Shown piece after piece: positions 1 through 48,506 of a stretch of DNA of 48,506 bases. Each line of letters opens with the position of its first letter. The first letter of the stretch is position 1. Source of the stretch: Methanomicrobiales archaeon. GTDB taxonomy: Archaea > Halobacteriota > Methanomicrobia > Methanomicrobiales > Methanospirillaceae. The notes beneath the pieces are model-generated. The model did not search any database. It was not told the origin of the DNA and saw only the letters and a program-made list of their open reading frames with translations. A program made the position numbers and the translations under genes. The stretch spans positions 1 through 48,506 of the forward strand of contig JAAYCY010000076.1 of the NCBI GenBank assembly GCA_012729535.1. Direction: 5' to 3'.

Positions 1-166
1 AATTAGGTGTTTTATTGAACCTGTCAAGTTCTGTGTTCACTACATTAGATGTCATATTAAACCTCTCAAACTCCGTGTCAACAAAATTAGGTGTTTTATT
101 GAACCTGTCAAGTTCTGTGTTCACTAAATCCGGTGACTTATTAAACCGGTCTGATTCGTAATCGAC
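1..166 (-). repeat. 42-bp tandem repeat encoding 14-residue units
   Basis: Units on the minus strand run 166-125, 124-83, 82-41 and 40 to the window edge. The second unit and the last (edge) unit are identical over their 40 visible bases, and the identity extends 2 bases into the flanking units, making a 42-base match (1-42 against 85-126). The first and third units are diverged. Each unit keeps an Asp/Glu-Arg-Phe-Asn core. The repeat probably continues beyond the window. Confidence 0.8.
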
Positions 167-262
167 CAGTCTGTTTTTTGTTGAACTTCCAAACGCGGTA
201 TCTGCACATACAGCTCCCGCAACCAAAGAGAATAGAAGGAAAAAAATTACTGTTTTCATCAT
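1..262 (-). CDS. Secreted repeat protein, N-terminal part only (cut by window edge)
   Basis: Reading leftward from the ATG at 262 (or the adjacent ATG at 259) gives an uninterrupted frame to the window edge. The first 21 or so residues are a signal peptide: Met-Met-Lys, a hydrophobic core (VIFFLLFSLVAGAV), and a likely cleavage after CADT. The mature part quickly becomes a 14-residue repeat of the type VNTELDRFNKTPNF, with at least four copies before the sequence ends. The protein is therefore exported and repetitive; I do not recognise the family. Its start lies 215 bases from the subtilase start and is transcribed divergently, so shared control is possible. Codon structure (synonymous changes between repeat units) supports real coding. 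Total length is unknown. Confidence 0.7.
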   Translation of the reverse strand, partial: MMKTVIFFLLFSLVAGAVCADTAFGSSTKNRLVDYESDRFNKSPDLVNTELDRFNKTPNFVDTEFERFNMTSNVVNTELDRFNKTPN

Positions 263-310
263 CAGCTCTTTGGCATGAAGAATTATGTATTTTCCTGTCT
301 CATAAGAAAA

Positions 311-320
311 AATTATATAT
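311..320 (-). promoter_or_regulatory. Putative TATA box for the repeat protein
   Basis: The A/T run aattatatat reads ATATATAATT on the minus strand. A start about 26 bases downstream (near 290) would leave a leader of about 28 bases before the ATG at 262. Confidence 0.4.
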
Positions 321-397
321 TTTGGGCATATTCTGTTTTAGCCTGTTCACCTGTATCTTTCCTCTGATCCTTTCAGACTGACATACCAGTGAAAAGA

Positions 398-406
398 GTA
401 TAAAAA
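398..406 (+). promoter_or_regulatory. Putative TATA box for the subtilase gene
   Basis: The sequence gtataaaaa predicts a transcription start near 429-430. That is downstream of the GTG at 420 and upstream of the ATG at 477, so it supports the ATG as the true start. Confidence 0.45.
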
Positions 407-476
407 GTTCCCTACGAGGGTGAAGAAACTTCATACTCCCATGCAGCAGATATCAGAAGGAAAGGATGGGGTAGTA

Positions 477-2762
477 ATGAAAATGTTAAAACGTATTTCA
501 ATAGCGAGTTTTTTTATCGTTGTTCTTCTTCTCCTCTGTTTATGCATTCCTAATGGAATTGCGCAGAGAAATGAGAATATTTATTCATATAATCCCTTTT
601 ATTCAGGTGGAGTAGTAAACCAGCACACAAATTCCGGTGATCTTTCCAAGGATCATGCATCTGATCGGCTCATTGTCAGGTATAATCCGGACAGTGTGGG
701 CAAAAAGGATGGAATGATGTCTGCCATGTCAGTAGCGAATGCACAGGCAGGTTCCAGGATTGTCCACGACCTGAGCAATAATGGAGTCCCGGGGATGCAG
801 GTCGTTCAGGTTACTGGAACGAGCCTTGAAAATGCAATGGCATCATATAGGGCAAATCCTGATGTTCTTTATGTCGAACCGGATTACAGGATTTCACTCA
901 GTCCAATTGAACAATCTGGTAAAACAGCTGAAATAAAAAGCGTTGGGGCTGCAAGTACCAACTATCCCAATGATCCAGGATTTTCAAATCTCTGGGGACT
1001 CTCTAATACCGGCCAGGCACCGTTTTATGGTATATCCGGTGCAGATATCGATGCCCCTCTTGCATGGGGAGTATCAACCGGATCTTCCAGTGTCACGGTT
1101 GCTGTCATTGATACTGGTGTCGATTACACCCATACTGATCTTACAGCAAATATCTGGCGAAATTCTGGTGAAACTGTCAATGGGATCGATGATGATGGAA
1201 ACGGGTATATTGATGACATCAGGGGATGGAATTTTGTTACAAAGACAAATGATCCCATGGATGATAATGGCCATGGTACTCATTGTGCGGGGTCCATCGC
1301 AGCAGTCGGTAACAATGGTATTGGTATCTGCGGGGTTACCTGGAATACAAAAATTATGCCGCTCAAGTTTCTGGATGCACAGGGCTCTGGTTATACTTCG
1401 GATGCAATTTCAGCAATTTTATATGCAAACAAGATGGGAGTTCCGATAATCTCTAATTCATGGTCCGGAACAGGATACTCACAGTCACTTAAGGATGCAC
1501 TTGATGCATCCACAGCAGTGGTTATATGTGCATCAGGAAACAGCGGTGGAAATTCAGACATTACCCCGATATATCCTGCTGCATATACAAGCAGTAATAT
1601 TGTTTCTGTTGCTGCATCCGGGTATGATGATACTCTGGCATCCTTCTCTAATTATGGGCTCAGTTCAGTAGATGTTGCAGCACCAGGAGTTAGTATTTAC
1701 AGTACGACAAAGTCCGGACAATATAAGTATCTGAATGGTTCTTCAATGGCTGCTGCTTATGTTACTGGGATAGCAGCTCTCATAAAAGCCCAGAATCCCT
1801 CAATGACTGCTGCACAGATAAAAAGCAAAATTCTAGGAACCTGTGATTATATCTCTTCATTATCAGGAAAAGTTGTTACCGGAGGAAGAGTGAATGCAGC
1901 CAAAGCTCTTGGAATAAATACTCCTACCCCAACCCCTACTCCATATCCCAGTCCAACCGTGACCCGAACTCCTACCCCAACCCCTACTCCATATCCCAGT
2001 CCAACCGTGACCCGAACTCCCACTCCAACCCCTACTCCATATCCCAGTCCAACCGTGACCCGAACTCCCACTCCAACTCCTACTCCATATCCCAGTCCAA
2101 CCGTGACCCGAACTCCCACTCCAACTCCTACTCCATATCCCAGTCCAACCGTGACCCGAACTCCCACCCCAACTCCTACTCCATATCCCAGTCCAACTGT
2201 GACCCGAACTCCCACCCCAACTCCTGTTCCTACATATCAACCGGAAATCCCCTGTGGGGTCTATAAAACAGATACCCAGACCGGTTTTTTAAGGCAGGGA
2301 CAGGCAGCGGTTTATGGTTATTATATTCCGCCTGATGGCAGGTCCAGGATAGAGTGGTCACTCGGGTCTTACGGATCGGCAGGTATCGGAAAAGGTCTGG
2401 ATAAATCATCCAAATCCGCAAATGCAAATAATAATCAAAATTCCGGAAGGTCTACATCAATCTTTGACGTGTACGTGTTCAAGGACTGTAATCCGAAGAT
2501 CTCGTACTGCTACACTGGATATTACTCGTACGGACCTGGTTCATATGTAACGATATCGCCTCCTTCATCAGGTTCGACATATTTTGTCATGATACATGCC
2601 AGACAGGGGAGTGGAACATATACTCTGAAAATGAACAGTTACAAGTGCCATAACACTCCGATTATCATAGCTTCTGCTGATGGGGTAACGCAATCTGTAT
2701 CACAAGATGCAGGAAGAGGAAAGGAAATCCCTGCTCCTGGAGCAGAGTTTGTTAATTTATAA
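477..2762 (+). CDS. Secreted subtilisin-family (S8) serine protease with Pro/Thr repeat linker and PPC-like C-terminal domain
   Basis: An extracellular endopeptidase. From the ATG at 477 the protein has 761 residues: signal peptide (1-31, hydrophobic core [12 protein letters not shown]), a pro-region, and the catalytic domain. The S8 triad is visible: Asp212 in VIDTGVD, His266 in NGHGTHCAG and Ser423 in [12 protein letters not shown]. Asn355 in ASGNSGG is the oxyanion-hole residue. After the catalytic domain come six 16-residue Pro/Thr/Tyr units, then about 150 residues resembling a bacterial pre-peptidase C-terminal (PPC) beta domain. The frame is open upstream to a GTG at 420, but that adds a charged 19-residue tail before the signal peptide and lies upstream of the predicted transcription start. 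An A/G-rich stretch (aaggatgggg) precedes the ATG. Likely role: breakdown or processing of proteins at the cell surface; substrate unknown. Confidence 0.93.
1920..2231 (+). repeat. 48-bp tandem repeat (6 full units plus part) in the subtilase linker
   Basis: Full units start at 1920, 1968, 2016, 2064, 2112 and 2160, with a partial unit from 2208. Each encodes [16 protein letters not shown]. Units differ mainly by silent third-base C/T changes, as expected of an array homogenised by slippage or unequal exchange while the protein sequence is selected. The encoded linker should be extended and is rich in Thr, so glycosylation is possible. Confidence 0.95.
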
Positions 2763-2797
2763 TAAGAAGGAAACCTGGAAATCTTATTTTTCTCCTC

Positions 2798-5389
2798 TCA
2801 TGCATTGCCAAAAATTAATGTTCCTTCTTTTTCATCAACTACAATCTCTTTATCTTTAGAAACCGTTCCTTCAAGAATCATTTTTGATAGTTCATTCAGC
2901 AGGTTTTTCTGGATAACCCGTTTGATTGGTCGTGCACCAAACTGGGGGTCAAATCCTAGTTTAGCAATATATCCTACGGCCTTATCCGTTGCAGTAAACC
3001 TGACATCACTTTTCTCAAGCATTTTCTGGACAATTCCCAGTTGAAGCCTGACAACTGTTCTGATCTCCTCCATGTTCAGCGGTTTGAACATGATGACTTC
3101 GTCAATCCGGTTAAGAAATTCTGGCCGAATGGTCTTTTTGAGAAGTTCAAACACCTTGGCCTGTGTCTGTTCAAACATCATGGTTCGGTTTTCATCGGTG
3201 GTATGTTCCAGGTTCTCCTGGATAATATGTGAACCGATATTTGAAGTCATGATAATGATGGTATTTTTAAAATCCACCGTCCTGCCTTTGTTATCGGTGA
3301 GACGACCATCATCCAGTACCTGGAGGAGGATATTAAAGACATCTGGATGGGCCTTTTCTATTTCATCCAAAAGAACCACGGAATATGGCTTTCTACGAAC
3401 CGCCTCAGTCAATTGTCCTGATTCTTCATATCCCACATAACCTGGAGGTGCTCCAACCAGCCGTGAAACCGTGTGCCTCTCCTGGTATTCTGACATATCA
3501 ATCCGAACCATACTGTTTTCATTATTGAACAGGAATTCTGCCAGGGCTTTTGCAAGTTCAGTCTTTCCTACACCCGTAGTCCCAAGAAAGATAAATGAAC
3601 CAATCGGACGTTTTGTATCCTGAAGTCCTGCCCTGCTCCGACGGATGGCATCAGAAACCGCTCCTATAGCTTCATCCTGCCCGACAACCCGCTTGTGAAG
3701 TTCTGTTTCAAGACTGAGAAGTTTTTGTTTTTCACTCTGGAGCATCCTGCTTACGGGAATACCCGTCCACCTTGAGACAACTTCTGCAATCTCCTCGGCA
3801 TCCACCTCTTCGTTTACCATCGCCGAATCTTTTTGTAATACCGTCAGTTGTTCCTCAAGTTCTTTGATCTTCTTCTCAATCTCCGGGATATGACCATATC
3901 GAATTTCCGCTACTTTTCCCAGATCGGCATTCCTGTTTGCACTTTCTGCTTCGAATTTCCATTTTTCAATTTCATTTTTCCTCTGCTGGATCTGTTCGAC
4001 AATATCCTTTTCAGATTGCCATTTTGTCTTAAGACGGTTTCTCTCTTCAGTCAGATTTCCGATCTCTTCATTCAGGTTGTCCAGTTTTCCCTGGTCTTTC
4101 TCACGCTTTATTGCTTCCCTTTCAATTTCGAGCTGGCGGATCTTCCTCTCGATAATTTCCAGTTCTTCAGGGACAGAATTAATTTCCAGGCGGAGTTTTG
4201 ATGCAGCTTCATCGATTAAGTCTATCGCTTTATCAGGGAGGAACCGATCAGATATGTATCGCTGTGAGAGCTCTACAGCGGCAATGATAGCTTCATCTTT
4301 GATCCTGACATGATGATGGGACTCATATTTCTCTTTAATGCCACGTAGAATTGATATTGAATCTGCAATGTCTGGTTCGTTCACCATTACCGGCTGGAAT
4401 CGACGTTCAAGGGCTTTGTCTTTTTCAAAATATTTCTGGTATTCTTTTAAGGTCGTTGCACCGATAACATGTAGTTCTCCTCGTGAAAGTGCCGGCTTTA
4501 AAATATTTGCAGCATCCATTGCACCTTCACTCGCTCCGGCCCCGACAAGCGTATGGATCTCGTCGATAAAGAGAATTATCTCTCCTTCTGCTGAAATTAC
4601 TTCCTTCACAACACTCTTGAGCCGTTCTTCAAACTCACCCTTATATTTTGCCCCGGCTATGAGAGCTCCCATGTCAAGTGAATAAATCTGTTTTGTTTTC
4701 AGGTTGTCCGGAACGTCTCCGTCAATAATCCGGTGTGCAAGTCCCTCGGCAATGGCTGTTTTTCCAACACCTGGTTCTCCGATAAGGATTGGATTATTTT
4801 TTGTTCTTCGTGAAAGAATCTGGAGCACCCTGCGTATTTCGTCATCACGGCCGATAACCGGGTCAAGTTTTCCACTTCCTGCAAGATCATTCAGGTTACG
4901 GGCATACTGGTTCAGGGCATTATAGGTTTCTTCCGCAGTCTGGCTGCTGACCGTCGATCCTTTGCGAAGTTGCCTGATAGCTGTTTTTAGCTCTTTCTCA
5001 GATACTCCATTTTCTTTCAACAGCCGTGCGGTTGAATCATTGCCTGATAACAGGCCTAGGAGCAGATGTTCTATGGAGATGAACTCATCCTTGAATTCCT
5101 GGGAATATGCTGTTGCTTTTTGGAGGGCTTTTGCAGAATCCTGTGCAAGATATTGTTCACCTCCAGTGACTTTCGGACAGGAATCTACAAGGTTGTCTAG
5201 TGCACGTGTAAAAGAATCAAGGTTCACATTGACTTTTTTCAGGAGATAAGGGATGACATTTTCATCTACGACCAGCATACCTTTCAGGAGATGTGATGTC
5301 TCGATGGCCTGGCACTGATGTGCTCCGGCTATTTCCATCGCTTTCTGGATAGCCTCCTGTGATTTGATGGTATAATTATTAAAGTTCAT
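2798..5389 (-). CDS. clpB: ClpB-type AAA+ protein disaggregase
   Basis: A hexameric ATP-driven chaperone that threads proteins out of aggregates. At 863 residues it has full ClpB length. The N-domain spans about 1-145. The first AAA+ module has Walker A GEPGVGKT (204-211) and Walker B FIDEIH (274-279). A long charged coiled coil, the ClpB M-domain, lies at about 400-530. The second AAA+ module has GTTGVGKTE near 600 and [11 protein letters not shown], and ends in the usual [10 protein letters not shown] region. The M-domain separates it from ClpA and ClpC. ClpB is patchy in archaea and is generally thought to be of bacterial origin there; no dnaK, dnaJ or grpE lies in this window. It converges on the subtilase with a 35-base gap. 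The 268 bases upstream (5390-5657) should hold its promoter, but I see no CIRCE-like inverted repeat. Confidence 0.96.
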
Positions 5390-5657
5390 AGACAGGTACT
5401 CACTTCCTGGTGATCACTTTGTTTTGATGTATGTTTGTATAATAGTTCTATTTTCATGTATAGGGAAAAATTCTGCACACCTGGAAGACAGGATATGACC
5501 TGCCGGTTTACTACCGTTAAAAAAACGATGGACAAAAAATGTTATTGTTGAAATAGTTAAGAGTAATTTGGTGAGTGATGAGATAGACTTGTGTAAGGAA
5601 AAAACCTATAATGCTTTACTTAATTGAAATAATTCCAAATTATGCTCACATATTTAT

Positions 5658-7724
5658 CTACAACCGGATAACCTCTTTTTTCCAATTTTCATATGCATGG
5701 TATGAATAAACCGGCGGGCTGCATGAACCCGGACCGCAAATGTATATTGCCGGTTTTCGTGGATACTGAGTAACTTCCTGAATTATCGGGGATACATCAT
5801 CTGGATTATTGATGGGAACAGTAATAGCTCCGGGGAGGTACTGCGTCCTGATATCGGTTAGGATATCAGTAATTTCCGTGGATTTGTCCGGAAACAGGGC
5901 AAGGATTCTAAAACTTTTTTCTTTCTCTATTGATGCAGAAAGAAATGAAAGCATCACTCCAGAGCCCTGGCCTGATACTCCCCCTGCCATCCTGATAAGC
6001 TGGTCATATAATTGAGAATATGTAATGTCCCCAGTGAGACAAAAGAGCCTGTTAATCACTATTGAAGCCATGCCATTAACCGAAGGAAGAGCACCATCCA
6101 TCCTGTCCATGAGACGAACGGGTAGATCGGTTGTTTCACTATTTGAATGATAAAATCCCCCGTCACTTTCATCCCAAAATCCACTACGTACTTGTTGAAC
6201 CAGCTGGATTGCTGACTGCAGCCATTTCACATCTCCATCTGCTTCAAAGAGGTCAAGAAGCCCTTTTGCCAGAAAGATATAATCTCCACTTAATGCTGGA
6301 TTTCCTCTCTTTTCCCTAAACCAGCTATGAAGAAGTCTTCCCCTTTCATCTATCAAATTCTGTAAAATAAAGGTTGCTGCATGAACAGCAGCCTGATAGT
6401 ATCTGGTCCATCGAAAGGTAATATATCCCTGTACCAGGGCTGATATCATTAACCCATTCCAATCGGATAGAATTTTGTCGTCAATCGGTGGAGTTTCCCG
6501 TTCTTTTCGGATTGACAGAATTTTTTTCTGCATTCGTGCCAGCCATTCACCTGGAGATGCGATTCCATACTCAGACAGGGCTACATGGAGATCCCTTTCC
6601 GGATGAAGTACATTGCTTCCAAATGGAATCCCGTGTCCGGATACATTCCCTTCAGGAGTTATCCCGGTAATCGTGCAAAACAGTCTGCCGTCATCGTTCC
6701 CGAGGATTTTCATAATTTCTTCCTGTTTCCACAGGTAATAAGCTCCTTCACCTTTTGGGCTGTCTGCGTCTACCGATGAATAAAACGCTCCTCTTGGATC
6801 AGATAGAGATAAAATGACATAATCAAGAATTCCCTCGGCAGTATTTTTAAAGAGGCTGTTTTTAGAAATCCGGTAACCTTCGCAATATGCTATGGCAAGA
6901 AGTGCCTGATCATAGAGCATCTTTTCAAAATGAGGGAGTTTCCATCCCCTGTCTGTTGCATACCGGTGAAAACCGCCATCCAGATGATCCCTGATACCAC
7001 TGACTGCCATCTTAAAAAGAGTGTGTTCTGCCATGCTCCATGCGGTATTGTTGGAATAATGATGGTAATACCGTAACAAAAAGAGAATTTGTGTAACGGA
7101 GGGAAACTTGGGGCTGGTTGAAAAACCTCCATATTCTGGATCATACTGATGAGCAAGGTAGATGTACGCATCATGATTTCTCTCTTCTGATATGTCGGCC
7201 GGTGTTGGTGTAAAGACCTGTTTTACCGCCTGAATCAATTTTTTACCAGTTTCATTCACTTCTTCACGCCGGCTTTTCCATATATCCGAAATATATGGGA
7301 GAAGATCCATCATTCCGATCATTCCCGGGCGGCTGTATTTTGGGAGATATGTTGTAGCATAAAAAGGTTCCCGGTCCGGACTAAGAAAGATGGTCATCGG
7401 CCAGCCTCCAGAACCGGTCATCAGCTGGCAGATTGTCATGTATAATTGATCAATATCAGGTCGTTCCTCACGGTCGACTTTGATTGAAATAAAATTATTA
7501 TTAAGGAGTATAGCGATTTCCGGATCTTCAAAAGATTCCTGTTCCATCACATGACACCAGTGACAGGCAGCATACCCGATGGACAAAAAAACCGGTAAAT
7601 CAAGTTCTCTGGCAATCTCAAAGGCTTCTTCTCCCCATGGATACCAGTTTACCGGGTTTTTTGCATGCATCAGGAGATATGGGCTTTTTGATCCGGATAA
7701 CCGGTTTTTGTGTAATTCACTCAT
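5658..7724 (-). CDS. DUF255 / YyaL-type protein with N-terminal thioredoxin-like domain
   Basis: A 688-residue member of the family that includes B. subtilis YyaL and human SPATA20. The N-terminal 150 or so residues are the thioredoxin-like DUF255 domain with the hallmark [12 protein letters not shown] and the motif CHWCHVME (Cys54, Cys57). The rest resembles the (alpha/alpha)6 barrel of the N-acylglucosamine 2-epimerase/cellobiose-epimerase fold, including FEKMLYDQA. The biochemical role of the family is not settled. I chose the ATG at 7724 because it overlaps the stop of the upstream hydrolase gene by 8 bases and gives the conserved N-terminus [16 protein letters not shown]; an in-frame upstream extension to 7811 lies inside that gene. 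It is likely translated together with the hydrolase. The gap downstream contains a T6 run near 5600 (minus strand) that could end transcription. Confidence 0.93.
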
Positions 7725-8604
7725 TTTTATCCACAGAAGTGAGAAATTTTCTGATAGTTTCAATGTATGTTGTTCTCTGCTCCAGGTGATGAGCATGTGC
7801 TGCATCTTCAAAAATCACCAGTTGTGATCCTGGTAGCATACTCTGGTAATGCCTCGTGGATTCGGGAGATGCTTCATCGTATCGACCACATGTAAAAAGT
7901 GTTGGAACAGTTATCATGGGCAGGTCTTGTGCCCGTTCATACGTCCTGAGTGTTCCCTTTATAGTAAATTCACTTGGTCCCCACATGTATTCATATACAG
8001 AATGGCCCAGTTTTTCCATTGAAGCCATCAGGCACTCAGGCCACGTTTCAGATCGGCACAAGTGCCGGCGGTAAAATTCGTTCATCGCTTCCTGGTATTC
8101 CGGAGAGTCATATGATTCCAGTTCTTCATATTTCAGGATGGTATTTCTGATACTTGATGGAAGCTCTTCAATGTACTGACGCTGGTCATTATGCCACCTG
8201 GATACACTCAGGCAGGGGGCAGAAAGGATGAGAGAGTTGACACCTGGTGGTTGTTGGGTGATAAGATACTCAACCGCCAGCATAGTGCCCCAGGACTGTC
8301 CGAGGATATGTAAGTTTAAAAGATCCAGTTTTTCCCTGATTTCTGTGAGTTCCCGTACATAATATTCCAATGTATACCCGGTAAGAAAATCAGGTTTATC
8401 CGAGTATCCACAACCAAGCTGGTCATACCAGATGACCGGTCTCTCTGATGACAAAGCCTTTAATGGCAACAGGTAATCATGGGGAAAACCCGGACCACCG
8501 TGAATGATGAGGAGGGGGGTTTTAGGTTTTTTTGCTCCATCTATCCTGAACCATATTTTCCAGGAATTAACCTCTATGAATCCTTCCCTGGTGTCATCCG
8601 TCAT
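7717..8604 (-). CDS. Proline iminopeptidase-like alpha/beta hydrolase (S33)
   Basis: A 295-residue alpha/beta hydrolase whose closest match by motif is proline iminopeptidase, which removes N-terminal proline from peptides. Visible elements are the HGGPG oxyanion motif (35-39), the nucleophile elbow GQSWGT with Ser104, Asp243 in [10 protein letters not shown] and a His at about 270-273 in AAHAHHLEQ. The DQLGCGYSD segment is also typical of the family. The frame extends upstream to a TTG at 8664, but the ATG at 8604 fits the family N-terminus (short lead, then [16 protein letters not shown]). Family members vary in specificity, so another peptide or ester substrate is possible. Its stop overlaps the start of the DUF255 gene. 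Confidence 0.9.
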
Positions 8605-8670
8605 ACGGTTTTGTTTAGGTGAAATCAGATGTATAGTTTTTGAAAATGAGATGAATGGTGTCAATACTTT

Positions 8671-8742
8671 AGGAGTCTTTCCTTCTTTTTCACGTTACTC
8701 GTGATAACCGACTATAAGATACCTGAAAATTAAGGAGTCTTT
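8671..8742. repeat. Pair of 10-bp direct repeats in a divergent promoter region
   Basis: The 10-mer aggagtcttt occurs at 8671-8680 and 8733-8742, 62 bases apart, in the 225-base gap between the divergent hydrolase and receiver genes. The second copy lies between an inverted pair acctga (8721-8726) and tcaggt (8750-8755). These could be operator sites, but the repeats are short and chance is not excluded. Confidence 0.3.
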
Positions 8743-8829
8743 TCTCTTATCAGGTTACATCTGATGGCAAATAATAAACTATGCATATAGATATTTTTTT
8801 GTGTTTTTCAATACTAATAGGTAATAAAT

Positions 8830-9444
8830 ATGCGAATATTGCTTATTGATGATAATGAAAAACTCTGTGTTTTATATCAACAGGTTCTCACAAAGGGGGG
8901 ACATGAGACAGATTACCTGACTGATCCAACAAAAGCCCTTGATACCATTCGGAATACAAAACCAGAACTGATTCTACTTGACATTATTCAGGAACCAATA
9001 TCCGGATGGGATGTTTTAGAACAGGTTCGTAGTGATCCTGAATATTTCCAGATACCGATTATCATTCTTACCGGAAAAGTACTGACAACAGACGAAGCAA
9101 TACGGTATGGGCTGAAAATTGAAGGCTTTATCATGAAACCACTTGAAAGGAACATGCTTCTTGCAGCCATCAGCGAGATGAAGGAACTCCTTGATGAGAG
9201 TGAAGATATGTATGAACGAGCCTTATCGGCTGGGATGAGCCCGGAAAAGGCATCTGAATGCAGAAATTCGACAAAAAAGAAGAGAATACTTAAATTTTTG
9301 GAGGAAACATTATCAAAGCAGGAAAAAATACTCGCTGGAGAAGAGTATGGAAGGCCGGATATCCTCCAGAACCTGGACGTACTGAGGGATTTGATAACCC
9401 GGGAGTTACTAAAAATAAACAAAATAATTCAGGATTGCCCTTAG
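8830..9444 (+). CDS. Stand-alone response regulator (CheY-like receiver) with helical C-terminus
   Basis: A 204-residue protein. Residues 1-118 form a receiver: acidic pair Asp7/Asp8 (LIDDNE), phospho-acceptor Asp51 (ILLDII), Thr81 (ILTGK) and Lys103 (IMKPLE). All residues needed for phosphotransfer are present. The last 85 or so residues are charged and helical, with no DNA-binding domain that I recognise. Output is therefore probably by protein contact, as is common for archaeal receivers. It converges on the receiver-PAS gene with an 11-base gap, and its likely phosphodonor is the kinase at 10858-14001. A/T-rich gcatatagata near 8777-8787 may be its TATA box, and aggtaata just before the ATG is a weak ribosome site. 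Confidence 0.9.
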   Translation: MRILLIDDNEKLCVLYQQVLTKGGHETDYLTDPTKALDTIRNTKPELILLDIIQEPISGWDVLEQVRSDPEYFQIPIIILTGKVLTTDEAIRYGLKIEGFIMKPLERNMLLAAISEMKELLDESEDMYERALSAGMSPEKASECRNSTKKKRILKFLEETLSKQEKILAGEEYGRPDILQNLDVLRDLITRELLKINKIIQDCP

Positions 9445-9455
9445 GGCCTGAAAAT

Positions 9456-10856
9456 TTACGTTTTTTGCCCTTTGTTCATCTGGTCCTTGTGTTCAGCATA
9501 GGTAACCCATGCTGCATCAAACCTGGTCATAAGATCAGAAATTTTATTGCTGATGTCAAGTGCATATCCTTTTTCCAATGTCATTCCATCTGATAGTTTG
9601 ATAAGAAGGTCCTGGAGAGGTGTTCTGAGTTCAGCCGAAATTGAGCGGATATTTTCCAGGCTACTGTATAATTGGGCATAATCATTCCGCGTTTTTTCTG
9701 CTTCATATAATGCATGTTTCTCATTGGTTACATCATCCATAATTGTGGCAATATGAGTGGTAACACCATCTTTTTTAAGTGGAATCCGAATAAATTCAAT
9801 AAATTTTACTACATCACCAAAATTGTATTTTCGTATTCTCTTCTCCATGTCTCCTGAACGAAATATTTCCTGTAGATCCTGCATATCTCCGAAGAAGGAA
9901 AATTTCGGAGTTTCATACAATGGTCTTTTTAGCATATATTCGCTGATTCCAGCTTTTCGCGCCAGTTCATCAAACAGGGGGTTACGGCCTGTCAGCATCA
10001 GTCCTTTGTCAATGACGAATGCAGGAAGTTTAAGAACGTTTGTCAATGCCATCATGTGGCGGATTATCTGTGGTCCAAGATTTGAGGGATCAATGGATTC
10101 CGATTCTGCTTTATCGACAACCATCAGGCATTCCGGCAAGATCTTACCATCTCTGAGAATAAACCCTCCTTTCAGATTTACTGGAATATAACTCCCATCT
10201 TTATGTTTGAGCGAGACCTGGTCTGGAAGAATGAACTGAAGACCTGCCTCATAATTTTTTTCATCACCAACAATAATTTCCTGGGTTTTAAAATAGGTTT
10301 CAGCAGGTTTTCCAATTATTTCATTTTTAGAAAAACCGATCATTTCAACCGCTGGCTGATTCATCTCCAATATATTCATCTCATTTGAGAAAATGACAAC
10401 CGGAAGAGGAATGGTAATTACTTTTTTACTGAGATCAGATTGTGCCTCCGGATGTTTTTCCTCATGGACTCTCTGTTTAATCCGGTGTTTATGAAGGCTC
10501 ATCTCAATATTTGTCATCAATTCCCGCTCTTTGAACGGTTTTAAGAGGTATCCTGACGGAGAAACAGCAATGGCTCGTTCCAGTGTCGCTTTGTCTGAAT
10601 GGGCGGTGAGGAAGATGATAGGAATGTTATATAGTTCAATGATTCTTTTCGCTGCTGTAATCCCATCCATCTCTCCCTTTAACCTGATATCCATGAGTAC
10701 CAGGTCAGGTTTTTTCTCTCCGGCTTTCTGAATCGCGGATTCTCCGGTAATTGCCTGGGCAACTACATCGTATCCCATCTCCTTGAGTTTTTGTTTAATC
10801 TCCATGGAAATGATCATCTCGTCCTCAACAATCAGGATTTTACTTCCCTGTGGCAT
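9456..10856 (-). CDS. Receiver-PAS signalling protein with degenerate C-terminal histidine-kinase dimerisation motif
   Basis: A 466-residue protein. The receiver occupies 1-122 with Asp56 (LVLMDIRLKG), Thr85-type FLTAHSD and Lys in LLKPFKER. PAS-like regions follow at about 150-260 and 285-395. The C-terminus contains SAELRTPLQDLL, which matches the kinase H-box pattern SHELRTPL except that the phospho-acceptor His is Ala; no ATPase domain follows. It cannot be an ordinary kinase and may be a phosphate-receiving partner or dimerisation module. The ATG at 10856 sits one base after the stop of the upstream kinase gene, which indicates translational coupling; the frame extends to 10886 but only inside that gene. 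Together they look like a signalling pair. Confidence 0.88.
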   Translation of the reverse strand: MPQGSKILIVEDEMIISMEIKQKLKEMGYDVVAQAITGESAIQKAGEKKPDLVLMDIRLKGEMDGITAAKRIIELYNIPIIFLTAHSDKATLERAIAVSPSGYLLKPFKERELMTNIEMSLHKHRIKQRVHEEKHPEAQSDLSKKVITIPLPVVIFSNEMNILEMNQPAVEMIGFSKNEIIGKPAETYFKTQEIIVGDEKNYEAGLQFILPDQVSLKHKDGSYIPVNLKGGFILRDGKILPECLMVVDKAESESIDPSNLGPQIIRHMMALTNVLKLPAFVIDKGLMLTGRNPLFDELARKAGISEYMLKRPLYETPKFSFFGDMQDLQEIFRSGDMEKRIRKYNFGDVVKFIEFIRIPLKKDGVTTHIATIMDDVTNEKHALYEAEKTRNDYAQLYSSLENIRSISAELRTPLQDLLIKLSDGMTLEKGYALDISNKISDLMTRFDAAWVTYAEHKDQMNKGQKT

Positions 10857-10857
10857 G

Positions 10858-13800
10858 TTACTGATCCCCTGTAATAAATCCTTCATTAACTGGAATTTTC
10901 ATCTTTACCACTGTTCCTTTGTCTGATTCAAATGTAATCTCTCCGCTTGTCTGGAAGATTAAATTAGATATGATCTGCATGCCAAGTGTATTACTTGATT
11001 CAATGTCAAATTCTGGAGGAAGTCCCTTCCCGGTATCACGGTACGTGATGTTCAAAAATCCTGTTTCATCGGCAACTATGGTAATACTAATTTTTCCTTT
11101 CTTTTTTGGGATAAACCCATGTTTAAAAGAATTTGTAATCAGTTCATTCATGATAAGTCCCAGGGGGATTCCTGCATCAATAGTCATTTCGATAGATGGA
11201 TCACAGACGAGGCTCAGTGAGATTAGTGATTCATCAGGAGAAAAATCAGAAATTAACGTCTCTGCGAGTGAGTTCATGTATTCAAGCAGGTTAATACTTA
11301 CCAGGTTGTCAGTCCGGTACAATTTCTCATGAACAATCGCCATGGATAATATTCTGTTTTTACTCTCCTGTAACACATCCAGTACAAAGGGATTATCCAC
11401 CATTTTGCTTTGAATTCGGAGCATACTGACAATGATCTGCATATTGTTTTTTACCCGGTGGTGAACTTCCCGAAGCAGGATATCTTTTTCTTTGAGCGAC
11501 TGACGGATTTTCTCTTCGGCTTGTTTACGCTCTGTGATATCCATAATACTTCCGAGAATTGCAGTTTTCCCTTTATATCTGATACCAGTTATGAGATTTT
11601 CCATCCAGATGGTTCTTTTTTCCGCTGTTATTCCCCTGAATTCATAATCATATGCTAAATCAGGATTTTCCATGACTTTTTGGTAATGTTCAAGGACTAA
11701 ATCACTATCATCCGGATGTACGAACAAACTACTCGGAGATTTTTCAAGTTCTTCCCGGTTACAATCCAAAATTTCTGCCATGCGTGGGTTAGCATAAATA
11801 AACCTGAAGTCCTGAATCAGGTATACACCCACCAGGGATTGTTCAACAGGTTTATGGTACAATTCCTCGGTCTGATACCTGCTAATTGCAGATCCAATAA
11901 CCTCAGAAGCCATGATAAGGGCTTCAATCTCTGCAATCGGACAGACATATTCTTTTTTATAGGTGACAAATGCAATTGTGCCCCATAATATTTCCGCTGA
12001 AAAAACCGGTATTAACAACAAAAATTGGGGAATATCGCATTTTCCCGAACAATTAGTTTCCTTCTCGATCTTTAATCGGTCAGTAATGTAAAATCTGTTT
12101 TTTTCCAGATATTTATACAAGTGAGGTAAAATATCTGAACAAATGTTCGGGTACTCGATTTTGTGACCCTCTTGTTCAGTTTCAGTCCATTCACAATAAT
12201 AGTCTTCAAACCCGGGCTTTTCATAGTAATTTATACCAATGAGGATGACTTGCTCAACTCCTGTTGTAATGCCAAGCAATTCAAGGTAATCCGGAATGAC
12301 TGGTTCCCATTCCTTATTTCTCATAAGACTCTGGGCAACGGTGCTGATAGCACTAAGAATTCGATCTCTTTTTTCCAGTTCCTGCCTGGTCCTAACCAGA
12401 TCTGTGATTTCAAGGGTGGTCCCGACCAATCCAGTTACCTTACCTGTCTGGTCATGTGTAGGAATTATTGAAGAAACAAACCAATGTAGTTCGTCATCAA
12501 CAAAAAATTCCTCTTCGATATTATTTATCGGTCTATCTTCACTGATTACATAATTATCATATTCATGCCTTTTTTCTGCAATATTGGATGGAAAGAAATC
12601 ATCATCACATTTACCCGGTAATTCTTTCATGTTGGTATGAGCAAAAGAATAGAAAGGTTCATTTGCCATCAGGTACTGGTGATTGATATCTTTCAAATAG
12701 ATCTGGGCCGTTGATGAAGCCAGAATCGCAGAGATTCTTTCGTAATATTCATGAAGGTGACATTCCGCTTCAAGGCGTTCAGCAATGTCCCTGCTTATGG
12801 AAAACAAAACCTGACGTCCCCCCCATGAACCGATTGCTCCTCTTGTTTCAACCGGAATTCCTTTTCCTTTTTTATTAAGAAGAGGTAACGTGTTATGTGT
12901 GGAATCCCCGGTTCCTGTTACATTCATGAACTGATATATCACTTCATCCCGGTATTCTGGTGAATAAAGGACCTGGATCGGCATTCCTACAATTTCCTCT
13001 TCGGAATATCCAAGGGTTCTGATAGTTGCAGGATTAACACTAAGGATGGTTCCGTTCATGTCGATTACAATGACCAGTTCCTGCATGACCGTGTATAACT
13101 CGCGTAAATCTTTTTCCCGGTGCCTTACTTGTTCTTCTGAATGAATCCTGACGATAGTATTTCCGAGGTGACTGATAATTAGTTCAATCGTGTCCCTGAT
13201 TTCTGTATCCAGTGGTACAGGAGTATCCATAATAAATGAAAAAACGCCAAAAATCTCATTTCCTGCAAGAATAGGTATCTGTCCGCCGGTTATATTTTGT
13301 TCAGGACCTGTTGCCTCATCACTATCCGGGAAATAAATCGTGGTTTTTGTATGTACAACCTTGTGCAAATCACCAAATGTAAATCGTTTTAACAGGTCAT
13401 GGGTAAGATTTTGTGAAATGGCAAGTTCAGGTTTTTTTGTTTTCTCATGAATAAGATGAATACTACCCGATGTGCATCCGGTAATATTTCGTATTGCGGT
13501 AAGTGTGGCATCAAGGGCCTGATTGGTTGTAGATGATGCCGAAAGCCTGCTCATCAGGTCCCGTTGCGCCCTCATCAACATTTCACGGATTTTTAATTTC
13601 TTATTAAATTCCTGTTTATCGCGGTACTTTTCAACTGCTTTTGTAATCTTCTGTGCAATATCAGGAAATAATCGTGCTGGTTCTTCACTTTTAAACTGGA
13701 TGAAGTCAGCTCCTGCATCCATTGCCTGTAGGATAATCTCTTTGTCATCACGTGCTGTAAGCAGAAGAAAAGGAATATCCGGATTTACGGATTTGACTTT

Positions 13801-14001
13801 TTTAATAAAGGAAATTCCATCCATATCCTCCATCATATAGTCTGTAATAACTGCATCAGCATCACCTGACATTATTCTTACATAGGCCTCGTTTGGTGAT
13901 GTATATGCAATTGTTTTAAAATTTCCAAAATCTTCCAGGTAGATGCTCAGCATCTCACAAAAAGCAGGTTCATCATCAACTGCAATGATAGTGATCATCA
14001 T
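10858..14001 (-). CDS. Receiver-GAF-PAS-GAF-PAS sensor histidine kinase (HisKA_2 type)
   Basis: A 1047-residue soluble sensor kinase; no membrane segment is seen. Order: N-terminal receiver (Asp54 in AVITDYMMEDMDG), GAF-like region (about 160-290), PAS (about 300-415, PATIRTLGYSEEEIVG), PAS (about 425-545), GAF-like region (about 560-710), PAS (about 715-830), then the HisKA_2 motif REVHHRVKNNMQII (His near 847), and the HATPase N-box NELITNSFKHGF near 955 with DTGKGLPPEF. This is the kinase class common in methanogens, with the receiver at the front rather than the back. It is followed after one base by the receiver-PAS gene. The signal is unknown; PAS/GAF domains often bind small ligands, heme or flavin. 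Confidence 0.93.
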   Translation of the reverse strand: MMITIIAVDDEPAFCEMLSIYLEDFGNFKTIAYTSPNEAYVRIMSGDADAVITDYMMEDMDGISFIKKVKSVNPDIPFLLLTARDDKEIILQAMDAGADFIQFKSEEPARLFPDIAQKITKAVEKYRDKQEFNKKLKIREMLMRAQRDLMSRLSASSTTNQALDATLTAIRNITGCTSGSIHLIHEKTKKPELAISQNLTHDLLKRFTFGDLHKVVHTKTTIYFPDSDEATGPEQNITGGQIPILAGNEIFGVFSFIMDTPVPLDTEIRDTIELIISHLGNTIVRIHSEEQVRHREKDLRELYTVMQELVIVIDMNGTILSVNPATIRTLGYSEEEIVGMPIQVLYSPEYRDEVIYQFMNVTGTGDSTHNTLPLLNKKGKGIPVETRGAIGSWGGRQVLFSISRDIAERLEAECHLHEYYERISAILASSTAQIYLKDINHQYLMANEPFYSFAHTNMKELPGKCDDDFFPSNIAEKRHEYDNYVISEDRPINNIEEEFFVDDELHWFVSSIIPTHDQTGKVTGLVGTTLEITDLVRTRQELEKRDRILSAISTVAQSLMRNKEWEPVIPDYLELLGITTGVEQVILIGINYYEKPGFEDYYCEWTETEQEGHKIEYPNICSDILPHLYKYLEKNRFYITDRLKIEKETNCSGKCDIPQFLLLIPVFSAEILWGTIAFVTYKKEYVCPIAEIEALIMASEVIGSAISRYQTEELYHKPVEQSLVGVYLIQDFRFIYANPRMAEILDCNREELEKSPSSLFVHPDDSDLVLEHYQKVMENPDLAYDYEFRGITAEKRTIWMENLITGIRYKGKTAILGSIMDITERKQAEEKIRQSLKEKDILLREVHHRVKNNMQIIVSMLRIQSKMVDNPFVLDVLQESKNRILSMAIVHEKLYRTDNLVSINLLEYMNSLAETLISDFSPDESLISLSLVCDPSIEMTIDAGIPLGLIMNELITNSFKHGFIPKKKGKISITIVADETGFLNITYRDTGKGLPPEFDIESSNTLGMQIISNLIFQTSGEITFESDKGTVVKMKIPVNEGFITGDQ

Positions 14002-14020
14002 CTATCTGACAAAAAGAGAT

Positions 14021-14030
14021 TTTTTTAAAA
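14021..14030 (-). promoter_or_regulatory. Putative TATA box for the sensor kinase operon
   Basis: On the minus strand this reads TTTTAAAAAA, centred about 25 bases upstream of the ATG at 14001. This spacing would make the mRNA leaderless or nearly so. No ribosome site is visible before the ATG. Confidence 0.45.
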
Positions 14031-14100
14031 CATGAAAAAGGTGTTGCTGGAATGGAGAAAGAAAATTTGTATGGAGGGCGAAAAAATTCCGGATTATCAG

Positions 14101-15423
14101 TCAGGTTTTCTGATTCCCGTTGAGATATTTCAGCAGCCATGGTATGCCGTCTGCAGAAGGATGAATCTCGATAAACCGGTTAAATACACCTCTCTGAATA
14201 TCTGAATTTATCATCCATCCAAGATATGCCATGGCAACTGAAGCTGCCGGGGAAGCTTCAGCAATACCGGTCAGGTGGCCGGTATCATCAAGTTCAACCA
14301 CTGATGATCCGGTATGACGGTCTGGGACTTCCCAGAATGTTTCAGGCCCGGCTGGTCCGGGAATTGAGAGAGATTTATGAAATTTGTGAGATGTCCTGCA
14401 GAATGCCAGATCATGGTGGAGTTTGATAGCTTGTGGGACAGTTTTTGGTTCAGGTTCAGGTTCTTTACCGAGGATGATATCTGCAGTTTTTCTTCCCAGG
14501 AACCTGGCATATGGTGTCAGGTTCCCATAGCCGGTAACATCACCTGCAGCATATACACCTGGTTCTGATGTTTCCATTCGCTCATTAACAACCAATGCTC
14601 CATCTGCTCCACAGTCAATACCGGTAATAAACCCGGTATTTGGGATCATCCCGGTTGCGAGAAGGACCACATCTGCTGGTATTTCCTGTGTTCCGTCCGG
14701 GGTTTGGATTACAACTCCGCTTACACTTTTCTGACCGCTGATACCGGTAACGGTGACCTTTTCCAGAATATTTACCTGAGATAAATCTTTTCTTGCTTCC
14801 TTGATTAGTTGTTCAGGAAATATCCTTAAAAGTGAACTTCTTGCAAGTATGGTAACTTCAGTTCCAAACGAACTAAAAATATATGCAAACTCAGCGGCAA
14901 TTACTCCACTTCCGATGATGACCATCTTTTTTGGCAGATCTGGCATGGTAAGGATCGTATGCGCAGTGTATACTCCCAAAAGAGAGCAACCTGGAATATC
15001 AGGTATATTCGGTTTGGCACCCGATGCAATGATAATAGTATCTGCATGAATCCGTTCTCCATCAACGAGGAGAGTACTTCCCTGAAGGATAGCAGATCCT
15101 TTCATGATCTCAACACCTGCCTGTATGGTTTCCTGATCAAGAATATGTGCAATCTGTTTGATTATCTCCTGCATCTTTTGGACAAGAACCGGGTATGATA
15201 TCTCCGTCCGGGTTTGAATAATACTCATTCTGGAGAATGTGTGCATCCTGTCCATGAACCTGGCAACATCATTAAGTGCACAAATGGTCATACACCCCTG
15301 GTGGAGACACTGTCCTCCAAGACCGGCTGGTCTTTTTTCAATAATCCTAACCTTCTTTCCAGCACCGGAAAGCCGCATAGCAGCGTACCGCCCCGCCGGC
15401 CCGCCACCTATCACGACTATCAT
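14101..15423 (-). CDS. FAD-dependent pyridine nucleotide-disulfide oxidoreductase (dihydrolipoamide dehydrogenase-like)
   Basis: A 440-residue flavoenzyme. The FAD site IVVIGGGPAGRYAA opens the protein. A redox-type cysteine pair follows in GGQCLHQGCMT (Cys39, Cys44), where classical members have GGTCxNxGCxPSK. The NAD(P)-binding motif VIIGSGVIAAEFAYIF and the second FAD motif GVYAAGDVTGYG come next. A C-terminal dimerisation domain contains EIHPSADGIPW, placing a His where the catalytic base usually lies. The altered residues around the cysteines suggest a substrate other than lipoamide. I chose the ATG at 15423, which begins directly with the FAD strand and has a TATA-like element 27 bases upstream; the frame also extends to an ATG at 15447. 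Substrate unknown; a role in disulfide or oxidative-stress chemistry is plausible. Confidence 0.9.
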   Translation of the reverse strand: MIVVIGGGPAGRYAAMRLSGAGKKVRIIEKRPAGLGGQCLHQGCMTICALNDVARFMDRMHTFSRMSIIQTRTEISYPVLVQKMQEIIKQIAHILDQETIQAGVEIMKGSAILQGSTLLVDGERIHADTIIIASGAKPNIPDIPGCSLLGVYTAHTILTMPDLPKKMVIIGSGVIAAEFAYIFSSFGTEVTILARSSLLRIFPEQLIKEARKDLSQVNILEKVTVTGISGQKSVSGVVIQTPDGTQEIPADVVLLATGMIPNTGFITGIDCGADGALVVNERMETSEPGVYAAGDVTGYGNLTPYARFLGRKTADIILGKEPEPEPKTVPQAIKLHHDLAFCRTSHKFHKSLSIPGPAGPETFWEVPDRHTGSSVVELDDTGHLTGIAEASPAASVAMAYLGWMINSDIQRGVFNRFIEIHPSADGIPWLLKYLNGNQKT

Positions 15424-15444
15424 AAATGAGTATCTGACCGGTAG

Positions 15445-15456
15445 CATAATATATGC
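15445..15456 (-). promoter_or_regulatory. Putative TATA box for the flavoprotein gene
   Basis: On the minus strand this reads GCATATATTATG, centred about 27 bases upstream of the ATG at 15423. This fits leaderless transcription starting at that ATG. The alternative upstream ATG at 15447 overlaps this element. Confidence 0.45.
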
Positions 15457-15507
15457 AGAGGATTTGTATCTGGTGATGATTCTAAAAATAAGAAGAATAA
15501 TGCTGCA

Positions 15508-15978
15508 TTAGAAAAATTCAGTCTCTGGAGCGGGTGCATCATCGAATCCTGGTGATATATCCTGTTTTTTTACCAGGATCACATCCAATACTCCATTATT
15601 ACAGGTGAAGGTGGATGTTTCAGGCGCAATACAAAACTGCAGGTCAATTGTTCCGGAAAGACCATTCATCCCGATATGACATGCCCGCTCCTGGAACAGC
15701 ACATCAGGTTCATTCCCAAATCCTTTGGGTAACTGGATAGTAAGAAATGCCGTATCACCTGCATCAACCATCTCATATGAGAGACCAGACTTGCGCTCTT
15801 TTCCCTGGTCTATTGCTTCATGAGGGGACAGTCCACCTGTGATAATGGCACAGCCGATGATTCCGGGTTTTGTCTCAGAACCGTCCTGCATTTTTCTCAT
15901 ATTCTGTTCTAGTGAAGTAATCTGCTCAAGTAACCTGACAAGGTTTTTAAGCAGATCGTCATATGGATTAATCGGCAT
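15508..15978 (-). CDS. Hsp20/alpha-crystallin-like small protein
   Basis: A 156-residue protein. The N-terminal 40 or so residues are helical (LLKNLVRLLEQITSLEQNM), followed by a beta-rich region (about 85-135) that reads like an alpha-crystallin or CS fold: YEMVDAGDTAFLTIQLPKGF at 80-100, then TFTCNNGVLDVILVK, the strand that closes such folds. The acidic, Pro-rich tail ends in ETEFF. It resembles small heat-shock/GvpH-like proteins found next to ArsR-type regulators in other Euryarchaeota; this is a fold-level guess. Its start overlaps the regulator stop by 11 bases, so the two are co-translated and the regulator probably controls it. Confidence 0.6.
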   Translation of the reverse strand: MPINPYDDLLKNLVRLLEQITSLEQNMRKMQDGSETKPGIIGCAIITGGLSPHEAIDQGKERKSGLSYEMVDAGDTAFLTIQLPKGFGNEPDVLFQERACHIGMNGLSGTIDLQFCIAPETSTFTCNNGVLDVILVKKQDISPGFDDAPAPETEFF

Positions 15979-16588
15979 ATATACCTCGGATTTCTAATCC
16001 TGTTCCTTTCCTACATACTATGCCTTCTTCCATCAGCTGGCGGAGAGTAGTATCTACCGTATCTGAAGAAAGATCTGTAAGATCCCGGATCTCTTCGGTA
16101 TTTTTCGCCCCATGGGCCAGGGCGACAGATACCAGCATACTCTCTTCTCCACTACCTGCACGTTTGCCTTCATGGAGAACTTCGCTTATCTGGTGATCAA
16201 TTTCCCTCTCTTTCTCTTCAAGTTTCTCGGCAAGTTTATCGCGTTCGGATATCATCTGCCGAAGTTTTTGCAATGATATCAGGAGGCGTTGTTCACCGGA
16301 GAGGATCATGGGGACCAGGTCATGGCTCTGGCCATCCAGATGTACCTGGATACTGATGTCATGCTCAAGATAGTAATACTTTCTTCTCCGGTCATCACTC
16401 CGGAAAGCGAGAATTCTCGCATCTTCAAGCATCTGGAGATGATCAATTACGGCTTTTGGTGAAATCATCAGCCGTTCAGATATCTCGGTCACAAAACAGG
16501 GCTTTTCCCGAAGAAGTTCGATAATTCTCCTCCGGTTCCGGTTTCCCAGTATGTCCAGCAAACGGGAAAGCTCTGCCTGTTCCAACAT
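15968..16588 (-). CDS. ArsR-like winged-helix transcriptional regulator
   Basis: A 206-residue regulator. Residues 5-80 form a winged helix: ILGNRNRRRIIELL, CFVTEISERLMISPKAVIDH (recognition helix) and LAFRSDDRRRKYYYL (wing). A coiled-coil segment (about 110-150, LAEKLEEKEREIDHQ) follows. A second helix-turn-helix-like region at the C-terminus (IRDLTDLSSDTVDTTLRQLM) is typical of the archaeal two-winged-helix regulators that pair with Hsp20-like genes. I chose the ATG at 16588 over the preceding in-frame GTG. It sits 33 bases after the guaB stop, and its own promoter and a palindrome lie in that gap, which suggests autoregulation. Confidence 0.85.
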   Translation of the reverse strand: MLEQAELSRLLDILGNRNRRRIIELLREKPCFVTEISERLMISPKAVIDHLQMLEDARILAFRSDDRRRKYYYLEHDISIQVHLDGQSHDLVPMILSGEQRLLISLQKLRQMISERDKLAEKLEEKEREIDHQISEVLHEGKRAGSGEESMLVSVALAHGAKNTEEIRDLTDLSSDTVDTTLRQLMEEGIVCRKGTGLEIRGIYAD

Positions 16589-16601
16589 CACTAACTTAGT
16601 G
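16589..16601. promoter_or_regulatory. Palindromic operator candidate next to the regulator start
   Basis: CACTAACTTAGTG is a perfect inverted repeat (6-base arms around one central base) abutting the ATG at 16588. It lies between that start codon and the TATA-like element, so a bound dimer would block initiation. It is the natural candidate site for the ArsR-like protein encoded just downstream. Confidence 0.5.
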
Positions 16602-16609
16602 TTAGGGAA

Positions 16610-16620
16610 AAATTGTATTT
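16610..16620 (-). promoter_or_regulatory. Putative TATA box for the regulator/Hsp20 pair
   Basis: On the minus strand this reads AAATACAATTT, centred at about 16615, 27 bases upstream of the ATG at 16588. The spacing predicts a leaderless transcript. Confidence 0.4.
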
Positions 16621-16621
16621 A

Positions 16622-18082
16622 TTATATTCGGTAATTCGGAGCTTCATCAGTAATGGTGATGTTGTGTGGGTGGCTTTCCGTGTATCCTGCATGGGTGATC
16701 CTGATAAACCGTGTCTTTTCATGCATGTCCTGGATGGTCCGCGCTCCTACGTAACCCATTGCAGATTTTAAACCTCCAATCATCTGATAAATCACGTCAG
16801 CAACCGGTCCAACGTAGGGTGTTACTCCCTCAACACCTTCAGGGACAAATTTGGTCTTTCCGATCTCTTTCTTCTGAAAGTACCGGTCTGATGACACACC
16901 AGAACTCATGACACCTAATGAACCCATGCCCCGGTATTGTTTGTATTTCCTACTCTGGATTGTTACAATCTGACCCGGTGATTCATCAGTACCGGCAAAA
17001 AGATTTCCCATCATGACAGTATCTGCTCCAGCTGCAATGGCCTTTGCAATATCCCCTGAAAAACGGATTCCTCCGTCTGCAATAATCGGGACACCTTTCT
17101 CTCTCGCTATCTCTGCAACCGATGAAATTGCAGTTACCTGTGGCACTCCGACACCTGCTACAACCCGTGTCGTACAGATAGATCCCGGTCCTATCCCTAC
17201 TTTAAGTCCGTCAACTGTGTCCACGAGTGCTTCTGTTGCACTTTTTGTTGCAATATTACCAGCAATCACGTCAACCGGGACACTTTCTTTAATCTCTTTC
17301 ACACTTTTTACGACATTGAGGTTATGCCCGTGTGCACAGTCAACAACAATGGCATCGACCCCGGCCTCTACCAGCATCATTGCGCGTGGATGGTCAAAAG
17401 GACCGACTGATGCTGCAACAATAAGGTTTCCATCATCATCCCTGATGGCATTTGGGAACTGCCGTTTTTCAAGAAGTTCCTGCATAGAGATGATACCGGT
17501 AAGCATACCCATATCATCAACGACTGGAAGTCTCTCTACTTTACGGGAATACATCAGGTCAAATGCATCGTCAAGTGAGATTCCTTCTCTGGCGACAATT
17601 GGTTCATGTGTCATAATTGACCTCACCGGCTGGTTTCCGATACGACTGACCATGGCACGAAGGTCACGTCTGCTGACAATACCAATTACCTTCTCATTCT
17701 CAACAACCGGAACTCCACCAATACCATGGTATGTCATCATCCGGTCAACATCTGCAATAAGGGAATCCGGAGTGACCGTCAGAACTTCACGCTGGACTAT
17801 TTCAGACTCAAGTTTGACTTTTCTGACCTCTTCTACTTCCTGTTCGGGTGACATGTTCCGGTGGATAACGGTAATGCCCCCGGCACGTGCAAGAGCTACT
17901 GCCATTGAGGATGTGCTTACTGTATCCATTGCAGCACTAACCAACGGAATGTTTAAAGCTATGTTTCGTGAAAAACGGGTTGATACATCTGCCTGATCCG
18001 GTTCCACTTCTGAAGCGGAGGGGATGAGGAGAATATCGTCAAAGGTAAGTCCTGTTTCTGCCTGTAATTTTTCGATATACAT
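16622..18082 (-). CDS. guaB: Inosine-5'-monophosphate dehydrogenase
   Basis: Oxidises IMP to XMP with NAD+, the committed step to GMP. The 486-residue length is standard. The barrel start GLTFDDILLIPS is followed by a pair of CBS domains (about 98-205). Other motifs are VVDCAHGH at the NAD site, the catalytic-loop cysteine Cys303 in GPGSICTTR, ADGGIRFSGD for phosphate binding, and MGSLGVM. The start is one base after the mfnB stop, so the two genes are coupled. That link between purine and methanofuran genes is not explained by biochemistry and is probably only operon packing. Confidence 0.97.
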   Translation of the reverse strand: MYIEKLQAETGLTFDDILLIPSASEVEPDQADVSTRFSRNIALNIPLVSAAMDTVSTSSMAVALARAGGITVIHRNMSPEQEVEEVRKVKLESEIVQREVLTVTPDSLIADVDRMMTYHGIGGVPVVENEKVIGIVSRRDLRAMVSRIGNQPVRSIMTHEPIVAREGISLDDAFDLMYSRKVERLPVVDDMGMLTGIISMQELLEKRQFPNAIRDDDGNLIVAASVGPFDHPRAMMLVEAGVDAIVVDCAHGHNLNVVKSVKEIKESVPVDVIAGNIATKSATEALVDTVDGLKVGIGPGSICTTRVVAGVGVPQVTAISSVAEIAREKGVPIIADGGIRFSGDIAKAIAAGADTVMMGNLFAGTDESPGQIVTIQSRKYKQYRGMGSLGVMSSGVSSDRYFQKKEIGKTKFVPEGVEGVTPYVGPVADVIYQMIGGLKSAMGYVGARTIQDMHEKTRFIRITHAGYTESHPHNITITDEAPNYRI

Positions 18083-18083
18083 T

Positions 18084-18770
18084 TTAATGGACCATGCTTA
18101 CTGCCTTTAATACTAATTCTTCCTGTACCATTGCTCTTCTGTCTCCACCACAAACCATCCCCCGAACTCCGATAATCTCTGGATCAATCCTTTTAAGAAC
18201 ATCGATATCCTGGAATTTTAGAGATCCTGCGATAGCAGTTTTTATTCCGAGAGATTTGTTTAAATTCTTAAACTCTATAAGTAAGGCTTCATCCATGAAT
18301 TCAAAAGTTGACTTTCCATCCTTTATCCCGGTATCTACCATAGAAACATTAGCTCCTGCCTTTGCAACAAGCGGAGCCATGTCAAAGGGAGAGATAGTAT
18401 CAAGTCGTTCCCAGTCAGAATACGCGGCAATGACCACTGACTTTTCAGGGTATGTGTCTTTGACGGCTCGGGTTACTGAAGAAATGACCATGTCTGCTTC
18501 TTCAATTCCGTCAAACATCAGCCCGATTTTTATATAATCAGCCCCGGCAGCAGCTGCTCCCAGTGCGGTAAGGGCAGCACCTCCGGGTTTATAATCAAAG
18601 TCACCAATTGCGGCACTTACGGGTTTTTGAGTGAGGTTTTTTATACCTCTTATAATCCAGGGAAAAGAGGCTCCGAGAGATCCTTCTTCAGGGCGTTTCA
18701 CATCGACAATATCGGCAGAAAGTGCCTTCTTTGCTTCTTCAATGGTTGCTGGGCTGACAAGCAACTGCAT
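18084..18770 (-). CDS. mfnB: (5-formylfuran-3-yl)methyl phosphate synthase (methanofuran biosynthesis)
   Basis: Makes the furan core of methanofuran from two glyceraldehyde-3-phosphate molecules, in the cytoplasm. The 228-residue TIM-barrel protein starts MQLLVSPATIEEA and carries the family signature VDVKRPEEGSLGA with Lys25. A second conserved lysine is Lys81 in ADYIKIGL, and Asp residues follow in ANVSMVDTGIKDG. These lysines match the Schiff-base and acid/base positions described for the M. jannaschii enzyme. It heads the mfnB-guaB operon and is divergent, across 44 bases, from a HisA-like gene. The other methanofuran gene of the window, mfnA, lies 16 kb away. Confidence 0.94.
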   Translation of the reverse strand: MQLLVSPATIEEAKKALSADIVDVKRPEEGSLGASFPWIIRGIKNLTQKPVSAAIGDFDYKPGGAALTALGAAAAGADYIKIGLMFDGIEEADMVISSVTRAVKDTYPEKSVVIAAYSDWERLDTISPFDMAPLVAKAGANVSMVDTGIKDGKSTFEFMDEALLIEFKNLNKSLGIKTAIAGSLKFQDIDVLKRIDPEIIGVRGMVCGGDRRAMVQEELVLKAVSMVH

Positions 18771-18787
18771 ACAATATATGGATCCGG

Positions 18788-18798
18788 TATCTAAATAG
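18788..18798. promoter_or_regulatory. A/T element midway between divergent mfnB and HisA-like starts
   Basis: The sequence tatctaaatag lies 23 bases from the mfnB start codon and 22 from the HisA-like start. The whole gap is only 44 bases, so this is the only TATA-like candidate for either direction. It is a little closer to the starts than the usual 26-27 bases. Confidence 0.3.
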
Positions 18799-18814
18799 TG
18801 ATTACGTTTGTAAT

Positions 18815-19489
18815 ATGGACCTTTATCTAGCCACAGACCTAAAATCCGGACTTATTGTTCATGGAAAGAGTGGAATGCGTGAAAGTTATGTTCCAGTGAC
18901 TTCAATTCATGCAGATACCTCTGAGCCATTACGATTTATTGAACAGGTAAAGCCAAAGAACCTTTATATTGCCGATTTGGACCGTATTTGCGGCACAGGT
19001 GATCATGATAACCTGATTCCATACTTCGCAGAGCGGACAGAGATGCTCCTCGTGGACCGGGGATGCAGATCTCCTGATGATATGCTAACCATAGCCGGCA
19101 TGAAAAATATCGTGGGAACTGAAACAGCTGGAGAAATCCTGGATCAGTTCACCGGAGGTGTTCTCTCAGTTGACATCAAAAAGGATCTGGTCATTCCCTG
19201 GAATACTGATCCAATACTATTTCTTTCATCATGCCATCGGTTCCAATTTGAAATGATTATCCTTCTTGACATTGGCAGGGTGGGAACAGGACTGGGTCTA
19301 TCCCGTGAAATGCTTACCTCATACCGGTTGGCATATCCAGGTGCCCTGCTTTGGGGAGGTGGAGTATCCTCGGAAGATGATCTTATACTTCTTACAGAGG
19401 TCGGGTTTGATGGGGCAATCATTGCAACTGCAATCCACACCGGCAGGATCCCGGTTGAATATATCAGGAGGGGTTCATTTTGCTTGTAA
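18815..19489 (+). CDS. HisA/HisF-related TIM-barrel protein of methanogens
   Basis: A 224-residue half-barrel-derived protein of the archaeal HisA-like family (the TIGR00734 type). Features shared with HisA are Asp8 in the first strand (ATDLKSG), a second strand Asp in VLSVDIKK matching the HisA catalytic Asp, the phosphate-binding segment LLDIGRVGTG and GGVSSEDD near the C-terminus. Both acid/base positions are thus retained, so an Amadori-type isomerase activity on a phosphosugar is plausible, but it is not the canonical histidine enzyme by sequence. It sits divergent from mfnB and overlaps tmk by 10 bases. The in vivo substrate is unknown. Confidence 0.8.
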   Translation: MDLYLATDLKSGLIVHGKSGMRESYVPVTSIHADTSEPLRFIEQVKPKNLYIADLDRICGTGDHDNLIPYFAERTEMLLVDRGCRSPDDMLTIAGMKNIVGTETAGEILDQFTGGVLSVDIKKDLVIPWNTDPILFLSSCHRFQFEMIILLDIGRVGTGLGLSREMLTSYRLAYPGALLWGGGVSSEDDLILLTEVGFDGAIIATAIHTGRIPVEYIRRGSFCL

Positions 19490-20103
19490 CTCTTGAGGGA
19501 ATAGATGGAAGTGGAAAATCTACTCTCCATGATGCTCTTGGAACTGCCCTTGCTGATCTGGATCCGGTGATCACCCGTGAGCCTGGATCTACCTGGATAG
19601 GTGATGCTGTCCGTCGGGCTATCAGGGAACAGGCAGACCCGGTAGCTGAAGCCCTGCTCTTTGTTGCGGATCATGCGGCTCACCTGAGTGAAGTTATCAG
19701 GCCTGCCCTCGCAAAGGAAAAACTGGTTATATCAGACCGGTATATTGACAGCAGGTTTGTCTACCAGCAGGTGACTCTTGAGGGAATTGTTCCGGATCCC
19801 CTTTCATGGCTTCGTGCTGTTCATGCCGGCTGGACCATTTATCCTGATCTTACGATCCTCCTAACTGTTCCGGTATCGATTGCACTTGAACGGACAGGAA
19901 AGAGGGATAAAGAAGAGCATTTTGAACAGGAGGCAGTCCTAACCCGGGTGCAGGATTATTATATGCAGCTGGTGGAAGAGGAACCTTATAGGTTTTTGAT
20001 AATTGACGGAACCCTTTCACCTGAAGATATCACACGGGTAGCAGGAGAGACGATCCGGTTCAGAAACGAACAGGCAAAAAAATCAAAAAATAAGAGAAAA
20101 TAA
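19480..20103 (+). CDS. tmk: Thymidylate kinase
   Basis: Phosphorylates dTMP to dTDP. The 207-residue protein has the P-loop GIDGSGKST (7-15), the Arg-containing VITREPGS, and the SDRYIDSRFVYQ motif that binds the deoxynucleotide. A LID-like region follows in LERTGKRDKEEHFE. The start is a TTG at 19480 preceded at 6-8 bases by a strong ribosome site (caggagggg, 19465-19473), inside the end of the HisA-like gene, so the two are coupled. No ATG fits because the P-loop begins six residues into the protein. Confidence 0.94.
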   Translation: MLVTLEGIDGSGKSTLHDALGTALADLDPVITREPGSTWIGDAVRRAIREQADPVAEALLFVADHAAHLSEVIRPALAKEKLVISDRYIDSRFVYQQVTLEGIVPDPLSWLRAVHAGWTIYPDLTILLTVPVSIALERTGKRDKEEHFEQEAVLTRVQDYYMQLVEEEPYRFLIIDGTLSPEDITRVAGETIRFRNEQAKKSKNKRK

Positions 20104-20105
20104 TA

Positions 20106-22703
20106 TTACTGGTCAATAGTAATGACCAGATCATCCCTGACCGGAATAAGTTCAACGCTGGCTCCTGCAACGGTGTAGGAGAGCTGGGGCAGCACTGAAC
20201 CTTCTGGAACTTCTACTTCTTCTCCATCAACCAATACAGTTTTCAAAACTGACGTTAGTTGATCTTTGGGTAAAGCCTCCACAGCCTGCATAAATCCTTT
20301 GGCCTTTCCACGAAGTTTTGGTCCGATGATTCCCATATCGAATTTTACGCCGCTAACAACCTGTGTGAGTTTTGGCATACCTGTTTTCCAGGTAAGGATA
20401 CAGTTTAGAGCAGTGCCTGCATCTCCTGAATCGTCGATTGGATCTGGTGTGTAAACGGTAACATTTCCAAGCGGTGCATTCAGTGCAAGTCCCTTGTCAT
20501 GCTTATAGCGTCTGATCTCTGATATAACCTGAACCAGTGTTTCTCCTGATCCTGCTGCATCATCGTCTTTGTATGAAAAGTCAACCCACGGCTGCTGATG
20601 AACTGAGTTCTCCTGTATAAATGACCAGACTTCCTCTGCAAAGTACGGGGTAAATGGTGCAAGCATCCGACATATTGCATCAAGTGATGTCCTGATTGCT
20701 ACACAGGCTCCATCGCGTGCTGAAGAATCAGAATACAGTCTGCCTTTTACAATTTCGATATAATTATCAGCAAGAACGTCCCAGGCAAACTCCCGTATTG
20801 CTTTTAAGCCCTTATCAAACTGGTATGTTTCCAGTGATTCGGATACATCACGAACCGTTTCGCTGAGTTTCGTGAGAAGCCACCGGTCTGCAAGGGTAGT
20901 TACCGGAGCATCAGAATTGTATGGTGCACGGTCAAGCTGCATCAGGGCAAACCGTGAGATGTTCCACATTTTTGTCAGGAAACGGTTCGAAGCCACGACA
21001 TCATTCCAGTTAAACTGGATATCAGATCCCGTGGCAGCACCAAGAGCTGCCCACTGGCGGAGAGAATCGGCACCATACTGCTCAAGGATCTCTTCGGGGA
21101 CCGTGACATTGCCACGGCTTTTACTCATCTTAAATCCATCCTCTCCAAGCACCATCCCGTTTACAAGGATCTGTTCCCATGGTTTGCCTCCGGTGAGGGA
21201 AACAGAACGAAGAATCGTATAAAATGCCCAGGTCCTTATAATGTCATGGCCCTGGGGGCGTATTTGTGCAGGAAAGAGAGGTGGAACCTTCTGGTTCCCG
21301 TCCCACCCGGTGACGTGCATTACTGATATGGAGGAATCCATCCAGGTGTCAAGCACATCAGTTTCCGGAACATAATATGTACTGCCACATTTCGGACAGG
21401 GGTTCTTTGGTGCATTCACGGTCGGATCAATTGGCAGGTCTTTTTCGTCCGGGATCATTATTTCCCCACAGTCCTTGCAGAACCAAACCGGTATGGGACT
21501 TGCAAAAATACGCTGCCTCGAGATGCACCAGTCCCATTCCATCTGGGAGATCCAGTTCTCCATCCTGAGGAACATGTGTTCAGGGTACCATTTGACCTCT
21601 TTTGCAGCTTTGAGGGATGCTTCATGCGGTATTTTTACAAACCACTGGTGTTCGGAGAGGATCTCAATCGGTGTCTTGCATCGCCAGCAGGTGCCGACCC
21701 GCTGCTCAAGCGGTTCCTGGCGGATTAGTATTCCATCAGATTTCATATCATCCAGAATAGCTTCCCGGCAGGCTGTGGTATTCATTCCTTCGTATTTACC
21801 AGCGATATCTGTCATATGTCCGGTTTTATCAATTGCTTTTCTAAGTGGGAGTTTATGGACTTTCCACCAGATAACATCCTGCTTATCACCAAAGGTACAT
21901 ATCATGACAGCACCTGAACCAAAAGCCGGGTCAACAGCCTCATCACAGATAATCGGAACTTCATGACCAAAAATCGGCACTTTCAGAGATTTCCCCTTGC
22001 GATCCCGGTATCGTTCATCATCGGGATGCACAGCAACTGCGACACAGGCAGCCAGGAGCTCGGGTCTGGATGTTGCGATTTCCAGTCCGGAAAAGTTAAA
22101 ATAATTCAATTTTGTGGTACGATCACTATAATTGACTTCTGCAAATGCTATCGCTGTTTCACACCTGGGACAGAAATTTACAGGATGGTCTGACTGGTAA
22201 ATCTGCCCTGCTTTAAACATACGTAAAAAGGAGAGCTGAGTCTTGCCGAAATATTCCGGCATCATTGTGATATATTCATGACTCCAGTCGATGGAGAAAG
22301 CCATCCGTCGCATTGATGTCCGCATCTTTTTGATATTGCCGATTGTCAGGTCACGGCACATCTCGCGAAACTTCTGCCGGTCAACATCATTCTTGGTGAT
22401 TTTATGGATCTCTTCAACCTTTACCTCAGTTGGAAGACCATGACAGTCCCAGCCTTGCGGAAACATGACATTATATCCCTTCATCCGCTTGTATCTGGCT
22501 AAAAAATCAATATAACACCAGTTAAAGGCATTTCCAATATGAAATTCACCGGTGGGATAAGGAGGGGGTGTATCAATGACAAAACTGGGTTTTTCTGATC
22601 CTTCTTTAAAATAGACGTCTTCATCTTTCCACGTCTGTTGCCATCGAGTTTCAACCTCACGGTACTCATAGGTTTTGGGAAGCTCCCGCAGGACCCTGGA
22701 CAT
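20106..22703 (-). CDS. valS: Valyl-tRNA synthetase
   Basis: Class I aminoacyl-tRNA synthetase charging tRNA-Val, with an editing domain. The protein has 865 residues. HIGH motif: PTGEFHIGN (His55-Asn58). KMSKS motif: [10 protein letters not shown] (about 524-528). The [14 protein letters not shown] segment and the two zinc-ribbon-like knuckles ([18 protein letters not shown] with CPKCGSTYY) are as in archaeal Val[10 protein letters not shown], rather than the GPPFATG of IleRS, separates it from isoleucyl enzymes. It converges on tmk with a 2-base gap. A hairpin terminator for the preceding minus-strand gene lies just upstream of its start. Confidence 0.95.
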
Positions 22704-22751
22704 TGCTCATACGTTTGTGGGTAAAGGGTAATGTAGATGATGGAACTGAAT

Positions 22752-22776
22752 TAAAAAAAGGTGAGAGAAAACTCAC
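22752..22776 (-). terminator. Hairpin plus T-run terminator of the PKD-TPR gene
   Basis: On the minus strand the arms GTGAG and CTCAC (22776-22772 and 22765-22761) enclose a 6-base loop. They are followed by C and seven Ts (22759-22753). It lies 36 bases beyond the stop codon at 22813 and upstream of valS. Confidence 0.65.
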
Positions 22777-22812
22777 ATTCCCTGTATGTTGTGGTATCTC
22801 ACGAATACGGCA

Positions 22813-23889
22813 TCAGCACATAGAACCGATACCACAGACCGGTATGCTGTCGCTGGTTCCAAACATTGACGAGGATATTACCTGGTTAGTTTTCGTGGCA
22901 CGTTCTTTTGCCCGTTGTGCTGCGTCATTCTCACCAAGCTTTACCAGTACTTTTGAATAGTTATTCCACATGTCTGATCCTGATGCACCTATAGATGTTG
23001 CATGCTCATATGCGGCAGCTGCTTCTTCATTCCGGCCTAATGAAGAGAGCAGGCCTGCATAATCCACCCATAATTTCGGCTGTAGATCATTCATCCTGAA
23101 AGATTGATTATATGCATCAAGTGCTTCTGCTGTTTTACCTGCCTTTTGCAGAAACGTTGCATATGAAGCGTATGATGATGCGTCGCCAGGAGCAAGGAGA
23201 AGTGTTTTATTCATGGTATCAATGGCATCAGTAATTTTTCCTAGAGAAAACTGTATATTTGCCAGTTTTTTCAGGTTCTGGGCAGATTCATTCAGAGTGA
23301 TTGATTGTTCAAATGTGTCTTCTGCTTCAGTAAGTCTGCCCAAACTTTCAAGTACATCTCCATATATTGACAATGTTCCTGCATCTAATGATGAAATTTT
23401 TGTTAGATCCGAATAAGCATCTGCTGCATATTTCATTTCTCCAACAGCAGTAAGTCCTTCTGCCTGTTTTTTTAATTGATCCGGACTAAGGCCATCAGAC
23501 GTCCTTTCTACTGTTGTATCTTTCGGCCTTCCTCCAGTAGAACTCTCTCTTATGCTGGTTTTCCAGGGAATAACGTAGACATAATCATAACTATAAGAGA
23601 TATTAGCTCCTGGAAGTCTGCATGAGCAGGACGGATAGTACATACCAAGCCGGTGATAGATATGCTCTGTGGTAATAGCCTGGGAGGTGTTTCCATCACC
23701 AAAAGACCAGAGAACAGCATCACATTCTTCTCCTCCTGGAAAAGAGAAGTAGACATTCAATGGATTTTTTCCTTCTGTTGGTGCATATGTCGGCGCACCT
23801 GTTACAACTCCAAAAAATGAGGAAAGCAATAAGGATGTTATTAAAACAGGGATGAGATTTCTTATCAGGATGTTAGGATTGAATTTCAC
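22813..23889 (-). CDS. Secreted protein with N-terminal PKD-like domain and TPR array
   Basis: A 358-residue exported protein. A signal peptide (1-31) has the core LIPVLITSLLLSSFFGVVTG. Residues 35-110 resemble a PKD beta-sandwich, with the hallmark LWSFGDGNTS followed by HIYHRLGMYYPSCSC. From about 145 to 345 come five to six TPR helix pairs with the usual Ala/Gly/Tyr spacing (AADAYSDLTKI, AEDTFEQSITL, ALDAYNQSFRM, AAAAYEHATSI). TPR arrays bind proteins and PKD domains are common in methanogen surface proteins, so a surface scaffold is likely. The same two domain types occur as separate neighbouring genes at 39738 and 40462. Function unknown. Confidence 0.8.
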   Translation of the reverse strand: MKFNPNILIRNLIPVLITSLLLSSFFGVVTGAPTYAPTEGKNPLNVYFSFPGGEECDAVLWSFGDGNTSQAITTEHIYHRLGMYYPSCSCRLPGANISYSYDYVYVIPWKTSIRESSTGGRPKDTTVERTSDGLSPDQLKKQAEGLTAVGEMKYAADAYSDLTKISSLDAGTLSIYGDVLESLGRLTEAEDTFEQSITLNESAQNLKKLANIQFSLGKITDAIDTMNKTLLLAPGDASSYASYATFLQKAGKTAEALDAYNQSFRMNDLQPKLWVDYAGLLSSLGRNEEAAAAYEHATSIGASGSDMWNNYSKVLVKLGENDAAQRAKERATKTNQVISSSMFGTSDSIPVCGIGSMC

Positions 23890-24050
23890 AGATATCTTTG
23901 TATAAGTGGTTGGATCAGTTTATGGGTTTTGTCCTATCTGTCATTAGACAAAAGCAATCCATAAAGACAAAATGTTCTGAAATCAAGGAAATTATTTCAT
24001 TCATTTATGGGGTGGCAGGTTGAAGAATTAAAAAGATATGGTGCATCCAA

Positions 24051-24059
24051 CTATATATT
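24051..24059 (+). promoter_or_regulatory. Putative TATA box for the DUF92 gene
   Basis: The sequence ctatatatt is centred 30 bases before the ATG at 24085, predicting a very short leader. The rest of the 195-base gap (23890-24084) shows no other clear structure. Confidence 0.45.
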
Positions 24060-24084
24060 TGGTAACTGACTAATTAGATACCCA

Positions 24085-25290
24085 ATGTTAAAAACATCGG
24101 GATGGATTGCATTTGTCCTGGCAGTTCTTCTCCTGATAATATCACCATATCTTCATCCTGGTGTTCCCGGTTTAGTGGTATTTATTACTGCTCTTGTACT
24201 CTGGTATAGGAAATATGACCATTTATTCTGTATTGCACTAGGATTTATTGGTCTCTTAAGTCTGGTAGGTATACTTCCATCGTTTGTTCTCTATGCATCC
24301 ATTCTTATTGTCATAACTAAAGAGGTTGTGTTTTCTCTGTCCAGGGGAAAGACAATTGAGTATGCATTATCGTTCATTTGTCTTCTTCTCATCACCGCAT
24401 TTGTGATGGTATACCTCGGCGTCCAGTCCTGGCTCTCTGCTGTGGTTGGAGCAACAGTCTGTATACTTCTTCATTCAATTCTTGGATATCAAAAAAACTC
24501 CATTACTATTCAATTAGTGAGTGTAGCAATGGTGATGCTGCTAATTGAAGATCTGGAATATGAGGCAACCTTCCCACTTGTTGTTACAGCGGTTGTCATT
24601 GCATTCGGTTTTAGTTATTTTGCATACCGCCTGAAGACTGCTGATATTCCGGGTCTGTTTTCTGCAGGTCTTGTAGGTGTCCTCCTGATTGTTTTTGCTG
24701 GTATCTCATGGTTTCTGATAATGCTGGCTTTCTTTATCCTGGGTGCAATGACAACCAGGTATAAAATGGATTATAAAAAGTCCCTGCATGTTGAAGAAGA
24801 AAAAGGAGGTGTGCGGGGATATATCAATGTCTTTGCAAATGGCCTGGTTTCAGTATGTGCAGCAGTCGGTTTTGGTGTCACCCAGCACCCGGTATTTATT
24901 GCTGCATATGTAGGGAGTGTGGCTACTGCTGCTGCAGATACCGTTGCAGGAGAAATTGGAGTTTGCTTTGGAAAACCACTACTCATCACAACCTTTCAAC
25001 CGGTTCCTGAAGGGACAAACGGGGGTGTTTCGGTCATCGGAGAAGTTGCAGGATTATTCGGGGCGTTGTTCATATCCCTGAGTGCATTCCTCCTTGGGAT
25101 TGCCGACAGTTCAATATTTGTTGCCGGAGTTATTGGTGGTTTTATCGGGACGAACCTTGACAGTCTTCTAGGAGAGGTTTATGAAAATAAAAAAGTCTGG
25201 GGAAATGCGGGAACAAATTTCCTGGCAACTCTGGGTGGAGGGGTGGCAACCGCTTTCCTCTGGGGAATTATAACCTTTTTTTCGGGTTAA
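24085..25290 (+). CDS. DUF92 family integral membrane protein
   Basis: A 401-residue protein with about ten predicted hydrophobic segments. The DUF92 (TIGR00297) signature lies in the C-terminal half: AAADTVAGEIG, TTFQPVPEGTNGGVS, VIGEVAGLFGAL and GGFIGTNLDSLLGE. Plant VTE6, in the same family, is a phytyl-phosphate kinase, so a CTP-dependent prenyl-phosphate kinase role in isoprenoid lipid metabolism is a reasonable but untested idea for archaea. The first 200 residues are an extra hydrophobic region ahead of the DUF92 core. Its stop codon shares the palindrome TTAA with the stop of the convergent gene. Confidence 0.85.
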   Translation: MLKTSGWIAFVLAVLLLIISPYLHPGVPGLVVFITALVLWYRKYDHLFCIALGFIGLLSLVGILPSFVLYASILIVITKEVVFSLSRGKTIEYALSFICLLLITAFVMVYLGVQSWLSAVVGATVCILLHSILGYQKNSITIQLVSVAMVMLLIEDLEYEATFPLVVTAVVIAFGFSYFAYRLKTADIPGLFSAGLVGVLLIVFAGISWFLIMLAFFILGAMTTRYKMDYKKSLHVEEEKGGVRGYINVFANGLVSVCAAVGFGVTQHPVFIAAYVGSVATAAADTVAGEIGVCFGKPLLITTFQPVPEGTNGGVSVIGEVAGLFGALFISLSAFLLGIADSSIFVAGVIGGFIGTNLDSLLGEVYENKKVWGNAGTNFLATLGGGVATAFLWGIITFFSG

Positions 25291-26135
25291 TATTTATACC
25301 ATCGTCCTTTTTCATCATATTCCCCAAATTCAACCGGGGTCTGGTCTGATACTTCCCTGTAACACTGGAATTTGAAGACAAGCAGGAACGGGACTATAAT
25401 GAGTGTTACTATTCCAAAAATGACTGAAGTAACGATGACACCTTCAGGGCCAATCAGGGTCTGCCAGTCGGTCATGGTAAATTGTGAAAAAGTCTCCTGT
25501 TGCGTCGTCATATTCATCCCGATGAACCGGGTAAACTTATCTGCAAGGATTATCCCCCAGAGAAAGGCTCCAAACAGTGAGACGGCCACGAAAAAGAGTG
25601 CACTTGTAATATAATACCCGATTGCTCCAAAAAAATTCAGACCGACAAGTTCCATACTCCGTTTCAGGGTATCGAAAATTTTTCTCTTTTCACAGACTGC
25701 CACATTATCGATGTACAATGAAAAGATCAGGGCTGGTATGCTGACTCCCAGCATGAGGCCGGAGAGAGTATATGGATCTTCTCCAAAACCCATGATGGAC
25801 AGGGGTATGCTAAGAAGCAATACCATCAAAAACATCATGCCCCCGAGCATAATGCAGGGTAGAATTATCGGGAAGAAATTTTTCAGTCCTGCAGTAAGCA
25901 GGGATCTGGCTGATGATTCTCCTGTATTCAGGATATGATTTGTCATTCCGACAAAGAATGGAAATGCTATGAATGCAAGCATGGCGATTTTTCCCGCAAG
26001 AAACATGTTCCCGGAGAATTCAAGCCAAATTACTCCGGTCATACATGTGCCAGTATAGATCCCTGAAATCCAAAGCAGAGGAGTATGAATTAATTTTGAG
26101 AATGTGTTTCCCAAAGCGCTGCGGATCATTCTCAC
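25287..26135 (-). CDS. Predicted six-helix membrane protein, family not recognised
   Basis: A 282-residue protein with about six hydrophobic segments (for example LAGKIAMLAFIAFPFFVG, GGMMFLMVLLLSIPLSIMG, FGAIGYYITSALFFVAV, VIFGIVTLIIVPFLLVF). It has a cytoplasmic-looking charged tail (EFGEYDEKGRWYKY). The organisation resembles archaeal DUF4013/DUF7847-like proteins, in which amphipathic and transmembrane helices alternate, but I cannot place it. The start overlaps the stop of the PK-C-like gene in ATGA, so the pair is co-translated. No catalytic motif is visible. Confidence 0.75.
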   Translation of the reverse strand: MRMIRSALGNTFSKLIHTPLLWISGIYTGTCMTGVIWLEFSGNMFLAGKIAMLAFIAFPFFVGMTNHILNTGESSARSLLTAGLKNFFPIILPCIMLGGMMFLMVLLLSIPLSIMGFGEDPYTLSGLMLGVSIPALIFSLYIDNVAVCEKRKIFDTLKRSMELVGLNFFGAIGYYITSALFFVAVSLFGAFLWGIILADKFTRFIGMNMTTQQETFSQFTMTDWQTLIGPEGVIVTSVIFGIVTLIIVPFLLVFKFQCYREVSDQTPVEFGEYDEKGRWYKY

Positions 26136-26722
26136 CGGTCCCTTGGCATTGCTACGATTTCACGGATCTGAAGATCAAAGAAGCGCTGCGTATGGGAAGG
26201 TTTTATGACACAGACGGTGTCGACCCCGTTAGCAGTCCCACCAAGAGCAATGACTTCTTCATTAACGCTGATAGCGCCCTGGTCTGCTGCAATTAAGGTA
26301 CATTCTACTGCAACTTTTGCCCCTACAGCGACAAGTCTTCTCAATGCCTCAGCAACCGCGTCACTTCTGGATCCTCCGCTTACCTTGGGCGAAGACGAAA
26401 ATGCGCGTTCCAGGCCGGATAAGACATGAGTGCCGGTTATTATGGTAACTCCTTCTTTTCTGAGTTCTTCTGCAAGTCCTGCATCAAAATCCCAGACTCC
26501 TGGCGAGGAAAATCCCACAACATGGGTTACGATTACGAGGCGGACTGAAGATCCTTTGAGCTCTTCATGTGCTATTCTGGCGGTATTACCACTGGTACTG
26601 GGCACAATCATCGTGTTTATACCAAGTTCCTGTGCACGCTCAGCACCAAGTCTGATAGCATCCCTGGTGTTGACCTCACCTGGTTTGTCAAAATAATACA
26701 CTTTTTTGGTGCAGTATCCCAT
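26132..26722 (-). CDS. Pyruvate kinase C-terminal-like (PK_C) domain protein
   Basis: A 196-residue stand-alone version of the pyruvate kinase alpha/beta allosteric domain. Motifs are PSTSGNTARIAHEEL (nucleotide or phosphate loop), LVIVTHVVGFSSPG, GTHVLSGLERAF and ALGGTANGVDTVCVIKP. Such proteins are widespread in methanogens with no assigned activity; the catalytic barrel of pyruvate kinase is absent. It is followed by the membrane protein gene with a 4-base overlap and is divergent from the YchF-like gene, 39 bases away. Confidence 0.82.
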   Translation of the reverse strand: MGYCTKKVYYFDKPGEVNTRDAIRLGAERAQELGINTMIVPSTSGNTARIAHEELKGSSVRLVIVTHVVGFSSPGVWDFDAGLAEELRKEGVTIITGTHVLSGLERAFSSSPKVSGGSRSDAVAEALRRLVAVGAKVAVECTLIAADQGAISVNEEVIALGGTANGVDTVCVIKPSHTQRFFDLQIREIVAMPRDR

Positions 26723-26761
26723 ACATACCTGTTAGTTCGCACTGGGATTTGAGGACCATCT

Positions 26762-27931
26762 ATGATCACCCTTGCACTTGCTGGAAAACCAAACTGTGGC
26801 AAATCAACATTATACCGGGCAGCAACCATGGCTCCCGCTGAGATTGCCAATTATCCGTTTACGACAATTGATGCAAACCGGGGGGTTGCGTATGTCAGGG
26901 TTCCCTGTCCCTGTACCTCCCTTGCGCAGAGATGCGGTGTCTGCGCAGATGGTATCAGGTATATCGCAGTCCACCTGATTGATGTTGCCGGACTGGTCCC
27001 TGAGGCCCATACCGGGAAAGGTCTTGGAAACCAGTTCCTTGACCACCTCCGCCAGGCTGATGCCATTATCCAGGTGATTGATGCCAGCGGAAGTACGGAT
27101 ATTGAAGGCAACCCGGATAACCCCGGAACCCATGACCCGCTTGAAGAAATACCCATGCTTAAAACTGAAATGGCTATGTGGCTCCACGGTATCATTGAGA
27201 AACACTGGGCCAGAATGCAGCGTCAGGCACAGTCACGCACCTTTTCTATTTATGCGGGGCTGGCAGAGATCCTTGCAGGACTATCAATACGGGAAGAACA
27301 TGTTATGGATGCCGAGCGGGAAGTGGGTATGGACCTTCGTCTTGCTTCATCTGAAGAACTGGTTGCATTTTCAAAGATACTCATGAAATCTGCCAAACCG
27401 ATGATCATTGCCGGTAATAAAGCAGACCTTGCTTCTCCGGACCTTTTGGAAAAGGTAAAAAAATCAGGAGCAATTCTGACTTCAGGGGCTGCAGAGCTGG
27501 CTCTTCGATCAGCTGCCACTTCAGGTCTGATCTCGTATCATCCGGGTGATTCATCTTTTACGATTCCGGACGAAGAAAAACTCTCTGATGCCCAGAAATC
27601 CGGTCTTAGCAAGATGAAGGTTTACCTGGATCAGCATGGGGGGACAGGAGTTCAGGAAGTGATTAACAAGGCAGTTTTTGAACTGCTTGACATGATTGTG
27701 CTCTATCCGGTGGAGGATGAAACCCATCTAACAGATGGTCAGGGGAGAGTTCTTCCAGACGCATTCCTGATGAAAAAAGGATCCACTCCTCATGACCTTG
27801 CCTTTCAGGTTCACTCTGATATCGGGAACGGGTTTTTGTATGCTATTGACGCAAAGACAAAAATGAGGATAAAAGAGAGCACTATTCTGAAAGATGGCGA
27901 TATTATTAAGATCGTGAGCACAGCAAAATAA
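26762..27931 (+). CDS. YchF/Obg-like GTP/ATP-binding protein with TGS domain
   Basis: A 389-residue translation-associated NTPase. G1 is GKPNCGKST (8-16), the G3 region DVAGLVPEAHTGKGLG and G4 NKADL, followed by a C-terminal TGS domain (about 325-389, ending LKDGDIIKIVSTAK). A cysteine cluster PCPCTSLAQRCGVC follows the first switch region, as in archaeal YchF homologues, and could bind metal or sense redox state. An alpha-helical insertion (about 130-190) follows G3. The ribosome site gagga at 26751-26755 supports the ATG at 26762. Likely role: ribosome-linked nucleotide hydrolase. Confidence 0.92.
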   Translation: MITLALAGKPNCGKSTLYRAATMAPAEIANYPFTTIDANRGVAYVRVPCPCTSLAQRCGVCADGIRYIAVHLIDVAGLVPEAHTGKGLGNQFLDHLRQADAIIQVIDASGSTDIEGNPDNPGTHDPLEEIPMLKTEMAMWLHGIIEKHWARMQRQAQSRTFSIYAGLAEILAGLSIREEHVMDAEREVGMDLRLASSEELVAFSKILMKSAKPMIIAGNKADLASPDLLEKVKKSGAILTSGAAELALRSAATSGLISYHPGDSSFTIPDEEKLSDAQKSGLSKMKVYLDQHGGTGVQEVINKAVFELLDMIVLYPVEDETHLTDGQGRVLPDAFLMKKGSTPHDLAFQVHSDIGNGFLYAIDAKTKMRIKESTILKDGDIIKIVSTAK

Positions 27932-27940
27932 ATCTATATC

Positions 27941-27950
27941 TTTTTATACT
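27941..27950 (+). promoter_or_regulatory. Putative TATA box for the 106-residue gene
   Basis: The sequence tttttatact is centred about 29 bases before the ATG at 27976. No ribosome site precedes that ATG, so a leaderless or near-leaderless mRNA is likely. Confidence 0.45.
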
Positions 27951-27975
27951 AATGTATCGATAATATGGTTTAAGT

Positions 27976-28296
27976 ATGGGCGGCGAGGTATATCAGGCCC
28001 AGGTTCTGAAAAACTTCTTTGACACGATTACGGGTACCGATAGGAATCTGACCCGTATTTATATGTGCGTTATCAGCCTTGCCAAACTCCGCGGTGAAGA
28101 CGTGGAGATGATTGGTCATCTTGTAGAGCAACTCAGGCAGAGTAAAGTTAAGAAAGAACTCTCCATTGATGTACTTGATTATATGTGTGGTATCGCTTCA
28201 GATCTTGAAATAACGGCGGTAAAAACTGCATTCGGAGTCAAGGAAATATCTGAGGTTGTTCAGGACTTTGATTCGGTGAGCCTGGACAGTTTGTAA
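27976..28296 (+). CDS. Conserved-looking small protein of unknown function
   Basis: A 106-residue soluble, mostly helical protein (MGGEVYQAQVLKNFFDTITG at the start; LTRIYMCVISLAKLRGEDVE; IGHLVEQLRQSKVKKELS). It is rich in acidic residues with two internal Cys and carries no signal peptide, membrane segment or metal motif. I do not recognise it. It has its own TATA-like element and lies between the YchF-type gene and a sugar-nucleotide gene, all on the plus strand. Even codon use and a good start region support it as real. Confidence 0.7.
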   Translation: MGGEVYQAQVLKNFFDTITGTDRNLTRIYMCVISLAKLRGEDVEMIGHLVEQLRQSKVKKELSIDVLDYMCGIASDLEITAVKTAFGVKEISEVVQDFDSVSLDSL

Positions 28297-28360
28297 CTTT
28301 TTTCCGGTTGTTTGATATCTCCCTGCGATCTTAAATGTGCAGGAAACCTACATAACCGAT

Positions 28361-29539
28361 ATGAAGGTCTGTATCATGTGTGGAGGCGAGGGAACACGTC
28401 TTCGCCCGCTTACATTTGAACGCCCGAAGCCCTGTATTCCAATCGTAAACAAACCTTCAATTGAACACCTGGTTTCACATCTCTCAAACCTTGGATTTCA
28501 TGATATCATCATAACGGTTGGATATAAAGGCGATACTATCGAGCAGGATCTAGGAAATGGATCCTTATATGGGACTACCATCAGTTACGTGTATGAAGAG
28601 ACGAAACTGGGAACAGCCGGCAGTGTAAAGAATGCAAAGCACCTCCTTGGTGACAAACCATTCCTCGTTGTTGGCGGTGACCATGTCACCGATTTAAATC
28701 TCCTTGAATTTTACCGCGAACATCTGAAGAGTTCACCAATAATTACTATCGGTCTTATCAGCGTTGATGATCCTTCTGAATATGGTATTGCAGAGATTGA
28801 TGTTGAAAACCATATTCGGAGGTTTCGGGAAAAGCCCGGGCCTGGAGAGATTTTCTCTAACCTTGCATCCACCGGCATGTACGTCTGCTCTCCTGACATT
28901 TTTAACTATATACCTGACAATACCAAGTTTGATTTTGCAAAAAACCTCTTTCCTCTGCTCATGGAAAAAGGAATGTTACTTAATGGATGGCTTGCACGTG
29001 GGAACTGGTCTGATGTTGGCAGTCCGGCTTCTCTTCGGGTGGCTGAAAAATGGAAACTCCAGGATATGATCTCCACGAGTATATCAGGTGACATGGATAT
29101 CAAAAACGCTCATGTCATGGGGCCTGTTGATTTTGGAGGTTCTATCTATGTCGGTCACAACAGCAGGATTGTGGGGCCGGTGGCAATCGGGAGTGGGACA
29201 TCCATCGGGGACAATGTTCTCATCGGTCCGTATACCTCAATAGGAAGAAATTGTATCATCAGAAACAATGTCCGTGTCCTTTCCTCCTCTCTTTATAACC
29301 GGGTGGTTATCGGACAGGGGACTTCAGTCTCCGGTGCCATTATTGATAATGATGCCATGATCGGCGATTCATGCAGCGTGGAACATGGTTCAGTTATTGG
29401 ACCTAGAACCGTTCTGCGCAACAGGGTTACTGTGCATTCCAACACACGCATCTGGCCTGATATGATCATCTCTGATGGCAGCGTTGTTGCAGAGCACCAG
29501 CTTAATGATGCCTATGATACCCGGTGTGAAGGATCCTGA
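28361..29539 (+). CDS. Sugar-phosphate nucleotidyltransferase with left-handed beta-helix domain (GlmU-like)
   Basis: Makes an NDP-sugar from a sugar-1-phosphate. The 392-residue protein has the N-terminal nucleotidyltransferase domain (1-230) with GGEGTRLRPLT and RPKPCIPIVNKP, Asp in VVGGDHVTD and FREKPG. The C-terminal half (about 245-385) is a hexapeptide-repeat beta-helix (IGSGTSIGDNVLIGPYTSIG). Archaeal homologues act on glucose-1-P or GlcNAc-1-P/mannose-1-P; the sugar cannot be read here. I chose the ATG at 28361, where the nucleotide-binding strand begins; the frame extends to a GTG at 28337. The product would feed surface glycans or N-glycosylation. The 3' end overlaps the convergent CBS gene by 28 bases. 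Confidence 0.92.
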   Translation: MKVCIMCGGEGTRLRPLTFERPKPCIPIVNKPSIEHLVSHLSNLGFHDIIITVGYKGDTIEQDLGNGSLYGTTISYVYEETKLGTAGSVKNAKHLLGDKPFLVVGGDHVTDLNLLEFYREHLKSSPIITIGLISVDDPSEYGIAEIDVENHIRRFREKPGPGEIFSNLASTGMYVCSPDIFNYIPDNTKFDFAKNLFPLLMEKGMLLNGWLARGNWSDVGSPASLRVAEKWKLQDMISTSISGDMDIKNAHVMGPVDFGGSIYVGHNSRIVGPVAIGSGTSIGDNVLIGPYTSIGRNCIIRNNVRVLSSSLYNRVVIGQGTSVSGAIIDNDAMIGDSCSVEHGSVIGPRTVLRNRVTVHSNTRIWPDMIISDGSVVAEHQLNDAYDTRCEGS

Positions 29540-30342
29540 TGCTGGTCAGGGACTATGGTTCCCATCCCCCCAAACCGGTGGGTGCCTGCAATGAGTGGAT
29601 GACGGGCATAGTCCATTATTGAGATATCATCAATTGTTTTTAGATTCATGGCCTTTGCTGTCCGTTCAAGGCCCAGCTCAATATTTTCCACAATCTCGAT
29701 AATATATGCTTCAAGAATCTTGATGCCAAGTTTTCTGGCAGCGACAGCACGATGATGCCCGTCCACCAGGATCATTCTGGTCGGTTTTTTGATCACAATA
29801 ACCGGTTCGGCAAGACCTTTTTTAATTTCATATATTCTGCCTTCCAGTTCGTCCATGTAAATTCGTGACTGGGTAGGGAGCAGGGTCTGGACCTGAACGG
29901 GACCTTTTGCAAGATGAGGTTTTATTTCATGCAGACGTTCGAGAGTATCCATTAATTTGTATACCTTTTCTGGTGATACGTGTTCTATCTGCGATCTGAC
30001 TACATCAGTATTTGAGATAATTCCCAGGAGTTGGTTTTTTTCATTTACTACCGGCAGTTTTTGTATTCCAGATCGGATTATAACCCGTGCAACGTCACCA
30101 ATTGCCATTTCAGGTTCTGCCACTATCAAATGGTGGCTCATTATCTCCCTAACCGGTGTGTCCGGATGTACAAAGAGAAGGTCACGTGCTGCGATATATC
30201 CGACTACAATGTTCCCGTCAACAACCGGAAATCCGTCATGGGAGGTGACCTTGATTGCATGAATTACTTCTCGCGCGTTTCCCGTCACTGGAACGGTATC
30301 CACGTCAGAGGTCATGTAATCCCGGACCCTCTTTTTATCCAT
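29512..30342 (-). CDS. CBS-pair protein fused to a ParB-like domain
   Basis: A 276-residue cytoplasmic protein. Residues 5-115 are two CBS domains (DYMTSDVDTVPV; SHHLIVAEPEMAIGDVA), which usually bind adenosyl ligands. After a linker, residues about 150-235 resemble the ParB/Srx-type domain, including VDGHHRAVAARKLG near 193-206. ParB-fold domains in this subgroup can be CTP-binding, nuclease or kinase-like; here there is no helix-turn-helix after it. The fusion suggests a ligand-controlled catalytic or regulatory activity that is not known. The ribosome site ggtgag sits 8 bases before the ATG. Confidence 0.85.
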   Translation of the reverse strand: MDKKRVRDYMTSDVDTVPVTGNAREVIHAIKVTSHDGFPVVDGNIVVGYIAARDLLFVHPDTPVREIMSHHLIVAEPEMAIGDVARVIIRSGIQKLPVVNEKNQLLGIISNTDVVRSQIEHVSPEKVYKLMDTLERLHEIKPHLAKGPVQVQTLLPTQSRIYMDELEGRIYEIKKGLAEPVIVIKKPTRMILVDGHHRAVAARKLGIKILEAYIIEIVENIELGLERTAKAMNLKTIDDISIMDYARHPLIAGTHRFGGMGTIVPDQHQDPSHRVS

Positions 30343-30409
30343 ACGAATCTTCTCACCCTGTGCAGGTAAGAATCCATCGTTTCACAGTCTTGAGTCTTTT
30401 GGGCATCCG

Positions 30410-30417
30410 GTATAAAA
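30410..30417 (+). promoter_or_regulatory. Putative TATA box for the FKBP-like gene
   Basis: The sequence gtataaaa predicts a start near 30440, leaving about 36 bases of leader with ggcaggga before the ATG at 30476. It also makes the upstream in-frame TTG at 30437 unlikely as a start. Confidence 0.45.
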
Positions 30418-30475
30418 TCCGGGCGACATCACTGGATTGTATCCTTTATCTTCCGGCAGGGATTACGTAATAGGA

Positions 30476-31201
30476 ATGAAAGGATTCCGCCACCAGCCTT
30501 CAGAACTAAAGAAAGAAATAAACTGGACGAAAATTGGAATTGTCGCAGTTTGTGTTCTTATGGCTGTCTTTATGGTTGTATCAATGTTCGGGATGTCATG
30601 GCTGAACATTTTCACGCAGGCAAAGCCAGGAAACAGTGCAACGGTTGATTTTACATTCCTTGACGCGCAGAATCGTCCCGTCATTTCGAGTATACTCTCA
30701 ACCATCACGAAAGTAACTGATCCAAACCAGATCTCGTTTAAAGCAAACTCGTTAATTGTTCAGGTAAATAGTCCTGCAGAAACTGATCTTATACCTATTC
30801 AGGCTGTAAATCCGAACAACGCTGTTGGAGTCATCGAATTCGGATTATTCGGGGCAGAAATTGAGATGATTAGTTCCTCTCTTGAGGGTATGAGAGTAGG
30901 AGAGTCTAAAACCATCACAAATCCATATGCCGGACAGATGGCAAGGGAGATGACGGTTGACCAGTTTGCAAATATTTCCGGTGAATCATTCGCTAATGTA
31001 CAGATGGGAGAACAGGTGCCTCTTGCATTCATCGACCAGCCACAAATCCCTATGGATAATTCGACTCCAAATTCATATATCCGGATTGCTACCGTTGTGG
31101 GCAGGGATGAACATAATATTACATTAAATTACGGGTATCCGACAATTGAAGTAACCCTGTCTGAACTTGCAACAGGCAGTGGCTCATCGTCCCTGTTCTG
31201 A
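30476..31201 (+). CDS. Membrane-anchored FKBP/SlyD-like protein
   Basis: A 241-residue protein with one N-terminal transmembrane segment (about 18-40, GIVAVCVLMAVFMVVSMFG) and an outside domain. That domain carries a pattern like FKBP-type prolyl isomerases: VIEFGLFGAEIEMISSSLEG followed by MRVGESKTITNPYAG (the GMkvGekk motif), then an insert and ITLNYGYPTIEVTLSE, resembling the end of SlyD domains (usually NHPLAGKTLxF). Typical active-site aromatics are only partly present, so isomerase activity is uncertain. A role in folding proteins outside the membrane is an inference. The gene ends at a T-run. Confidence 0.6.
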   Translation: MKGFRHQPSELKKEINWTKIGIVAVCVLMAVFMVVSMFGMSWLNIFTQAKPGNSATVDFTFLDAQNRPVISSILSTITKVTDPNQISFKANSLIVQVNSPAETDLIPIQAVNPNNAVGVIEFGLFGAEIEMISSSLEGMRVGESKTITNPYAGQMAREMTVDQFANISGESFANVQMGEQVPLAFIDQPQIPMDNSTPNSYIRIATVVGRDEHNITLNYGYPTIEVTLSELATGSGSSSLF

Positions 31202-31233
31202 TAATCGCAGGTTTGATTCATCTATCATTATCC

Positions 31234-31249
31234 CTTTTTTTTAAAAAAA
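31234..31249. terminator. Bidirectional T-run/A-run terminator between convergent genes
   Basis: Nine Ts (31234-31242) followed by seven As (31243-31249) lie between the FKBP-like stop at 31201 and the zinc-finger stop at 31250. T-runs alone can end archaeal transcription, and this one works for both strands, though the minus run directly abuts the stop codon. Confidence 0.5.
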
Positions 31250-31831
31250 TTACAGCCGGTAGGCATAAACCCGTTTAATTTTGTTTGCTACCTCATATTT
31301 TCCCCGTCTCCGCTGAATCATTCCGTTCCGAAGGCAGATATGGTCAATTCTGGCTCTTACGTTGTCGATTTTAACAATTTCATCAATGGTGAACCGATCA
31401 TCCCCATCACATGCAACATACATGGGCAGGGTTTTTTTTCCGTCATGTACTGATATTCTTACAATTACTTCGTCAATGGCACGGGTCCAGATTGTGTCAA
31501 TCTCTTCAGCAATTGCTTTAGTCACCCGTTTATCTTTAATTTCAATAGACATGATCTCAACGCCGGCACCTTCACCGTCGTCTTTTTCAGCTACGATGTA
31601 ATCTCCTACCTCTATCAGTTCTCCTTTCATCAGTTCTGCTTTGGCAACATAGGAATCAGATTCCCTGCTTACAATAGTCTTGACGATGACAGGTTCAGGT
31701 TCAGGAGGAAGAGGCCTTCGGCTGGTCAGTCCGCACACCGTACATCGCGTGATGAGATCGCGTGATTCACTTAATATCTCCTGTTCAGTCTCTTCTTTAC
31801 AGGTGGAACAGTATGCTTCAATCAGATCCAT
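31250..31831 (-). CDS. HVO_0476-type archaeal zinc-finger protein
   Basis: A 193-residue protein. The N-terminal zinc ribbon has Cys8, Cys11, Cys30 and Cys33 (CSTC and CTVC). A Pro-rich hinge (RRPLPPEPEP) is followed by a beta-rich C-terminal domain with GDYIVAEKDDGEGAG and RRRGKYEVANKIKRVYAYRL. The family is conserved across Euryarchaeota without a known function; the zinc ribbon and basic tail suggest nucleic-acid binding. Divergent from the DUF371 gene with only 31 bases between starts. Confidence 0.85.
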   Translation of the reverse strand: MDLIEAYCSTCKEETEQEILSESRDLITRCTVCGLTSRRPLPPEPEPVIVKTIVSRESDSYVAKAELMKGELIEVGDYIVAEKDDGEGAGVEIMSIEIKDKRVTKAIAEEIDTIWTRAIDEVIVRISVHDGKKTLPMYVACDGDDRFTIDEIVKIDNVRARIDHICLRNGMIQRRRGKYEVANKIKRVYAYRL

Positions 31832-31833
31832 TG

Positions 31834-31862
31834 ATTACAAATGGAAGAGAGTGTGTAAATAC
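31834..31862. promoter_or_regulatory. Interleaved divergent promoters
   Basis: The 31-base gap between divergent start codons (31831 minus, 31863 plus) holds gattacaaat centred about 26 bases before the plus start and, on the minus strand, GTATTTACAC centred about 27 bases before the minus start. Each TATA-like box thus lies next to the other gene's start codon, and both mRNAs would be leaderless. Confidence 0.4.
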
Positions 31863-32294
31863 ATGGTCAGAGTAGAGGAGCATCTTGTTGCATATGGGCA
31901 TCCACATGTGACTGCAACACACCGCACTACGTTTGAAATAACCCGTGAAGAGGAACTCACCCCGGCTGGCAGTTGTATCATCGCTATTGGTTCAGATAAG
32001 GGAGCAGCAGATCTAAATAGCCGGTTTTGTACAGTATTAAGGCTGCCCGGTGCTTCTCTAATAACCACTCTTACCTGTGGTAAATATTCAATAACTGTCA
32101 GATCAAAGGGCGATCCATCTCTGGAACTCTCCCACCCGACTGACCTCGTATGGAGACGATCAGTCTTTACCTGCAACCGGACTATTGGGGTATGTGCTGA
32201 TCACACAGCGCAGGATTTTTCCCGGGAGATGGTTTCATTGCTCAGGGAGGGTGCACAACTTGAGGTCTTACTGGTTGCCACCTGCGGGGATTGA
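31863..32294 (+). CDS. DUF371 family protein
   Basis: A 143-residue protein matching the archaeal DUF371 pattern: AYGHPHVTATHRTTFEITRE at the N-terminus, then ELTPAGSCIIAIGSDKGAAD and a C-terminal EVLLVATC. Function unknown. The plus-strand frame is open upstream to 31680, but that part overlaps the zinc-finger gene on the other strand and lacks the family pattern; the ATG at 31863 starts two residues before the conserved region. An open frame on the opposite strand here is a shadow. Confidence 0.82.
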   Translation: MVRVEEHLVAYGHPHVTATHRTTFEITREEELTPAGSCIIAIGSDKGAADLNSRFCTVLRLPGASLITTLTCGKYSITVRSKGDPSLELSHPTDLVWRRSVFTCNRTIGVCADHTAQDFSREMVSLLREGAQLEVLLVATCGD

Positions 32295-32299
32295 CAGAA

Positions 32300-32328
32300 T
32301 TATCAGATAACGTGCGGATTTTATCAGA
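32300..32328 (+). promoter_or_regulatory. 8-bp direct repeat 21 bases apart, upstream of a TATA box
   Basis: ttatcaga occurs at 32300-32307 and 32321-32328, exactly two helical turns apart, ending 6 bases before the TATA box of the small membrane protein gene. This is the position expected for an activator or repressor binding the same DNA face. Confidence 0.35.
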
Positions 32329-32333
32329 CTCTA

Positions 32334-32343
32334 ATTTATAAAT
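32334..32343 (+). promoter_or_regulatory. TATA box for the 59-residue membrane protein
   Basis: The sequence atttataaat is a strong archaeal TATA match. It predicts a start near 32365 and a leader of about 27 bases containing the ribosome site ttggaggat. Confidence 0.6.
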
Positions 32344-32391
32344 ATCTTCATAACATACGATTTATAGAGAATCGATTGGAGGATTAATCAG

Positions 32392-32571
32392 ATGGATAAA
32401 ATGGGTCTTGGAATGTTGATCATTGGGATAATACTGGTTATTGGCGGTGCCTATGGAATCTGGTATTTCCTGCCTGATGTAATCAACGTAGTAAAGGGAG
32501 CTATAGGAATCGTTGCCCTTCTTATTGGCATTATGCTTGCCGGTATCGGTTTTATCCTGGTAAAGGATTAA
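32392..32571 (+). CDS. Small 59-residue integral membrane protein
   Basis: A short gene with strong signals: TATA box at 32334, ribosome site tggagga at 32377-32383, and ATG at 32392. The product has two hydrophobic segments (about 5-27, LGMLIIGIILVIGGAYGIWY; and about 36-56, GAIGIVALLIGIMLAGIGFI) with a short polar turn (PDVIN) and a Lys-Asp end, so a helical hairpin in the membrane. I do not recognise the family. The last 20 bases overlap the end of the convergent methyltransferase gene. Confidence 0.8.
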   Translation: MDKMGLGMLIIGIILVIGGAYGIWYFLPDVINVVKGAIGIVALLIGIMLAGIGFILVKD

Positions 32572-33202
32572 TTCCCGGTTCATTTCTTTTATTTGTAATC
32601 CGGTTGATAACATGAATTTCTACCGGAATTTCAAGCTTTTCATGTGAATGAAACCAGAAGGTTTTAGGAATCATGAGTCCAGCCTGTATTGAGGAAGTAA
32701 TCTCCCCTCTGTCCTGGATATATGCTGAGAGGAAAGGGGTTGATCCACCATTGAAGATCCCGTAAATAACATCTGACTTTTCTAGTGCCATGTCAATAAA
32801 GGGGCGATCAGCATGTTCGGTTTGTGCACCAAACGGAGGATTCATGATAACCGTATCAACACTTGGGATAAGTTCATGGGCATTCGGATCAGTAATGTCA
32901 ATCCTGATAAACCGGATAGTACATCCTAGGTCAAGAGCATTTTCTTCGGCAATACTAATGGCTTCTACGTCATCTTCAACTGCGATAACCCCCGCTCCGA
33001 GTAATGCTGCTCCAATTGCGAGAATACCGGTTCCACAGCCAAGGTCCAGGACCTTTTTTCCCTCGATGTCTCCTGCAAGCCATGCTGTATGGAGAAGCCG
33101 GGCTGCAAGCGGGGCAGGTGTCTGGTATTGTTCACGCCCGGCAATGGGATTTTTAAATCCTGATACTCTTTGAATAAGCATCTCAAGCTGACGAAGTTTC
33201 AT
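32552..33202 (-). CDS. METTL5-like N6-adenine (rRNA) methyltransferase
   Basis: A 216-residue class I SAM-dependent methyltransferase (COG2263). SAM-binding motif: DLGCGTGILAIGA (53-65). The catalytic NPPFG (121-125), which is the N6-adenine signature, is followed by QTEHADRPFIDMAL, a METTL5 hallmark. Human METTL5 methylates 18S rRNA at A1832, so the archaeal protein is expected to act on small-subunit rRNA. A TRM112-like partner is not visible in the window. The start overlaps the dph2 stop in ATGA, the last junction of the ppsA operon. Confidence 0.9.
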   Translation of the reverse strand: MKLRQLEMLIQRVSGFKNPIAGREQYQTPAPLAARLLHTAWLAGDIEGKKVLDLGCGTGILAIGAALLGAGVIAVEDDVEAISIAEENALDLGCTIRFIRIDITDPNAHELIPSVDTVIMNPPFGAQTEHADRPFIDMALEKSDVIYGIFNGGSTPFLSAYIQDRGEITSSIQAGLMIPKTFWFHSHEKLEIPVEIHVINRITNKRNEPGINPLPG

Positions 33203-34140
33203 AGTATCTCATCTATTTCGTAGTCTTCAAATTCCCTGATTCCACAGAGAATTTCAAATTCAGCAGGTGTCAGCACCGGAACAGGAAACCGTGTCTGGTC
33301 ATCATAAGCAAGACGTGGACAGGCTGTATTCACGAAGCATTGAAAACCGAGATTGAGCAACTGGTCCGGTGTCACTTCCCGTATCATGACGATATATGCC
33401 CGGGGCGAGAGACTGCAGAGTTTTTCTGCAGTTTCTATTCTGCATTGACCGGTTTTTTCAGAGACCAGGATGCCAAATGATTCTGCCTTGCGTGCTTTTT
33501 CAATAAGGGCAAATCTTATCCGGAGCAACCGGTCAGCATCAGGTTCATTGATCTCTCTGGTAATTGGATCACAGGCAAAAACCCTCGCACTGGTTGCAAG
33601 TCTGATACCGATGGGATGGAAAAGGCCAGTCCCAAGGAAAATAATTTCTTTTTCTCCTGTCTTTCTAGCTCCATCAAATGAACATCCAAGAACCTGACCT
33701 CGCAAAGGTGTCCGGGGTGATGCTTCGGCAATGATTGCTTCGATGCCAGCCTGATGAAGAATTTGTGCGGCAGCAGGTAGGAGGTGAGCATGTTGCACGG
33801 TTGTTACGAGGCCTGCTTTTGATCCGGAAAGCAGAGGGATGACATCGTGGATGACATCTAAAGCCGCATCAACTTTCCATGGTTCATACAGTACACGTTC
33901 AGTATGGTCAACTGGTGTATGCCCGATATGTACCAGAACATCTGCATTATCCCTGGCACATAGATCAAGATCGCATGCTCCATAACAGGGATCACCACTG
34001 ATTATCACGTCAAACCCCTGAGATCGAAGATCAGAGGCAATGGTTGGAAGTTTCCTCTTTAATCCTTCAGGTGCCTGTAGTGCGATCCGCTTGTATCCCT
34101 TCTCTTTCAGCCGGCGATACAGGTCATGAAGTCTGATCAA
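33199..34140 (-). CDS. dph2: Diphthamide biosynthesis radical enzyme
   Basis: Transfers the 3-amino-3-carboxypropyl group of SAM to a histidine of elongation factor 2, the first step of diphthamide. The 313-residue protein has three cysteines in the positions that hold the 4Fe-4S cluster in archaeal Dph2: Cys56 (GDPCYGACD), Cys153 (LGCSFDGA) and Cys274 ([11 protein letters not shown]). APEGLKRKL at the start is also typical. It overlaps hpt by 17 bases and the methyltransferase by 4, in an operon that otherwise joins metabolic and translation genes. Confidence 0.95.
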
Positions 34141-34672
34141 CTATTTTCACCGAATCTGTCACTTCTATGGATACCAGGTAAGAATAGGGAAGATTAAGCA
34201 CAGGATTTCCCTTTTTTATAACAAATCCTATGTCCACGATTTTTGCACCAATTGTCTGGAGAGCCAGGATGATCCCATTCATGGTACCACCCGTACTGAT
34301 AACATCGTCTATCAGGATTACACGGTCACCTGAATTAATCCCGTTAATGTACATTTCACCTTGTGAATATCCTGTCACCTGGCAGACATCACATTCTCCT
34401 GAAATCCCGTATTTTCGTTTCCTGATTATGTTTAAGGGAATATCTGTCATGAGTGACAGAGTTGTTCCGATGGGTATGCCCATTGCTTCCGCGGTAATGA
34501 TATAGCTGATATCTTCAAGATTTAAGAGCCGGATCATACCTGTTGCAATTTCACGAAGCAATCCTGGTTCCACGAAGGGGACTCCATCGGTAATCGGGTG
34601 AACAAAATAGTTATATTCTCCTTTTTTTACGATTGGACAGGTTAATAATGACTTAGTGAGCAGGGGGTACAT
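34124..34672 (-). CDS. hpt: Hypoxanthine/guanine (purine) phosphoribosyltransferase, archaeal type
   Basis: Salvages purine bases with PRPP. The 182-residue protein carries the PRPP motif [13 protein letters not shown] (about 120-132), [16 protein letters not shown] upstream, and the archaeal HGPRTase C-terminal style. The ATG at 34672 is preceded at 7 bases by ggag and begins MYPLLTKSL; the in-frame TTG at 34684 is less likely. It overlaps mfnA by 20 bases and dph2 by 17. Base preference between hypoxanthine, guanine and adenine cannot be settled by eye. Confidence 0.88.
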
Positions 34673-35762
34673 AAAATTCTCCAAAATCTATCAGGAATGA
34701 TTCCACAACGTCGCGAGTGACATGCGGCATACACACTATCCGCAGATCTCCGTTCCTCGTGTATGATACAATCCAGGGTTTGGGCACCGTTACATGTTCA
34801 AAAGTTGCGACATTAACGTCCGGAGTTACTTTCCTCCGGACTCCGAATGCTTCCATGCCTTCAATCAGACGTCTGGTGTTCTCCATGCATCCGGAAACAA
34901 GGGAGGTATATCCGTCTATACCAAGATACCGAATGACTGCCCATGCAGCAGCAATAGATGCTCCCGGGCGGGTTCCTGTAAGGCTGTATGCCTGTTTAAC
35001 GGTCAGGTATGGTGTTTCCACCAAGAGGTTGCAAAAGACCTTTTCATCTCTGACCATCAGAACTCCTGACGGGATGGTACTCAAACCCATTTTATGGGGA
35101 TCAACTGAAATTGAATCTACTCCCGGGATAGAGAAGTCAAATGAGGGGGCATTTTTCAGGAACGGGAGGACATACCCCCCAAATGCTGCATCCACATGGA
35201 GGTGTACTCCCTCCTGTCCGGTAATTTTTGCAAGTTCAGGTATTGGATCAGTCATACCATATTCTGTCGTTCCGGCAACCCCGACGATACAACAGGTATT
35301 TTTATCGATTAGCTCCCCTGTTACATCCGGGTCCATGCGATATGAATTATCGATTGGTGCTATCCTCATTTCGATATCCATCATGCCACACGCTTTTTCA
35401 AAGGAGAAGTGTGCTGAAGCAGGCACAATGATATTCGGTTTTTTACTTCCTTTTGATGCCTTGGTAAACCTAAGGACCTGGATATTTGATTCTGTGCCTC
35501 CTGAGGTTGTACATCCCCCGGCAGATGGTTCCTGGTACAGATTAGCAAACCACCTGATAATCTCTTCATCAAGTGAACTTGTACCTGGAAAAAGCCCTGG
35601 ATCTCCCAGGTTTGTCTCCATGAACAGAGAATGAGCCTTTGTGGCCACTGGATGCGGGGTTGTACACATGGAAGAGAGGATATGAGAGTATTGGAAATCC
35701 TCTCCCCTTTTCGCTTTAAGCAAACAAAAAAGTTCTTCTTCTGTGAGACTATCAGTTTGCAT
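34653..35762 (-). CDS. mfnA: L-tyrosine (and aspartate) decarboxylase, PLP-dependent, for methanofuran
   Basis: Makes tyramine for methanofuran; some archaeal MfnA proteins also decarboxylate aspartate to beta-alanine for coenzyme A. The 369-residue group II decarboxylase has the PLP lysine Lys224 in DPHKMG, Asp191 in HVDAAFGG, His118 in [10 protein letters not shown] and the TSGGTESN loop. The true start is the ATG at 35762, which overlaps the ppsA stop by 11 bases; the frame stays open to 36119 but that part is antisense-free shadow of ppsA without family similarity. Length fits the family. Confidence 0.94.
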
Positions 35763-38040
35763 TTTTATTTCTCGCCGCATCAAGAATGATACGCTGCTCG
35801 GTCTTTGCAACAGTCTCACGGATTTTTGATATTGCGTCAATATTGGATGATACACTGGTAATTCCTTTTTCAACAAGCCAGGTAACCATGTCAGGATCAC
35901 TTCCTGCCTGCCCGCATATTGAGACCTCAACACTATTTTTCCTGCATACCTGGATTGCCTGATCGATAAGAGCAAGGACAGCAGGATGTTTAGGCCAGTA
36001 CATGTCGGTGACATTCTCGTTATTACGGTCAATGGCAATGGTATACTGGATAAGGTCATTTGTTCCAAAGGATGCGAACCGGATGCCTGCCCTGATAAAG
36101 TCTTCAATGAGGATGGCACTTGCCGGGATTTCTATCATCACCCCGAGGTCGACTTTTTCTACGTCAACTCCTGCTTGTCTGAATTGTTCCTTTGCAAGAA
36201 CAAACTCGCGTGGGTGAGATACCATTGGGAACATAATGCCCAGATTGTCATATCCTAAATCCCACAATCTTTTGAAAGTGTCAATCTGGAGCCGGAACTG
36301 AGTCGGACTCTGAAGGTCGCGACGAATTCCACGCCATCCGAGCATGGGGTTATGCTCAATTGGTTCATTCTCTCCACCCTGCATGTTCCTGAATTCATCA
36401 GTCGGAGCATCAAGTGTTCTGACCCATACCGGCTTTCCTGGAAATGCATCCAGGACAACTTTAATGCCATTCATCAGTTCGGAGATAAAGTCCTCTTCCT
36501 TGTGGTTCTTGATAAACCAGTTCGGGGTTTTATTAAGGCCCAGTATCAGGTGTTCGATACGGAGCAGACCAACTCCGTCAGCACCGGTTGCTGCGGCACG
36601 CTGTGCTGCTTCAGGCATTGAGACATTGACTTTAACTGATGTCGCGGTAATTATTTTTGCAGGAGCTGCAGCAACGGCGACCTGGACATTCTTCCCGTTA
36701 TCTGCGTGTAGTGCGATTTCGCCTTCGTATATTAGCCCTTTCTCACCGTCGACAGTTATCACCATTCCGTCGGTAAGAATCTGGGTAGCTTTCCGGGTTC
36801 CGACTACTGCTGGAGTGCCCAGTTCACGCGATACTATGGCTGCATGACAGGTCATCCCTCCTTCGTCAGTGACAATTGCCGCAACCTTGCGCATTGCAGG
36901 TACCATATCAGGATTAGTCATGCGGGTAACCATGATATCACCATCTTTGACCTTTCCAATATCCCTGATGTCATCAATGATAATCACCGGGCCGCATGCT
37001 AATCCCGGTGATGCGCCCTGTCCCTGAAGAATTACTTTTTCAGAAGATCCTGATGTAGTTTCCTTTTTCATGCTTCCAGATGCCTTAATTGTCGTAATAG
37101 GACGAGACTGGAGCACGAAAATTTTCTCTCCAACAATAGCCCATTCCATATCCTGTGGAACTCCGTAATGCTCTTCAGAAACGATACCGTACGTTGCCAA
37201 CCGTTTTACTTCTTCATCAGATAAAACCTGGACCTCCTGCCGGCCTGATTCAACATCGCGGGTAATTGTTCCATAATTACCATCCGGAATGATTTCAATA
37301 ATTTTTGGTGACACGAGCCGGTCAGTGGTCCTTTCCAGTCGCCTGTCAAAAACATACTTGTCCGGAGATACTGCACCTGATACTACTGCCTCTCCAAGGC
37401 CCCATGACCCTTCAATGATGGTTAGGGGTTCGCCGGTAACCGGATGAGAGGTAAACATTACTCCTGCTTTTTCTGAGGGAATTAGTTGCTGTACAACGAT
37501 TGCAATGTTTACGGTATGATGTTCAAATCCTTGTTTTGTCCGATAATAGATGGCCCGGGCACCATACAGTGATGCCCAGCATGTTTGGATTGCATTAAGG
37601 AGGTTCTCTATCCCCTTGATGTTTAAGACCGTCTCCTGCTGCCCTGCAAAACTTGCATCAGGAAGATCTTCAGCAGTCGCGCTGGACCTGGCTGCAACAA
37701 TTTCTCCGGTCCTTCGGAGTTTTTCATATGCTGTGCTGATTTCACTCTTCAGGTCATCGGGCATATTAGCCTTGTTGACCAGTTCCTTGGCTTTCTGTGC
37801 CGCAGATTCAAGTGCTTCGTTGTCGTCGACATTCACTCCTTTAAGAACAGTAAATAACGGTTCTTCAAGGCCCGTCTGGATTAAAAATCGTCTGAATGCC
37901 TGACTGGTTACAACAAAAGCTGGAGGAACGGGAAGACCAATTGAGGCCATTTCCCCGAGTGAGGCACCCTTTCCGCCAACTGAAGGAATATCCTCTTTCC
38001 GGATCTCCTCAAGCCAAAGAATATCTGGAATTCCCGTCAT
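35752..38040 (-). CDS. ppsA: Phosphoenolpyruvate synthase
   Basis: Converts pyruvate, ATP and water to PEP, AMP and phosphate; the entry into gluconeogenesis for autotrophic methanogens. The 762-residue protein shows the ATP-grasp N-terminal domain (VGGKGASLGEMAS at 21-33), the phosphohistidine domain with GGMTCHAAIVSRELG (His near 398), and the C-terminal PEP barrel with NDLIQYTIAIDRNN and the active-site Cys in SICGQAGSD. It leads the five-gene overlapping operon ppsA-mfnA-hpt-dph2-METTL5. The 158 bases upstream hold the promoter; tacatatta (minus strand, near 38075) is a possible TATA. Confidence 0.96.
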   Translation of the reverse strand: MTGIPDILWLEEIRKEDIPSVGGKGASLGEMASIGLPVPPAFVVTSQAFRRFLIQTGLEEPLFTVLKGVNVDDNEALESAAQKAKELVNKANMPDDLKSEISTAYEKLRRTGEIVAARSSATAEDLPDASFAGQQETVLNIKGIENLLNAIQTCWASLYGARAIYYRTKQGFEHHTVNIAIVVQQLIPSEKAGVMFTSHPVTGEPLTIIEGSWGLGEAVVSGAVSPDKYVFDRRLERTTDRLVSPKIIEIIPDGNYGTITRDVESGRQEVQVLSDEEVKRLATYGIVSEEHYGVPQDMEWAIVGEKIFVLQSRPITTIKASGSMKKETTSGSSEKVILQGQGASPGLACGPVIIIDDIRDIGKVKDGDIMVTRMTNPDMVPAMRKVAAIVTDEGGMTCHAAIVSRELGTPAVVGTRKATQILTDGMVITVDGEKGLIYEGEIALHADNGKNVQVAVAAAPAKIITATSVKVNVSMPEAAQRAAATGADGVGLLRIEHLILGLNKTPNWFIKNHKEEDFISELMNGIKVVLDAFPGKPVWVRTLDAPTDEFRNMQGGENEPIEHNPMLGWRGIRRDLQSPTQFRLQIDTFKRLWDLGYDNLGIMFPMVSHPREFVLAKEQFRQAGVDVEKVDLGVMIEIPASAILIEDFIRAGIRFASFGTNDLIQYTIAIDRNNENVTDMYWPKHPAVLALIDQAIQVCRKNSVEVSICGQAGSDPDMVTWLVEKGITSVSSNIDAISKIRETVAKTEQRIILDAARNKNAN

Positions 38041-38158
38041 GGAGACTAACCTGTGAATACGTCTTCCGTTAATATGTAAAGATGTTTTTTTTCATCCTGG
38101 TTTTTTATCCCCTGGTGCATGGTTTTGATTGAACCAGCAATGAAAACGACAAACCAAT

Positions 38159-38169
38159 GGATATAAATA
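38159..38169 (+). promoter_or_regulatory. TATA box for the tRNA-Tyr/tRNA-Asp genes
   Basis: The sequence ggatataaata lies about 35 bases before the mature tRNA-Tyr 5' end, a typical place for an archaeal tRNA promoter. Confidence 0.55.
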
Positions 38170-38198
38170 GCTATGAAAGTAACCTGATAGAGCAAGAT

Positions 38199-38304
38199 CC
38201 CGCCTTAACTCAGACTGGTAGAGTGCGCGGCTGTAGACTGAATTGCCGCTTGAGGCAAAAGCGCAGCTACCGCGATGTCCCCGGTTCAAATCCGGGAGGC
38301 GGGA
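38199..38304 (+). tRNA. tRNA-Tyr (GTA) with 32-base intron
   Basis: Cloverleaf read by eye: acceptor CCCGCCT (38199-38205) pairs with AGGCGGG (38297-38303), and discriminator A is at 38304. The C1-G72 pair is the archaeal tRNA-Tyr identity pair. The D-stem is ACTC/GAGT. The anticodon stem CGCGG/CCGCG closes around CTGTAG...A with GTA at 38233-38235. The T-arm CCCGG TTCAAAT CCGGG is at 38280-38296. The anticodon stem only closes if 38237-38268 is removed, giving a 74-base mature tRNA. CCA is not encoded. Confidence 0.93.
38237..38268 (+). other. tRNA intron between positions 37 and 38
   Basis: The 32-base insert sits at the canonical archaeal site, one base after the anticodon. The tRNA endonuclease should cut at a bulge-helix-bulge formed with the anticodon stem. 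The exact ends could shift by a base or two because the flanking bases repeat. Confidence 0.8.
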
Positions 38305-38312
38305 TATGCTCT

Positions 38313-38385
38313 GCCCAGATAGTGTAGTGGCCTATCATGTCGGCCTGTCACGCCGACGACTCGGATTCGAATTCCGATCTGGGCG
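38313..38385 (+). tRNA. tRNA-Asp (GTC)
   Basis: Acceptor GCCCAGA (38313-38319) pairs with TCTGGGC (38378-38384), with discriminator G38385. The anticodon loop CTGTCAC has GTC at 38347-38349, closed by TCGGC/GCCGA. The T-arm contains GATTCGAATTC. It starts 8 bases after tRNA-Tyr and is probably co-transcribed from the same TATA box. No CCA is encoded. A pyrimidine-rich stretch (tcttcttcttcc) follows and may end the transcript. Confidence 0.95.
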
Positions 38386-38453
38386 TCTTCTTCTTCCGGC
38401 AATCTTCTATACCTCCCATACCAATACCTATGAAGATAAATCCGGTGCCGTTC

Positions 38454-39278
38454 ATGAACAAGAAAATTATTTGTGTCATTATCATTACCATAGTTCTTGC
38501 CTTGGTCTCAATTTCCTCGGCAGACAGACTTCCTAACGGTTCAAATACAACAAACCGGCAGATACCTTCTGAAACGTATCTGGAAGTAATCGGCCAGATG
38601 TCGTCACATCAGGTGTACCAGCTGGATACCTACAGCAATGGTTCGCATGAAGGTGGTTTCCTGGATGAAGGTGAGACCTTCTCTTCTGTTATCTACAAAA
38701 ACGACATGAGAACCAATGGGGGATACCTTGCTCAAAGCAAGGGACTGAAGATAGATGAAGGGCCCCAGCAGAAAGGAGGCTTTAATGTTGATTCAAAAAT
38801 TGTATCGACATATCTCACCGATCCGGAAATTGGCAGTAAAATGACTTCTTCTGACTCTCTGGAAATGTTCAACTCAGGGAATTATACCCGCTCAAGTCTT
38901 GTTGTCAGAAATCCGGTGGTTGCGGATATCATTGATGATTATATCGGCGGGTTTAACAGTTATTACAAGGGAGCATCTGCTGTTGAGATGACAACCGGTC
39001 AGGTTGCCACTATGGCACGTGCAAGATCGGTCGGTTATGATGATGCTGTGCCTGCAGAACTCCGGTATCTTATTGGAATCCATCCAGATATGTCGTCCGG
39101 AATACCTTATGCAGCAGGAACTGCAAGCACGCAGTTTGCTATGACCAACGAGGAAGGTGCCGGAAATACCACAGAAATGTCATCCACGAAGGCGATGAGT
39201 GATGCATCAACGGTTGACGGACAGATATTTACCTTTAGTAAATCGTTTGTGGTCACATCCGGAATTGAACCTAACTAG
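38454..39278 (+). CDS. Exported protein of unknown function, first of a secreted cluster
   Basis: A 274-residue exported protein. The signal peptide is MNKKIICVIIITIVLALVSI with a cut after SSA. An in-frame ATG at 38430 would add eight residues; I prefer 38454 because of the compact signal peptide and because a TATA-like ctatacc (38407-38413) would place transcription start past 38430. The mature part is rich in Ser, Thr, Gly and Asn, with Asn-X-Ser/Thr sites, and probably beta-structured. It has no Cys after the signal peptide and no enzyme motif. The end, VDGQIFTFSKSFVVTSG, matches the ends of the two following proteins. I do not recognise the family; a surface or sheath component is an inference. 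Confidence 0.8.
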   Translation: MNKKIICVIIITIVLALVSISSADRLPNGSNTTNRQIPSETYLEVIGQMSSHQVYQLDTYSNGSHEGGFLDEGETFSSVIYKNDMRTNGGYLAQSKGLKIDEGPQQKGGFNVDSKIVSTYLTDPEIGSKMTSSDSLEMFNSGNYTRSSLVVRNPVVADIIDDYIGGFNSYYKGASAVEMTTGQVATMARARSVGYDDAVPAELRYLIGIHPDMSSGIPYAAGTASTQFAMTNEEGAGNTTEMSSTKAMSDASTVDGQIFTFSKSFVVTSGIEPN

Positions 39279-39315
39279 GTACCAGGAAACATATTAGAAA
39301 CTGCAGACAAACCTG

Positions 39316-39741
39316 ATGAACGTGAACAATATACCTCAAATTCGCGTTATCATCACCACAATACTCTTTGTTTCACTGATTCCCTCTCTTATTTGTGCAG
39401 ATTCATGGTCAGTATCCCCGGGATTTGACACTGATGTCAGTGGATCTACAAGTCTTGTGAACATGGAATCTTTTGTAATGGAATCAAAATTGAAAATTCG
39501 TGCTGTCGGAGAAGAGGGAGTTCCTGCGGGGGTTGAATACATGGTAAGTATTAGTCCTATCCCGGGAACAGAAGCAGCGATAGGAACAGTCCGGACGGAT
39601 TTCAGGGGTTTTATTCTTGAGAGCCGGGGATTGAATACATATGAGTCGGAACGAAATGAATGGCGTGATCAGGCAATGGTCAGTGGTGCAATTGTAAACT
39701 TTATGAAGTCCTTTACCTATACCTCAGGAATATCATTATGA
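39316..39741 (+). CDS. Small exported protein sharing a C-terminal motif with its neighbours
   Basis: A 141-residue exported protein with a signal peptide (core VIITTILFVSLIPSLIC, cut near CADS). The mature part is about 110 residues, likely beta-rich (VNMESFVMESKLKIRAVGEE; VEYMVSISPI). It ends VSGAIVNFMKSFTYTSG, closely matching the end of the preceding protein. Its stop overlaps the next start in ATGA, so the two are co-translated. No known domain. Confidence 0.78.
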   Translation: MNVNNIPQIRVIITTILFVSLIPSLICADSWSVSPGFDTDVSGSTSLVNMESFVMESKLKIRAVGEEGVPAGVEYMVSISPIPGTEAAIGTVRTDFRGFILESRGLNTYESERNEWRDQAMVSGAIVNFMKSFTYTSGISL

Positions 39742-40445
39742 AACCTATCCGGTGGAGTTACCTTCTTGCATTTTTTATCATCCTGGTGATTTCGAGTTCA
39801 TCTGTGATGGCTGCATATACCCTCAAACCAGCAATGTTACCTTCTCCTGGAGGATTTACCTACGGATGCCATCCGTCATATGATGAATTTGTTATATCAA
39901 CGCTTGCCGCAGATTTCGCTTCTGACAGGACGGAAGGTGATGCGCCACTCCGGGTCAGGTTTTATGATCTCTCGTATGGGTTTGCAGATGGCAGGATATG
40001 GGACTTTGGAGATGGTAATACCTCAACAGAAAAAAATCCAGTGCATACTTACCGGGTACCAGGAACGTATGATGTCAGTCTGACATTATTTAGCAATTAT
40101 ACCTATGAAACTCCAAAGACCGAATATCTGAATACAACCAAGGGGCAGTACACTAATTTTGAATGGGGAAGTACTGATCGTGAACTGGATTACATCACGG
40201 TTCATGAGCGTGGAAGCGGTGTCAGGCAGGAAGTGCCTGAAGGGTGGAGACCTGAACCCAGAAACCGGGTAACTATGCCCTCCGGAGCTGATGGTGCCAT
40301 AGGTAGTGCCTCATTTGAAGCGAATGAAATTACGATATACAATAGTTCGCGTGGTTACCTGACCGAACGGGGATACCAGGAAACACTTAATGTTAATGGA
40401 GCGTATTATTTAGTAAAAAGCGTTCCCTACAATACCGGGTTTTAA
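39738..40445 (+). CDS. Exported protein with a PKD domain
   Basis: A 235-residue exported protein. Signal peptide: core LLAFFIILVISSSSVMA. Residues 60-130 are a PKD domain with the hallmark IWDFGDGNTSTEKNP followed by HTYRVPGTYDVSLTLF. The C-terminal 50 or so residues (SFEANEITIYNSSRGYL to VNGAYYLVKSVPYNTGF) resemble the ends of the two preceding proteins. The ATG overlaps the previous stop. PKD domains mediate contacts in extracellular proteins; here they suggest assembly at the cell surface. Confidence 0.82.
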   Translation: MKPIRWSYLLAFFIILVISSSSVMAAYTLKPAMLPSPGGFTYGCHPSYDEFVISTLAADFASDRTEGDAPLRVRFYDLSYGFADGRIWDFGDGNTSTEKNPVHTYRVPGTYDVSLTLFSNYTYETPKTEYLNTTKGQYTNFEWGSTDRELDYITVHERGSGVRQEVPEGWRPEPRNRVTMPSGADGAIGSASFEANEITIYNSSRGYLTERGYQETLNVNGAYYLVKSVPYNTGF

Positions 40446-40461
40446 TCTTTTTTTAAGTCTG

Positions 40462-42384
40462 ATGGTTATGCGAATTATCAAACATAGTCTGTTGAGTATA
40501 TCTCTCATTATCGGATTGTTATTTGCCTGTGGTTGTGTTGAAGACAAACCGATTGACATCACAACCGTCTCCTCAAACCTCTCTCAACTTGCAGATGACA
40601 AATCCCGCAATGGCAGCATAAAAGAAGCACTCTCTTATTACGATGCAGTCATCAATCTCAATGAAACTGATCCAGAAATATGGCTCAAAATTGCATTTCT
40701 TCTCTCCAATGAAACGATTGACAACGAAGCGATAAGCAGCTTTACACGGGTTCTGGAACTGGATCCTGAAAATAGCACCGCTCTTATCGGAAGGGGAGCA
40801 ACTTATGTCAGGCAGGATCTTCTTCCCGATGCCCTTGATGATCTTAATAAAGCTACTCAGGTGGATCCATACAATGCCAAAACTCATGAAGGTCTGGCAG
40901 ATGTGTATTATGCAATGGGAGATACCGAATCAGCCCTTACTGAATATGGTATTGCCATAAACCTCTCTCCAAGAGCCTCAAATGTGTATAGAAAGCAGGC
41001 AGAACTATTGTATGGTGCCGGAAGATATAATGAAGCGGCGAAAGCATTTGACAATGCCCTTAAAATCAATCGTTCAGATGCTCATTCCTGGCAAAGACTT
41101 GGAGAAATGCTCCGGTTATCAGACCGTCTTGAAGAGGCGGCGATTGCTTATGGGCAGCTTAACAAACTGGTTCCTGACAATCCTGAAAACACCCGAACCG
41201 AGGCTGAATTACTTGAGAAGATCGGTAAATTTAAAGAATCAATAGAGATCTACTCCCAGCTGGTGAAAGAAGATCCGAAAAATGTCGATCTTCTTATTGC
41301 CCTGGCCCGCGTGCAGAACGTGGTGGGAGAATACGATGAAGCCGCGGCAATTTCCAGAAGTGCACTTTTAATAAACCAGAGTAATGCCGATGTCTGGGCA
41401 AACCTGGGATATTCCTATGCAAACATGAAAAAGTTTGACGCTTCGTTTGATGCCTTTAACAAATCACTAAAGCTGGAACCATCTGATCCTATTACTATCA
41501 CAAATGTTGGATTCCTTCTTATGCAGGAAGGAAGGTATGAGGAGGCATTGTTCCGGTTTCATAATGCAACCCTGATAGACCCCTATGATTCGGCAACCTG
41601 GATGCAAAAAGCACGTGCGGAACTTGCCATTGGGAAAAAAGATGAAGCACAAAAATCAGCAACCCATGCAACAAAACTTTCACTTGCATCAGATGATGCC
41701 TGGTATCTTCTTGGTGATGTTGCAACGGTAAACAAAGACTACCACACTTCAAAAGAGGCTTTTGAAACAGCTCTTCAGATTAATCCGCTCTCTGATGACA
41801 CCTGGAAGTACCTGGTGGATTCCATGAGGAACCTGAACCAGCAATTTGAGACTATACATTACTATGATAGTATGTTGTCTGATAATCCGAATATCACCAT
41901 TGCATGGATGAGAAAAGGGTATGCTGCAGACCTGGCCAAAGAGTATGCAATTTCTGAAGATGCGTATAGCCATGTTGTCAGTATTGATCCGAATAATACC
42001 GAAGGTTGGACAAATCTGGGATTTGCACGGTTCCAGCAGGGTAATTATTATGGTGCCCTTGAGGCTTTTGACCGTCCCATTGAACGAGAACCAAACCAGT
42101 CTGTATATTATGTAAACCGGGGTGCTGCATACCAGAAGATGGATCTCCTGGAAAAAGCCTATGATGATTTTTCAAGGGCACTAAATCTGTCACCAGACAA
42201 CCGGGATGCACAATATGGAATGGGGAAAACATTGTTTAAAATGGGTAAAGTCCAGGAGTCATTCCCGTACTTTAAAAATATTGGAGAAAATCTTTATATT
42301 GCCCGTGTGTATGACTCCATGTATCAGGGAGTTACATATTTTTCAAACAACTGGAATTACTGGCGCTTGTCTTACCAGTGGTGA
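40462..42384 (+). CDS. TPR-repeat lipoprotein
   Basis: A 640-residue protein. The N-terminus has a lipoprotein-type signal (LSISLIIGLLFACGC) with the lipobox Cys at 23 or 25, so it is probably membrane-anchored on the outside. The rest is about 16 tandem TPR units of 34 residues with the usual W/L/G/Y/A/P spacing (for example AWMRKGYAADLAKEYAISED; GWTNLGFARFQQGNYYGALE). TPR superhelices bind proteins, so it may be the scaffold for the three exported proteins before it, 16 bases upstream. A second in-frame ATG at 40468 is possible. The 3' end overlaps thiL by 13 bases, convergently. Confidence 0.88.
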   Translation: MVMRIIKHSLLSISLIIGLLFACGCVEDKPIDITTVSSNLSQLADDKSRNGSIKEALSYYDAVINLNETDPEIWLKIAFLLSNETIDNEAISSFTRVLELDPENSTALIGRGATYVRQDLLPDALDDLNKATQVDPYNAKTHEGLADVYYAMGDTESALTEYGIAINLSPRASNVYRKQAELLYGAGRYNEAAKAFDNALKINRSDAHSWQRLGEMLRLSDRLEEAAIAYGQLNKLVPDNPENTRTEAELLEKIGKFKESIEIYSQLVKEDPKNVDLLIALARVQNVVGEYDEAAAISRSALLINQSNADVWANLGYSYANMKKFDASFDAFNKSLKLEPSDPITITNVGFLLMQEGRYEEALFRFHNATLIDPYDSATWMQKARAELAIGKKDEAQKSATHATKLSLASDDAWYLLGDVATVNKDYHTSKEAFETALQINPLSDDTWKYLVDSMRNLNQQFETIHYYDSMLSDNPNITIAWMRKGYAADLAKEYAISEDAYSHVVSIDPNNTEGWTNLGFARFQQGNYYGALEAFDRPIEREPNQSVYYVNRGAAYQKMDLLEKAYDDFSRALNLSPDNRDAQYGMGKTLFKMGKVQESFPYFKNIGENLYIARVYDSMYQGVTYFSNNWNYWRLSYQW

Positions 42385-43232
42385 AGGTACCCCTTTTTTT
42401 CCAGGATTTTTCCGTCCATCATAATCTCATGACCGGTTTTTACTCTGCCAATGATGGTGTAAGGAATTTTTAGATCGTATGCATTTTCCTCTGATATGCA
42501 AAAGAGTAGTTCGAAATCCCCTCCTCCGAAAAGTGCGGCATGAAGTGCCCGGGATTTGTCTGCTTTTTGAGGGATAGGAATCTTCCTGCTTTCTATTGCA
42601 ATGCCGGCATGAGATTCCATTCCGATATCATACAGTGAAAGAGCCAGGCCATCACTAATGTCCATCATGGCACTTGCTCCCGCCCTTCGTATAGCTACTC
42701 CCTCCTCTACCCGTGGTTCTGGTTCACACAAATCCTTCCAGAACCGTTTCTCGCCTTCAAGACCCAGGATAGCCCTGCCCAGTGTGCCAGTCACACAGAT
42801 AAGATCTCCGGGTTTTGCACCGCTTCTTCTGACCGGAAGGTCATCTATGATGGTGCCAATGCCTGTAGAAACGATAGTAAGCTCATTATGAGAATCCAGA
42901 TCTCCTCCGGCATATACTGCTGAATATTTCTGACAGCAATCATGGGCCCCGTGAACAATTTCTTCAAGCCTTTCCTCATAGTCAAGACCGATAGCTAGCA
43001 GGATCTGCACCGGTTTTGCACCCATGGCTGCGATATCACTAATGGTTACGGCTGCCGACATCCAGCCAATCTGCCAGTCAGTCATCCCTTTTGGGAAGTC
43101 TGAATTCTCATGGAGCATATCTGTTGAGAGCACGAGCGTTGCACAGGGCAGTTTGAGGATTGAGCAATCATCGCTGCACGTATCATGGCCACAGACCGGT
43201 TTAATAATATTGAGCAGGGCTCGGTCATCCAT
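42372..43232 (-). CDS. thiL: Thiamine-monophosphate kinase
   Basis: Phosphorylates thiamine monophosphate to the active diphosphate. The 286-residue PurM/SelD-superfamily ATPase has the motifs DDCSILKLP, STDMLHENSDFP (metal-binding Asp), DIAAMGAKP, AGGDLDSHNEL, VTGTLGRAILGLE and MDISDGLALSL. It is the last gene of rio2-DUF460-thiL, three bases after DUF460. Somewhat shorter than bacterial ThiL because the N-terminus is trimmed, which is usual in Methanomicrobiales. Confidence 0.93.
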   Translation of the reverse strand: MDDRALLNIIKPVCGHDTCSDDCSILKLPCATLVLSTDMLHENSDFPKGMTDWQIGWMSAAVTISDIAAMGAKPVQILLAIGLDYEERLEEIVHGAHDCCQKYSAVYAGGDLDSHNELTIVSTGIGTIIDDLPVRRSGAKPGDLICVTGTLGRAILGLEGEKRFWKDLCEPEPRVEEGVAIRRAGASAMMDISDGLALSLYDIGMESHAGIAIESRKIPIPQKADKSRALHAALFGGGDFELLFCISEENAYDLKIPYTIIGRVKTGHEIMMDGKILEKKGYLHHW

Positions 43233-43235
43233 GGT

Positions 43236-45176
43236 TCATTTCACTTTCCTCTCCCGTTCGGCAAGGTACTCTTTCATCAGGTCCTCAAGCATTATCTCAC
43301 TTTTTCCTCTCATATAGTTCTGGTAATCATCATTCCAGGCATCAAGTGCATCAGAGTAAGTTTCCTGGTTACAGGTACCGATATCCCCTTTTACCTGGAT
43401 TTGCAGATCACCTGAAATCACCAGGGGTAAATTTTCCTCTAAGAATAATTCAGACAGTTCTCTGCTTATTGTATCAGCAGATTTTTCATGCAGGATGACC
43501 GATTCAACACCCGCTTTTGCAAGGTCATGGACGACTCCCTTGCCCCAGGCTGTAAGATTTTTCACATAAAGGATATCATCACGGCCAATTCCTACCCGCT
43601 CTGTTAGGTTACGGACACTATCCCGGGACAGGTCAGAGAGGACTTTCACCGCTTTTGTTCCCTGTGGTCTTAATTCATCAGTACTTTCCCGTATGCGTTT
43701 AAGGCGCCGGTGCAGTTTTTTATTATTTTTTTCCTCCTGCTTTAACCGGAATTTCAGGTTTGAAATTATCTGGTCCCTTTTGATGATATCCGGCTCGGTA
43801 TTTATTCCTCGTTGCCGTTCTGCTTTCATCCCTGTAATACGTTTGGTAAGAATGCTGTTCTCACGTTTCAGGTTCACAATCTCTTTTTGTAGGTCAGCAA
43901 CCAGAATTCGGAGATCTTTTACTGTTCCATCGAGAATTCTGACACGTTCATCGGATGTATCCAGGATTACCTGCGGTTTCTTTTCTAAAGGATCCCTTGG
44001 TGACTCTTTTTTACTTGATAAGATTTGATCCAGTGACTGGCCCCTGATAATGCCGGCTTTTACCTCATCAAGGTCAACACCGGGGGGAACACGCTTAAGG
44101 ATCCCTGAAAATTTATGGTTCCAGAACCGATATGCTTCAATCGCAGCAGTCAGAGCATCACGTTCATGATCGTTCCCATATCCGAATTTTCCAGCAAGTT
44201 CATATTTTGTTTCCACACTGATGTCCTGTTTCGGTGTGTGGGGAACTGCCTGGAAAGACCTGCGGATCTTTTCAACTGAAAAGGGCATGGGAACAACATC
44301 AGATGCAATGATTATCGGTTTTCCCAATGACCACAGAAACTCGGTTACATCTCCCATGGTCATCTGGCGTGAACTGTGAACTTTGAGAAGCTCACCGTTC
44401 AGGTCCAGGACAGCTATACCAATAGTAGTCCCGGGATCAATTCCAACAATGAGATACTTTGGTCTGGCAGAAACCGGCCTGTACTGTATCCTATCCAGCC
44501 TTTTGCCTGAAAGACGGATTTGGACATCACCTCCTCGTGAAGAAGTCACCGGTATCTGATCTCTTGTCTCCCTGACATGGAAAGTTACTCTTGATACCCC
44601 TCCAAAAGCCTTGTATTCTTTTTTCCAGTAAGAAAGACCCAGATTGTGAAGATTCTGCTCCACTTCCCGTGCATACCGCAGGACATTGCCGTGAATCTTC
44701 CTGGCATATCTGTTCTGGCTCCATCCTCCTTTTCCTGGAGACCGGTTTCTGGTAATAGTAATTTCGGTTTCCTTCTCGAATGCAACAACCTGTACCCCGG
44801 CACCGAAAAAAGCAACCTGGGCAATGGCGCGTGCCTCAGCAAAGGGGTCAAACCGGTCAAATGAGATATTATATCGTGCTGCTACCTGGATAAGACCGAT
44901 CTGCCTGTCTCCTCCTGTTACAACAACGAACTTTGTTATCGAGGGCAGAAGTTCTAAAAACCTGTATAAATCCTGTGTATGGGGAGCAATCTCCTGCACT
45001 GAATCAACAGCCAGAATATCAGGTTTATCACGATGGACTATTCTTACCAGCCTGTGTAGGGATACTGCCAGTTCACGAACAATTTTTCCCTCTTTGGTAA
45101 TCACCAATGCATATTTGGGTTGTATTGTCCTTGAACGGACTGAACCGGTGATAAGATCAATACCAAAAATCAGCAC
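43236..45176 (-). CDS. DUF460 (COG2433) RNase H-fold protein with coiled coil
   Basis: A 646-residue archaeal protein of unknown role. Two RNase H-like halves are visible: IFGIDLITGSVRSRTI at the start and LIVGIDPGTTIGIAVLDLNG around 240-260, with the ribonuclease-H-like Asp-rich strands. A HERDALTAAIEAYRFW segment follows. A long coiled coil (about 400-520, LVADLQKEIVNLKRENS; LKFRLKQEEKNNKKLH) precedes a C-terminal domain (VGIGRDDILYVKNLTAWGKG). DUF460 proteins are widespread in archaea and suspected to act on nucleic acids, perhaps as resolvase-like enzymes. It overlaps rio2 by 7 bases. Confidence 0.9.
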   Translation of the reverse strand: MLIFGIDLITGSVRSRTIQPKYALVITKEGKIVRELAVSLHRLVRIVHRDKPDILAVDSVQEIAPHTQDLYRFLELLPSITKFVVVTGGDRQIGLIQVAARYNISFDRFDPFAEARAIAQVAFFGAGVQVVAFEKETEITITRNRSPGKGGWSQNRYARKIHGNVLRYAREVEQNLHNLGLSYWKKEYKAFGGVSRVTFHVRETRDQIPVTSSRGGDVQIRLSGKRLDRIQYRPVSARPKYLIVGIDPGTTIGIAVLDLNGELLKVHSSRQMTMGDVTEFLWSLGKPIIIASDVVPMPFSVEKIRRSFQAVPHTPKQDISVETKYELAGKFGYGNDHERDALTAAIEAYRFWNHKFSGILKRVPPGVDLDEVKAGIIRGQSLDQILSSKKESPRDPLEKKPQVILDTSDERVRILDGTVKDLRILVADLQKEIVNLKRENSILTKRITGMKAERQRGINTEPDIIKRDQIISNLKFRLKQEEKNNKKLHRRLKRIRESTDELRPQGTKAVKVLSDLSRDSVRNLTERVGIGRDDILYVKNLTAWGKGVVHDLAKAGVESVILHEKSADTISRELSELFLEENLPLVISGDLQIQVKGDIGTCNQETYSDALDAWNDDYQNYMRGKSEIMLEDLMKEYLAERERKVK

Positions 45177-46030
45177 CCGGTTACACGACTCCGTATCTCA
45201 TCTTTATCTGAAGATATCCGGTACTTTCGTTGGAAGAACTTTGTGATGGTCTGCAGATCATGATCAAGAATTTCTCCGGCATTTTCATGTGAAGGTGATA
45301 TCCATTGCGGCCAGTCAATAATCCATATTTTATCACCATCATACATGACATTATACTCGGAGAGGTCACCATGGATATATCCGCGATGATATGCTTCCTG
45401 CATCTGTGAGAGAACTTCCTCAAAAATTTCCTGCGGGTTTTCAAGGGTACAGTCAGAGAGTTTATCACCTGCAATATAGGTCATAGCGATGACGTTACGG
45501 TTCATTGCAAGAGGAATCGGGACATTGACATGGTTTTGCAGGGAACATAATGCCAGATATTCCTGTTCAGCAGAAAAATGTGAAGCAATAACCCACGGGC
45601 AGTGTTGTTTTTCAGGGAGGTAACTTCTTCCTTTTCTTACGGTCTGAAAAGAACGTTGTCCAATACGATGAAGCTTTAAAATGACCGGGCCTGTTCCAAG
45701 CGCTTCGTATACCCGGGATTCTTTCCCTTCACCAATACAACTTCCAAGAGAACTAATTATTCCTTTTTTCACCAGGTGGCTGATGGCAAGAGTATCATAT
45801 CCGTTAAAAACGAGTGTATATCCGGAATACGGAACCTGGGAATACTTAATCATTCCCTTCTCCATCAACTTTGAGAGTCTGAATTCAGTTTCTCCGGCAG
45901 AAAAACGCGTATTGTGAATAATCTCATCTTTGGGTACCCATGAATACCGGGTCATGAGGTATTCTATAGACTGAAGGACACGGATTTCGTATTTGTGTAG
46001 GTTTTTTATATGCTCTGCCGAGAGATCCAT
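45170..46030 (-). CDS. rio2: Rio2 atypical serine kinase (ribosome maturation)
   Basis: An ATPase/kinase needed for late small-subunit assembly. The 286-residue protein has an N-terminal winged helix (1-90), then the RIO kinase fold. The Gly-loop is IGEGKESRVYEA (99-110), the ATP Lys is Lys119 in VILKLH, the catalytic loop is HGDLSEYNVM with Asp222 and Asn227, and the metal loop is IIDWPQW with Asp239. Winged helix plus the GKES loop identifies Rio2, not Rio1. It leads the operon rio2-DUF460-thiL. Confidence 0.95.
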   Translation of the reverse strand: MDLSAEHIKNLHKYEIRVLQSIEYLMTRYSWVPKDEIIHNTRFSAGETEFRLSKLMEKGMIKYSQVPYSGYTLVFNGYDTLAISHLVKKGIISSLGSCIGEGKESRVYEALGTGPVILKLHRIGQRSFQTVRKGRSYLPEKQHCPWVIASHFSAEQEYLALCSLQNHVNVPIPLAMNRNVIAMTYIAGDKLSDCTLENPQEIFEEVLSQMQEAYHRGYIHGDLSEYNVMYDGDKIWIIDWPQWISPSHENAGEILDHDLQTITKFFQRKYRISSDKDEIRSRVTGC

Positions 46031-46202
46031 CTGCTTACAGTTTTTATAATCCGGTTATGTTATAGTGCATTGTATGTGCAAACAAATACTCGGCATCAGG
46101 GTTTTGATGTACTGGTTTTTGATAGCGATCGCAGAGAAAAGAATAGTGTTCTTTTCTATTGAGGGATCTAAACAAATAATGAACATAACATGAGAGGGGA
46201 TC

Positions 46203-46889
46203 ATGCAGGGTAAGTCCTGTTTCAGGTGCAGTGAGCCTTCTGTTCTGTATCAACAATATTCGGGAAGATATCTTTGTGCAAAACACCTGTCAGAAGATAT
46301 TATCACTCGGGCTAAAAGGACCATTCGTCTCCAGGGCGGAATAGGGAAAAAAAATAAAATTGCTCTAATTCCTGGAGGACCTGGTTTTCTCCCGCTACTT
46401 GCAATTCTCGGATTAATCATCGATCAGAGACCGGGAATGGAGATTGTAATATTACAGTCCGGAAATGATGTGGATACTGGTTCAGCTGCATGTCATATTC
46501 TACCTGAAATGATACAAATCAGCATTGTCCCTGTAAAGCAGAAGTCCTGTATCAAGGTTGCAGAACATTATGGTGCAGACAGGATTTTTTGTTCTTCCTG
46601 TCTGGAAGAAGCAGCAGCAGATGTTCTATCCTGCGTGTTGTCTGGGAATATTTCTGGAATTATTCAAAAACCGGATGATAATGGGATGGTAATTATTAAG
46701 CCACTCTGTGAGATTCCCCATTCTGAAATTGCCATATTTACTCGTTTTTTTAACCTGCAGTCAAATGATGCCGGTTTATCAGGTAATGGGGATGTCCTTC
46801 AATTCTTATCTGATCTATCCCGGTCTCATCCCTCTGTTCCATTCTCACTTTTAAAGTATCGTGATCGGCTGCGTGATCTGGTGCCGTGA
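46203..46889 (+). CDS. Degenerate Ncs6/TtuA-like (tRNA thiolation family) protein
   Basis: A 228-residue relative of the archaeal tRNA 2-thiouridine synthetases (Ncs6/TtuA, about 300 residues). The N-terminus is a clear family match: zinc ligands Cys6, Cys9, Cys25, His28 (CFRC, YSGRYLCAKH) then RAKRTIRLQGGI. The ATP PP-loop, normally SGGKDS, is PGGPGF (57-62), so ATP binding is probably lost. The middle CxxC of the family is missing, and the GHNLDDEAQ site is replaced by SSCLEEAAAD. The KPLCEIPHSEIAIF segment still matches. A strong ribosome site (gagagggga) precedes the ATG. It may be a regulatory or structural paralogue. The frame is intact, so it is not simply decaying. Confidence 0.72.
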   Translation: MQGKSCFRCSEPSVLYQQYSGRYLCAKHLSEDIITRAKRTIRLQGGIGKKNKIALIPGGPGFLPLLAILGLIIDQRPGMEIVILQSGNDVDTGSAACHILPEMIQISIVPVKQKSCIKVAEHYGADRIFCSSCLEEAAADVLSCVLSGNISGIIQKPDDNGMVIIKPLCEIPHSEIAIFTRFFNLQSNDAGLSGNGDVLQFLSDLSRSHPSVPFSLLKYRDRLRDLVP

Positions 46890-46949
46890 GAATTTCACCA
46901 ACGGTCACCTTTCCCATCCTCAGGTTTTTTTCTATACTGGTTCATATCT

Positions 46950-47705
46950 ATGAACATTATGAATAGTGAAAAACCTGAAATTTCTCCGATAATCTTACTG
47001 CTTCAGGATGTCATGCAAAAGAGTGATGCGAAAGGATTTGTTATTGGTCTTTCCGGTGGAATAGACTCTTCAGTTGCTGCAACACTGTGTGTGAGGGCAG
47101 CAGGTTCTTCCCATGTCATGGGTTTTTTTCTTCCTTCATCAGTTACTTCCCTGGTTGATACAGAAGATGTGAAAATTCTGTCAGATGTTCTTGGAATATC
47201 CGTGCAGACTATTCCGATTGGACCTTTAATTGACCAGTACCGCAACATGCCTGGTTTTACTGACACACCTTATCTTGTTGGAAATCTTATGGCGCGAACG
47301 AGAATGGCAATCCTGTATTATTATGCCAATCAGATGAACCTGCTTGTGTGTGGAACATCGAATTATACTGAATACCTGCTTGGGTACTGCACGAAGTATG
47401 GGGATAGTGCAGCAGATGTTCAGCCGATAATACACCTGCAGAAATCAGAAATCTGGAACCTTGCAAAAGACCTTGATATTCCTGGCAGGCTTATTGAAAA
47501 AGTTCCATCTGCAGGTTTATGGCCGGACCAGACTGATGAAAAGGAACTCGGGATGAAATATGCCGATATTGATCGGATAATTTCTAACCTTGAAAGACAG
47601 GGGTGGGGTGCGAAAACCCCTGAAGAGAAGCAGGTGCTGGAAATGGTTCACCGGGCCGGTCATAAAAAGCAACCAGCGCCTCAGGTGAACAGATACAGCT
47701 TCTGA
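46950..47705 (+). CDS. nadE: NAD+ synthase (ammonia-dependent)
   Basis: Last step of NAD synthesis: deamido-NAD plus ammonia to NAD with ATP. The 251-residue protein has the intact PP-loop GLSGGIDSSVA (33-43), then GNLMARTRMAILYYYAN, GTSNYTEYLLGYCTKYGDSA and KVPSAGLWPDQTDE, all standard. There is no glutaminase domain, so free ammonia is the nitrogen source, as normal in methanogens. A second in-frame ATG at 46959 is possible. The end overlaps the convergent isomerase by 25 bases. The preceding gene is a degenerate member of another PP-loop family, but homology between the two is remote. Confidence 0.95.
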   Translation: MNIMNSEKPEISPIILLLQDVMQKSDAKGFVIGLSGGIDSSVAATLCVRAAGSSHVMGFFLPSSVTSLVDTEDVKILSDVLGISVQTIPIGPLIDQYRNMPGFTDTPYLVGNLMARTRMAILYYYANQMNLLVCGTSNYTEYLLGYCTKYGDSAADVQPIIHLQKSEIWNLAKDLDIPGRLIEKVPSAGLWPDQTDEKELGMKYADIDRIISNLERQGWGAKTPEEKQVLEMVHRAGHKKQPAPQVNRYSF

Positions 47706-48385
47706 TATGCTTCGGTGAAAGAACCGGGTTTATTTAAAAATTTCAGGGATTTTTCATCACCAATGCATGAATATAGGTTTTGTTGTGGAAAAGGAAGGGG
47801 CAGTTGTTTTCCATGACAGGTTACTTCGCGGACCGGGGGGAGGTTTTCCGGGTATTTTTTGTTTTTCTTAACTCCTCCATCGGCATAATAGTAATATGCT
47901 GCTCCACGCATTTTTTCAAATGGCACATAATCACTACTAAATGCAGAAGAGACAAGGTTTGCCATAAGGAGAGTTTGGTTTGACGGGTTTATGGTTACAT
48001 GCCCATATCCTGGAGGGATGAGGACAAGATCCCCTGTCCTTGCCCTTACCAGAATGATATCAGAAAGGTCCTGTTTCTGAAGCAGGTATAATGCTTCTCC
48101 CTCAAGAACCTCATATATCTCTGTATATGCAAAGCCATCAGGGGCAGACGGGTGGTAATGACCTTTGGTTTTAATCCATTCACCACAGATTATTTTACCC
48201 GGTATACGGGTGATATCATATCTTATCTGGTTATTAGAGAGCCAATCCTTATCATTAGTATTGAGTGAAAGACCCCGGAACATCTCATAAGCCATTCCTT
48301 CACATTGACAGTTTTCTTCAGCCATCACGGAAAGAAGTTCTTTGCAGTCTCTGATGTCCGGGTTTTCAAGTGGGATTGCCTGCAT
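47681..48385 (-). CDS. pgi: Glucose-6-phosphate isomerase, archaeal cupin type
   Basis: Interconverts glucose-6-P and fructose-6-P using a metal-binding cupin, unrelated in fold to the bacterial enzyme. The 234-residue protein has metal ligands visible as His76 and His78 (KGHYHPS), Glu89 in AYTEIYEVLEG and His129 in PPGYGHVTINP. The PPGYGHVTINPSN strand is the cupin end motif. The first-motif loop between His78 and Glu89 is longer by four residues than in the Pyrococcus enzyme. The gene would supply glucose-6-P for the surface sugars made with the nucleotidyltransferase at 28361. Confidence 0.92.
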   Translation of the reverse strand: MQAIPLENPDIRDCKELLSVMAEENCQCEGMAYEMFRGLSLNTNDKDWLSNNQIRYDITRIPGKIICGEWIKTKGHYHPSAPDGFAYTEIYEVLEGEALYLLQKQDLSDIILVRARTGDLVLIPPGYGHVTINPSNQTLLMANLVSSAFSSDYVPFEKMRGAAYYYYADGGVKKNKKYPENLPPVREVTCHGKQLPLPFPQQNLYSCIGDEKSLKFLNKPGSFTEAYQKLYLFT

Positions 48386-48439
48386 AGCAGTTCATTATTG
48401 CTGTTATATCCTAATACTTTGCATGATTTTCTGTTCAGA

Positions 48440-48506
48440 TTATAAGTCTGTTATATACTGCATCGCCGAGATATCGATAAGACCCTTCATCGCATACATG
48501 GTGACT
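48440..48506 (-). CDS. 3' end of a gene cut by the right window edge
   Basis: Reading leftward from the edge, one frame gives 21 residues ending MQYITDL and a TAA at 48440-48442. The frame is open to the edge and is followed by a gene-free gap of 54 bases before the isomerase start. The fragment is too short to name, and chance is not excluded. Confidence 0.4.
   Translation of the reverse strand, partial: VTMYAMKGLIDISAMQYITDL

Follow-up and report, generated by a model that had tools for sequence, protein, structure and literature searches.

A catalytically dead NcsA at the native ncsA locus of Methanomicrobiales as a candidate partner in a divided tRNA U34 thiolase

At the native ncsA locus of a methanogen of the order Methanomicrobiales stands a gene, here called X, whose product has lost the catalytic features of the tRNA U34 2-thiolase NcsA, and a second, intact NcsA, here called S, is encoded elsewhere in the same genome. 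Across the order, decay of X goes together with the presence of S, has taken place many times and is mirrored by the loss from S of N-terminal residues that X keeps. We propose that X is probably the native enzyme turned dead, a putative counterpart of Ncs2/Ctu2 that would work with S in a divided U34 thiolase. The analogy with eukaryotic Ncs2/Ncs6 suggests that the dead native copy and the second copy, with its opposite pattern of retention, share one job.

In the literature, the archaeal U34 thiolase is a homodimer of a single protein and the eukaryotic Ctu1/Ctu2 pair is a later derivative. The enzyme of Methanococcus maripaludis (MmNcsA) is a homodimer on which the modelled human Ctu1/Ctu2 heterodimer superposes, and archaeal NcsA has been described as a stand-alone, single-protein enzyme (PMC10067955). 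Ctu2 is without the Fe–S cysteines, keeps its zinc sites and has been put forward as the subunit that orients the tRNA (PMC10067955). The literature leaves unsettled what this dead partner does within Ctu1/Ctu2, and gives the human complex as not purified.

X lies in the window, by which we mean the whole stretch of DNA analysed (48,506 nucleotides), and occupies an open frame that begins with ATG directly behind a ribosome-binding-like sequence (see the table). Its N terminus is a zinc finger of the TtuA_LIM_N type (Pfam PF22082, E 2.9e-6, above the cut-off), a family matched by 21 of 21 X homologues. The NCBIfam model of NcsA matches X strongly only over the N-terminal ~42 residues (44 bits; cut-off 500), and TIGR00269 matches weakly at the C terminus. 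A profile of the 21 homologues, however, matches MmNcsA (6SCY) end to end (E 3e-30), and an AlphaFold model of X (pLDDT 85, pTM 0.85) has 6SCY as its best structural match (TM 0.81 by query length). From these profiles and the model, X is predicted to be a full-length NcsA/Ncs6-fold protein despite its low similarity. The window belongs to the genus Methanospirillum: the contig scan, which used a genus-level alignment as its query, showed M. stamsii to be a relative with 50% identity. Full-length homologues rule out a chance open reading frame.

What X has lost is the chemistry. In the alignment PGGPGF stands in place of the PP-loop SGGKDS, the CxxC stretch is deleted and GHNLDDEAQ has shrunk to SSCLEEAAA; the third Fe–S cysteine and the C-terminal zinc finger are gone from the window protein, and none of the U34 pocket residues Glu88, Arg94 and Arg241 is retained. 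An earlier note on this DNA, made from its letters alone, had already read an intact frame with a strong ribosome site, a zinc-ribbon N terminus of the tRNA thiolase type and the disappearance of these motifs, and our searches and alignment agree with it on each. Its question of whether PGGPGF is conserved among orthologues has a negative answer: within the genus the position reads HDGPGF, WEGQAC, TGMRGS or PGGDAF. This variability rules out a new conserved loop, and by its sequence PGGPGF is merely a decayed one, with no conserved motif.

Table. Features of X and its neighbourhood, in window coordinates
Feature	Position	Strand	Basis or remark
ThiL (thiamine-phosphate kinase), conserved neighbour	42372..43232	-	TIGR01379 above cut-off; synteny
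DUF460 protein, conserved neighbour	43236..45176	-	Pfam; synteny
RIO2 kinase, divergent neighbour of X	45170..46030	-	Pfam RIO1 and Rio2_N; synteny
Ribosome-binding-like GAGGGGATC, directly before the X start	46194..46202	+	8/9 match to GAGGTGATC
X, catalytically dead NcsA-derived protein, 228 aa	46203..46889	+	Frame open throughout; homologous proteins in relatives; predicted fold matches NcsA 6SCY
N-terminal zinc finger (C6, C9, C25, H28)	46218..46286	+	Pfam PF22082; invariant in 50/50 degraded X
Q17-x-Y19-S20-G21 turn of the finger	46251..46265	+	Retained in X, gone from the second NcsA
Lys38 to Arg42, first helix	46314..46328	+	Retained in X, gone from the second NcsA; helix 26-43 in the model
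Former PP-loop, PGGPGF replacing SGGKDS	46371..46388	+	Alignment
LEE, remnant of LDD in GFNLDDEAQ	46602..46610	+	Alignment
His209-Pro210 (window numbering), invariant among degraded X	46827..46832	+	Conservation across degraded X
NAD synthase, intact SGGIDSS loop	46950..47705	+	60 bp downstream of X, codirectional; adjacency to X frequent, not constant
GPI-type glucose-6-phosphate isomerase	47681..48385	-	Pfam PF06560

X and its homologues lie head-to-head with the gene of the kinase RIO2, with DUF460 and ThiL behind it. Relatives without S have an intact, single NcsA at exactly this place (for example G018, G022, G061, G063, G064 and G094), and intact ncsA also stands beside RIO2-DUF460 in an outgroup family (G121, L116) and in Archaeoglobaceae (L195), so that the ncsA-RIO2-DUF460 linkage goes back to a common ancestor. 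By position, then, X is orthologous to the native ncsA of Methanomicrobiales, a resident of this locus rather than a copy that strayed into it. Downstream, the NAD synthase (NadE) is itself a PP-loop enzyme, which adjoins X in several families and is separated from it by a gap of ~1.7 kb in others. In two genomes (G095, G085) RIO2 was not found in the stretch fetched beside X, and X adjoins NadE there. The shortest X proteins, of 183-197 aa, belong to one family, f6 (L069 of G095, L140, L141, L154).

The sole other NcsA in the genome of the window is S (G000:C22:22361-23230), in which every motif is intact. Its pocket positions hold Glu/Arg/Arg, as in U34 enzymes, where TtuA has Leu/Ser, which rules out its being a TtuA. 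In the tree, S sequences form a separate clade (support 100/100; intact X clade, 100/99) whose branching does not track host families and to which an additional copy from beyond the order, in the family of G108, also belongs. Because the clade is distinct and does not follow its hosts, horizontal spread is the simplest reading, and the clade is apparently mobile; the intact thiolase S is the later arrival, and X marks the native locus. A plasmid-borne gene was considered and set aside, a plasmid check having given no match. The extra copy in G108 (L124) is a long-branched NcsA beside an intact native one, with one internal TAG reported. Second NcsA-like copies in three further outgroup genomes (L115, L117 and L128, of G184, G121 and G165) have Leu/Ser at the U34-pocket positions and so are probably TtuA-type U54 enzymes beside NcsA.

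No operon joins X to S, and the two mostly lie far from each other on the chromosome. Separations of only 7-45 kb, closer than chance would suggest, were seen in the L065/L070/L071/L072 group (G065, G070, G090), in L016/L049 (G014), in G079 and in Methanothrix G216; as a general feature, chromosomal clustering was rejected, since most lineages have wide spacing.

The survey of the X locus covered about 80 genomes of Methanomicrobiales, of which 50 have a degraded X and 29 have SGGKDS. S is present beside 48 of the 50 degraded genes and absent beside 24 of the 29 intact ones; in the two genomes with a degraded X and no detected S (G060, 66% complete; G077, 91% complete) it is probably a matter of missing sequence. 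Five genomes combine S with a fully intact X, so that S does not force immediate decay. Losses were counted from a tree built on the neighbouring genes RIO2, DUF460, ThiL, GPI and NadE (1706 columns), because a gene tree that contains degraded X groups them by their long branches. On this locus tree—a quick one, with SH-aLRT support only, of genes linked to X—there are 13 state changes, at least 11 of them on well-supported branches; counted as losses only, X was inactivated ~14 times (at least 11), in every sampled family save one (f2). Independent pairs that differ in S, on which we rely as a plain Fisher test ignores kinship, show degradation in the same direction by 8-9 to 0 (p 0.004-0.008). 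Decay is found in stages: in G079 and G017 little beyond the PP-loop has been lost, and other X genes have lost everything.

These results reshape what the earlier note had supposed. The intact thiolase that it proposed to search for exists, and its idea of a maintained but catalytically dead copy is borne out by purifying selection on X. Orthologues with an SGGKDS loop, which it had set against that idea, occur in 29 genomes and refine it rather than refute it, because those genomes mostly lack the second enzyme. Of the new role that it suggested, one with a true thiolase or in tRNA binding is still the best reading; the gene itself, though, is the native ncsA locus and no secondary copy from which the loop has gone.

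The residues that X keeps are not those that catalysis requires. Among the positions that are invariant in intact X, twelve are retained in 100% of the degraded X proteins (n = 50): Cys6, Cys9, Gln17, Ser20, Gly21, Cys25, His28, Arg42, Pro201, Glu209, His248 and Pro249 (numbered as in the enzyme of G061, which coincides with the window up to about residue 50). The three Fe–S cysteines (Cys142, Cys145 and Cys233 of MmNcsA) are lost, the corresponding stretch in the window protein being deleted or substituted; residue roles, here and in what follows, are taken from the MmNcsA structure paper (PMC10067955). PP-loop Lys61 and Asp62 survive in 6% of the 50 proteins, Glu88 in 34%, Arg94 in 16%, Arg241 in 6% and each of the four Cys positions of the C-terminal zinc finger in about 20-30%, the low figures in mid-protein being approximate because the alignment is uncertain in the decayed middle region.

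S shows the opposite pattern. Single-copy NcsA has 68 conserved positions. Degraded X has lost 30 of these that S retains, and S has lost seven that X retains (Gln17, Tyr19, Ser20, Gly21, Lys38, Arg42 and Pro206), six of them within the first 45 residues. Scored as an N-terminal motif of nine positions, the N-motif, and 13 catalytic positions, single-copy Methanomicrobiales NcsA has 9/9 and 13/13; S has 0-4 of 9 and, save for one contig-end fragment, 13/13; degraded X has 7-9 of 9 and 0-12 of 13. The core of the motif, Q-x-Y-S-G with Lys38 and Arg42, is near-universal in degraded X, and both the hairpin turn with Q-x-Y-S-G and the helix 26-43 with Lys38 and Arg42 are well predicted in the model of the window protein. 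Where S accompanies an intact X, as it does in five genomes, the N-motif is already missing from S, so its loss from S preceded the decay of X; it was probably one event or a few, and hence only the X side of the pattern is highly repeated. The motif is not indispensable in every NcsA, since native, catalytically intact enzymes of the outgroup family (L107 of G102, L116 of G121, L129 of G165) have only 2-6 of 9.

Methanothrix (relatives L191, L192, L200-L220) provides a second case. Its native-lineage NcsA is without the Fe–S cysteines and the C-terminal finger, and usually without the PP-loop, and keeps 8-9 of 9 N-motif positions; its second NcsA, in a clade next to S, is catalytically intact, with an N-motif of only 3-7 of 9. 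The order of loss differs: in L211 and L212 the cysteines and the C-terminal finger have gone while SGGKDS is still in place. As read from these sequences, Methanothrix repeats the X/S pattern independently.

In the mechanism that we propose, a second U34-type NcsA would enter a genome and X would become its non-catalytic partner. S would supply the chemistry, with activation by ATP, a [4Fe-4S] cluster and the pocket for the uridine, and X the N-terminal zinc-finger and first-helix surface that is missing from S, with X holding or orienting the anticodon arm of the tRNA. The product would be a heteromeric thiolase, most simply an X–S heterodimer on the plan of the NcsA homodimer, in which S would depend on X. 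Because the loss of residues is reciprocal, a division in methanogens like that of Ctu1/Ctu2 is the simplest account. More tentatively, we lean towards the wider reading that homodimeric NcsA repeatedly became an obligate heteromer of a dead subunit with the N-terminal function, the old resident, and a catalytic-only, spreading NcsA without the N-motif—an independent replay of the origin of Ncs2-Ncs6, with living intermediates.

The likeness to Ctu2/Ncs2 lies in what X is: a dead paralogue of the NcsA/Ncs6 family, without Fe–S cysteines, with its N-terminal zinc site kept and with an intact U34-type relative present. In origin the two differ, X having arisen independently and repeatedly as the native gene decayed following the acquisition of a second NcsA. 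Ctu2 is reported to keep both zinc-finger sites, whereas X is shorter and has lost the C-terminal finger, and its complex with S is a putative one. No Pfam match to the CTU2 family was found in X or its homologues; as judged by descent in the sequences, X comes from native archaeal ncsA and not from a common ancestor with eukaryotic Ctu2, so that, if the model is right, it works like Ctu2 without being Ctu2. With NcsA proper (M. maripaludis 6SCY, Haloferax HVO_0580) X shares the fold and the N-terminal finger and is orthologous by position and sequence, but it has lost all catalytic features. TtuA, the m5U54 2-thiolase of thermophiles, has the superfamily, zinc finger and fold in common with X; its Leu/Ser pocket set is absent, S having Glu/Arg/Arg and X neither set.

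Simple decay of an unimportant gene on its way to loss, displaced by S, would account for the graded stages and for the faster evolution of X relative to its neighbours (dN/dS of about 0.3 for X and about 0.1 for them). Degraded X genes taken in pairs nevertheless have an NG86 dN/dS of 0.15-0.51 (median about 0.3), compared with 0.07-0.22 for intact X and mostly 0.05-0.15 for RIO2, DUF460 and NadE; there is no internal stop or interrupted X among the Methanomicrobiales matches listed, despite large divergence; and of the 42 genomes that carry S and are at least 90% complete, none is without X. X is thus relaxed but maintained. The twelve invariant residues have outlasted about 14 independent inactivations, and constraint on the N-terminal helix matches that in intact enzymes (pN/pS 0.15 versus 0.14). 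Purifying selection and the retained residues rule out a recent pseudogene and, as a general account, decay, which we find barely credible here although it could hold for a single lineage. New chemistry is hardly more plausible. Some PP-loop-fold proteins act on other substrates, but no new conserved motif replaces those lost from X, constraint is among the lowest at its former loop and in its mid region, and PGGPGF is variable even within the genus.

The main rival to X–S pairing is subfunctionalisation, in which native NcsA had a second, non-catalytic job in its finger and first helix, such as binding a translation or RNA-processing partner, that X kept when thiolation moved to S. This would explain why X and its N-motif are retained and the rest has decayed, and the ancient linkage of ncsA to RIO2 is in keeping with it, as is the association of Haloferax NcsA with aCPSF1, EF-1alpha, UbaA, SAMP2 and PAN-A (PMC4048286). 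We think it unlikely, though a serious candidate: by itself it leaves unexplained why a working thiolase, S, is without the N-motif present in most single-copy U34 thiolases, and why X has kept the NcsA fold and Pro201/Glu209/His248/Pro249. X might instead be a tRNA-binding regulator or competitor that tunes S and is not a required subunit. Pseudoenzymes often regulate active relatives, and X has kept both the fold and the N-terminal finger; some lineages, however, should have lost a mere regulator, against the unbroken presence of X beside S, and this reading predicts no reciprocal loss in S, so we consider it improbable. The reciprocal loss fits most simply a divided thiolase in which X and S would be paired.

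Dead paralogous subunits are already known as a kind among tRNA-modifying enzymes; what appears to be new is a version that is archaeal, has arisen repeatedly and is reciprocal. In the literature searched, mostly outside subscription journals, we found no description of a dead NcsA or of a two-subunit archaeal U34 thiolase. For annotation the result is a warning, as in many methanogens the gene called NcsA or TtuA-like beside RIO2 cannot encode a thiolase. If the model is true, methanogens offer about 14 independent inactivations of a native enzyme beside a second NcsA, intermediates included, and the reciprocal pattern points to what the dead subunit would contribute: the Q-x-Y-S-G turn, Lys38 and Arg42.
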